From assembly GCA_902509675.1 (NCBI GenBank), contig CABWYN010000009.1, forward strand, positions 1 through 42,807: a DNA stretch of 42,807 nt, given 5' to 3'. This DNA comes from an uncultured Bacteroidota bacterium (GTDB taxonomy: Bacteria > Bacteroidota > Bacteroidia > Flavobacteriales > Flavobacteriaceae). Positions 1-42,807 of the stretch are shown in pieces (position 1 is the first letter of the stretch; each line of letters opens with the position of its first letter). Made by a program: the position numbers and the translations under genes. A model generated the notes under the pieces. The model was given only the letters and a program-made list of their open reading frames with translations. It did not search any database and was not told where the DNA came from.

Positions 1-46
1 TCGTTTCGATGCCCTATAATAATAGGGATTTTATAGGAAATTAAAG

Positions 47-119
47 TGACCTGGCTGGGGCTCGAACCCAGGACCCTCTCCTTAAAAGGGAGATGCTCTA
101 CCAACTGAGCTACCAGGTC
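47..119 (-). tRNA. tRNA-Lys (anticodon TTT)
   Basis: Read on the minus strand this folds into a complete cloverleaf: acceptor stem GACCTGG/CCAGGTC, D-arm with GCTCAGTTGGTAGAGC, anticodon stem TCTCC/GGAGA around the loop CTTTTAA (anticodon TTT), and a T-arm with GGTTCGAGCCC. The discriminator base is A and CCA is not encoded, so it must be added after transcription. It decodes AAA/AAG lysine codons, which are very common in this AT-rich genome. Nothing recognisable follows it before the window edge except a short AT-rich hairpin. Confidence 0.96.
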
Positions 120-203
120 AAATTTAATTGCTTTAGGCCTGCAAATATAAAATGTTTAATTTATATTACAATACTTATTTATAAATAAATATCTTATAAT
201 TCA

Positions 204-722
204 ATGAATATAATTATCTCTGGATATATGGGTTCTGGAAAGTCTGTTATAGGTAGGGAATTATCACTAAAACTTGATAGAAATTTTATTGATTTAGATT
301 CTTATATTGAGAGTAAAGAAAAGAATTCAATAAGTAATATTTTTCACACAAAAGGAGATTTATATTTTAGAAAACTTGAGTCTAAATATCTGCAAGAAAT
401 TCTTTTTGATAATTCTAATTTAATTCTTTCTCTTGGAGGTGGTACCCAATGTTATGCTAATAATCAAGACTTAATTAACAATAGAAAGAACATTTCTTTC
501 TATTTAAAAAATTCAAATATCGAATTGGTAAAAAGATTATTCAAGGAAAAAAATAAAAGACCTTTGATTTCTAATATTTCTACAAAAGATAAATTAGTTG
601 AGTTTGTTTCAAAACACTTATTTGAAAGAGAGATTTTTTATATTTCCTCATCTCATACAATTGATTGTAACGAAAAAGATTCATCTGTAATTGTTGAAGA
701 AATTATTTCACTTTTAGTGTAA
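204..722 (+). CDS. aroK: Shikimate kinase
   Basis: Phosphorylates shikimate to shikimate-3-phosphate with ATP, in the chorismate pathway, in the cytoplasm. The 172-residue protein has the usual length of the family. It carries a Walker A loop GYMGSGKS (residues 7-14), the substrate-binding Asp in FIDLDSYIE (about 32), an Arg in YFRKLES (about 57), and the GGGTQ motif (about 78-82) of the shikimate site. The ATG at 204 places the P-loop at the normal distance from the N-terminus. The last 9 bp overlap the 3' end of the convergent phosphoribosyltransferase gene. Identification is firm. Confidence 0.95.
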   Translation: MNIIISGYMGSGKSVIGRELSLKLDRNFIDLDSYIESKEKNSISNIFHTKGDLYFRKLESKYLQEILFDNSNLILSLGGGTQCYANNQDLINNRKNISFYLKNSNIELVKRLFKEKNKRPLISNISTKDKLVEFVSKHLFEREIFYISSSHTIDCNEKDSSVIVEEIISLLV

Positions 723-1211
723 AAATGCTTCAATACTATCTTCATTAAAAACAACATTTACATGATTTTGTAAAGATGTAGAAAGAGAAACTCCTTTAAA
801 ATCGGCTTTTATCGGAAACTTTTTGTGATTTCTATCTACTAAAACAGCAGTTTTTAATTGCTTTAAATCAGTTTCTAAAAAATATTTGACCGCATACATT
901 AGAGTAGAACCGGAGTTGAGAACATCATCGATTACTACTATAGACTTGCTCTGGAAGCTAGATAAGTCAACAGAAATACTTGTACTATTTATTGGGTTTT
1001 TCTTATCGATTTTAATATTACAAACCATTGTATTTAAATCACTTAAATTATTTATTTCTTTATTTAGTTCTTTTGCTAGCAAAAAGCCATTCTTTTCAAC
1101 CCCGGCAAGAATGATTTCTTTTTCATTTATATTTGATTCTATAATTTGAAGAGAAATCCTTTTTATCTTTCTTTTAATTTGAGAATTATCTAAGATTTTT
1201 TTCTTGTCCAT
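714..1211 (-). CDS. Phosphoribosyltransferase family protein (PyrR/Hpt-like fold)
   Basis: A 165-residue type I phosphoribosyltransferase. The diagnostic PRPP loop is VVIDDVLNSGSTL (residues 92-104), with two adjacent acidic residues followed by the phosphate-binding S-G-S-T turn; a short N-terminal segment GVEKNGFLLA (37-46) matches the second phosphate-binding region of PyrR/Hpt-type enzymes. Flavobacteria often encode such a protein beside aroK. Substrate cannot be fixed from sequence: a uracil PRTase/PyrR-like or purine PRTase role are both possible. It is convergent with aroK (9 bp overlap) and divergent from the FKBP lipoprotein gene. Confidence 0.85.
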   Translation of the reverse strand: MDKKKILDNSQIKRKIKRISLQIIESNINEKEIILAGVEKNGFLLAKELNKEINNLSDLNTMVCNIKIDKKNPINSTSISVDLSSFQSKSIVVIDDVLNSGSTLMYAVKYFLETDLKQLKTAVLVDRNHKKFPIKADFKGVSLSTSLQNHVNVVFNEDSIEAFLH

Positions 1212-1251
1212 AAAAGATTGTTAAATAAATTAAATATTATTGATATAATTG

Positions 1252-1259
1252 TATTTTTG
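1252..1259 (+). promoter_or_regulatory. Bacteroidota -7 box (TATTTTTG) for the FKBP lipoprotein gene
   Basis: TATTTTTG matches the Bacteroidota sigma-A consensus TAnnTTTG exactly. It lies 20 nt before the ATG, so a very short leader is predicted. No good -33 TTTG is visible at the expected distance. Confidence 0.45.
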
Positions 1260-1278
1260 CATTTAGCAAAACTAGCCT

Positions 1279-2256
1279 ATGAAGTCTAAATTACATATTT
1301 TTTTATTTACAATCTTACTCCTGGGGCTTTCTTGTGGAGACGATGGTGAGGATGATGTGATAGTAATTCCTGAAGCTGACAGAACGGAGCAACAGGTTAT
1401 TGATAATGATTCTTTGATTAGTTTTTTTCAAACACACTATATAAATACTTCAACGATTTCTGCTAATCCAAATATATCTTTAGAAGAAATAGTCATTAAT
1501 TCTCTTCCAGATGACGGGGTGCTTCCTGATCCAGATATAAACTCCCTTCTAATCGATTTAGTAGAAACCTATACAACAACTTATTCGGAAACTGATTATG
1601 AGTATTATGTGCTAAAAATAAATCAAGGTGGTGGTGTAGATACGCCTAATTTCTCTGATAAGGTTAGAGTTTCATACGAAGGTAACCTTATGGATTTTAC
1701 GGTTTTTGACAGTTCCTATTCACCTGCCGACTTTGACCTAACTGCCACTATAGCTGGATGGGGTAGAGTACTTCCTGAATTCAACATTGCAACTGATTTT
1801 AATGTTAATGGAGATGGTACCATTACTTATAATGATCCAGGTATTGGTATTATGTTTATTCCCTCGGGATTAGGATATTATTCTGCTGCTGCTGGAACTG
1901 TTCCAGTTTATTCTAATTTAATTTTTAAATTCAAGGTCTTCCAAGCGGAAGAAAACGACCACGATTTTGATAACGTCCCTTCTCATTTAGAAGATATTGA
2001 CGGTAATTATGATTTGACCGATGATAACTCTGATAATGATTCATATGCAGATTTTGTTGACAGTGATGATGATAATGATGGAACACTAACAGTAGACGAG
2101 GATTTAGAACCAGATTCTGATCTGGAGGTTGACAGAGATGGCGATGGTGATCCTACCAATGATATCGGAGATGGAGACCCGACTAATGATGATACAGATG
2201 GTGATGGTATACCTAATTATTTAGACCCTGACGATACGGCATCTAGGGACGATTAA
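1279..2256 (+). CDS. FKBP-type peptidyl-prolyl isomerase lipoprotein with C-terminal Asp-rich calcium-binding-type repeats
   Basis: 325 residues. The N-terminus is a lipoprotein signal with a hydrophobic stretch and lipobox LGLSC (lipidated Cys19), followed by an Asp/Glu-rich linker. The middle (about 120-220) carries FKBP features: RVSYEGNL, VFDSS, AGWGRVLPEF and FIPSGLGYY, the last being the FKBP hallmark IP(S/P)xLGY. The tail (about 225-325) is a run of Asp-rich repeats of the DxDxDG type, resembling thrombospondin type 3 repeats. It is inferred to be an envelope-anchored prolyl isomerase/chaperone with a Ca-stabilised tail. Flavobacterial gliding/T9SS PPIases (GldI type) are related in kind, but orthology to gldI is not claimed. 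Confidence 0.85.
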   Translation: MKSKLHIFLFTILLLGLSCGDDGEDDVIVIPEADRTEQQVIDNDSLISFFQTHYINTSTISANPNISLEEIVINSLPDDGVLPDPDINSLLIDLVETYTTTYSETDYEYYVLKINQGGGVDTPNFSDKVRVSYEGNLMDFTVFDSSYSPADFDLTATIAGWGRVLPEFNIATDFNVNGDGTITYNDPGIGIMFIPSGLGYYSAAAGTVPVYSNLIFKFKVFQAEENDHDFDNVPSHLEDIDGNYDLTDDNSDNDSYADFVDSDDDNDGTLTVDEDLEPDSDLEVDRDGDGDPTNDIGDGDPTNDDTDGDGIPNYLDPDDTASRDD

Positions 2257-2261
2257 GTTTT

Positions 2262-3215
2262 TTATTTTCTGCTAATTACCAGTTTAGCTTTTTCAATTAT
2301 TTTTTCTGCATTAAGTCCATATTTTTCCATTAATTGTGCAGGAGTTCCTGACTCTCCAAATGTGTCTTGAGTAGCAACAAATTCTTGTGGGGTAGGGTTG
2401 TTTAAAGAGAGTAATCTAGAAACACTTTCCCCTAATCCTCCCATATAATTGTGTTCCTCTGCGGAAACAACACACTTAGTTTTATGTACAGATTTTAAAA
2501 TTATTTCAGAATCTAAAGGCTTTATTGAGTGAATATTTATTACTTCAGCGGAAATTCCTTGATCAAATAATACTTTTGAAGCTTCAAGAGCTTCCCAAAC
2601 TAAATGACCAGTAGCAATAATTGTTACATCGTCACCTTCAGTCATTTTCACACCTTTTCCTATTATAAATTTCTGATCAGCATCAGTAAAGACAGGGACT
2701 TTAGGCCTCCCAAACCTAAGGTATACAGGCCCCATGTGATCAGCTATTGCTATAGTAGCTGCTTTTGTTTGATTATAATCACATGTATTAATTACGGTCA
2801 TTCCAGGAAGCATTTTCATCATTCCAATATCTTCTAGAATTTGATGTGTAGCTCCGTCCTCGCCAAGAGTTATACCAGCGTGAGATGCACATATTTTTAC
2901 ATTTTTTCCAGAGTAAGCAATAGATTGTCTTATTTGATCATAAACTCTTCCCGTTGAAAAATTTGCAAATGTCCCTGTAAATGGAATTTTACCACCAATA
3001 GTTAAGCCTGCTGCTATTCCCATCATGTTTGCTTCAGCGATTCCAATTTGATAAAATCTTTCTGGGTGATTTTTCTTAAAATCATTCATTTTAAGTGATC
3101 CGGTCAAATCAGCACATAAAGCAACAATATTTTCATTTTTTAAACCAAGTTCAGTAAGACCATCACCAAAGCCACTTCTGGTATCTTTTTTTTCTGTAAA
3201 TGTGTAGTTTTTCAT
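2262..3215 (-). CDS. Transketolase, C-terminal subunit (pyrimidine-binding and C-terminal domains)
   Basis: 317 residues, equivalent to the second half of a canonical transketolase. The Pyr domain occupies about 10-175 and contains the catalytic Glu that activates thiamine diphosphate in GIAEANMMGIAAG (Glu61). The transketolase C-terminal domain follows (about 190-315) with EEHNYMGGLG. Together with the upstream subunit it would exchange two-carbon ketol units in the non-oxidative pentose phosphate pathway. The gap between the two genes is 1 bp, so they are cotranscribed and probably translationally coupled. Split transketolases are usual in Flavobacteriia. Confidence 0.93.
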   Translation of the reverse strand: MKNYTFTEKKDTRSGFGDGLTELGLKNENIVALCADLTGSLKMNDFKKNHPERFYQIGIAEANMMGIAAGLTIGGKIPFTGTFANFSTGRVYDQIRQSIAYSGKNVKICASHAGITLGEDGATHQILEDIGMMKMLPGMTVINTCDYNQTKAATIAIADHMGPVYLRFGRPKVPVFTDADQKFIIGKGVKMTEGDDVTIIATGHLVWEALEASKVLFDQGISAEVINIHSIKPLDSEIILKSVHKTKCVVSAEEHNYMGGLGESVSRLLSLNNPTPQEFVATQDTFGESGTPAQLMEKYGLNAEKIIEKAKLVISRK

Positions 3216-3216
3216 A

Positions 3217-4062
3217 TTAATAATCTCCTAAAGTTTCTGGATTTTGTTTAAGTGCTATTTCTAATTGCTCATCATTTGGAGCTTTTCCATGCCATTCATG
3301 AGTATGCATCATAAAATCAACACCATTACCCATAACCGTTTTCAAAAGAATACAAACAGGTTTTCCCTTAAATGTATTATCTTTTGCCTGCTTTAATCCA
3401 TATTGAATTTCACTAATATTGTTTCCGTTAGCGATTTCCACAACCTTCCATCCAAAGGATTCAAATTTAGCTCTGATATTACCTAAATTAATAACATCAT
3501 CGGTTGATCCGTCAATTTGTTGCCCATTTAAATCAATTGTAGCGATTATGTTATCTATATTTTTTGCTGCTGCATACATTATTGCTTCCCAATTTTGACC
3601 TTCCTGTAATTCGCCATCACCCATTAAGCAGTAAATTAGATTATTATCATTATTTAGTTTTTTAGTTAGAGATGCCCCGATTGCAACAGAAAGGCCTTGA
3701 CCCAATGATCCGGAGGCTATTCTAACGCCAGGGAGTCCTTCGTGAGTAGTTGGGTGACCTTGTAGTCTAGAATTTATCAATCTAAAGGTATTCAGCTCAT
3801 CTATTTCGAAATATCCACATCTAGCAAGAACACTATAAAAAACTGGTGAAATATGTCCGTTGCTTAAAAAGAATAAATCTTCATTTACACCATCCATTTT
3901 AAAACCTTCATTTCTTTTCATTACCGTGTTAAATAAAGTGACTAAAAACTCAGCACATCCAAGAGATCCTCCTGGGTGTCCCGAATTTACTTTATGCACC
4001 ATTCTTAGAATATCTCTTCTTGTTTGAATGGTAATATTTTCTAAATTTTCAAGATCTTGCAT
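3217..4062 (-). CDS. Transketolase, N-terminal subunit (thiamine diphosphate-binding domain)
   Basis: 281 residues from the ATG chosen here. The frame also has an upstream TTG at 4086 that would add eight residues, but the ATG gives the family's usual N-terminus, about 15 residues before the conserved RRDILRMVH. HPGGSLG (about 29-35) and GDGELQEGQN (about 148-157), the Mg/ThDP-binding GDG-N motif, mark it as the PP domain of transketolase. It lies directly upstream of the C-terminal half. It supplies the diphosphate-binding half of a heteromeric enzyme. Confidence 0.93.
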   Translation of the reverse strand: MQDLENLENITIQTRRDILRMVHKVNSGHPGGSLGCAEFLVTLFNTVMKRNEGFKMDGVNEDLFFLSNGHISPVFYSVLARCGYFEIDELNTFRLINSRLQGHPTTHEGLPGVRIASGSLGQGLSVAIGASLTKKLNNDNNLIYCLMGDGELQEGQNWEAIMYAAAKNIDNIIATIDLNGQQIDGSTDDVINLGNIRAKFESFGWKVVEIANGNNISEIQYGLKQAKDNTFKGKPVCILLKTVMGNGVDFMMHTHEWHGKAPNDEQLEIALKQNPETLGDY

Positions 4063-4184
4063 TAGTGATATTTGGTTTGTTTGCAATTTAAATTAATGTT
4101 ATCCATTATTGAAAAAATAATATTGGCATTTATCAACAATTACACTTTTTTAATAACATAAATTATTAATGAGTCTTTCTTATT

Positions 4185-4192
4185 TATATTTG
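4185..4192 (+). promoter_or_regulatory. Bacteroidota -7 box (TATATTTG) for the tgt operon
   Basis: TATATTTG matches TAnnTTTG exactly and ends 7 nt before the tgt ATG. Transcription would start within a few bases of the start codon, giving an almost leaderless mRNA. The -33 region is weak. Confidence 0.5.
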
Positions 4193-4199
4193 CCAAGTA

Positions 4200-5336
4200 A
4201 TGAAGCCAAGTTTTAAAATAGAATGTTCTGATAAATTGTCTAATGCTAGAGCGTGTACAATAAAAACCGATCACGGAACCATCAAAACACCTGTGTTTAT
4301 GCCAGTTGGCACACAAGGTAGTGTAAAAGGTATTCATCAAAAAGAATTAAAAAATGAAATTAAAAGTGATATTATTCTAGGAAATACTTATCACTTGTAC
4401 CTAAGGCCTGGTATTGAAATTATTGAAAAGGCTGGCGGATTGCATAAATTTATAAATTGGGATAGAAATATTTTGACAGATTCGGGAGGGTATCAGGTAT
4501 ACTCTTTATCTGCCAAAAGAAAAATTTCCGAAGAAGGTGTAGAATTTAAAAGCCATATAGACGGAAGTAAACATTTCTTTTCTCCTGAAAATGCAATAGA
4601 TATACAAAGATCAATTGGTGCTGATATAATTATGGCATTTGACGAATGCCCTCCTTATCCATGTGATTATTCTTATGCTAAAAACTCTATGCATTTGACA
4701 CATAGATGGCTGGATAGATGTATAAAAAGATTTATAGAAACACCTCCTAAATATGGTTATAATCAAATTTTTTTTCCAATTGTTCAGGGTAGTACATATA
4801 CAGATTTAAGACAAGAATCAGCAGAGTTTATTTCATCTAAAAACTGTTTTGGAAATGCAATTGGTGGTCTTTCCGTTGGAGAACCTCACGATGAAATGTA
4901 TGAAATGACTGAAACAGTTTGTGATATTTTACCTTTCGAAAAACCAAGATATTTAATGGGTGTAGGAACCCCTGCTAATTTACTTGAAAATATTGCTTTA
5001 GGTATCGATATGTTTGATTGTGTTATGCCGACAAGAAATGGGAGAAATGGAATGTTATTTACTTCAGAAGGGGTTATTAATATTAAAAATAAGAAATGGG
5101 AATTTGACTTTTCTTCTATAGACGAAAATGGAACTACTTGGGTAGATACTGCTTATTCAAAATCTTATCTAAAACATCTTTTTAATGTAAATGAAATGTT
5201 AGGTAGACAAATAGCGTCAATTCACAATCTTGGTTTTTATTGTTCTTTGTTAAAAGAAGCTAGAAAGCGTATTATTGATGGAGATTTTTTAAATTGGAAA
5301 AATATTATGGTAAAAAAATTAACCAACCGATTGTAA
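4200..5336 (+). CDS. tgt: tRNA-guanine transglycosylase (queuine tRNA-ribosyltransferase)
   Basis: Exchanges guanine 34 for the queuosine precursor preQ1 in GUN-anticodon tRNAs. 378 residues, the standard length. VGTQGSVKG, TDSGGYQVYSL (with the general acid/base Asp), GGLSVGE and FDCVMPTRNGRNG (with the nucleophilic Asp) are all present. The C-terminal zinc site is degenerate: where the canonical enzyme has CxCxxC before YSRAYLRHL, this protein has DENGTTWVDTAYSKSYLKHL, with no cysteines, although the later His in ASIHNLGFY is kept. It is first in a tight run with lptG, whose TTG start immediately follows the tgt stop. Confidence 0.95.
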   Translation: MKPSFKIECSDKLSNARACTIKTDHGTIKTPVFMPVGTQGSVKGIHQKELKNEIKSDIILGNTYHLYLRPGIEIIEKAGGLHKFINWDRNILTDSGGYQVYSLSAKRKISEEGVEFKSHIDGSKHFFSPENAIDIQRSIGADIIMAFDECPPYPCDYSYAKNSMHLTHRWLDRCIKRFIETPPKYGYNQIFFPIVQGSTYTDLRQESAEFISSKNCFGNAIGGLSVGEPHDEMYEMTETVCDILPFEKPRYLMGVGTPANLLENIALGIDMFDCVMPTRNGRNGMLFTSEGVINIKNKKWEFDFSSIDENGTTWVDTAYSKSYLKHLFNVNEMLGRQIASIHNLGFYCSLLKEARKRIIDGDFLNWKNIMVKKLTNRL

Positions 5337-6413
5337 TTGAATAAGATAGATAAATACATATTAAAGAAATTTATATCTACATATATATTGATACAATTAC
5401 TTTTTGTTCCAATAGCAATTGTGGTCAATTTAGCTGATAATATTGATAAATTATTAGAAAAGCAAGTGCCTCTTGTTGAGATATTAGATCACTATTATAA
5501 TTTTAGTATTTATTTTTCCTCTAGTCTGCTTCCTTTATTTCTATTTTTGGCAATTACTTGGTTTACCTCGAAACTTTCTTCAAATTCGGAAATTATTGCT
5601 CTGTATTCATCAGGTGTTTCACTAAAAAGAATTCTGAAACCCTATATGGTAGGTTCCCTAATAATTGCACTCATTTCTTTGTTGGCAGGTATGTTTATTG
5701 TTCCTGAGTCTACGAAAAAATATAATGATTTTTCATATAAGTATTTAAAAGGGAACAAGAAGGCAGTTAATAATAAAAATATATTTAGAAAAATAAATGA
5801 AAGTGAATATATCTTTTTAACTCAGTTTAATCAGAAAAATAATGTCGGAACTAACTTTACTCTTGAAAATTTTTCAGATGAAAAATTGAATTTTAAAATC
5901 AGTTCAACCAGTATTCGTTTTATTCCTGAGCTGGAAAAATATAGATTAAACAATTATACTAAAAGAACCATAACCGACTCAATTGATATAATCCAGAATA
6001 AACGAACATTTGATACAATATTTTCATTCAGTGTTGATGATCTTACTCCTTTAAACTATGTAGCTGAATCACTTAATTATGATGAATTAATCAATTTCAT
6101 TGAAATTGAAAAAAGTAGGGGCTCTACAAATATTGAAAGGTATTTAGTTGTGAAATATAAAAAGTGGAGTATTCCTTTTTCAATTTTCATATTAACATTA
6201 ATAGGTTTTTCCGTTTCTGCTGAAAAAAGGAGAGGTGGAACAGGTGTAAATTTGGCTTTTGGTATAGGAGTAGCAATGATTTACGTCTTTTTTGATAAAA
6301 TATTTGGTGTTTTAGCGCAACAATCTGATTTATCCCCAATTTTAGCTGTTTGGTTGCCAAATATTTTCTTTGGATTATTAGCTATTTATCTAGTTAGAAA
6401 TGCAAAAAAATAA
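5337..6413 (+). CDS. lptG: LptF/LptG family LPS-export permease
   Basis: 358 residues, YjgP/YjgQ family. This is the inner-membrane permease that, with LptB, extracts lipopolysaccharide for the Lpt bridge. Three hydrophobic segments are visible in the N-terminal third (about 12-35, 55-75, 100-122), followed by a periplasmic beta-jellyroll-like region (about 125-265) and three more helices (about 275-355). The start codon is TTG, directly after the tgt stop, which gives the family's N-terminus (KIDKYILKKF). The end overlaps the next gene by 14 bp. Assignment to LptG rather than LptF rests on the tgt neighbourhood. Confidence 0.88.
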   Translation: MNKIDKYILKKFISTYILIQLLFVPIAIVVNLADNIDKLLEKQVPLVEILDHYYNFSIYFSSSLLPLFLFLAITWFTSKLSSNSEIIALYSSGVSLKRILKPYMVGSLIIALISLLAGMFIVPESTKKYNDFSYKYLKGNKKAVNNKNIFRKINESEYIFLTQFNQKNNVGTNFTLENFSDEKLNFKISSTSIRFIPELEKYRLNNYTKRTITDSIDIIQNKRTFDTIFSFSVDDLTPLNYVAESLNYDELINFIEIEKSRGSTNIERYLVVKYKKWSIPFSIFILTLIGFSVSAEKRRGGTGVNLAFGIGVAMIYVFFDKIFGVLAQQSDLSPILAVWLPNIFFGLLAIYLVRNAKK

Positions 6414-7284
6414 TTTAAAACATTTTATTCATTTACATTTTTTGGTATTTATTGCTGGGTTTACAGCAGTTTTAGGAGAGTTAATTACAAACACGTCAGT
6501 CTCCATTGTTTGGCATCGAATGATAATAGCTTCATTGATAACAATATTTTTTATGTTAGTGAAGAAAAAAAAATTAAAGATTGGTTTCAATCAATTTTTA
6601 AAATATAGCTTTCTTGGTCTGATTATAGCATTGCACTGGATAACTTTTTTTGAAGGCATTGAACAGTCTAATATTTCGGTAACATTGGCTATGTTTTCAA
6701 CCGCAGCTTTTTTTACATCTTTTTTAGAGCCTTTATTTTTTAAAAGAAAAATTATTTTCTACGAAATAATTCTAGGATTGTTGGTGGTTGTGGGGGTTTT
6801 CTTGATATTCAAGTCAGAGTTTAATTATGTTAATGGGATTATTCTGGGTCTGTTTTCAGCTTTGTTTGCATCAATTTTTTCGGTATTGAATGGGGTTATG
6901 ATAAAAAGCAACAGTGCAATTACTATTTCCTTTTACGAGTTTACATCTGGGGTTGCCTTTATATCAATTTATTTGTTCATAACGGAAAATATGGATTCTC
7001 TTTTAATTGAAAACTTCCTCTCGCTTAATTATCTATACATTTTTTTACTAGGTTCTGTTTGTACAGCCTATGCATTTATAGCTTCAGTTTATTTATTAAA
7101 GTATATAACTCCATATTCTGTGGTATTGACTTATAATTTAGAGCCTATATATGGAATAATATTAGCTCTTATTTTTTTCGGAGATAATGAGAAAATGAGT
7201 ACTCAATTTTATATCGGACTTTTTATTATCCTTACTTCGGTTTTAATAAATATGTATGTAAAAAAAAGGTCTAAACAGAGTTAA
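6400..7284 (+). CDS. EamA/DMT superfamily transporter
   Basis: 294 residues with about ten hydrophobic helices arranged as two EamA repeats of five, the standard drug/metabolite transporter architecture. GLIIALHWITFFEGIEQSN closes the first part of repeat one, and LTYNLEPIYGIILALIFFG in the second repeat carries the conserved P-x-Y/E-P segment before the last helices. The substrate is unknown. Its position between lptG and accA is a conserved flavobacterial arrangement. It overlaps lptG by 14 bp. Confidence 0.85.
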   Translation: MQKNNLKHFIHLHFLVFIAGFTAVLGELITNTSVSIVWHRMIIASLITIFFMLVKKKKLKIGFNQFLKYSFLGLIIALHWITFFEGIEQSNISVTLAMFSTAAFFTSFLEPLFFKRKIIFYEIILGLLVVVGVFLIFKSEFNYVNGIILGLFSALFASIFSVLNGVMIKSNSAITISFYEFTSGVAFISIYLFITENMDSLLIENFLSLNYLYIFLLGSVCTAYAFIASVYLLKYITPYSVVLTYNLEPIYGIILALIFFGDNEKMSTQFYIGLFIILTSVLINMYVKKRSKQS

Positions 7285-7327
7285 TAAGACTTAACTTTTT
7301 TATATTTATTACATAATAAATTAATCG

Positions 7328-8281
7328 ATGAATTATCTAGATTTTGAAGAACCAATAAAACTTCTTGATACACAACTAGCTGAGTGTATTGAGTTAGGTG
7401 AAAAATCTGATGTGGATGTAACCGAAACGTGTGCTCAGATTAAATTAAAACTCAAATCAACCATAAAAGATATTTATGCGAACTTAACCCCGTGGCAAAA
7501 AGTTCAAATTTCAAGACATCCTGACAGGCCATATACTCTTGATTATATCAATAATATTTTAGGAGATTCTTTCCTTGAATTACACGGAGACAGAAATTTT
7601 AAGGATGACAAGGCTATGATTGGTGGATTAGGTAAAATTGGAAATCAGTCCTTTATGTTTATTGGTCAACAAAAAGGGCATAACACAAAAGATCGTCAAT
7701 ACAGAAACTTTGGAATGGCAAATCCAGAGGGGTATAGAAAGGCTTTAAGGTTAATGAAAATGGCTGAAAAATATAATATTCCCGTAGTTACTTTGGTTGA
7801 CACCCCTGGAGCATATCCTGGATTAGAGGCCGAAGAAAGAGGTCAGGGAGAAGCAATTGCTAGAAATATTTTAGAAATGACAAGGTTAAAAGTACCGATA
7901 ATAACGGTTATAATCGGTGAGGGTGCTTCTGGTGGTGCTTTGGGAATAGGTGTTGGTGACACAGTACTTATGTTAGAAAATACCTGGTATTCTGTGATAT
8001 CTCCTGAATCTTGCTCTTCCATATTGTGGAGAAGTTGGGAGTATAAAGAGGTAGCTGCATCTGCTTTAAAATTAACCGCTAAGGATATGAAGAAGATGAA
8101 TCTTGTTGATAAAGTTATCAGAGAACCTGAAGGGGGTGCTCACAGAAATAAGCTAAAAACTTTTGAAGCTGTCAAATTAAACATTCTTTCAGCATTTGAT
8201 ACGCTTTCAAAGCTTTCTTCTGAAAAGCTTGTTCTCAATCGGATGGATAAATATTCAAACATGGGTGTTTATTCATCATAA
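7328..8281 (+). CDS. accA: Acetyl-CoA carboxylase carboxyltransferase subunit alpha
   Basis: 317 residues. With AccD it transfers the carboxyl group from carboxybiotin to acetyl-CoA, the first committed step of fatty acid synthesis. [19 protein letters not shown], the glycine-rich oxyanion segments [16 protein letters not shown] and [21 protein letters not shown] are characteristic of AccA. The N-terminal coiled-coil helical region (1-60) is intact. The start agrees with the family N-terminus MNYLDFE. The downstream 105 bp before dnaB contains a short AT-rich inverted repeat (8312-8332) but no T-tract. Confidence 0.96.
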
Positions 8282-8351
8282 TCTGACAGTATTAACATTT
8301 TCTCCCATTTTATTAACATTATCTATGTTAATTATTAAAAAAATATAATAA

Positions 8352-8381
8352 TTGCTCGTAAACGGCTTTTAGTTACTTTAG
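8352..8381 (+). promoter_or_regulatory. dnaB promoter, TTG-N19-TACTTTAG
   Basis: A -33 TTG at 8352-8354 is separated by exactly 19 nt from TACTTTAG at 8374-8381, one mismatch from TAnnTTTG. The dnaB ATG begins 5 nt after the box, so the transcript would be leaderless or nearly so. Confidence 0.6.
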
Positions 8382-8386
8382 TATAT

Positions 8387-9898
8387 ATGAAACATTCAGC
8401 ATCTTTTCAAGGACTTAACATAGATAAAAATTCAATTATTAACTTAGAAAAAGGAAAGTTGCCCCCGCAAGCACTAGAACTTGAGGAGGTTGTTCTAGGG
8501 GCAATGATGATAGATAAAAAAGGAGTTGATGAGGTAATAGATATATTAAATCCTGAGGCTTTTTATAAAGAAGTCCATCAATATATTTTTGAGGCTATTT
8601 TTAAGTTGTTCCAAAAAAGTGAACCTATTGACCTTTTAACTGTGTCAAATCAGTTAAAAAAGGATGAAAATCATGAAAGAGTAGGAGGTGACTTTTATTT
8701 GATCTCATTAACTCAAAAAGTATCTTCATCTGCTCATATTGAATTCCATGCTAGAATAATACTTCAAAAATATATTCAAAGAAGTTTAATTAAAATTTCA
8801 AATGAAATAATCACCGATTCATATGATGAATCTAAAGATGTTTTTGACCTGTTAGATACTGCAGAATCTAAACTTTATGATGTAACTCAGGGGAATATAA
8901 AAAAATCATCAGAAACAGCTCAAAGTCTGGTAATACAAGCTAAAAATAAAATTGAAGCAGTTTCTAATAAAAAGGGGCTTAGTGGTGTGCCCTCTGGATT
9001 TAATAAGATTGATAAGTTGACTGCAGGTTGGCAAGAAAGTGATTTGGTAATTATAGCTGCTAGACCGGGTATGGGAAAAACAGCATTATCTTTATCCATG
9101 GCTAGTAATATAGCTGTAAATAATAAGATTCCTTTAGCCTTTTTCTCCCTAGAAATGTCATCAATTCAGTTGATAACAAGAATGATTTCATCTGAAACGG
9201 GATTAAATTCAGATAAACTTAGAACCGGTAAGCTGGAAAAGCATGAGTGGGAGCAGTTAAATGTAAGAGTAAAAAATCTTGAAAATGCCCCACTATATAT
9301 TGATGACACGCCCTCGCTATCCATATTTGACCTGAGAGCAAAAGCAAGAAGACTTGTTTCTCAAAATGGTGTGAAAATTATTGTTGTTGATTATCTTCAG
9401 TTGATGACTACAGGAGGTAATATTAAAGTCGGAAATAGAGAACAAGAAATTTCTACAATTTCAAGAAATTTAAAAGCATTAGCAAAAGAGCTGAATATTC
9501 CAGTAATTGCATTATCTCAACTTTCAAGAATGGTGGAAGGTAGAACCTCAAAGCGACCTTTACTCTCAGATTTAAGAGAGTCTGGTGCAATTGAGCAAGA
9601 TGCTGATATCGTTTCTTTTATTTATAGACCTGAATATTATAAAATAGATACTTGGGATGATAATGATAGATCATCAACAGAAGGAGAGGCGGAGTTTATT
9701 GTTTCTAAGCATAGGAATGGTGGATTAGAAAATATCAGATTGCGTTTTATCCCAACTCTTGGTAAATTTGAAGATATTGATCAATATGATTCTCCTTACG
9801 AGTTTCATTCAAAAATGAATGCTGCAGCTAATGATGATACATTCAAGACTGACTTGAATGCTGAAAATAAATTAGGTGATGATGATTTGCCTTTCTAA
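8387..9898 (+). CDS. dnaB: Replicative DNA helicase
   Basis: 503 residues. Hexameric 5'-3' helicase of the replication fork. The N-terminal DnaB domain (about 27-130, beginning LPPQALELEEVVLGAMM) is followed by a linker and the RecA-like C-terminal domain with Walker A RPGMGKTA (226-233), Walker B IIVVDYLQLM (about 330-340), LSQLSR and the arginine-containing SKHRNGG. No intein interrupts the Walker A or other frequent insertion sites. It ends 5 bp from the convergent rplT gene, with no space for a terminator between them. Confidence 0.97.
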   Translation: MKHSASFQGLNIDKNSIINLEKGKLPPQALELEEVVLGAMMIDKKGVDEVIDILNPEAFYKEVHQYIFEAIFKLFQKSEPIDLLTVSNQLKKDENHERVGGDFYLISLTQKVSSSAHIEFHARIILQKYIQRSLIKISNEIITDSYDESKDVFDLLDTAESKLYDVTQGNIKKSSETAQSLVIQAKNKIEAVSNKKGLSGVPSGFNKIDKLTAGWQESDLVIIAARPGMGKTALSLSMASNIAVNNKIPLAFFSLEMSSIQLITRMISSETGLNSDKLRTGKLEKHEWEQLNVRVKNLENAPLYIDDTPSLSIFDLRAKARRLVSQNGVKIIVVDYLQLMTTGGNIKVGNREQEISTISRNLKALAKELNIPVIALSQLSRMVEGRTSKRPLLSDLRESGAIEQDADIVSFIYRPEYYKIDTWDDNDRSSTEGEAEFIVSKHRNGGLENIRLRFIPTLGKFEDIDQYDSPYEFHSKMNAAANDDTFKTDLNAENKLGDDDLPF

Positions 9899-9903
9899 AA
9901 AAA

Positions 9904-10248
9904 CTATTTAATCTTATCAACAAGTTCTTTGAAACCTTCAGGGTTATTCATCGCTAGGTCAGCTAAGACTTTTCTGTTGATATCTATATTATTAGTCTTT
10001 AGTTTATTCATGAACTCAGAGTAAGTGAGGCCATGCAGCCTAGAAGCAGCATTGATTCTCATAATCCAAAGAGCTCTAAAGTTTCTCTTTTTGGTTTTTC
10101 TATCTCTGTAAGCATATTGAAGTCCTTTTTCAACTGCATTTTTTGCAACAGTCCAAACGTTTTTTCTACGACCGAAATAACCTTTAGCTTGTTTTAATAT
10201 TTTTTTTCTTCTTGCTCTTTTAGCAACTGAATTTACTGATCTTGGCAT
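9904..10248 (-). CDS. rplT: 50S ribosomal protein L20
   Basis: 114 residues, standard length. The N-terminus [19 protein letters not shown] with AKGYFGRRK is the L20 signature, and [21 protein letters not shown] is the conserved rRNA-binding middle. Last gene of thrS-infC-rpmI-rplT. In many bacteria L20 represses this operon by binding an mRNA leader; I could not identify such a site here. Confidence 0.98.
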
Positions 10249-10314
10249 AATTTATAGTTTTAAATTAGGTGGTAAAAAATTTACTCTTCTTACCTATATT
10301 TATGGGTATAACCC

Positions 10315-10512
10315 TTATTTTAATCTTAATTGTTCTTTGATGCTGTTCATATCATTATCGTGAACCAAACCAGAATGAGTTAAGGCTAGCTTCCTCTTTT
10401 TTGATTTTTTAGTCAAGATATGATTTTTGAAAGCATGCTTTCTTTTAATTTTTCCTGTTCCAGTTACTTTAAATCTTTTTTTAGCACTGGATTTTGTTTT
10501 CATTTTTGGCAT
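10315..10512 (-). CDS. rpmI: 50S ribosomal protein L35
   Basis: 65 residues, with [20 protein letters not shown] and [14 protein letters not shown], the L35 signature. The ATG follows the infC stop codon by one base, which indicates coupled translation. 66 bp separate it from rplT. Confidence 0.98.
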
Positions 10513-10513
10513 A

Positions 10514-11074
10514 CTATTTTGTTTTTTTTGGAGACATCATCATTATCATTTTTTTACTCTCTAATTTTGGGAGTTGCTCAACTTTTCCAAATTCTTCTAG
10601 TTCTTGAGCTAATTTCAATAATAATATTTCTCCTTGGTCTTTATAAATAATTGATCTCCCTTTAAAAAAGACAAAGGCTTTTAATTTTGCTCCGTCTTTT
10701 AGGAATTTCTCTGCATGTTTTTTCTTAAACGCATAATCATGTTCATCTGTTTGAGGCCCAAATCTAATTTCTTTAACGACTACCTTAGTCGCTTTCGATT
10801 TCATTTGTTTTTCTCTTTTTTTCTGCTCATAAAGGAATTTTTTATAATCCATTATTTTGCAGACAGGAGGAACGGCATTTGGTGAAATTTGCACCAGGTC
10901 TAATTCTAAATCATTTGACTTGTTTAGAGCTCTTTGAATAGGATATACACCTATTTCCACATTATCACCAACCAACCTAACCTCTTGGGCTACTATTTCG
11001 CCATTAATTTTATGTGGGTTAGTTTTAACTACTCTCCAGGGTCTTCTTCCTCTTGTTCTTCTTATTGCTATGAT
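10514..11074 (-). CDS. infC: Translation initiation factor IF-3 (non-AUG start)
   Basis: Binds the 30S subunit, prevents premature 50S joining and checks start-codon fidelity. In-frame TTG at 10975 would give only 153 residues and remove the conserved IF3 N-terminal domain start. The open frame continues upstream without ATG, GTG or TTG and reads ...[16 protein letters not shown], then [18 protein letters not shown], the known IF3 N-terminus. The likely start is ATC at 11074 (or ATA at 11071 or 11065), giving about 186 residues. infC of many bacteria starts at AUU/AUC/AUA so that IF3 represses its own synthesis. [13 protein letters not shown] and [15 protein letters not shown] mark the linker and C-terminal domain. 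It follows thrS by 18 bp. Confidence 0.92.
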
Positions 11075-11092
11075 TAATAGTTTTAATTAAAC

Positions 11093-13018
11093 TTATATTT
11101 TTATTTCTTTATTAATGATTTTAACAAAATCTTCAATTGTCATAGCTCCATAATCTTTGCCACCATGACTTCGGACTGATACTAAATTATCCGTTGACTC
11201 TTTTTCACCAATGACAATCATATAAGGGACTTTATCTACTTCAGCATCTCTTATTTTCCTGCCAATTGTTTCACTTCTGTTATCAATCAGGCCGCGAATT
11301 TCGTGATTTTCTAACAAATTTAAAACATTTTTACAGTATTTTTCATGCTTTTCACTAAGTGGAAGTATGATAAATTGATTTGGAGTTAGCCATAATGGTA
11401 AATTTCCTGCCGTATTTTCTAGTAAAATAGCAATAAATCTTTCTAAACTTCCAAACGGTGCTCTGTGAATCATTACAGGTCTTTTAGATTTATTGTCCTT
11501 ATCAATGTAAGTTAGATCAAATCTTTCAGGAAGATTGTAATCAACCTGAATGGTACCAAGTTGCCATTGCCTTCCTAGAGCATCGTTTACCATAAAATCC
11601 AATTTAGGGCCGTAAAAAGCAGCTTCACCTTCTACAATTTTATAATTAAGTCCTTTGTCTTTTACTGCGTTGATTATTGCATTTTCTGATTTTTCCCACA
11701 TTGACACTTCACCAATATATTTTTTTAAATTTTTGGAATCTCTTAATGAAATTTGAACACTAAAATCATTTAACTCAAGTGATTCAAACACATAAAGAGT
11801 TAGATCTATAACATTTTTGAATTCACTATCTAATTGATCTTCAGTACAAAAAATATGCGCATCATCTTGAGTAAATCCTCTTACCCTTGTAAGACCATGT
11901 AATTCTCCGCTTTGCTCATATCTGTACACTGTTCCAAACTCAGCGTACCTAATTGGTAAATCTCTATAGCTAAATTTATCAGATTTATAAATTTCACAGT
12001 GATGAGGACAATTCATTGGTTTTAAATAAAACTCTTCATCTTCTTTTGGTGTTTTTATTGGCTGAAAACTATCATCTCCGTATTTTTCATAATGCCCAGA
12101 GGTGACGTACAATTCTTTGTTTCCGATATGTGGGGTTATAACCATCTGGTACCCCGCTTTTTTTTGGGCTTTCTTAAGAAACTCTTCGAGTCGTGTCTTA
12201 AGCTCAACACCCCTTGGAAGCCACATTGGTAGCCCTTGACCTACCTTATTTGAAAATGCAAATAATTTTAATCTTTTGCCTATTTTTCTGTGATCACGAA
12301 GCTTTGCTTGTTCAATATTATATAAATATTCTTTTAATAATTTTTGTTTTGGAAAGGAAATTCCATAGACTCTGGTTAACTGTTTTTTGTTTTGATCAGC
12401 TCTCCAAAATGCGCCAGAAATATTTAAGATTTTAACAGCTTTAATTAACGAGGTATTAGGGATATGACCACCTTTACATAAATCAGTGAAAGAATCGTGA
12501 TCACAAAATGAAATTTCTCCGTCATTTAACTCTTCAATAAGTTCTAATTTATAGGAGTTTTGTTCATTTTCATAAAACTTTAATGCGTCTATTTTAGAAA
12601 CAGATCTGATATTAAATTCAAATTTACCTCTACATATTTCTAATATCCTGTTTTCAATTTTATCAAAATCTGACTCAGATATTTTATTATTTCCTAAATC
12701 TATATCATAGTAAAACCCGTTCTTTATTGGAGGTCCAATTGTGAGTTTAATTCCAGGATATAAATCCTGCAATGCTTGTGCCATTACATGAGAAGAGGAG
12801 TGCCAAAAAGCTTTTTTTCCCTCTTCGTTATCCCAGGTGTAAAACTCAATTTCGCCGTCTGAACTTAGGACTGATTTTGTCTCAACTATTTTGTTATTAA
12901 ACTTAGCAGAAATTACATTTCTAGCTAATCCTTCACTAATATCTTTAGCAACAGAAATAACTTGAGTACCTACTTTAAACTCTCTTACAGACCCATCTTT
13001 AAGTGTTACTTTAATCAT
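11093..13018 (-). CDS. thrS: Threonyl-tRNA synthetase
   Basis: Class II synthetase of 641 residues that charges tRNA-Thr. Domains in order are TGS (about 1-60), the SAD/editing domain (about 65-225; HSSSHVMAQAL and CDHDSFTDLCKGGHIP), the catalytic core (about 245-535; KPMNCPHHCEIYKS with the zinc Cys, RVRGFTQDDAHIFC as motif 2) and the anticodon-binding domain (about 545-641). The ATG at 13018 gives MIKVTLKDGS, the normal TGS start. First gene of the thrS-infC-rpmI-rplT run. Confidence 0.97.
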   Translation of the reverse strand: MIKVTLKDGSVREFKVGTQVISVAKDISEGLARNVISAKFNNKIVETKSVLSSDGEIEFYTWDNEEGKKAFWHSSSHVMAQALQDLYPGIKLTIGPPIKNGFYYDIDLGNNKISESDFDKIENRILEICRGKFEFNIRSVSKIDALKFYENEQNSYKLELIEELNDGEISFCDHDSFTDLCKGGHIPNTSLIKAVKILNISGAFWRADQNKKQLTRVYGISFPKQKLLKEYLYNIEQAKLRDHRKIGKRLKLFAFSNKVGQGLPMWLPRGVELKTRLEEFLKKAQKKAGYQMVITPHIGNKELYVTSGHYEKYGDDSFQPIKTPKEDEEFYLKPMNCPHHCEIYKSDKFSYRDLPIRYAEFGTVYRYEQSGELHGLTRVRGFTQDDAHIFCTEDQLDSEFKNVIDLTLYVFESLELNDFSVQISLRDSKNLKKYIGEVSMWEKSENAIINAVKDKGLNYKIVEGEAAFYGPKLDFMVNDALGRQWQLGTIQVDYNLPERFDLTYIDKDNKSKRPVMIHRAPFGSLERFIAILLENTAGNLPLWLTPNQFIILPLSEKHEKYCKNVLNLLENHEIRGLIDNRSETIGRKIRDAEVDKVPYMIVIGEKESTDNLVSVRSHGGKDYGAMTIEDFVKIINKEIKI

Positions 13019-13046
13019 TTTTCAAATTAAATGCTAAAATTATGAA

Positions 13047-13250
13047 TCATTTTTGAAATAGTTCGTTTATTATTCTAAATAATGAAGTAAATATCATAAC
13101 AATAGCTATTAGACATGTAATAACCCCTAAAATAATCAGAAAATAGTTGTTTTTTAGTTGACCTAGGTGAATCATAAACGGACCCATGAAAATTGGAATG
13201 AAAGATGATATTAAAATTTTAATCCCTTTAGCAATTTTATTTTTGTTCAC
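13047..13250 (-). CDS. Small two-helix membrane protein (DUF6095-like)
   Basis: 67 residues with two hydrophobic segments (about 8-28 and 35-60) separated by a short polar turn, and charged termini. The fragment SSFIPIFMGPFMIHLGQL resembles the small flavobacterial DUF6095 family as I remember it. It overlaps the 3' end of murQ by 14 bp and is probably cotranscribed with it. Function is unknown; location in the inner membrane is inferred from the helices. Confidence 0.7.
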   Translation of the reverse strand: MNKNKIAKGIKILISSFIPIFMGPFMIHLGQLKNNYFLIILGVITCLIAIVMIFTSLFRIINELFQK

Positions 13251-14052
13251 CTGTTCTAAATTTTTCTATTGACAACCTAATATTATTATTTTCTTTTATC
13301 AGTTTTTTAGCCTCATCATCACTGATCTTTAGTATTGATTTTAAAATTCTTATTGCTCTTTCGTGAAGTTTGTTATTTGATAATTTCATATCAATCATTT
13401 TGTTATCAAAAACTCTACCTAGTTTTATCATTACAGTTGTTGAAATCATATTTAACACCATTTTTTGTGCGGTTCCAGCTTTCATTCTAGAGCTTCCAGT
13501 AATATATTCTGGTCCAACAATAACCTCTACTGGGTAGGAAGAAAGCTTAGCTAAGGATGAATTTCTGTTACATGTGATACAGCCAGTGTAAATACCATTT
13601 TTATTGCATTCATTTATCCCAGAAACTACATATGGCGTAGAACCAGATGCAGAGATCCCGATAACAATATCATTTTTTGATAAGTTGTATGGCTTTAAGT
13701 CTTCCCAAGCTTGTGTTTTAGAGTCCTCTGCATATTCTTGGGATTTTCTAATTGCTTTGTCTCCACCAGCAATAATTCCATATATTTTGTCGTCAATTCC
13801 AAAAGTTGGTAAACACTCAGATGCATCTACAATTCCAAGTCTACCACTGGTGCCTGATCCAATGTAAAATATTCTACCATCATTAATTAATAATTCAGAT
13901 GTTTTTTCAACTAACTTCAAAATTTGAGGTATCGACTCATTTACAGATCTAGCTACAGAGTAATCTTCTGAATTAATGTCTAGAAGAATTTCTTGAACTG
14001 ATTTATGTTCTAAGTTTGAATATTTTGAATCTTTTTCTGTTGTTTTAATAAT
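13237..14052 (-). CDS. murQ: N-acetylmuramic acid 6-phosphate etherase (AUU start)
   Basis: Cleaves the lactyl ether of MurNAc-6-P to give GlcNAc-6-P, in cell-wall recycling. The SIS domain has GSGTSGRLGIVDASECLPTFG, with the catalytic Glu in DASEC, then GGDKAIRKSQEYAED, ISASGSTPYV and GSSRMKAGTAQK. A TTG at 13920 would cut off the first 44 residues. The frame continues upstream as IIKTTEKDSKYSNLEHKSV and QEILLDINSEDYSVARSV, which are the conserved N-terminus of MurQ. No ATG, GTG or TTG exists between the in-frame TAG and this region; ATT at 14052 or 14049 fits the family start, 8-11 bp after the idh stop. That gives about 271 residues, the normal length. Confidence 0.9.
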   Translation of the reverse strand: MIKTTEKDSKYSNLEHKSVQEILLDINSEDYSVARSVNESIPQILKLVEKTSELLINDGRIFYIGSGTSGRLGIVDASECLPTFGIDDKIYGIIAGGDKAIRKSQEYAEDSKTQAWEDLKPYNLSKNDIVIGISASGSTPYVVSGINECNKNGIYTGCITCNRNSSLAKLSSYPVEVIVGPEYITGSSRMKAGTAQKMVLNMISTTVMIKLGRVFDNKMIDMKLSNNKLHERAIRILKSILKISDDEAKKLIKENNNIRLSIEKFRTGEQK

Positions 14053-14059
14053 CTGCTAT

Positions 14060-16270
14060 TTAAATATTATCAATAATATTATTTAGGGTTTGAGAAGGTC
14101 TCATAACAGAATTTGTAATTAGATCATCCGTTTTATAATATCCTTCAAGATTAACTTTAGCTCCCTGCTTTTCATTAATCTCGTCCATAATTATTTTTTC
14201 ATTTTCAGAAAGGCTTTTAAATATTGCAGAAAATTCTTTTTTCAGTAAAATATTTTCATTTTGATTAGATAAAAATTCTGACCAAAACAATGCTAAGTAA
14301 AAATGACTTCCTCGATTGTCAATTTCACCAACTTTTCTTGATGGAGATCTTTGATTTGAAAGTAGTTTTTCGATTGCATTTGTTAGACATGATGATAGGA
14401 TTTTTGAATTATCATTTTTGAGCCCAATATTTTCCAATGCAACAGATATTGCTAAAAATTCACCTAGTGAATCCCATCTTAGATGGTTTTCTTCCATTAG
14501 TTGTTGTACGTGTTTTGGCGCTGATCCACCGGCGCCTGTTTCAAATAATTTACCTCCATTCATTAAGGGGACTATTGATAACATTTTTGCGCTAGTTCCC
14601 AGTTCTAGAATCGGAAATAAATCGGTTAAATAATCTCTTAGTACATTTCCTGAAACTGAGATAACACTTTTTCCTTTTTTAATCATCTCTAAGGTGAAAA
14701 CTGTAGCTTCGTACGGCGGTAATATTTGTATATCTAACAGTGAAGTGTCAATTTTATTTAATTCGTTTTTTACTACTTTGATAAGCTGCTTATCGTGTGA
14801 CCTTTGTTCATCAAGCCAAAATACGGTAGGATATTTAGTTTCTTTTGCTCTGTTAAGAGCTAATTTTATCCAATCTAAAATGGCTTCATTTCTTACTATA
14901 CACATTCTCCAAATATCTCCCTTAGAAACATTGTGGGTAAATAGTGTTTTACCGTCCTTGGTTTCGACACAGACTTTCCCTGTCTCTTTTATCTCAAATG
15001 TTTTATCGTGAGATCCGTATTCCTCTGCTTTTTTAGCCATTAAACCTACATTTTGAACGGTTCCCATTGTAGAGGGGTCAAATTCGCCATTTTTCTTACA
15101 ATATTCAATTGTCGCTTGATATATAGAGGCATAGCTGCTGTCAGGAATTACAGCTTTTGTATCCTTTAAATCTCCTCTTTTATCCCACATTTTTCCAGAA
15201 CTTTTGATCATCGCTGGCATTGATGCGTCAATAATTACGTCACTGGGAATATGAAAATTGGAAATATTATTTTCAGAATTTACCATAGCTACATCTGGCC
15301 CAGATTTAAATTCATATTCAAGTTCTTCGGCTAATCTCTCTCTTGTATTTTTGTCTAGGTTATTTATTTTTTCATATAAATTGGATAATCCACTATTTAA
15401 ATCAATATTTAATTTATCTAATAATATCTTATTTTTCTTAAGGAACTTTTTAAAGAAAACCTTTAATACATGTCCAAAAATAATCGGGTCACTTACCTTC
15501 ATCATCGAGGCTTTCAGGTGTAAAGAGAAAAGTAAGTCTTTGGTTTTGCAGTCAGAAATTTCATTTTCAATAAATTCTTGAAGTTTACCAATATTCATAT
15601 AACTACAATCAATTATTGATTCTTTATGAATTGTGATATTTTCTTTCAGAATAGTTTTTTTATTATCTGAATCGTAATTATATATATTTAACAATTCATG
15701 TTTGTTACTAGTAAGAGATGTTTCATTATTTTTAAAATCACCTGATTGCATCGATGTAACATGGGTTTTTGATGCAGAAGTCCATACACCTAGCTTATGC
15801 GGATTTGTCTTTATGTAATTTTTTATGGCACTCGGTACTCGTCTATCTGAGTTTCCTTCTCTTAATACAGGGTTTACGGCGCTTCCTTTTATTTTGTCAT
15901 AGATAGATTGTATGATTAATTGATTTTCGTTTTCGGGTTTTTCTGGGTAATTAGGAATTTTAAAACCTTTTAGTTGTAATTCGTGAATAGCTTTTTTTAA
16001 CTGTGGAATTGAAGCACTTATATTAGGAAGTTTTATAATATTAGCCTTAGGATCCTTAACAAGTTTACTCAAGAACTCAAGATCGTTTTCATATTTTATT
16101 TTACTTCCAAGGTAGTCGTTGAAAGTGGCTAGAATTCTGGATGAGAGGGAGATGTCTCTGGTTTCAAATTTAACCCCTGATGATTTTGTAAAAGCCTGAA
16201 TAATAGGCAATAATGAAACAGTAGCAAGAGCTGGTGCTTCATCTGTTTTTGTATATATAATCTTCGACAT
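14060..16270 (-). CDS. NADP-dependent isocitrate dehydrogenase, monomeric type
   Basis: 736 residues, the length of the monomeric class rather than the ~400-residue homodimeric Icd. Converts isocitrate to 2-oxoglutarate in the TCA cycle. The N-terminus IIYTKTDEAPALATVSLLPI and the segment RGSHFYLALFWSEFL near the C-terminus are typical. SASIPQLKKAIHELQLKGFKIP and NPVLREGNSDRR include substrate-binding residues of this family. It has its own predicted promoter (TATATTTG, 16297-16304) just after the terminator of the upstream RNA locus. murQ starts immediately downstream and is probably cotranscribed. Confidence 0.96.
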   Translation of the reverse strand: MSKIIYTKTDEAPALATVSLLPIIQAFTKSSGVKFETRDISLSSRILATFNDYLGSKIKYENDLEFLSKLVKDPKANIIKLPNISASIPQLKKAIHELQLKGFKIPNYPEKPENENQLIIQSIYDKIKGSAVNPVLREGNSDRRVPSAIKNYIKTNPHKLGVWTSASKTHVTSMQSGDFKNNETSLTSNKHELLNIYNYDSDNKKTILKENITIHKESIIDCSYMNIGKLQEFIENEISDCKTKDLLFSLHLKASMMKVSDPIIFGHVLKVFFKKFLKKNKILLDKLNIDLNSGLSNLYEKINNLDKNTRERLAEELEYEFKSGPDVAMVNSENNISNFHIPSDVIIDASMPAMIKSSGKMWDKRGDLKDTKAVIPDSSYASIYQATIEYCKKNGEFDPSTMGTVQNVGLMAKKAEEYGSHDKTFEIKETGKVCVETKDGKTLFTHNVSKGDIWRMCIVRNEAILDWIKLALNRAKETKYPTVFWLDEQRSHDKQLIKVVKNELNKIDTSLLDIQILPPYEATVFTLEMIKKGKSVISVSGNVLRDYLTDLFPILELGTSAKMLSIVPLMNGGKLFETGAGGSAPKHVQQLMEENHLRWDSLGEFLAISVALENIGLKNDNSKILSSCLTNAIEKLLSNQRSPSRKVGEIDNRGSHFYLALFWSEFLSNQNENILLKKEFSAIFKSLSENEKIIMDEINEKQGAKVNLEGYYKTDDLITNSVMRPSQTLNNIIDNI

Positions 16271-16296
16271 TAATATCTTCTGAATAGTTAGAAAAT

Positions 16297-16304
16297 CAAA
16301 TATA
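16297..16304 (-). promoter_or_regulatory. Bacteroidota -7 box (TATATTTG) for idh
   Basis: On the minus strand TATATTTG matches TAnnTTTG exactly and lies 26 nt before the idh ATG. A clear -33 element is not visible. It sits between the terminator of the ncRNA locus and idh, so idh likely has separate transcription. Confidence 0.45.
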
Positions 16305-16347
16305 GAAAATGGGAATAAAATAAAAGAATAAACCGAGAATAGTTATT

Positions 16348-16393
16348 AAAAAAGGAAAGCCGTACTTATGTATTGCTACACGGTACGGCTTTC
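16348..16393 (-). terminator. Rho-independent terminator of the ncRNA locus
   Basis: An 11-bp perfect stem, GAAAGCCGTAC (RNA side 16393-16383) with GTACGGCTTTC (16365-16355), encloses a shorter upper stem GTGTA/TACAT capped by a GCAA tetraloop. It is followed on the minus strand by CC and six T. It is the strongest terminator in the window and fixes the direction of transcription as minus. Confidence 0.85.
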
Positions 16394-16850
16394 TGAATAT
16401 CGAATATGTTTGCCTTCGTTTCCGAATTGCTTAACTCTAGGAGCTTAGCTGGTAAACATCTTCGCTATTATCGGAGTCGTATTGTTACTCATTTCCGAAG
16501 AAATTTTCCCTTTTGACTCCTAATTACTTATTATTCTGACATTGCTTACGCTTTGACAGCACGTTTCTGAGTTACTCAATTCACCCTTACTTTGTGATTC
16601 TCTTCTTGAGCTAGGCTCAATCAGACTCCTTCCAGACTAGGTCTTTGGGAGAGAGAGTCTTTTACTCTAAAATTGTGCAGGCACACATTTTAAAATTTAG
16701 TTTCTCTCTGCTTTCGAATTTTAGGTTGCCCTGAAATTCTATAAGTAATCTATTTTAAAGAACATTCTTTGAATTTGTAATCACTTTAAAGTGTTTGTTG
16801 ATCCTTTTGGGATCCACTACAAACAAATCCTGACACTAATTTAGGATTAA
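16348..16850 (-). ncRNA. Large structured non-coding RNA candidate, family not recognised
   Basis: About 500 nt between rplS and idh with no ORF but dense secondary structure. On the minus strand, from 5' to 3': hairpin 16793-16824 (GTTTGT and GGATC stems); hairpin 16716-16739 with AGG/CCT around a GCAA loop; a long imperfect hairpin 16648-16712 including CTAAATTTT...AATTTTAG and GAGAG/CTCTC; hairpin 16606-16620 (TTGAG/CTCAA); a GGAGTC/GACTCC stem (16515-16520 with 16473-16478) holding AATTTC-TTCG-GAAAT (16491-16504), a cUUCGg tetraloop; and a 10-bp stem CGAA-ATGTTT/AAACAT-TTCG (16401-16411 with 16454-16464). It ends in a strong terminator. It lacks the tRNA-like GGTTCRA end and Ala tag of tmRNA and the AGGAAAGTC core of RNase P. 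The 5' end is uncertain. Confidence 0.7.
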
Positions 16851-16933
16851 TGTTTAGTTTTCCAATAAATTTAAAATAAAAGATATTAACCTGTTGTAAA
16901 CTAGAGATATTAACAATTGTTAAAAACTCTTAT

Positions 16934-17284
16934 TTAACTTCTCTTTTCTTTAATTTTTGCCTTTTTACCGGTAAGGTTTCTGAAATAAAATATTCTGGCT
17001 CTTCTTACTTTTCCTCTTTTATTTACCTCTATTTTTTGAAGTGAGGGTGAATTGATTGGGAATATTCTTTCAACTCCGATTGAACCTGACATTTTTCTGA
17101 TTGTAAAAGTCTCTGTAGATCCAGAGCCTCTTCTTTGTAGAACAACACCTTTAAAAAACTGTGTTCTCTTTTTATCACCTTCCTTAATTTCGTAATAAAC
17201 AGTTATCGTATCTCCTGCACTGAAAGTAGGAAGTTCATTATTTTGTAGTAATTGATCTTCTACAAACTTAACTAGTGAGCTCAT
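16934..17284 (-). CDS. rplS: 50S ribosomal protein L19
   Basis: 116 residues. FSAGDTITVYYEIKEGDKKR and QFFKGVVLQRRGSGSTETFT with FPINSPSLQKIEV are the L19 signature, and the C-terminus RRARIFYFRNLTGKKAKIKE is standard. Preceded by a predicted promoter and about 66-nt leader, so it is not simply read through from trmD. The ncRNA locus follows on the same strand, 84 bp or more downstream. Confidence 0.98.
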   Translation of the reverse strand: MSSLVKFVEDQLLQNNELPTFSAGDTITVYYEIKEGDKKRTQFFKGVVLQRRGSGSTETFTIRKMSGSIGVERIFPINSPSLQKIEVNKRGKVRRARIFYFRNLTGKKAKIKEKRS

Positions 17285-17355
17285 TTTAATTTTTTTATGA
17301 TTTAGTTCTAGCCAACGTTAGTTTCTTTAACTAAGAGGTTGAACAGAAACGCGTG

Positions 17356-17363
17356 CAAATATA
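17356..17363 (-). promoter_or_regulatory. Bacteroidota -7 box (TATATTTG) for rplS
   Basis: TATATTTG on the minus strand, an exact match to TAnnTTTG. The implied leader of about 65 nt before the rplS ATG is long for this genome and contains the hairpin TTAGTT-AAAG-AAACTAA. Confidence 0.45.
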
Positions 17364-17404
17364 ATTAAAAAAATAAATTACTAAGAAATTTGTAGAAAAT
17401 AAAT

Positions 17405-18076
17405 TTATAATAAATCGGGTCTTTTTTTCTTTGTCAAATTAACAGACTGTTCAGTTCTCCATTTTTCTATTTCTTTTTGATGCCCACTAAGAAGGATTTC
17501 AGGAACCGGCCAATTGTTATATTCTTTGGGTCTTGAATAGACAGGGTGAGATAGTAAATTATCCTGAAAAGAATCTGTTAACGCAGAGGTTTCATCCCCC
17601 AGTACACCTGGAATTAATCTGATTATACCGTCAGTTAATATAGCGGCGGGTAATTCTCCACCGGTTAATACATAATCACCAATAGATATTTCCATTGTGA
17701 TTAAATTATCTCTAACCCTTTGATCTATCCCTTTATAATGTCCACATAAAATGATTATATTTTTGACACACGATAATTTGTTACATGTTTGTTGATTTAA
17801 CTTCATTCCATCAGGACTCATGTAGATTATTTCGTCGTAATTTCTTTCCTTCTTGAGTTTAGAGATACATTTATCAATGGGTTCAATTAACATAACCATT
17901 CCTGCACCTCCACCGTATTGATAATCATCAATGGATTTATATTTATTTACGGAATAATCCCTGAGGTTATGAATGTAGATATCTACTAAATTTTTCTCAA
18001 CACTTTTTTTAATTATTGAAGAATTAAAAGGTCCAGATAATAGTTCGGGTACAGCAGAAATGATATCTATTCTCAT
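17405..18076 (-). CDS. trmD: tRNA (guanine-N1)-methyltransferase
   Basis: Methylates G37 of tRNAs with a G at position 36, preventing +1 frameshifting. 223 residues. SPOUT knot motifs: [28 protein letters not shown] and [13 protein letters not shown] with the SAM-binding loop. The C-terminal domain has the RP(K)[16 protein letters not shown] segment. It starts 9 bp after the htrA stop and is likely in one operon with it. rplS lies next but has its own promoter. Confidence 0.96.
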
Positions 18077-18085
18077 GTAAAAGAT

Positions 18086-19513
18086 TTATCTAAAGTTAAA
18101 TCTTTCTAACTTATTATCAGCAGTAAGTATTTCAATTGTTACAGGATCATAATAATTTCTTGACTTTACTATTTTGTCTACATCAGAAATTGAGTTGATC
18201 ATTGTACCGTTTATTTTTTTTATAACATCACCTTCATTAATCCCATAATCTTCCCAATAACTTTTGTAATCATTGTTGAATTCAGAAATTTTCACGCCCT
18301 TATCAAAATCTTTATTTGTTAACTCGTTAGCACTCATGTTTTTTAGAATTCCAATCAAATAAAAATTGATTCTTTCATTTCTATTTAATTGAACCATAAT
18401 TTTTTTAGACTCGTTAGCTCGCTTAAGATTTATACTAACAACATCGTTTGGTCTTTTTGTATTTAAATAGCCTTTTAGATCAGAAAATTTAGAAATTTTT
18501 ATTCCATCAATATCTTTAATTATATCACCAATTTGAACCCCTGCTGACTTTGCACCAGATTCTTTATCAATTCCGTTTATATAAAATCCTTCTGTATCAG
18601 AAACATTTAATTCATTAGCTCTTGAGCTATTCAATGAAGTACCAGTTACACCCAGGAATCCATATTGAACAATCCCGTATTCTAATATGTCTTCAATTAC
18701 TTTTTTGGCAATATTACTAGGGACAGCGAATGAATACCCTACATAAGAGCCTGTTTGAGTTTGTATAGCTGTGTTAATACCAATTAACTCACCTTTTTCA
18801 TTAATCAGAGCTCCACCAGAATTTCCAGGATTAACAGCTGCGTCGGTTTGAATATATGATTGTGTTGTTCTGCCTGTAGGGTCCAAGCTCCTAGATTTTG
18901 CTGAAATTATCCCAGCCGTAACAGTAGATGTTAAATTAAATGGGTTTCCTACTGCAAGCACCCATTCTCCAATTTGAGTTGAATCGCTGTCACCAAATAC
19001 TGCATATGGTAATTCTTCCAAAGATTCAATTTTAAGTAATGCTATGTCATTTTGTTCGTCACTACCTATAATTTTAGCATTATAGGATTGATTATTATTA
19101 GAAGTAATTTGGATGTTTTCAGCATTTTCTATTACATGGTGATTGGTCACAATATATCCGTCAGATGAAATTATAACTCCTGATCCTGATCCAAGTTGAG
19201 GTTTTCTTTGAACTCGACCAAATAAAAAATCTTCAATACTAAAATCAGATTCTGAGGATGACGCACTTTTCACGTGTACAACGGTATTAATAGATTTTTT
19301 AGCAATTTCTACAAAATCAGGTTTTTGTGAGTCTAAATATGAAAAGTTGGTGTTTTGAGTCTTTTTAAAATTATCTAACATCAACTCTTTACTTTTTTCA
19401 TTATTGATCTTGTCAATCTTTTCTTCAATACTATAATTAATGTAAGAAAAAGTAAATAAAACAGAAGATGTTAAAACAAATAGTCCGATGGAATAAAAAA
19501 ATATTTTTTTCAT
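18086..19513 (-). CDS. HtrA/DegQ-family periplasmic serine protease
   Basis: 475 residues from the ATG chosen here; the TTG at 19549 would add 12 residues without hydrophobic character and is unlikely. An N-terminal signal/anchor KIFFYSIGLFVLTSSVLFTF is followed by the trypsin-like domain with the complete triad: His in IVTNHHVIENA, Asp in NDIALLKIE, Ser in NPGNSGGALIN. Two PDZ domains follow (about 285-370 and 385-475). It degrades or refolds misfolded envelope proteins. The locus tag degP or degQ cannot be decided from sequence. Confidence 0.92.
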   Translation of the reverse strand: MKKIFFYSIGLFVLTSSVLFTFSYINYSIEEKIDKINNEKSKELMLDNFKKTQNTNFSYLDSQKPDFVEIAKKSINTVVHVKSASSSESDFSIEDFLFGRVQRKPQLGSGSGVIISSDGYIVTNHHVIENAENIQITSNNNQSYNAKIIGSDEQNDIALLKIESLEELPYAVFGDSDSTQIGEWVLAVGNPFNLTSTVTAGIISAKSRSLDPTGRTTQSYIQTDAAVNPGNSGGALINEKGELIGINTAIQTQTGSYVGYSFAVPSNIAKKVIEDILEYGIVQYGFLGVTGTSLNSSRANELNVSDTEGFYINGIDKESGAKSAGVQIGDIIKDIDGIKISKFSDLKGYLNTKRPNDVVSINLKRANESKKIMVQLNRNERINFYLIGILKNMSANELTNKDFDKGVKISEFNNDYKSYWEDYGINEGDVIKKINGTMINSISDVDKIVKSRNYYDPVTIEILTADNKLERFNFR

Positions 19514-19606
19514 AGTACAATACTTATTATTAAAAATAAAAAATATCAATTTTCGTGCTAAATTTTTTAACTCATATTTAACAATTTAAGATGGACCATT
19601 TATTTA

Positions 19607-19614
19607 TATATTTG
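19607..19614 (+). promoter_or_regulatory. Bacteroidota -7 box (TATATTTG) for dapF
   Basis: An exact TAnnTTTG match ending 5 nt before the dapF ATG, with TTTA at 19585-19588 spaced 18 nt upstream as -33 element. Transcription would begin at or next to the ATG. Confidence 0.55.
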
Positions 19615-19619
19615 TTCAT

Positions 19620-20417
19620 ATGAAAATTGATTTTTTTAAATATGAGGGTACAGGGAATGATTTTGTAATTATTGACAATAGGGATTTAAAATTTAAAAAA
19701 AATAATAAAGAATTGATTCAGAGCATTTGTGATCGAAAAAATGGTGTTGGTTCTGACGGACTAATTTTATTAGAAAACCACCTAACATTTAATTTCAGCA
19801 TGATATATTTTAATGCTGATGGTTCCGAATCAGGCTTTTGCGGTAACGGTTCAAGATGTATAACACATTTGGCAAAGAAGTTAAATATAATAGAAAAAAA
19901 TGCTGTTTTTAGTGCAATTGATGGCATACACGAATCAAGAATATTTAACGGAAAAATTAGTGTTAAAATGAATAAAGTTTTAAAAGCGGACATATACAAG
20001 TATGATGATAATTACAATACTACATTTATTAATACTGGATCACCACATTTAATCAGATTGTTTCATAATATCGATACTATAGATGTAGTAAATAAAGCAA
20101 AAGAGATAAAATTAAAATATCCCGATTACACTGAGGGTTTGAATATAAATTTTTGTGAGATTTCTGATTCTATTATCAAATTAAGGACTTATGAAAGAGG
20201 GGTAGAGGATGAAACCCTTTCTTGTGGAACAGGTGCAGTTGCCTCAGCAATTTTTTTAAAAGAATCTGGTTTAGTAAATTATGATAAAATACAAATTCAA
20301 ATGAAGGGAGGTAAGCTTTCTGTTGATCTTACAGATGAAGGAGATTTTTATTCAGATATTTGGCTTTCTGGTGATGTAAATATGGTTTTTAAAGGAGTAT
20401 ATAATAAATTTGACTGA
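19620..20417 (+). CDS. dapF: Diaminopimelate epimerase
   Basis: Converts LL- to meso-diaminopimelate for lysine and peptidoglycan synthesis. 265 residues. Both catalytic cysteines are present: FCGNGSRC (about 73-80) and LSCGTGAVASA (about 201-211). The opening FFKYEGTGNDFVIIDN is the family N-terminus. The stop overlaps the next start codon as TGATG, so translation is coupled to the acetyltransferase gene. Confidence 0.97.
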   Translation: MKIDFFKYEGTGNDFVIIDNRDLKFKKNNKELIQSICDRKNGVGSDGLILLENHLTFNFSMIYFNADGSESGFCGNGSRCITHLAKKLNIIEKNAVFSAIDGIHESRIFNGKISVKMNKVLKADIYKYDDNYNTTFINTGSPHLIRLFHNIDTIDVVNKAKEIKLKYPDYTEGLNINFCEISDSIIKLRTYERGVEDETLSCGTGAVASAIFLKESGLVNYDKIQIQMKGGKLSVDLTDEGDFYSDIWLSGDVNMVFKGVYNKFD

Positions 20418-20923
20418 TGATTTATTTAAGAAAACTTACCATTGATGACTTTGATTATTTGAACTCAGTTGAAAATAATAAGTCTTTTTGGAAATATTCA
20501 TTTAGTAATCAATCCTATTCGCGAGAAGAATTAATTCAATTTATTTATGATTCTCAACTTCCTATTGATCAAACAAATCAGATTAGATTTGTGATATGTA
20601 AATTAGAAACAAATGAAAATTTAGGTTTTGTTGATCTATTTGAAATTGATTTGGTTAAACTAAAGGCCGGAGTTTCGATAATAATCCCAAAGCCGGAAAA
20701 CAGAAGTAAGGGATACGGTAGATTGTCTCTTAGAAAAATAGTAGAGTTTGGGATAAGAGAATTAAATATCAAAAATTTATATTGTAATATTTCTGACGAT
20801 AATTTATTGAGTATTAATTGTTTTAAATCTGTTGGTTTTGAAGAAATTTCTAAAAACAGCAATGAGTATGTGTCTTCTTCAAAAAATAATGATAAATCTG
20901 TAATCCAATTACAATGTACATAA
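20417..20923 (+). CDS. GNAT family N-acetyltransferase (RimJ/RimL-like)
   Basis: 168 residues. It begins YLRKLTIDDFDYL, has the acetyl-CoA pyrophosphate-binding segment RSKGYGRLSLR (about 95-105), and ends with NCFKSVGFEE, the usual last GNAT strand and helix. The substrate is unknown. Its start overlaps the dapF stop and its end overlaps mltG by 10 bp, so the three genes are one translational unit; flavobacteria commonly keep dapF-GNAT-mltG together. Confidence 0.87.
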   Translation: MIYLRKLTIDDFDYLNSVENNKSFWKYSFSNQSYSREELIQFIYDSQLPIDQTNQIRFVICKLETNENLGFVDLFEIDLVKLKAGVSIIIPKPENRSKGYGRLSLRKIVEFGIRELNIKNLYCNISDDNLLSINCFKSVGFEEISKNSNEYVSSSKNNDKSVIQLQCT

Positions 20924-21951
20924 GAAAAATCTTAATATTGATTGCTGGAATTGGTCTCGTTTTAATGGGGTCATTTGCTTTTTATATTTATAAAGTAATG
21001 TTTATGTCAAATACCTCATTTGAAACTGATTATGTGCATATATATATAAAATCAGAAACAACATTGAATCAATTTTTAAATCAGGTAGATCCTTATTTGC
21101 TAAATACTGATGATTTTAATGTATTGGCAAAAAGAAAAAAATATAATGTCAGACCTGGAAAATATAGAATAAATAAAGGGATGAGTAATAACGATATAAT
21201 AAATTCTTTAAGGTCTAAAAACATCACTGTCAATATCACATACAACAACATAAAAGATTTAAATGATCTAGCTGGAAAAATTTCAAGCCAAATTGAAGCT
21301 GATAGTATTTCTTTTCTAAATACATTTAAAACAGGTTTTTTTAGAGAAAAAGGTTTTGATGAAAGAAATATCTTATCAATGTATGTACCGAACAGTTATA
21401 ATTTTTTCTGGAACACAAGTGCAGAAAAATTTAACGAAAGAATGTTTGAAGAGTATACTAAATTTTGGCAAAAAAATAATAGGGTTGAAAAAGCAAATAA
21501 AATTGGTTTGTCAAAAATTGAAGTAATGATACTTGCATCAATAGTTTACGAAGAATCAAAACAAAATATAGATTTGCGTAAAATTGCTGGGGTTTATATT
21601 AACAGACTAAATGATAATTGGAAGTTAGGTGCCGATCCAACGGTAAAATTTGCCGCATATCAGCTTGATGAATATAAAAACACAGTTATTCGTAGGGTTT
21701 TGAATAAACATCTCAAAATAGACTCTCCCTACAATACATATAAATATCATGGACTTCCGCCAGGGATAATTTCTATGCCTTCAATTCAAGCTATAGATGC
21801 GGTTTTAAACTATGAAAAGCATAATTATTATTTTTTTGCAGCTAACCCTAGTAAACCAGGCTATCACAGTTTTGCAAAATCACTTTCAGAACATAAAAGA
21901 AATGCAAGAAAGTTTCATAAATATTTAAACAGTAAGGGGATCAAAAAATAA
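20914..21951 (+). CDS. mltG: Endolytic peptidoglycan transglycosylase MltG
   Basis: 345 residues, YceG-like. One N-terminal transmembrane helix (about 7-27), then the LysM-like segment around RPGKYRINKGMSNNDIINSL, then the catalytic domain with the essential Glu in ASIVYEESKQ (about 210-220), LGADPTVKFA and SPYNTYKYHGLPPGIISMP. Cuts nascent glycan strands and sets their length. The 3' end overlaps the convergent methyltransferase gene by 11 bp. Confidence 0.95.
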   Translation: MYIRKILILIAGIGLVLMGSFAFYIYKVMFMSNTSFETDYVHIYIKSETTLNQFLNQVDPYLLNTDDFNVLAKRKKYNVRPGKYRINKGMSNNDIINSLRSKNITVNITYNNIKDLNDLAGKISSQIEADSISFLNTFKTGFFREKGFDERNILSMYVPNSYNFFWNTSAEKFNERMFEEYTKFWQKNNRVEKANKIGLSKIEVMILASIVYEESKQNIDLRKIAGVYINRLNDNWKLGADPTVKFAAYQLDEYKNTVIRRVLNKHLKIDSPYNTYKYHGLPPGIISMPSIQAIDAVLNYEKHNYYFFAANPSKPGYHSFAKSLSEHKRNARKFHKYLNSKGIKK

Positions 21952-22648
21952 ATAAGTCTGAGTGAAAGATAAATATTGTTGGTTCTTTGTCAATAGCAGT
22001 TTTTTTTGATTTCCAATCCTTTATTTGAAGAGTTTTTATTTTTTGGTTTTTAGAGCCGATATTTTTAGCAATGCATAAAAATGTATTATTATTTAAATTT
22101 TTTATCAACTCGTCAAAAAGAAATTGATTTCTGTAAGGGGTTTCTATAAATATTTGTGATTGGTTATTATTTTTAGAATGTATTTCAAATTTTCTAATTT
22201 TTTTTGACCTTTCATTTTTATCTACTGGAAGATATCCGTTAAAGCTGAAATTATTACCATTTAATCCAGAGCTCATCATTGCAAGTAATATGGAAGATGG
22301 GCCAACCAACGGAATTACATTGATTTCGTTTTGGTGAGCATGCAGAATTAATCCTGCACCTGGATCAGCTATATTAGGACAGCCAGCATCAGAAAGTAAA
22401 CCAATGTCTTTTCCCTCAAAGCATGGTTTTAATTGTTTTGAGGTTAGTATTGAATCTTTTTCATTAAGAACTTCAAAATTATTATGAATTAATTTTTTTT
22501 CAGGGCAAATTCTTTTTAGAAAGCTGATAGATACTTTTATATTTTCTACAATAAAATGATCGATGGACTTAACGATATTTTTATTTATTTCAGGGAAGAG
22601 ATTATTCTCACTGATTGAACTTGGGATAATGTAAAGATTTCCTTTGAT
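21941..22648 (-). CDS. SAM-dependent methyltransferase, RsmI/tetrapyrrole methylase family (non-AUG start)
   Basis: About 235 residues. A TTG at 22309 would give only the C-terminal half, but the frame continues upstream: IKGNLYIIPSSISENNLFPE, then KSIDHFIVENIKVSISFLK, the SAM-binding LLSDAGCPNIADPGAGLIL, and IPLVGPSSILLAMMSSGLNG. This is the flavobacterial RsmI-like family, normally starting near NGKLYLIP. In-frame ATG, GTG and TTG are absent between the stop TGA (inside dnaA) and this N-terminus; the possible starts are ATC (22648), ACG (22651) or ATA (22663, overlapping the dnaA stop). It likely methylates 16S rRNA or another substrate of the family. It sits directly after dnaA. Confidence 0.82.
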   Translation of the reverse strand: MKGNLYIIPSSISENNLFPEINKNIVKSIDHFIVENIKVSISFLKRICPEKKLIHNNFEVLNEKDSILTSKQLKPCFEGKDIGLLSDAGCPNIADPGAGLILHAHQNEINVIPLVGPSSILLAMMSSGLNGNNFSFNGYLPVDKNERSKKIRKFEIHSKNNNQSQIFIETPYRNQFLFDELIKNLNNNTFLCIAKNIGSKNQKIKTLQIKDWKSKKTAIDKEPTIFIFHSDLFIF

Positions 22649-22659
22649 CGTAGATTTAT

Positions 22660-24087
22660 TTATACGGAAAGTTTTTTTCCAAGATCTTCAACAAACTTTC
22701 TAAATTGTTTATCTGTTGAGGATAGGTTGTCTACTGTTTTACATGCATGAAGAACTGTAGCGTGATCTCTTTTACCGATTTGAGATCCTATACTAGCTAA
22801 TGATGCTTTGGTGTATTTTTTTGCAAAGAACATTGCTAGTTGTCTAGCCTGCACAATGTGTCTTTTTCTTGTTTTAGATTGTAGGGTAGGGATGTCCATT
22901 TGGAAATAATCTGAAACAATCTTTTGAATATAATCTATTGAAACTTCGCGTTTGGTATTCTTGACAAATTTTTCAATAATTTCTTTAGCCAAAGAAATAT
23001 TAATTTCTTTTCTGTTAAATGATGCTTGGGCAATAAGTGAAATTATTGCTCCTTCTAATTCACGAACATTACTTTTAATGTTTTTGGCAACATAATGAAC
23101 AACATCTTCATTCATTTCAATTCCGTCACGGTATAGTTTATTTTTCAGAATAGATACACGTGTTTCAAAATCAGGTTTTTGAAGTTCAGCAGAAAGACCC
23201 CATTTAAATCTAGATAACAATCTAAGTTCAATATCCTGCATGTCAACAGGAGGCTTATCGCTTGTTAGAACAACCTGCTTACCATTTTGATGCAGGTGGT
23301 TAAATATGTGGAAAAATACATCCTGAGTTCCAGGTTTCCCAGAAAAAAACTGAATATCATCAATGATTAAGACATCAATAATCTGGTAGAAATATATAAA
23401 ATCATTTCTGTTATTCTTTTTTACAGCTTCTATGTATTGCTGAGTAAATTTTTCAGCTGTTGTGTAAAGGACTGTTTTTTCAGGATATCTTTTTTTGATA
23501 TCAATTCCTATAGCATTAGCTAAATGAGTCTTTCCTAATCCAACACCTCCAAAAATTAAGAATGGATTAAAGGAGGTTCCTCCTGGCTTGTTAGCTACAG
23601 CGATACCTGCATTTCTAGCAAGTCTATTAGAGTCACCTTCTAGAAAATTTTCAAAAGTATAATTTGGATTTAGCTGAGATTCAACTTTAACGTTTTTAAT
23701 TCCTGGAATAATAAATGGATTTTTTAATTCCGGAACAGATCTATTAATCGGAGTGGTAGCATTTTGAGTTGTTATTGCTGAACTATTTGAGCTAGGAATT
23801 TTTTCCGTAAAGGCTTGAGAATTTCCAAAAGTGTTTTCCATTTTAATAATGTAAACCAGCTTAGCATCATCTCCCAAAGTTTTTTGCAATGCAACTTTTA
23901 AGATCTTAACATAGTGTTCCTCTAACCATTCATAGAAAAACTTACTAGGGACTTCCACACTTAAAACTTTACCTGCTAATTTTACTGCTTTTATTGGCTC
24001 AAACCAAGTCTTAAAAGCTTGTGGTTGAATATTGTCTTTTATAAACTTAAGACAGTCAGACCACACAGAATTAGCATTTATATTCAT
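22660..24087 (-). CDS. dnaA: Chromosomal replication initiator protein DnaA
   Basis: 475 residues with all four domains: domain I (about 1-90), a linker rich in Ser/Thr/Asn (about 95-150), the AAA+ domain III with Walker A GVGLGKTH (about 185) and Walker B VLIIDDIQFF (about 245), and domain IV with the DnaA-box-binding signature GKRDHATVLHACKTVDNL. The upstream 198 bp is AT-rich but shows no consensus DnaA boxes. The downstream methyltransferase gene overlaps or abuts it, so it is probably expressed from the same mRNA. Confidence 0.98.
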   Translation of the reverse strand: MNINANSVWSDCLKFIKDNIQPQAFKTWFEPIKAVKLAGKVLSVEVPSKFFYEWLEEHYVKILKVALQKTLGDDAKLVYIIKMENTFGNSQAFTEKIPSSNSSAITTQNATTPINRSVPELKNPFIIPGIKNVKVESQLNPNYTFENFLEGDSNRLARNAGIAVANKPGGTSFNPFLIFGGVGLGKTHLANAIGIDIKKRYPEKTVLYTTAEKFTQQYIEAVKKNNRNDFIYFYQIIDVLIIDDIQFFSGKPGTQDVFFHIFNHLHQNGKQVVLTSDKPPVDMQDIELRLLSRFKWGLSAELQKPDFETRVSILKNKLYRDGIEMNEDVVHYVAKNIKSNVRELEGAIISLIAQASFNRKEINISLAKEIIEKFVKNTKREVSIDYIQKIVSDYFQMDIPTLQSKTRKRHIVQARQLAMFFAKKYTKASLASIGSQIGKRDHATVLHACKTVDNLSSTDKQFRKFVEDLGKKLSV

Positions 24088-24285
24088 TTATTAAATAATT
24101 AAATTGTCAGAATTTAAGTCCACTTTTGATTTAACATGGATTCATGTGTCTACCAAAACTTGAGTAACAAATATGTAAACAAATTTTTTAAAAAAAAAAT
24201 TAAAAAGGGTTGTTTTTTAAATTTTTTTTTTCCAAGTTTTGATCATTGAAAAATAATCAGTTATTTACCCTTTTTATTGTGAATT

Positions 24286-24690
24286 ATGAAAAATTTCTCC
24301 ATCAAAATTAAAGTTCGATATTGTGAAACTGACCAAATGGGTTTAGTTCATCATGGAAGTTATGTGAATTATTTTGAAGAGGCACGAATTTCATGGATTT
24401 CTAATTTAGGTTTTTCATATAGTGAAATGGAAAAGTCTGGAATTATCCTTCCGGTTTCTAGACTTAATGTAAGTTATTTAAAACCAGCTTATTTTGATGA
24501 TGAATTAATTGTTAATGTTGAGCTTGCTGAATTACCAACTTCAAGATTAATTTTTAATTACACAATAAAAAACAAAGATGAAGTTGTTGTAACAGGTAAT
24601 ACAGTTTTAGCATTCTTAAATAAAGAAACTAAGAAGCCTGTTAGGTGTCCAGATTATATGTTGGAAAAAGTAACTCCTTTGTTTTTGTAA
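24286..24690 (+). CDS. Acyl-CoA thioesterase, YbgC/4-HBT hotdog family
   Basis: 134 residues. The N-terminus VRYCETDQMGLVHHGSYVNYFEEARISW carries the catalytic Asp (in ETDQMG) and the YxxYFEEAR helix of the 4-hydroxybenzoyl-CoA thioesterase hotdog fold. The rest matches in pattern (VSRLNVSYLKPAYFDDEL). Predicted to hydrolyse short acyl-CoA or acyl-ACP esters; the physiological substrate is unknown. The last 37 bp overlap the 3' end of ribD on the other strand. Confidence 0.9.
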   Translation: MKNFSIKIKVRYCETDQMGLVHHGSYVNYFEEARISWISNLGFSYSEMEKSGIILPVSRLNVSYLKPAYFDDELIVNVELAELPTSRLIFNYTIKNKDEVVVTGNTVLAFLNKETKKPVRCPDYMLEKVTPLFL

Positions 24691-25676
24691 TATACAAGTT
24701 CATTATTACCAATTGTTATATTTTTAATAGCCTTATATTTTATTATAGGACTTTTAATTCCATCAACTAATTTTTCTTGAGTTTTAAAAATCCTCATCTC
24801 ATCCCATGTGTTACTGTCTAAAAAATTTGATAATGTTTTTGTTCCACCTTCAATGATGATTGAAACAATTTTATCATCATAAAATTTATCACAAATTTGT
24901 CTTGTAACATTCTTTTCAAAATCAATTTCTTCGCTATTAAGTATAGTAACCTTTGAGTCTTGATTAAAAATTTGGTAATCTTTTTCAAAGCCTTTTTTTG
25001 ACAATATATATATGTCACAATTTTTTCCTTCCCAATCTCTAGTTGTTAATCTGGGATTATCTTCACGAATTGTTTTAGCTCCTACTAAAATAGCCTGCTC
25101 TTCACTTCTCCATTTGTGAACTAATTGTCTAGATTTTGTATTAGAAATCCAATATGGCTCATCAATATTTTTTTGTTTTGGAGCAATGAATCCGTCAGCG
25201 GTTTCAGCCCACTTGAGAATTATGTATGGTCTTTTGTTTAAAATATAGCACAGGAATCTTTTATGATGTTCAATACACTCATTTTTTAAAATTCCTGAAA
25301 TTACTTCAATTCCATTTTCTTTTAGTTTTTTAATTCCTTGTCCACAAACTAGTGGGTTAGGATCCTTAATTCCAATTACCACTTTTTTAATACCATTAGA
25401 AATAATTTTATCTACACATGGAGGCGTCTTACCATGGTGACAACAAGGCTCTAATGTTACATAGATTGTTGAATCTTTTATTAGTGATTTATTTTTTACT
25501 GAGTTAATTGCATTAACTTCTGCATGGTTTCCTCCGGCTATGGAAGTGAAACCTTCACCGATTATTTTATCATCAACTACTAGGCAACACCCAACGCTTG
25601 GATTTGGATATGTATTTCCTATCCCTAATTTACCAAGCTCAATACATCTACTAATATATTTTTCGTGTATATTCAC
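24654..25676 (-). CDS. ribD: Bifunctional riboflavin biosynthesis deaminase/reductase
   Basis: 340 residues, two domains. The N-terminal deaminase (about 1-145) has the zinc site: His-Ala-Glu in GNHAEVNA, and LEPCCHHGKTPPC. The C-terminal reductase (about 150-340) has RPYIILKWAETADGFIA, LVGAKTIREDNPRLTTR and IIEGGTKTLSNFL. It carries out steps two and three of riboflavin synthesis. The start is GTG (25676) by position relative to the -7 box and to the conserved first helix; no ATG lies nearby in frame. The gene is divergent from the GNAT gene with only 19 bp between start codons. Confidence 0.93.
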   Translation of the reverse strand: MNIHEKYISRCIELGKLGIGNTYPNPSVGCCLVVDDKIIGEGFTSIAGGNHAEVNAINSVKNKSLIKDSTIYVTLEPCCHHGKTPPCVDKIISNGIKKVVIGIKDPNPLVCGQGIKKLKENGIEVISGILKNECIEHHKRFLCYILNKRPYIILKWAETADGFIAPKQKNIDEPYWISNTKSRQLVHKWRSEEQAILVGAKTIREDNPRLTTRDWEGKNCDIYILSKKGFEKDYQIFNQDSKVTILNSEEIDFEKNVTRQICDKFYDDKIVSIIIEGGTKTLSNFLDSNTWDEMRIFKTQEKLVDGIKSPIIKYKAIKNITIGNNELVYYKNKGVTFSNI

Positions 25677-25680
25677 AATA

Positions 25681-25688
25681 CAAAAATA
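25681..25688 (-). promoter_or_regulatory. Bacteroidota -7 box (TATTTTTG) for ribD
   Basis: On the minus strand TATTTTTG ends 4 nt before the ribD GTG start, an exact TAnnTTTG match, so ribD mRNA should be leaderless. Its -33 region would lie within the start of the divergent GNAT gene. Confidence 0.5.
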
Positions 25689-25695
25689 CTATAAA

Positions 25696-26190
25696 ATGCT
25701 TCAATATAATGGATATAATATTAGGGTTATTGAGAAGAAAGATAACGAGCAAGTTTGTAACGTTATTAAGGGAGTGTTTTATGAGTTAGGATTACCGTTA
25801 GTAGGAACAGCATATGCCGACAAAGACACACTAAGTATGTATGAGGCGTACCAAGATTCTAAATCAATATATTATGTAGTTGAAAAGGAGGGAGGTATTT
25901 TTGGAGGCTGTGGAATTAAGCAGCTTAGTGGTACTCATGAGAATGTTTGTGAGTTGCAAAAATTTTATTTTCATAAATCTTTAAGGGGAAAGGGGCTAGG
26001 TAAATATCTTTTGAAATTATGTCTAGATTTTGCTGTCAAGGTTAAGTATGATCTATGCTATCTCGAATCAACTTCAGCATTAAAAACATCACACCATTTA
26101 TATAAAATTTTTGGTTTTGAAAATTTAGAAGAGCCAATGGGTAATACCAGTCACCACAATTGTGATGTACATATGACAAAGAAACTATAA
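25696..26190 (+). CDS. GNAT family N-acetyltransferase
   Basis: 164 residues from the ATG at 25696. An upstream in-frame ATG (25540) lies inside ribD and would add 52 residues that read as antisense of ribD, so it is rejected. The acetyl-CoA loop LRGKGLGKYLLKL (about 97-109) and the final strand KIFGFENL are GNAT features; the N-terminal RVIEKKDNEQVCNVIKGVF begins the fold. Its stop TAA shares an A with the prmC ATG (TAATG), so it is translationally coupled to prmC. Substrate unknown. Confidence 0.88.
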   Translation: MLQYNGYNIRVIEKKDNEQVCNVIKGVFYELGLPLVGTAYADKDTLSMYEAYQDSKSIYYVVEKEGGIFGGCGIKQLSGTHENVCELQKFYFHKSLRGKGLGKYLLKLCLDFAVKVKYDLCYLESTSALKTSHHLYKIFGFENLEEPMGNTSHHNCDVHMTKKL

Positions 26191-27023
26191 TGACATTACA
26201 AGATTTTAAATTAAAAATGATTTCAGAGCTTTCATCGATTTATGAAATGGATGAGTTGAATTCTATATTTAATATCCTTTCAGAAGAATATTTAAAAATC
26301 CCAAGATCAAAAATTCTGTTAGCAGATGAGATTGATTTGAGCGAATCAAATCAGACCCTTTTTCAAAGTGCATTAGAAAGATTAAAAACTCATGAACCCG
26401 TACAGTATGTTATAGAAAAGACGAGCTTCATGGATATGGAATTTAAGGTTAACAGTTCAGTTTTGATTCCTAGGCCTGAAACTGAAGAGTTGGTTAGATT
26501 AATGCTAGATGAAGATTTAGACGGAAAAGAAATTTTAGACATTGGAACTGGTAGTGGTTGTATTGCAATAAGTCTTGCTAAAAATTTTCCAAACGCAAAA
26601 GTAACAGCTTTAGATATTTCATTTGATGCACTTAATGTTGCAAAGGAAAATGCAAAGCTAAATAATGTGAATATTGAATTTATTCATACAGATATTTTTG
26701 AATATAACTCAAAAAAAAAGTATGATGTGATTGTTTCAAACCCACCTTATGTATTAGAATCTGAAAAATCACAAATGAAGCAAAATGTATTAGATTTTGA
26801 ACCTGGGTTAGCTCTGTTTGTGAAGGATATTGAACCTTTAAAATATTACACTGAAATTTTTAATTTTTCACAAAATAATCTGAGGGATAAAGGCTTTTTA
26901 TTTTTTGAAATAAATAATAAGGTTGAAAAACCTCTCTCTGATGGTTTGATTTTAAATAATTTTAATTTTAAAATTTATAGAGACCACAATGGATTTAAAA
27001 GATGTGTTTTTGCAAGAAAATGA
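26190..27023 (+). CDS. prmC: Peptide chain release factor N5-glutamine methyltransferase
   Basis: Methylates the GGQ glutamine of release factors RF1/RF2. 277 residues: an N-terminal helical domain (about 1-85), then a Rossmann fold with LDIGTGSGCIAISLAK (SAM motif I) and the substrate-binding VSNPPYVLESE (motif IV, NPPY). VLIPRPETEELV before motif I is diagnostic of PrmC. Convergent with the small ORF and cutC that follow on the minus strand. Confidence 0.95.
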   Translation: MTLQDFKLKMISELSSIYEMDELNSIFNILSEEYLKIPRSKILLADEIDLSESNQTLFQSALERLKTHEPVQYVIEKTSFMDMEFKVNSSVLIPRPETEELVRLMLDEDLDGKEILDIGTGSGCIAISLAKNFPNAKVTALDISFDALNVAKENAKLNNVNIEFIHTDIFEYNSKKKYDVIVSNPPYVLESEKSQMKQNVLDFEPGLALFVKDIEPLKYYTEIFNFSQNNLRDKGFLFFEINNKVEKPLSDGLILNNFNFKIYRDHNGFKRCVFARK

Positions 27024-27025
27024 AT

Positions 27026-27124
27026 CTACTCTCCCCAAATCTTATTAATCCTATCTTCAATTTTCTTAGAATAAATCTCAAGAAGTTTGTTAATCTTCAG
27101 TCTTGCTGTTGCTTCGTTTGACAT
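27026..27124 (-). CDS. Small ORF of 32 residues next to cutC, similar to the N-terminus of HsdR-like proteins
   Basis: ATG at 27124 directly abuts the cutC stop (TAAATG), giving a possibly coupled ORF of 32 residues: MSNEATARLKINKLLE then IYSKKIEDRINKIWGE. The first half resembles the N-terminus of some type I restriction helicase subunits (from memory, N-E-A-x-x-R-I-K-I-N-K-L-L-E); the rest does not. It is either a real small protein or a remnant of a longer gene. No helicase or methylase domain lies nearby. Confidence in function is very low. Confidence 0.35.
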   Translation of the reverse strand: MSNEATARLKINKLLEIYSKKIEDRINKIWGE

Positions 27125-27742
27125 TTATAATTTTAGATTAGTCTCTTTTTTAAATGATCCGTGAATTTCTTCAAAACTTTTAAAATTTACAATATTTGAT
27201 TTATTTATTCCGCTTCCTGGCATTATTTTAATTCTATTTTTAGAAATATTTTTAAATTCCTTCAATAATTCTAATCCTTCAATTGCATTATCTTTTTGAC
27301 CCGAAGTTAAAACTCTATCAACACCTAACTGGATTAGTTTTTCTAATTCCTTAATCGGATCAGTTACAACATCAAATGCTCTGTGAAAAGTAAACTCTAG
27401 TGGTTTTGATAATTCTACAAGCTCTTTAGTTCTTTCAATATCAATGGTTTTATCGTCATTTAAAATACCTGAAACAATGCCTTTGCAGCCCATTTCTTTA
27501 AATTTAATAATATCAGCTTTCATTAGCTCAAATTCCTTTTTATAATAATTGAAATCCCCCTCTCTTGGTCTAATTAATACAAATACAGGAATATTTAATT
27601 TGTCTATTGTCTTTTTAGCGGATTCGTGGTCGGGGGTAATGCCATCTAGATGTAAATCTCTACAAAACTCAATTCGATCTGCCCCAGCTTTTTCAGCTTT
27701 TATTGCATACTCATATGATTCCGCACAAACTTCAATTATCAT
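27125..27742 (-). CDS. cutC: CutC family protein
   Basis: 205 residues, a TIM-barrel CutC. IEVCAESYEYAIKAEKAGADRIEFCRDL is the family N-terminus; VLIRPREGDFNY, KEMGCKGIVSGIL, FHRAFDV and RVLTSGQ are the conserved motifs. The protein is somewhat shorter than E. coli CutC (about 248) because the last part is trimmed. CutC was first linked to copper tolerance, but that role is disputed. Its ATG overlaps the hexosaminidase stop codon as ATGA, indicating coupled expression with the upstream glycosidase. Confidence 0.92.
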   Translation of the reverse strand: MIIEVCAESYEYAIKAEKAGADRIEFCRDLHLDGITPDHESAKKTIDKLNIPVFVLIRPREGDFNYYKKEFELMKADIIKFKEMGCKGIVSGILNDDKTIDIERTKELVELSKPLEFTFHRAFDVVTDPIKELEKLIQLGVDRVLTSGQKDNAIEGLELLKEFKNISKNRIKIMPGSGINKSNIVNFKSFEEIHGSFKKETNLKL

Positions 27743-29328
27743 TCTTCTAATCTTTCTAAGTGTTTCGAGTAGTTAATCTCCATTTTATCAAGCAGGGGAT
27801 AGAAGTCTTTTACTTTTTTTTCAAAGTTTTCAAAAGTGGGTTTGTTTTTCGTCCAAACCACTTCAGATAATGCTAATATTCTTGGAAAAACCATATACTC
27901 AACTTGTTTGCTTGTTTTCATATATTCTGTCCAAACATTTCCCTGAGCTCCAATGATATATTTGTGAAGAGAATCGTCTAATTCATCTGGAATGGGTTCG
28001 TAATTATATATTTCTTCAATCGGGGTATATCCACCAATTGCAAGAGGTTCATTACTGGTATTTTTAGCTTGATAATGATCAAAATAACAAGTTGCATTTG
28101 GGGTCATAATCACTTCTTGGTTCATTTTTGCAGCTTCAATGCCTCCTGTAACTCCTCTCCAGGACATCACCGTCGCATTTGGAGCCAACCCACCTTCTAA
28201 TATTTCATCCCATCCAATGATTTGCTTTCCTTTTCCATTAATATACTTTTCCATTCTAGTGATAAAATAACTCTGAAGCTCATGCTCATCTTTTAGTTTT
28301 TCACGGTTGATTACATTTTGACAATTTCCACATGCTTTCCAATTTGTTTTAGGTGCTTCATCACCACCTATGTGTATGTACTTCCCTGGAAATAGTTCAA
28401 TGACTTCATCAATAATGTCTTCTAAAAAATCAAAAGTTTCGTTTTTACTGCAATAAATTTCCTTAAATACACCCCAAAGAGGAGCAACTCCAACTTGCTC
28501 ACCAGTACATCCAAATTCAGGATAGGAGGATACTGCAGCTTGTGAATGACCTGGCATTTCAATTTCTGGAATAACATTAATTCCTCTTTTCTCGGCATAT
28601 CTTACAACTTCATTAATTTCTTTTTTAGTGTAAAAACCTCCATACCTAGTTTTTTCAAACTGCCATGGTTTATCAGTGTAATGACCAACTAATGTAGAAT
28701 CCCTGAATGAACCGACATTATTAAGCTCTGGATATTTTTCAATTTCAATCCTCCATCCTTGATCCTCGGTTAAATGCCAATGAAAATTATTGAATTTTAA
28801 CATAGCTAAACCATCTATATATTTCTTTATAAATTCTACCGGATACATATGTCTTCCAACGTCCAGGTGCATACCTCGATATTTAAATCGGGGAGAGTCT
28901 TTAATTATTTGATTTTGAAGTTTTATAACCCCATTTTTTAGATTAAGATTCATCAATTGATTAAGAGACTGAAAACCAAAGATTGCTCCAGCTTCAGTCG
29001 AGGCTTCTACAGTTATCTGATCAGAACTTATGCTCAGAATATATTCTTCGATTCCTAACTTTTTATTTAAAGAAAATTTAATCACATTTTTTGTTTTATT
29101 GTCAGCTCCTAACTCAAGTTTTTTAATTGCATCTTTAAATAGGGTTGCAGCCGAATTAAATTTATAGTCAGTGATAATTTCTGGATTATTTTTTATGTGT
29201 AAATAACCATTATTAATTCTTTGTTCTATAGGTGTTGGAATTATATTGTTATTTTGAGAAAAAAGTGTATTTATATGGGAAAAAAATATAAAAAAAACAG
29301 TGATTTTAAGTGTATTCATGAGCATCAA
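27739..29328 (-). CDS. Beta-N-acetylhexosaminidase, glycoside hydrolase family 20
   Basis: 529 residues with an N-terminal signal peptide (about 1-23, ending FSQN). A GH20 N-terminal domain (about 25-145) precedes the catalytic barrel: FKYRGMHLDVGRHMYP, NFHWHLTEDQGWRIEI, and the catalytic Asp-Glu pair in HIGGDEAPKTNW, with MSWRGVTGG and GAQGNVWTEY near the end. Exported enzyme that removes terminal GlcNAc/GalNAc from chitin, peptidoglycan or glycans, for nutrition or recycling. Genes for MurQ and CutC in the same region fit amino-sugar use only loosely. Confidence 0.95.
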   Translation of the reverse strand: MMLMNTLKITVFFIFFSHINTLFSQNNNIIPTPIEQRINNGYLHIKNNPEIITDYKFNSAATLFKDAIKKLELGADNKTKNVIKFSLNKKLGIEEYILSISSDQITVEASTEAGAIFGFQSLNQLMNLNLKNGVIKLQNQIIKDSPRFKYRGMHLDVGRHMYPVEFIKKYIDGLAMLKFNNFHWHLTEDQGWRIEIEKYPELNNVGSFRDSTLVGHYTDKPWQFEKTRYGGFYTKKEINEVVRYAEKRGINVIPEIEMPGHSQAAVSSYPEFGCTGEQVGVAPLWGVFKEIYCSKNETFDFLEDIIDEVIELFPGKYIHIGGDEAPKTNWKACGNCQNVINREKLKDEHELQSYFITRMEKYINGKGKQIIGWDEILEGGLAPNATVMSWRGVTGGIEAAKMNQEVIMTPNATCYFDHYQAKNTSNEPLAIGGYTPIEEIYNYEPIPDELDDSLHKYIIGAQGNVWTEYMKTSKQVEYMVFPRILALSEVVWTKNKPTFENFEKKVKDFYPLLDKMEINYSKHLERLEE

Positions 29329-29378
29329 TTTACTATCTTAGAGTAGTTTTTTTAGTACGATGTAACTAGATAAATGTA

Positions 29379-31385
29379 ATGAATATATCAGAAAAAATTT
29401 TTAGTCTTAGAAAAAAACTTCACGACCATAATTATAGATATTATGTTTTAGATGATCCTTTTATTTCAGATTATGATTTTGATATGATGTTAAAAGAATT
29501 AGAACAATTAGAAAGAGAAAACCCTGAATTTTTTGATGTTAACTCACCAAGTCAGCGCGTGGGTGGTGAGGTAACAAAGTCATTTGACACTTCTGTGCAT
29601 AGCACCCCTATGTATTCGCTTAATAACTCATACTCGTTAGAGGATCTAATGGAGTGGGAGAATAGAATAAAAAAAATAGTTGATGCCCCAATAGAATATA
29701 CTTGTGAGTTGAAATTTGACGGAGTTTCGATTAATTTGACATATAAAGATGGGGAGCTAGTAAAAGCTGTAACCAGAGGAGATGGAATCAAAGGAGATGA
29801 TGTTACTAGGAACGTAAAAACCATTCCCACAGTCCCCTTAAAACTAAGAGGGGATATTACAGGTGAATTTGAAGCTAGGGGAGAGATTGTGATGCCAATA
29901 AAGGGGTTTAATAATCTTAATAATTTTAGAATTGAAAACGGGGAAGAACCATTCAAAAACCCTAGAAATACAGCATCGGGTAGTTTAAAACTTCAAGACA
30001 GTAAAGAGGTATCAAAAAGACCATTAGAATGTCTTATATACTCTGTTGAAGATCCTAAAATGTTCGATAATCATATACAGTTTTTAAAAAATGCAAAATC
30101 GTATGGATTTAATGTTTATAAGAAATATATATTTAGTACCTCACTAGATGAAATATTTGAATTTATACAGAATTGGGAAAAAAATAGGTCTGAATTACCA
30201 TTTGAAATTGACGGTGTAGTTTTAAAAGTAAATGATTTTTATCACAGAGAAATTCTAGGCTTCACTTCAAAATTTCCAAGATGGGCAATGGCGTATAAAT
30301 TTAAACCTGAGAATACTGGCACTAGATTAAATAGTATTTCTTTTCAGGTCGGAAGAACAGGTTCAATAACTCCTGTGGCCAATTTAGAGCCTGTAAATTT
30401 AGCCGGTACAATTGTTAAAAGGGCTTCTTTACACAATGCAGATTTTATTGAAACAATGGATATTAGAATTGGAGATTATGTTTTTGTAGAAAAGGGTGGT
30501 GATATCATACCAAAAATTACCAGTATTGATAAGCTAAAAAGAACCATAGATTCCAAAACTTTTGAATTCCCTGATTATTGCCCAGAGTGTGGTTCTAGAT
30601 TGCATAGGATTGAAGGAGAAGCAAATCATTATTGTCTAAATTATAACAGTTGTAAGCCGCAAATTATAGGTAGAATACAGCATTTTATCTCGCGGAAAGC
30701 TTTAGATATTGAAGGATTGGGGCAAGAGACGGTTGCTTTATTGGTTAATGCTAGGCTTATTAATAATTACTCTGATTTATATGAATTAAAATTTGATCAG
30801 GTAGTTGGGTTAGAAAGAATGGCTGATAAAAGTGCAAATAATTTAATTAAAGGGATTCTAGATTCTAAAATTATTCCTTTTGAAAGAGTGTTGTTTGGAT
30901 TAGGGATTAGATATGTAGGCGAAACAGTGGCAAAAAAACTGGCAAAGCATTTTGAAAATATTGATAATATTTTAAGTTCTGATTTTGATGAACTGATATC
31001 AGTTGACGAAATAGGGGAGAAAATAGCAAATAGCATAATCGAATTTTCTCAAAATGAAGAAAATATTGAAATTATTAATTCGCTAAAAAATCATCACATT
31101 CAATTTGAGATTGATGAATTAAATAAAAATATATCCTCTTTATTAACTGGTCAATCCTTTGTTGTTTCAGGTGTATTTACGAATTTTTCCAGAGATGAAA
31201 TAAAGAAACTTATTGAGACAAATGGAGGTAAAATATCTTCTTCTATTTCGTCAAAGACAACGTACTTAGTTGCAGGATCTAATATGGGGCCAAGTAAAAA
31301 AGAAAAGGCAGAAAAACTTAATATTAAAATAATTTCTGAAACAGAATTAAGTAATTTAATATCTGGACAGAATTTATTATTTTAG
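29379..31385 (+). CDS. ligA: NAD-dependent DNA ligase
   Basis: 668 residues, the usual LigA layout: Ia domain (1-70), adenylation domain with the active Lys in CELKFDGVSINL (about 112), OB fold with GRTGSITPVANLEPV, a zinc finger with CPECGSRLHR...HYCLN, HhH repeats, and a C-terminal BRCT domain (about 590-668). The Zn Cys residues at about 400-425 are all present. Seals nicks with NAD+. Divergent from the GH20 gene. Confidence 0.97.
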   Translation: MNISEKIFSLRKKLHDHNYRYYVLDDPFISDYDFDMMLKELEQLERENPEFFDVNSPSQRVGGEVTKSFDTSVHSTPMYSLNNSYSLEDLMEWENRIKKIVDAPIEYTCELKFDGVSINLTYKDGELVKAVTRGDGIKGDDVTRNVKTIPTVPLKLRGDITGEFEARGEIVMPIKGFNNLNNFRIENGEEPFKNPRNTASGSLKLQDSKEVSKRPLECLIYSVEDPKMFDNHIQFLKNAKSYGFNVYKKYIFSTSLDEIFEFIQNWEKNRSELPFEIDGVVLKVNDFYHREILGFTSKFPRWAMAYKFKPENTGTRLNSISFQVGRTGSITPVANLEPVNLAGTIVKRASLHNADFIETMDIRIGDYVFVEKGGDIIPKITSIDKLKRTIDSKTFEFPDYCPECGSRLHRIEGEANHYCLNYNSCKPQIIGRIQHFISRKALDIEGLGQETVALLVNARLINNYSDLYELKFDQVVGLERMADKSANNLIKGILDSKIIPFERVLFGLGIRYVGETVAKKLAKHFENIDNILSSDFDELISVDEIGEKIANSIIEFSQNEENIEIINSLKNHHIQFEIDELNKNISSLLTGQSFVVSGVFTNFSRDEIKKLIETNGGKISSSISSKTTYLVAGSNMGPSKKEKAEKLNIKIISETELSNLISGQNLLF

Positions 31386-31406
31386 TCTATATAAATTAAA
31401 CTTAAA

Positions 31407-31631
31407 ATGGAACAAAAAAATATAATAAAAGTAAGAGTACATGATGGAATAGTGGGTTTGTTATATCTAGGATCAATCGCTTTAGCTAATCAATTTGGTT
31501 TGGATTGGATTTGGGTTGCAGTGGCAGTAGCCGTTTTGCAAATATTAAGCCCGTTAACAAAATTTTGTCCGGTCTACACAATTCTTAATAAGTTGATGCC
31601 TGACACAGACCCGATACAAAACGGAAGATAA
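31407..31631 (+). CDS. DUF2892 family membrane protein
   Basis: 74 residues. A polar N-terminus (about 1-12) is followed by two short hydrophobic segments (about 14-30 and 32-48), then LSPLTKFCPVYTILNKLMP, the DUF2892 (YgaP-type) tail with the conserved FCP motif. In the inner membrane; function unknown. It may be cotranscribed with ligA, 21 bp away. Confidence 0.82.
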   Translation: MEQKNIIKVRVHDGIVGLLYLGSIALANQFGLDWIWVAVAVAVLQILSPLTKFCPVYTILNKLMPDTDPIQNGR

Positions 31632-31634
31632 AAA

Positions 31635-32546
31635 TTACACTTTTAGTACAGATGAGTTAAAATATTTTTGATTGTTCTGATCAAAATAAAAATCAATTTG
31701 ACCAAGAAATAGACCAAAACATCCTACTTGGTTGACTAAAACGTCTTTGCTTATTTGGTTTTTTAAAATGATAGGTTCATCCATAAAAGTATGTGTATGT
31801 CCTCCGATGATAAGGTCAATATCTTTGGTTTTTTTAGCCAAATTATAATCACAAACCCTATTTGGTAAATTATCATATTTATATCCTAAATGTGATAAAC
31901 ATATGATTAAATCACATTTTTCTTCATTTTTTAATTTTTTAGCTACATCCTGCGCAATATCAATGGGGTCTAGGTATTTGGTTTCTCTGTATAATTCTTT
32001 TGTTACCAATCCTTCTAATTCGATTCCAAGACCAAAAACACCGATTTTAATACCTGACTTGGTATAAATTTTATAATCACTTGTTTTACCGTCTAAAACA
32101 GTGTTTTTAAAATCATAATTGGATATTAAAAAATCAAATGATGCATTAGGCATTTGTTCATTTAATCCTGTGATTCCATTATCAAAATCGTGATTTCCAA
32201 TAGTTACTGCATCATATTCGAGTAAACTCATTAGTTTAAATTCCAGTTCTCCATTATAAAAATTGAAATATGGAGTCCCTTGAAAAATGTCACCTGCATC
32301 TAATAAAAGTGTATTTGGATTTTTAGATCTTATTGAATTTAATATTGTTGATCTTCTTTCAAACCCACCTCGATTCGGAAACTCAGAGTGGTCTTTTGAA
32401 AAAGGCTCAATATGACTATGAACATCATTTGTATGAAGAATTGTGATTTTTTTAAAATTTTCTGAATCACAACTATAATTGTTTAGGGCAGATCCTAAGG
32501 CTAAGGAGCTGTACACAGAATTTTTTAAAAATTTTCTTCTTAGCAT
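31635..32546 (-). CDS. Metallophosphatase, N-terminal half of a split 5'-nucleotidase (Tat signal)
   Basis: 303 residues. The N-terminus MLRRKFLKNSVYSSLALGSA contains RRKFLK, a twin-arginine signal motif, followed by a hydrophobic stretch. The catalytic metallophosphoesterase motifs are complete: LHTNDVHSH, DAGDIFQGT, GNHDFD, LSHLGY and GGHTHTF. This is the dinuclear metal domain of the UshA/5'-nucleotidase family; the C-terminal substrate domain is encoded by the next gene upstream on this strand. Tat export fits folding with metal in the cytoplasm. Confidence 0.9.
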   Translation of the reverse strand: MLRRKFLKNSVYSSLALGSALNNYSCDSENFKKITILHTNDVHSHIEPFSKDHSEFPNRGGFERRSTILNSIRSKNPNTLLLDAGDIFQGTPYFNFYNGELEFKLMSLLEYDAVTIGNHDFDNGITGLNEQMPNASFDFLISNYDFKNTVLDGKTSDYKIYTKSGIKIGVFGLGIELEGLVTKELYRETKYLDPIDIAQDVAKKLKNEEKCDLIICLSHLGYKYDNLPNRVCDYNLAKKTKDIDLIIGGHTHTFMDEPIILKNQISKDVLVNQVGCFGLFLGQIDFYFDQNNQKYFNSSVLKV

Positions 32547-33299
32547 TTAATTAATTATAAATCTGTTATCTGTTTTAAGTTTTAGTGTGTCAGTTTTGAT
32601 AAAATAATCTATGAGAACATCCCTCATTTTATAATCCAAATAGGTTGTTTCTGCTGATTCTGCTAAAAAATACATTTTATCTCCACCATCAAGTAGATAA
32701 TCCGTAGTGGCAACAAAATAATATTTATTTTCATCAATGGGATTATTTCTAAGCAAAACAGATTCTATTTCGTATTCCTTACTTAAGACTATTTCTAATC
32801 CCCTTATTGGGTGAGGAAGTTTTACTTTAGCTAGATAGTCTATCATTTTGTTTATTGACTTTCCTTTCAATTTTACAACTACGATGCTGTTTTCAAAAGG
32901 CATTAGTTCAAAAGCAGTTTTTTCACTGACCGGACCTTCTGAAATAATTGATCTTATACCGCCATTATTTAAGATAACAACATCAAGAGAATTCCCCGTT
33001 TTATCATTAAATATTGGATTTATCAACTCAAAAGTAGCATCTGCAAACATATTACCTAATGAGCTGTTTAAAACACCATCATTTTTCTTGTAGGTTTCCA
33101 TAGAATAGGAAATGGGTTTATTCATCAACCCTTCTTGAAGTTTGTTTTTGTAAGGGGTGTAAAAATTTAAAATACTAGAATCAATTTTAATTTCATCGTT
33201 AATTGCTATGTTATTTCCGTTAAAGGTTTTAATGTTTTTCTCAACACAACCTTGAAAAAAAAGGAATAATAAAAGTATATACAGCGAAAATATTCTCAT
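32547..33299 (-). CDS. 5'-nucleotidase C-terminal domain lipoprotein
   Basis: 250 residues. Lipobox FFQGC (Cys18) after a hydrophobic start, so it is predicted to be membrane-anchored in the periplasm. The rest is the UshA-type C-terminal domain with SSLGNMFADATFE, ILNNGGIRSII (substrate-binding Asn) and DYLLDGGDKM, which would hold the nucleoside. The gene directly precedes the metallophosphatase gene on the same strand (stop and start adjacent), so the two are coupled halves of one enzyme. Confidence 0.88.
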   Translation of the reverse strand: MRIFSLYILLLFLFFQGCVEKNIKTFNGNNIAINDEIKIDSSILNFYTPYKNKLQEGLMNKPISYSMETYKKNDGVLNSSLGNMFADATFELINPIFNDKTGNSLDVVILNNGGIRSIISEGPVSEKTAFELMPFENSIVVVKLKGKSINKMIDYLAKVKLPHPIRGLEIVLSKEYEIESVLLRNNPIDENKYYFVATTDYLLDGGDKMYFLAESAETTYLDYKMRDVLIDYFIKTDTLKLKTDNRFIIN

Positions 33300-33300
33300 A

Positions 33301-33332
33301 TTGAAAAAACATAGTTAAATTAGTTATTTTTG
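33301..33332 (+). promoter_or_regulatory. Promoter TTG-N21-TATTTTTG for the 33351 gene
   Basis: TATTTTTG at 33325-33332 is an exact TAnnTTTG match, with TTG at 33301-33303 as -33 element (21 nt spacer). It drives the gene at 33351 with a leader of about 14 nt. Confidence 0.5.
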
Positions 33333-33350
33333 TTTTAATTAAGCCTTAAT

Positions 33351-33872
33351 ATGTTTATAAAATTCTTTAAAAATAGATCCAACAGAAAATTTATAAAAAG
33401 AGCTATTGAATCTAGAGAACAATTGATTCAAAACAAAAAAATTGAAACTGTCGGGGTGATTTTAAGCATGAATGAGTTTAAGGATCACGATAAGTTGATA
33501 AATATTCTGAAGGGATATGGAATAAATGAAAACAAAATTAAATTTATAACTTTTTTATCTGAAGTTGACACAAAGTCTAATCATTGGGACTCTTATTTTG
33601 AGTCCAAGGATTTTGGATGGAATGGAGTTGTGAATAATATAGATTTACAAGATTTTGTTGATTCAAAATTTGATGCTTTGATTAGTTATTATAAAAAAGA
33701 TAATTTACAACTCAATTATGCTACTGCTTGCTCTAAGGCAACTTTTAAAATTGGTCTTTCTAATTATGATCAAAATTTGAATGATTTTATAATCGATTTA
33801 AACCCTAATTTCATAGATATATTTGGTAAGGAATTAGAGAAATATTTAAAAGGACTAAATAAGATTGATTAA
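33351..33872 (+). CDS. Small conserved protein (DUF6913-like), function unknown
   Basis: 173 residues, mostly soluble, no signal peptide. A basic N-terminus (KFFKNRSNRKFIKRAIESRE) precedes an alpha/beta domain, with IKFITFLSEVDTKSNHWDSYF and FDALISYYKKDNLQLNYATA. I recall similar short proteins (DUF6913) beside bamD in Flavobacteriia, but this is memory of family context, not a search. Function cannot be inferred. Divergent from the 5'-nucleotidase genes and upstream of bamD. Confidence 0.7.
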   Translation: MFIKFFKNRSNRKFIKRAIESREQLIQNKKIETVGVILSMNEFKDHDKLINILKGYGINENKIKFITFLSEVDTKSNHWDSYFESKDFGWNGVVNNIDLQDFVDSKFDALISYYKKDNLQLNYATACSKATFKIGLSNYDQNLNDFIIDLNPNFIDIFGKELEKYLKGLNKID

Positions 33873-33900
33873 CTATGTTTTTTTATCCATAATAAATTCA

Positions 33901-33908
33901 TAATTTTG
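33901..33908 (+). promoter_or_regulatory. Bacteroidota -7 box (TAATTTTG) for bamD
   Basis: TAATTTTG matches TAnnTTTG exactly and lies 13 nt before the bamD ATG. The -33 region is weak. It heads bamD and the following genes. Confidence 0.45.
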
Positions 33909-33921
33909 ATCACTTTAAAAA

Positions 33922-34707
33922 ATGAAAAACATTGTATACATATTAATCTTTTGTTTGTGTATCTCTGCCTGTGGAGAGTATCAAAAGGCGCTTAACTCTG
34001 ATGAAATTTCAGTAAAGTTTAATTTAGGAACAGAATTATTCGGAAATAAAAAGTATTTAAAAGCATCTAGATTATTTGCACAAATATTACCTCAGTATCG
34101 AGGTAAGCCTCAGGCTCAAAAACTTTCCTACATGCAGGCAATGTGTTTTTACAATACGAAGGATTACAATAGCTCTTCCTATCAAATGGAAAGATTTGTA
34201 AATTCTTATCCAGATAGTGAAAAAGTTGAGGAAGTTGCATTCCTTTCTGCTAAAAGTTATTATTTAATGGCTCCTGATTTTTCAAAAGACCCTGAAAATA
34301 TCAAGATAGCAATTGATAAATTACAAGACTTTATAAACCTTTATCCAGAATCACAGCTAATAAAAGAAGCTAATGAGTTAATTTTTGAATTAGATTATAG
34401 GCTAGAGTTTAAAGAATTTAACATAGCCTTGCAATACAATGTTTTAACAGATTATCAGGCATCAATAAAATCATTTGATAATTTTTTGGTTGATTTTCCA
34501 GGATCTGACCTTAGGGAAAAGGCACTTTACCACAGATTTGATTCTGCATATAAATTAGCTATAAACAGTGTCGTGTGGAAACAACAAGAAAGAATTAGTA
34601 ATGTTGTTAGTTATTACAATTCTTTTAAAAATAATTATAAAGAATCCGAATTTTTGACAGAAATGGAAATCAAAATGGAGGAATTAGTTAAACTAAATAA
34701 TATTTAA
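33922..34707 (+). CDS. bamD: Outer membrane assembly lipoprotein BamD
   Basis: 261 residues. Lipobox CISAC (lipidated Cys17) then tetratricopeptide-like helical repeats: KYLKASRLFAQILPQYRGK, YNSSSYQMERFVNSYPDSE, IDKLQDFINLYPESQ and SIKSFDNFLVDFPGSD, each ending in an aromatic-Pro turn. It is a component of the BAM complex that inserts outer membrane barrels. Its gene precedes rpoZ and coaBC with short spacers, the usual flavobacterial arrangement. Confidence 0.93.
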   Translation: MKNIVYILIFCLCISACGEYQKALNSDEISVKFNLGTELFGNKKYLKASRLFAQILPQYRGKPQAQKLSYMQAMCFYNTKDYNSSSYQMERFVNSYPDSEKVEEVAFLSAKSYYLMAPDFSKDPENIKIAIDKLQDFINLYPESQLIKEANELIFELDYRLEFKEFNIALQYNVLTDYQASIKSFDNFLVDFPGSDLREKALYHRFDSAYKLAINSVVWKQQERISNVVSYYNSFKNNYKESEFLTEMEIKMEELVKLNNI

Positions 34708-34717
34708 TCTATAGAAA

Positions 34718-35047
34718 ATGGATATTAAAAATTCAAAAGCTGCTCAAACTACAAAGACCTACAATCGTGATCAAATTGAAAACGAAACCGATAATATTTA
34801 TCAGGCTATTTCAATCATTTCAAAAAGGGCTGAGCAGATCAAAGGAGATGTAAAAAAAGAACTAATTGAAAAGTTAGATGAATTTGCAACTTATAATGAC
34901 AGTTTAGAGGAAATTTTTGAAAATAAAGAACAAATTGAAGTTTCTAAATTTTACGAAAGATTACCAAAACCACACGCTGTGGCAATTCAGGAATGGTTAG
35001 AAGATAAAGTTTATCATAGAGATAGTAAAGAGGAAATCGAAGAATAA
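34718..35047 (+). CDS. rpoZ: RNA polymerase omega subunit, flavobacterial type
   Basis: 109 residues. It lacks the classic AR(V/I)T start of proteobacterial omega but matches the Bacteroidota form: TKTYNRDQIENETDNIYQA and SIISKRAEQIKGDVKKEL with a C-terminal acidic tail (FYERLPKPHAVAIQEWLED). It stabilises the beta' subunit. 10 bp after bamD and 3 bp before coaBC. Confidence 0.88.
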   Translation: MDIKNSKAAQTTKTYNRDQIENETDNIYQAISIISKRAEQIKGDVKKELIEKLDEFATYNDSLEEIFENKEQIEVSKFYERLPKPHAVAIQEWLEDKVYHRDSKEEIEE

Positions 35048-35050
35048 AAA

Positions 35051-36254
35051 ATGTCAGTCTTAAGCGGTAAAAATATCCTTCTCGGAATTTCAGGTGGTAT
35101 TGCTGCTTACAAAACTCCAAATATAGTTAGAGCCTTAATTAAAGAAGGTGCAGATGTAAAGGTTGTGATGACCGATGCAGCAAAAGATTTTGTAACCCCG
35201 CTATCTCTGTCAACGGTTTCAAATAATCCCGTTTATTCAACTTTTAAGTCAGATGAAAAGGATGGAACATGGAATAATCATGTAGAACTTGGTTTATGGT
35301 GTGATTTTATGATCATTTGCCCAGCAACTGCAAATACACTTTTTAAGATGGCTAATGGCAATTGCGATAACCTTTTAATTGCTGTTTATCTATCATGTAA
35401 ATCAAAGGTTTTCTTTGCTCCGGCAATGGATTTAGACATGTACAAACACAAGTCTACTAAAAAAATCAATTGCTCAATTACAATCTTTTAATAATATTTT
35501 AATTCCTCCCGCGGTTGGTGAATTAGCTAGCGGATTGATTGGTGAAGGAAGATTGCCAGAACCCGATGAAATCACTGATTTTTTGATTGATCACTATTCT
35601 TCAACATTACCGTTAAATAATAAAAATGTTCTAATTACTGCAGGGCCTACAATTGAAGAAATTGATCCAGTAAGATTTATTTCAAATCATTCAACTGGAA
35701 AAATGGGCTTTGCACTTGCCCAAGAGGCAATCAATTTGGGAGCAAATGTCACTTTAATAAGCGGTCCGAGTAATCTTGACATAAAGTCTAATAAATTAAG
35801 TATTATTAATGTAAAGACTAGTGATGAAATGTTTGTGAAAACGATGAGTTTTTATGACACATCAGATATTGTGATTATGTCTGCAGCTGTTAGTGACTAT
35901 AAGCCTGCTGAGTTTTCGGAAAAAAAATTAAAAAAGAACAATAAAGAACTAAATGTAAAGTTTAAAAAGACAAAGGATATTCTTTTTGAACTGGGAAAAA
36001 TTAAGTCAAAGCAGTTTTTAGTTGGTTTTGCATTGGAAAATGAAAATGAGACCGAAAATGCTAAAATTAAGATGAAAAAGAAAAATTTAGATTTAATTGT
36101 GCTAAATTCATTAAACGATAAAGGGGCGGGTTTTGGATACGACACAAATAAAGTTAAGATAATTGATTCTCTTAATAAGACACATAGTTATAAACTAAAG
36201 CAAAAGACAGAGGTTGCTGAGGATATTTTTAAACACATAATTCAAACAATTTGA
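35051..36254 (+). pseudogene. coaBC: coaBC: phosphopantothenoylcysteine decarboxylase/synthetase with a frameshift at A7
   Basis: Makes 4'-phosphopantetheine from phosphopantothenate and cysteine. The CoaC half (to 35491) has GGIAAYKTPN, the active His in NHVELG, and FAPAMDLDMYKH. The CoaB half (from about 35535) has LITAGPTIEEIDPVRFISNHS and AAVSDYKPAEF. They are in different frames. At 35459-35465 there is a run of seven A; dropping one A restores IAQLQSFNNILIPPAVGELA, the expected CoaBC link sequence, and joins both halves into one protein of about 400 residues. Either a sequencing/assembly homopolymer error, a mutation, or slippage on A7. The rest of the gene is intact, so a true loss is less likely. 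Confidence 0.85.
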
Positions 36255-37135
36255 AACATTTTTATTTAATCTTTTTATTAAGTTTTACTCAAATATGTGC
36301 GCAAGAATTAAATTGCAGCGTAGTAGTTGATGCCAGACAAACAGGAGATGAAAATCTACAGATTTTTAAAACGCTCGAATCGCAATTGACTGAATTTATT
36401 AATAACAATAGCTGGACAGGAAGACTGGTTAGACCGAATGAAAAAATCGATTGTTCAATGTTTATAAATATTAACTCATATGATAATGATATTTTTCAGG
36501 GAACTATTCAAATACAATCCTCCAGGCCCATATATAATTCATCTTACAACTCTTTAGTCTATAATTTTAACGATAGAAATTTTTCTTTTAGGTATCAAGA
36601 ATTTCAAAATCTTTCATTTAATGAAAATCAATTTGAAAATAATTTAGTTTCTGTAATTGCCTTTCATATAAATATGATTCTTGGTATTGATTCAGATACA
36701 TTTGAACTTAACTCTGGGACACCCTACTTTAATATGGCTCAGAAAATATTAGATTTTTCCCAGCAAAAGGGTTTCAGAGGTTGGGGCCCAAGTGATGGAT
36801 TACAATCAAGATATTATTTAATTGATAATATTTTATCACCAACATATAAGGAGTATAGAAAATCAATGTATGATTATCATATCAAAGGATTGGATATTAT
36901 GGCTACGCAACCTAAAGCTAGTAAAGAATCCATCGTTAAATCTATTATGCTCCTCGGTCAGATGGACAAGAGAAGGCCTAATTCTTACATTATGAGGGTG
37001 TTTTTTGACACAAAAGCAGATGAAATATTAGATATTTTTAGTGCTGGTCCTAAAGTCCCTGTAACAAATTTAGTTTCGACACTTAGTAAAATTGCATCAA
37101 ATCACTCAGACAAGTGGAGAAATATTAGTTTTTAA
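36251..37135 (+). CDS. DUF4835 family protein, secreted
   Basis: 294 residues. It starts with TTG at 36251, overlapping the coaBC stop as TTGA, which gives a clean signal peptide (HFYLIFLLSFTQICAQELN, cleaved after AQ). The body matches the flavobacterial DUF4835 family in N-terminal LNCSVVVDARQTGDENLQIF and in KGFRGWGPSDGLQSRYYL. It sits in the fixed order coaBC-DUF4835-recN. Function is unknown. Confidence 0.87.
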   Translation: MKHFYLIFLLSFTQICAQELNCSVVVDARQTGDENLQIFKTLESQLTEFINNNSWTGRLVRPNEKIDCSMFININSYDNDIFQGTIQIQSSRPIYNSSYNSLVYNFNDRNFSFRYQEFQNLSFNENQFENNLVSVIAFHINMILGIDSDTFELNSGTPYFNMAQKILDFSQQKGFRGWGPSDGLQSRYYLIDNILSPTYKEYRKSMYDYHIKGLDIMATQPKASKESIVKSIMLLGQMDKRRPNSYIMRVFFDTKADEILDIFSAGPKVPVTNLVSTLSKIASNHSDKWRNISF

Positions 37136-37167
37136 ATAACTGCTTTTAATAATAATTAAGATTTAAA

Positions 37168-38820
37168 ATGTTAAAATCTCTTACCATTAAGAATTACCTA
37201 TTGATCGATGAGCTTTCGGTTTCTTTTAATAATGGATTTACCGTCATAACTGGAGAAACAGGTGCTGGAAAATCAGTATTAGTGGGGGGGATTTCATTAA
37301 TTTTAGGTAAAAGAGCTGACCTGTCTGTTAACAGAGACAAGTCACAAAAATGTATTATCGAGGGCGTTTTTGATATTGGTTCTTATAACTTAAAATCTCT
37401 GTTTGATGATCAAGAGTTAGATTATGACACGGAAACGATTTTGAGAAGAGAAATATCGTCATCTGGAAAATCAAGAGCATTTATTAACGACAGCCCTGTA
37501 AATTTAGGTCAATTATCAGCAATTGGTTCTAAGATTATTGATATTCATTCTCAATATCAAAATTTAGAAATATTAGAAGACGACTTTCAATTTAATATTT
37601 TAGACAGCATTTCTAATAACAATGATAATGTGTTGGAATATGAAAATTTGCTTCATTCTTACAAAACAAAAAAAGAAGATTTAAATTTCCATATTAACGA
37701 AAGAAAAAATTTAATTCAATCTATTGATTATAACCGATTTATTTTAGATGAAATTGACAATTCTAAGGTGTTAAATGAGAATTTGGAAGATCTAGAAAAT
37801 ACACAGAGTTCTCTTTCAAATTTTGAAGAGATTTCAAGTGAGCTAAATTTCAGTAGTCAGTTAATAAATAATGAGGATTTAGGTATTGTATCTAATCTGT
37901 TGAAACTTAAAAATTCTATTTCAAAAATTTCTGAAAATTCAAAAAAATATAAATTAATTTCAGAAAGAATAAATTCCTTAAAAATTGAAATGGATGATAT
38001 AGCTTTTGAGATAGATTCTATTTTAAATTCCTTGGAGCAAAATCCAGAGAAATTAAATAATGTAATTGCTAAAATTGATTCAATAAATAACTTGTTTAGA
38101 AAACATTCGATTTCGAGTATAAGAGATCTGGTCGAGTTTAGAGACAAATTAGCCTTAAAGGTAGAATCAACGGAAAATATAGATCAAAAAATATCTAATC
38201 TTGAAAAGGAATGTCTATCTCTGAAAGATCAGATAAAACAAATTGGACAAAAAATACATGAGGGTAGACTTTCTGTTATTCCTGATTTTATTAGTCGTAT
38301 TGAACACGTTTTGAACGACTTGGGGATGAAAAATTCTAAATTTAAAATAGATTTAATTTTATCTGATAAATTTTATAAAAAGGGAATGGATGAAATACAG
38401 TTTTTATTTAAAGCTAATAAGGGGTATGACTTTAAAAAAATAAAAGAGGCTGCATCTGGGGGAGAAATGTCAAGAATTATGCTCGCTATTAAATCCATAA
38501 TGGCAAATTACAACCAGTTACCGTCTATCATCTTTGATGAAATTGACACAGGTGTTTCAGGAGAAATTTCCAAAAAAATGGGAAAAATCATGAAAAATCT
38601 TGGCTCTAAACTCCAAACCTTTTCAATTACTCATTTACCGCAGATTGCTGCCATGGGTGAATCTCATTTTAAAATCTATAAATCCGATGAGGAAGGATTT
38701 ACTAAAACAATGATGTTAAGATTAAATGAAAATGATAGAATTGTTGAGATAGCAAAAATGTTAGAAGGTAATAATGCTTCAGAATCCGCATTTATACACG
38801 CAAAACAGTTACTTAATTAA
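37168..38820 (+). CDS. recN: DNA repair protein RecN
   Basis: 550 residues, SMC-like ATPase for double-strand break repair. Walker A GETGAGKSVL (about 30-39), two long coiled-coil segments (about 150-390), the signature ASGGEMSRIMLAI (about 430), Walker B IIFDEIDTGVSG (about 455), and a final ITHLPQIAA. The start ATG at 37168 gives the common N-terminus MLKSLTIKNYLLIDELSV. Confidence 0.96.
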   Translation: MLKSLTIKNYLLIDELSVSFNNGFTVITGETGAGKSVLVGGISLILGKRADLSVNRDKSQKCIIEGVFDIGSYNLKSLFDDQELDYDTETILRREISSSGKSRAFINDSPVNLGQLSAIGSKIIDIHSQYQNLEILEDDFQFNILDSISNNNDNVLEYENLLHSYKTKKEDLNFHINERKNLIQSIDYNRFILDEIDNSKVLNENLEDLENTQSSLSNFEEISSELNFSSQLINNEDLGIVSNLLKLKNSISKISENSKKYKLISERINSLKIEMDDIAFEIDSILNSLEQNPEKLNNVIAKIDSINNLFRKHSISSIRDLVEFRDKLALKVESTENIDQKISNLEKECLSLKDQIKQIGQKIHEGRLSVIPDFISRIEHVLNDLGMKNSKFKIDLILSDKFYKKGMDEIQFLFKANKGYDFKKIKEAASGGEMSRIMLAIKSIMANYNQLPSIIFDEIDTGVSGEISKKMGKIMKNLGSKLQTFSITHLPQIAAMGESHFKIYKSDEEGFTKTMMLRLNENDRIVEIAKMLEGNNASESAFIHAKQLLN

Positions 38821-38850
38821 TCTTATATTTACTAAATCAAAAATATTTAT

Positions 38851-39666
38851 ATGTCACACGGTCTATTAAAAGGAAAGAAAGGAATCATTTTTGGAGCACT
38901 AGATCCAAATTCAATTGCATGGATTACCGCAGAAAGAGTATTTGAAGAAGGAGGGACGTTTGTTTTAACTAATGCCCCAGTTGCAATGAGAATGGGGCAA
39001 ATCAATGAATTAGCAGAAAAAACAAATTCTAAAGTGATTGCTGCTGATGCCACTTCAATTGAAGATTTAGAAAATTTAATAAACAATTCCATGGAAATTT
39101 TAGGTGGGAAGTTGGATTTTGTTTTGCATTCTATTGGAATGTCGATTAATGTCAGAAAAGGTAAAGCATATACAGATCAGAATTATGATTGGACGCATAA
39201 AGGATTGGATGTTTCTGCAATGTCTTTCCATAGAGTGATGCAGACCCTTTATAAGAACGATGCTATGAACGAATGGGGTAGTATTGTTGCCCTATCATAC
39301 ATGGCTGCACAGCGTGTTTTTCCTGATTACAATGACATGGCTGATAACAAGGCTTATCTAGAAAGTGTCGCAAGAAGTTTTGGTTACTTTTTCGGAAAAG
39401 ATAAAAAAGTCAGAGTTAACACTATCTCTCAGTCACCTACACCAACTACTGCAGGTCAGGGCGTTAAAGGATTTGATGGTTTTATTAAATACGCTGAGAA
39501 AATGTCTCCGCTTGGTAATGCAACAGCTATGGACTGTGCTAATTACACTATTACCCTTTTTAGTGATTTAACAAAAAGAGTAACTCTGCAAAATTTGTAC
39601 AATGATGGTGGTTTCAGTAATATGGGTGTAAGTGATGGAATAATGGATATAATTGAAAATTCTTAA
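38851..39666 (+). CDS. fabI: Enoyl-[acyl-carrier-protein] reductase (NADH)
   Basis: 271 residues. Last reductive step of fatty acid elongation. The N-terminal KGKKGIIFGALDPNSIAWIT is the SDR nucleotide-binding segment of FabI, with VLHSIGMS and the catalytic pair in YNDMADNKAYLE (Tyr-x6-Lys). The order recN-fabI fits other flavobacteria. Together with accA earlier in the window it serves the FAS II pathway. Confidence 0.95.
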   Translation: MSHGLLKGKKGIIFGALDPNSIAWITAERVFEEGGTFVLTNAPVAMRMGQINELAEKTNSKVIAADATSIEDLENLINNSMEILGGKLDFVLHSIGMSINVRKGKAYTDQNYDWTHKGLDVSAMSFHRVMQTLYKNDAMNEWGSIVALSYMAAQRVFPDYNDMADNKAYLESVARSFGYFFGKDKKVRVNTISQSPTPTTAGQGVKGFDGFIKYAEKMSPLGNATAMDCANYTITLFSDLTKRVTLQNLYNDGGFSNMGVSDGIMDIIENS

Positions 39667-39719
39667 CTAATTTTTATCATATTCTTAAATAATCCGTTAA
39701 CTATTTAATTTTTTTCTAG

Positions 39720-39748
39720 TTGTAATTGCTTGTTTTTTAATAAATTAG
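39720..39748 (+). promoter_or_regulatory. Possible promoter TTG-N18-TAAATTAG for the T9SS cargo gene
   Basis: TTG at 39720-39722 and TAAATTAG at 39741-39748 are spaced 18 nt, with one mismatch to the -7 consensus. It is the best candidate in the 122-bp intergenic gap and would give a leader of about 35 nt. Confidence 0.3.
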
Positions 39749-39788
39749 AGTTTACTATTTTAATTTAAAATTAATTAATCAATACAAT

Positions 39789-41639
39789 ATGAAAAAAAAT
39801 TACATTTATTATACATTATTTTTTCTATTTTCTTTATCTGTTAACTCTCAGGTTGTATTAGGTGATGGAGATATATTAAACTCCGCTTTGCCAATTGAAG
39901 CATTTTATGGGTATAGCTATTCTCAGTCTATATATAATTCAAATCAAATAAACGCTTCAGGATCAATTACTGGAGTTTCATATACAGCAACCGAAAGCAC
40001 CACATTAGCAACAAGTGGTCAGTGGGTTGTTTATGTGGGTTTAACTGAGAAAGAAAATTTTGAAAGTACAACAGACTGGATTCCGATTTCAGAATTAACG
40101 CAGGTTTATGCAGCTACAGCTGAAGCTCCTACTACAATTTCTGAAGAAGGAGTGGTTACTATAACATTTGATACACCTTTTGAATACGATGGGACTTCAA
40201 ATTTAGTTGTTGCTGTTGAAGAAAATCAAGATGGATATGATTCCTCAGTTGACGATTTTTATTCCTCTGAGGCTAATCAAATTGCTTCAATTTATTATTA
40301 CAGTGACAGTGTAAATCCTGATCCAACAGATCCTCCAACAGGTAATATTACACAAAACTATCCCAATATTGTTTTAGAGGGAATTACTCAGGATTGTCCT
40401 AATCCAACTGGATTCACAACAGATGGATTTACTGCAACATCAGCAACTATTTCATGGGATGGTGGAAGTTCTGAGGCATTTGAATATGTTTATTCTGACA
40501 CGGAACCAGAAGGTGCAGGTGAATCAATTTCAAGCTCTACAGTTACTGTTGATAATCTTGATAGTGAATCAACAGAGCATACAGTCTGGGTAAGAAGTGT
40601 TTGTGGTGATACTGCTAGTGCTTGGATTTCATACACTTTTTCAAATCTTTGCGCAATGCCAGTTTTAAACTCATGGACAATGACTCAGGACGGAGCGGTT
40701 TTCAACGGATTAGATATTGAAGGTGCTGTTGGATATCAAATTGAATACAGTACTGAAATGTTTGTTCCGGGTGACGGAACAGCAACTGTTTACGAGTTTT
40801 ATGAATATCCAAACCAAATTAGTGGACTTGAAGGAAGCACAACTTATTATTTTTCTCTAAGAACAGTTTGTGGGGACGGATTTTATTCTGATTGGTCTGA
40901 TGGTGGTAATGATGGTCCTGACGAATGGACAACTCAGGGATTAACCTGTGAGCCTGCTTTAAACTGTACTGTTGGAGATGGTTTTGCTAGTTTAGTCTTT
41001 GGTGATATAGATAATTCTGAATCAGGCTGTTCCAATGCTGGATTTGGAAACTTTACTGATTTAAGTACTGATTTAGCTCAAGGTGACACCTATGATGTTA
41101 CAATGACAACTGGTTATGGAAATCAATATGTAAGAGCGTGGATTGACTTTAACGATGATTATATCTATACTGCTGATGAGTTAGTTGTTGATAACTACAT
41201 TATTGGTGAAGGACTATCTTCTGGTACACACGAAGGAACTACTCAATTTACTATCCCATCTGAGGCTACTTTGGGATCACATTTCATTCGATTTAAATCG
41301 AATTGGAATGCTGTAGTACCGGATGACCCTTGTGAAGCAACTACTTATGGTGAAACCGAGGAGTACACGGTGAACATAGTTGAGTCGCTTGGTATTTCTG
41401 ATGTAGATCTTTTAAACCTTAGAATTTATCCTAATCCAGTTGATGGGAATACAGTAACTATTCTTTCATCTGTTTCAGGAAATAAATTTGTTGAGGTTTT
41501 TGACATCAACGGTAGAAAAGTAATTTCTACAACTATTTCTAATGATGATTTAGATGTATCTAACCTTGTAAGTGGTTTTTACACAACAAGAGTGACAATT
41601 GAAGGTAAGAGTAGTGTATCTAAATTGATTGTCAAATAA
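39789..41639 (+). CDS. T9SS-secreted protein with fibronectin III and GEVED domains
   Basis: 616 residues. Signal peptide KKNYIYYTLFFLFSLSVNSQ, then beta-rich modules. A fibronectin type III domain (about 205-290) has CPNPTGFTTDGFTATSATIS and HTVWVRSVCG; a second FN3-like module follows (about 290-385). A GEVED domain (about 440-540) has WIDFNDDYIYTADELV. The C-terminus LRIYPNPVDGNTVTI...GFYTTRVTIEGKSSVSKLIVK is a type A T9SS sorting domain. Predicted to be exported by the type IX system and attached to or released from the surface, likely an adhesin. No catalytic domain is visible. It is followed by a strong terminator. Confidence 0.87.
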   Translation: MKKNYIYYTLFFLFSLSVNSQVVLGDGDILNSALPIEAFYGYSYSQSIYNSNQINASGSITGVSYTATESTTLATSGQWVVYVGLTEKENFESTTDWIPISELTQVYAATAEAPTTISEEGVVTITFDTPFEYDGTSNLVVAVEENQDGYDSSVDDFYSSEANQIASIYYYSDSVNPDPTDPPTGNITQNYPNIVLEGITQDCPNPTGFTTDGFTATSATISWDGGSSEAFEYVYSDTEPEGAGESISSSTVTVDNLDSESTEHTVWVRSVCGDTASAWISYTFSNLCAMPVLNSWTMTQDGAVFNGLDIEGAVGYQIEYSTEMFVPGDGTATVYEFYEYPNQISGLEGSTTYYFSLRTVCGDGFYSDWSDGGNDGPDEWTTQGLTCEPALNCTVGDGFASLVFGDIDNSESGCSNAGFGNFTDLSTDLAQGDTYDVTMTTGYGNQYVRAWIDFNDDYIYTADELVVDNYIIGEGLSSGTHEGTTQFTIPSEATLGSHFIRFKSNWNAVVPDDPCEATTYGETEEYTVNIVESLGISDVDLLNLRIYPNPVDGNTVTILSSVSGNKFVEVFDINGRKVISTTISNDDLDVSNLVSGFYTTRVTIEGKSSVSKLIVK

Positions 41640-41663
41640 ATTAAATTAACCAAATTTTAAAAA

Positions 41664-41691
41664 GGGTTTAGTTTTCTAAACCCTTTTTTTT
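41664..41691 (+). terminator. Rho-independent terminator after the T9SS cargo gene
   Basis: Perfect 8-bp stem GGGTTTAG/CTAAACCC with a TTTT loop, followed by eight T. It lies 24 nt after the stop codon. Confidence 0.88.
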
Positions 41692-41713
41692 ATTTATTGT
41701 TTAATTTTACATT

Positions 41714-42718
41714 ATGTTTTCTAAAGATATTTCTTTTATAATTCCCGTTTATAATAGACCTCAGGAAATTAACGAGCTACTAATTAGTTTTAACAACCTG
41801 TTAGGTTCCAAAGACTTTGAAATCGTAATTATTGAAGATGGTTCAGACTTACACTGCAAGGATATTGCAAATCTTTTTCAGGATAAATTAAATATTAGCT
41901 ATTTTTTCAAAGATAATTCGGGTCCTGGGGATTCTAGAAATTATGGTATGAGAATAGCTAAAGGAAATTACTTTATTATTCTTGACTCGGACTGTATTCT
42001 TCCAAAAGATTATATGCTTAGTTTAATGAGTAATTTAAAAAACAATTATTACGATTGTTTTGGTGGAGTAGACGATTCTCACGAATCATTTAGCTATTTT
42101 CAAAAAGCTGTAAGTTTTTCAATGACATCTTTCATTACTACAGGACATATTAGAGGAGGGAATAAGTCTAAAAATTTCCAACCTAGAAGTTTTAATATGG
42201 GTATTTCAAAAGAGGCCTTCGATAAAAGTGGAGGTTTTGGCAAAATTCACCCAGGAGAAGATCCGGATTTATCTATTCGATTAAATAAACAAGGATTTAA
42301 CACAGGATTGTATACTAGTGTTAAGGTTTTCCACAAAAGAAGAATATCAGTATCAAGTTTTTTTAAACAGGTTTATAAGTTTGGAGTTGCAAGATCAATT
42401 TTGAATAAATGGCATGAAAAAACAAGAAAAATTGCCTATTGGTTTCCGTTTTTTTTTACGATTTTATTTCTAACATCTATAGTCCTATACTTTTTTAAAC
42501 TTGACAACATTTTATTATCTATTTTTCTTGCTTATTTTACCTTGATTTTCTTGTTATCGTCTATTAAAAATAATCCTATTGTAGGTCTTTTATCAATCCT
42601 TACAACTATTATTCAGTTTTTTGGATACGGATATGGGTTCTTTAAGTCATATTTAATGCTTAAATTATGTAGAGATAAAGAAATTGAAAGAATTTTTCCA
42701 AATATGTTTTTTAACTAA
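41714..42718 (+). CDS. Glycosyltransferase family 2 membrane protein
   Basis: 334 residues. GT-A fold with SFIIPVYNRPQEINELL (1-20), VIIEDGSDL and the metal-binding LDSDCILPKDYM (DxD). GGVDDSHE and the later FNMGISKEAFDKSGGF and GEDPDLSIRL segments are in the acceptor-side region. Two or three transmembrane helices lie in the C-terminal third (about 240-315). Donor and acceptor cannot be named. It follows a terminator and precedes a membrane-protein gene at the window end; an envelope polysaccharide or glycolipid role is inferred. Confidence 0.87.
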   Translation: MFSKDISFIIPVYNRPQEINELLISFNNLLGSKDFEIVIIEDGSDLHCKDIANLFQDKLNISYFFKDNSGPGDSRNYGMRIAKGNYFIILDSDCILPKDYMLSLMSNLKNNYYDCFGGVDDSHESFSYFQKAVSFSMTSFITTGHIRGGNKSKNFQPRSFNMGISKEAFDKSGGFGKIHPGEDPDLSIRLNKQGFNTGLYTSVKVFHKRRISVSSFFKQVYKFGVARSILNKWHEKTRKIAYWFPFFFTILFLTSIVLYFFKLDNILLSIFLAYFTLIFLLSSIKNNPIVGLLSILTTIIQFFGYGYGFFKSYLMLKLCRDKEIERIFPNMFFN

Positions 42719-42724
42719 ATAAAT

Positions 42725-42807
42725 AATGAAGTTTTTTTCAAATAAAGGTAAATTAAACGTTTATATTTCATTCTTATTATTGGCAATTACTACATCCATC
42801 GTTGGTA
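42725..42807 (+). CDS. Membrane protein, N-terminal fragment cut by the window edge (YbbR-like candidate)
   Basis: An ATG at 42725, 6 nt after the GT2 stop, opens a frame running off the window: MKFFSNKGKLNVYISFLLLA then ITTSIVG. A basic N-terminus followed by one hydrophobic helix resembles CdaR/YbbR-like proteins, which often follow a GT2 gene in flavobacteria, but 27 residues are too few to decide. Confidence 0.55.

Follow-up and report, generated by a model that had tools for sequence, protein, structure and literature searches.

The longest gap within the window (the whole 42,807-nt stretch of DNA analyzed here) measures 663 bp and lies between two minus-strand genes, rplS (L19) and idh (isocitrate dehydrogenase), both of which keep the names given in a preliminary description of this DNA. 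This gap contains a predicted gene for a structured non-coding RNA, preceded by operator-like and promoter-like sequences and followed by a second promoter-like box. Along the minus strand, the features are as follows.

16934..17284, minus strand: rplS, upstream neighbor
16882..16923, minus strand: upstream element, by its sequence a likely operator, consisting of the palindrome TTAACAATTGTTAA (16910-16923) and then the half-sites GTTTACAAC and GTTAATATC
16836..16865, minus strand: promoter-like pair, assigned by sequence, with TTG (16863-16865), a 19-nt spacer and TAAATTAG (16836-16843)
16345..16832, minus strand: structured non-coding RNA gene, predicted from fold energy, covariation and a model match
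16297..16304, minus strand: −7-like box TATATTTG, a putative idh promoter downstream of the RNA terminator
14060..16270, minus strand: idh, downstream neighbor

The preliminary description had placed a structured RNA at 16348-16850, an interval that departs from the predicted gene by about 20 nt at most and does not take in the upstream element, which reaches to 16923. It had also called this the only gene-free stretch longer than 300 bp. No longer gap exists in the window, but this one may not be the sole stretch of that kind: our gap list, drawn from ORFs of at least 110 aa, holds a second gap of 477 bp (25689-26165) only because the plus-strand ORF at 25465-26190 was taken as spurious.

The putative 5′ end of the RNA, at about position 16832 (plus or minus several nt), was set from the promoter-like pair and falls about 4 nt past the −7 box, and the putative 3′ end lies in the U-tract, as placed by the terminator. 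The minus strand of 16344-16832 folds at −131.5 kcal/mol compared to a mean of −96.6 for dinucleotide shuffles, none of which folded as well (0/100; z −6.49). A wider interval, 16340-16900, is again ahead of all 100 shuffles (z −5.66), and the plus strand of the locus likewise folds well (z −4.91). The RNA contains no ORF of at least 40 aa, and the longest stop-free frame in the loci of 71 relatives averages 69 codons compared to 62 in shuffles. On these measures, the reading frames of the locus look non-coding.

The predicted RNA comprises the following parts.

16757..16770, minus strand: core hairpin AAAG-AAUGUU-CUUU, from a motif search of 71 loci, with a six-letter loop that is self-complementary when G-U is allowed
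16741..16750, minus strand: 5′ strand of the P1 helix, GAUUACUUAU, partner 16522-16531 (helix 3; 99.4% of cells paired)
16672..16686, minus strand: GUGUGCCUGCACAAU within the P1 domain, identical in 16/16 loci of the window's genus
16522..16531, minus strand: 3′ strand of the P1 helix, AUAAGUAAUU, partner 16741-16750 (99.4% of cells paired)
16473..16520, minus strand: P2 domain, with outer stem GGAGUC/GACUCC and inner hairpin AUUUC-UUCG-GAAAU (genus alignment and stem check)
16397..16471, minus strand: P3 domain, a long stem of 16454-16471 with 16397-16411 plus inner hairpins (helix 13; 96.8% of cells paired)
16348..16393, minus strand: predicted intrinsic terminator hairpin and U-tract (stem check; helix 16 of the genus alignment)

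The minus-strand stems described earlier are present where they had been seen. In the long-range stem of 16401-16411 with 16454-16464, 10 of 11 positions pair; the two GCAA loops lie at about 16726-16729 and 16373-16376; and the terminal hairpin (16355-16393) is followed by a U-tract (16348-16353). One assignment needed revision. The GGAGUC/GACUCC helix and the UUCG tetraloop both exist, but the former (16515-16520 with 16473-16478) is an outer helix and not the stem of the tetraloop, whose own hairpin (16491-16504) sits inside it. The sequences of P1 differ by group, being AATTACTTAC/GTAAGTAATT in most of the window's genus and AATTGTTTTTT/GAAAAACAATT in many other genera; the underlying helix listing covers 68/71 loci, and the best helix in some of them is not P1.

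By DNA search, the RNA locus occurs in 16 of the 21 genomes of the window's genus, the window's own included, all 21 being at most 86% complete. Twelve other full-length matches are 73-92% identical to the window, and G013, G010 and G008 match piecewise at 69-79%. For other genera, we fetched the DNA downstream of rplS and extracted 104 regions, 88 of which have idh downstream. The rplS-idh gap is 560-930 nt in 71 of these 88, longer in 10 and only 177-293 nt in 7, and the covariance model introduced below found no match in the 7 short-gap regions on either strand at E < 0.05. Many regions share one order of parts: the rplS terminator, the palindromic element, the promoter-like pair, the AACGTTCTTTA core, a variable middle and the terminator AAAGCCATRTCA...TGATATGGCTTTT. 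Our motif and alignment set holds 71 of the 104 regions; the 33 dropped were without the core or terminator pattern, several of them being RNA-positive by the model. Across genera, the sequence has strongly diverged while the architecture is kept, namely the operator, promoter-like pair, (A)ACGUU hairpin, P1-closed domain, two hairpin domains and terminator.

We built a covariance model, R1 (204 positions), solely from the 3′ half of the RNA in 30 genera, with the window's genus left out. R1 matches 10 of the 11 window-genus loci tested (of 16) at the homologous place and strand, with E-values of 2e-5 to 0.0071 and L003 missed; the match to the window covers 16350-16514 on the minus strand (23.8 bits, E about 0.007). 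These matches are weak and owe part of their score to the near-palindromic terminator. The match in L015 spans just 70 nt, and several loci of the genus also give weaker matches on the opposite strand. At the family level, R1 finds 94 of 149 genomes (148 sampled genera, one genome per genus) and 83 of the 124 of good quality, and in 87 of the 94 the match follows rplS in the same orientation at a distance of no more than 2.5 kb. The 55 genomes missed under the stricter filters of this search include the window's own. As the gene is found in 94 of 149 genomes despite strong sequence divergence, selection on the shape of the RNA is suggested.

In a broader sampling of the class, R1 matches 2 of 198 genomes, of which one belongs to the family, and a genome from a different family of this class carries weak R1 matches at G523:C1:1024479 and 380427 (E about 8e-4 and 9e-4). 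Of 296 genomes from the order, 13 have the terminator pattern, including 12 from Flavobacteriaceae, and the pattern has no match in viral contigs. A scan of named genomes with this pattern returned at least 80 records; among the matches listed are Winogradskyella, Maribacter, Zobellia, Cellulophaga, Polaribacter, Tenacibaculum, Aquimarina, Kordia and others, together with 9 from clearly other groups and 3 carrying a phylum or class name only.

Covariation in homologous loci, for which the preliminary description had suggested R-scape, was measured with a purpose-written script and RNAalifold against six tree-simulated null alignments, and it was found. The simulation covered 14 genus rows and 30 group-B rows (30 genera); 11 group-C rows were folded only, and the divergent genus loci L015 and L016 belong to the 16-row genus alignment A2, outside the simulation. 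In the 30-genus set, 17 predicted pairs covary compared to 0 in the six nulls, and the RNAalifold score is −143.8 compared to −59.4 to −74.7. The genus set (14 rows) scores −162.3 compared to −124.1 to −143.5 and gives a modest 2 covarying pairs compared to 0. In a test of all column pairs no pair passes, and 16-17 pass only when the test is restricted to predicted pairs, so the covariation backs the predicted structure as a set. Both-side changes number 101 cells compared to 30.8 after shuffling in the genus (16 rows, 95.0% of cells paired) and 134 compared to 37.5 in the 3′ part across 30 genera (96.7% of cells paired). Shifting the structures by 1-3 columns drops pairing to 36-44%.

The strand running from rplS to idh out-folds its complement in the two broader sets (−143.8 compared to −111.3 and −101.9 compared to −75.2), and the two strands are about equal in the genus set (−162.3 compared to −162.8). 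Cells with G-U exceed those with A-C by 135 to 19 and 134 to 11, a count that leans to the strand used for structure prediction. Taken together, these sequence comparisons support selection on RNA structure at the idh-rplS locus. Synteny, covariation and the covariance model alike favor the earlier reading of a selected, structured RNA that ends in a terminator of its own, its length being put here at about 490 nt.

At the window locus, no Rfam 15 family reaches its gathering cut-off, and relaxed thresholds give only matches far below it. Over the window and 14 relatives' loci, no over-cut-off match falls inside the RNA; those to tRNA, L19-Flavobacteria and Flavo-1 all lie outside it. Models of the GOLLD, ROOL and OLE families have no match in the window, and SRP RNA does not reach its cut-off at the RNA locus, the one place where it was sought. 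The idh-rplS RNA matches none of the known RNA families tested. The preliminary description had left open a GOLLD/ROOL/IMES-type RNA or a new one; Rfam lends membership in such a family no support, and the second option is the one that is supported.

Size and structure alone might suggest a housekeeping RNA (RNase P, tmRNA or 6S) in diverged form, a reading to which we give next to no credence: all three have genes elsewhere in relatives, and none of the matches listed is at the RNA locus. RNase P RNA (RF00010) is found in 33 of 38 relatives, in the window's genome at G000:C4:7928-8225; tmRNA (RF00023) exceeds its cut-off in 29 of 38; and 6S-Flavo (RF01685) does so in 24 of 38, in the window's genome at G000:C4:25660-25766. 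The window's own genome (57% complete) holds no tmRNA over the cut-off, and ARAGORN found none in the window. With no match at the locus and genes of their own elsewhere, these identities are refuted, as the preliminary description had anticipated for tmRNA and RNase P.

Upstream of the RNA, the palindromic element recurs in many relatives. Of 149 genomes, 33 have the exact sequence TTATKAACAAWTGTTMATAA, always at a single place, which in 31 of the 33 is no more than 610 bp away from rplS or the RNA. Because it occupies a single place per genome, nearly always at rplS or the RNA, we read TTATKAACAAWTGTTMATAA as a dedicated site and not a common box. The only two matches away from this locus, G103:C1:3536697 and G152:C23:279196, might be further targets of the regulator that acts here. 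Two TGTTAATA repeats at 8290-8318 of the window, just upstream of a dnaB-like ORF (8339-9898), resemble the half-sites upstream of the RNA; within the window, TGTTAATA is not enriched.

Promoters of Bacteroidetes take the form TTG...TAnnTTTG. In AT-rich DNA and with no chance control, TTG-N17-23-TAnnTT[TA][GA] precedes the core in 52 of 71 loci. The 120 nt ahead of idh were compared across 81 loci, of which 60 have TAnnTTTG there and 79 have TAnnTT[TC]G, also with no chance control.

The repeats upstream of the RNA resemble what we take to be the DnaA-box consensus, and the DNA element could in principle be a chromosome origin, with DnaA boxes beside an unwinding region and no RNA gene. Two ORFs named by eye, dnaA-like (22660-24087) and the dnaB-like one, lie in the window, and rplS is near coordinate 1 of several one-contig genomes. 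Against this, pairs at the locus are kept through G-U, which is a signature of RNA, and the plus strand of the window has the look of a leading strand to either side of the locus, with no strand switch. Plain GC skew is confounded by gene direction. In the closed genome G110, GC3 skew taken separately for the genes of each strand places the origin at about 1.05-1.3 Mb and the locus lies at 2.34 Mb, a separation of about 1.1 Mb on which we reject the oriC reading; the skew was taken from 20 sampled stretches, of which those at 0.55, 2.6 and 2.75 Mb do not fit cleanly. An origin at this locus is accordingly very improbable.

The position of idh raises the alternative that the RNA is a cis-acting leader, in which a long attenuator, its terminator switched by a metabolite or protein, would allow regulated read-through into idh besides the gene's own promoter. 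The prevalence of idh downstream of rplS (88/104 regions) speaks for such a role. In addition, idh is the next gene downstream of all seven RNAs located on contigs or places other than rplS, so RNA and idh may be linked. An upstream ORF of one kind is common to five of these seven, which may therefore go back to a single event. The terminator, moreover, is kept nearly letter for letter in 30 other genera, with 9 of 13 hairpin pairs invariant, which exceeds what a plain terminator needs.

The arrangement of genes at other loci weighs on the opposite side. In L070 and L087 a convergent gene comes directly after the RNA, which therefore is no leader there, and the RNA does not always precede a co-directional target gene. 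At nine loci (L028, L033, L042, L053, L056, L057, L061, L078 and L094), another ORF separates the RNA from idh; it has about 190-208 codons and the look of a pentapeptide repeat (AEYDNCTFINCNF...). L083, a false terminator match, is excluded from these counts. In most loci idh also has a promoter-like box of its own, and by these sequence criteria the RNA and idh look like neighbors with separate signals. A leader role is possible where the RNA adjoins idh and cannot be general; as an account of the RNA, we find it quite unlikely.

We consider it probable that the structured non-coding RNA, about 490 nt long, has a stand-alone gene, which many Flavobacteriaceae carry and some genera lack, and whose product is a putative trans-acting, protein-binding or self-associating scaffold. 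In favor of such a gene, all seven RNAs away from rplS are accompanied by the terminator and six by the operator (the seventh, L289, lies near a contig end), besides the covarying helices, the non-coding frames, the separate promoter-like box of idh and the convergent gene in two genera described above. In the proposed mechanism, a transcription factor would bind the palindrome and half-sites and set transcription of the RNA; the transcript would fold into a P1-closed multibranch domain and two hairpin domains; and it would then act in trans. The last step, that it may serve as a scaffold for protein or for itself and not by pairing with mRNAs, is the weakest. Two observations make us lean to a scaffold: the structure persists although most loops have drifted in sequence, and (A)ACGUU, which of all loops is the most conserved between groups, can pair with itself. 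Among the 71 loci, the core loop reads AACGTT in 41, GACGTT in 11, AATGTT in 6 and AGCGTT in 2, with 3 unmatched by the search; counting G-U, it is self-complementary in 60 of the 68 matched.

Such a loop could form a symmetric kissing dimer. Tentatively, the RNA may represent a new large-RNA class of Flavobacteriaceae that forms a dimer or larger complex through the (A)ACGUU loop, and is switched by one dedicated transcription-factor site found about once per genome. This combination is doubtful as a whole, and a single loop underlies its scaffold or dimer step. The odds of a dimer are slightly lowered because the loop narrows to four letters in the minimum-energy fold of the window and the same stretch pairs elsewhere in the consensus structure of the window's genus.

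Many bacterial regulatory RNAs pair with mRNAs through exposed loops, and a trans-acting regulator of this kind is an alternative that we judge unlikely. It would use a loop such as that of the UACAUU hairpin kept in 30 genera, where GGUCAAUACAUUUUGAAA is almost invariant (A3 columns 30-48) and is, from its sequence, a possible binding or pairing site. In the window's genus, however, GGUCAAUACAUUUUGAAA is not seen at the matching place, where a different hairpin stands, and the usual mRNA-pairing RNAs are much smaller than one of about 490 nt.

Flavobacteriaceae play a major part in the breakdown of marine algal matter, and to our knowledge few of their RNAs are known. With the alignment, the model and a single operator-like site at hand, the regulator, partner and phenotype of the putative scaffold RNA become testable in the culturable Zobellia, Maribacter and Winogradskyella.

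Full-text literature searches returned no published account of the idh-rplS RNA, whether as an Rfp sRNA or a motif, an absence that holds for those searches and for Rfam. The Rfp1-89 sRNAs named in a Flavobacterium psychrophilum map (PMC9723704) are likewise structured RNAs of the same family, compared here by description. None of the g146 genomes listed in the order scan, a group that we guess to be Flavobacterium, matches the terminator pattern, and the rplS-idh gap of G169, a g146 genome, is only 293 bp.

Three Rfam families share the taxonomic or genomic setting. 6S-Flavo is also a flavobacterial RNA gene but has 108 positions and, in the window's genome, the separate location given above. 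Flavo-1 (RF01705) is a small Bacteroidetes RNA family of 76 positions whose sole match in the loci, at L044:1990-2056 (48.2 bits, over the cut-off), is upstream of rplS, just upstream of the L19 leader. The L19-Flavobacteria leader (RF03130) has the same rplS neighborhood, but it measures 29 positions and lies upstream of rplS. We rejected an L19 decoy, in which the RNA would carry this leader's motif, as the leader consensus is not seen in the RNA. Upstream of rplS in the window (17313-17341, minus strand), CAACCTCTTAGTTAAAGAAACTAACGTTG looks like a diverged L19-Flavobacteria leader; Rfam reports the leader in relatives and not here.

Structured RNA elements beside isocitrate dehydrogenase genes are known as the icd and icd-II motifs (PMC8632094; icd also in PMC2864571, Table 1). 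In the cited sections, they are proteobacterial leader candidates with a three-stem junction, icd-II having a ribosome site in P1 (PMC8632094). Compared to the motifs as described there, the idh-rplS RNA is about 490 nt long, comes from Flavobacteriaceae and has a terminator before idh's own promoter-like box.

A further likeness is to GOLLD, ROOL and OLE, families in Rfam that, according to the cited sections of PMC12286853, form homo-oligomers held partly by kissing loops, symmetric ones being reported for OLE and GOLLD. The idh-rplS RNA, too, is a large structured bacterial RNA; it differs from those described there in its length of about 490 nt, its occurrence so far in one bacterial family and the absence of its terminator pattern from viral contigs, and oligomer formation is in its case a loop-based hint. 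Its novelty is limited to family membership, the large structured RNA being already known as a broad idea.
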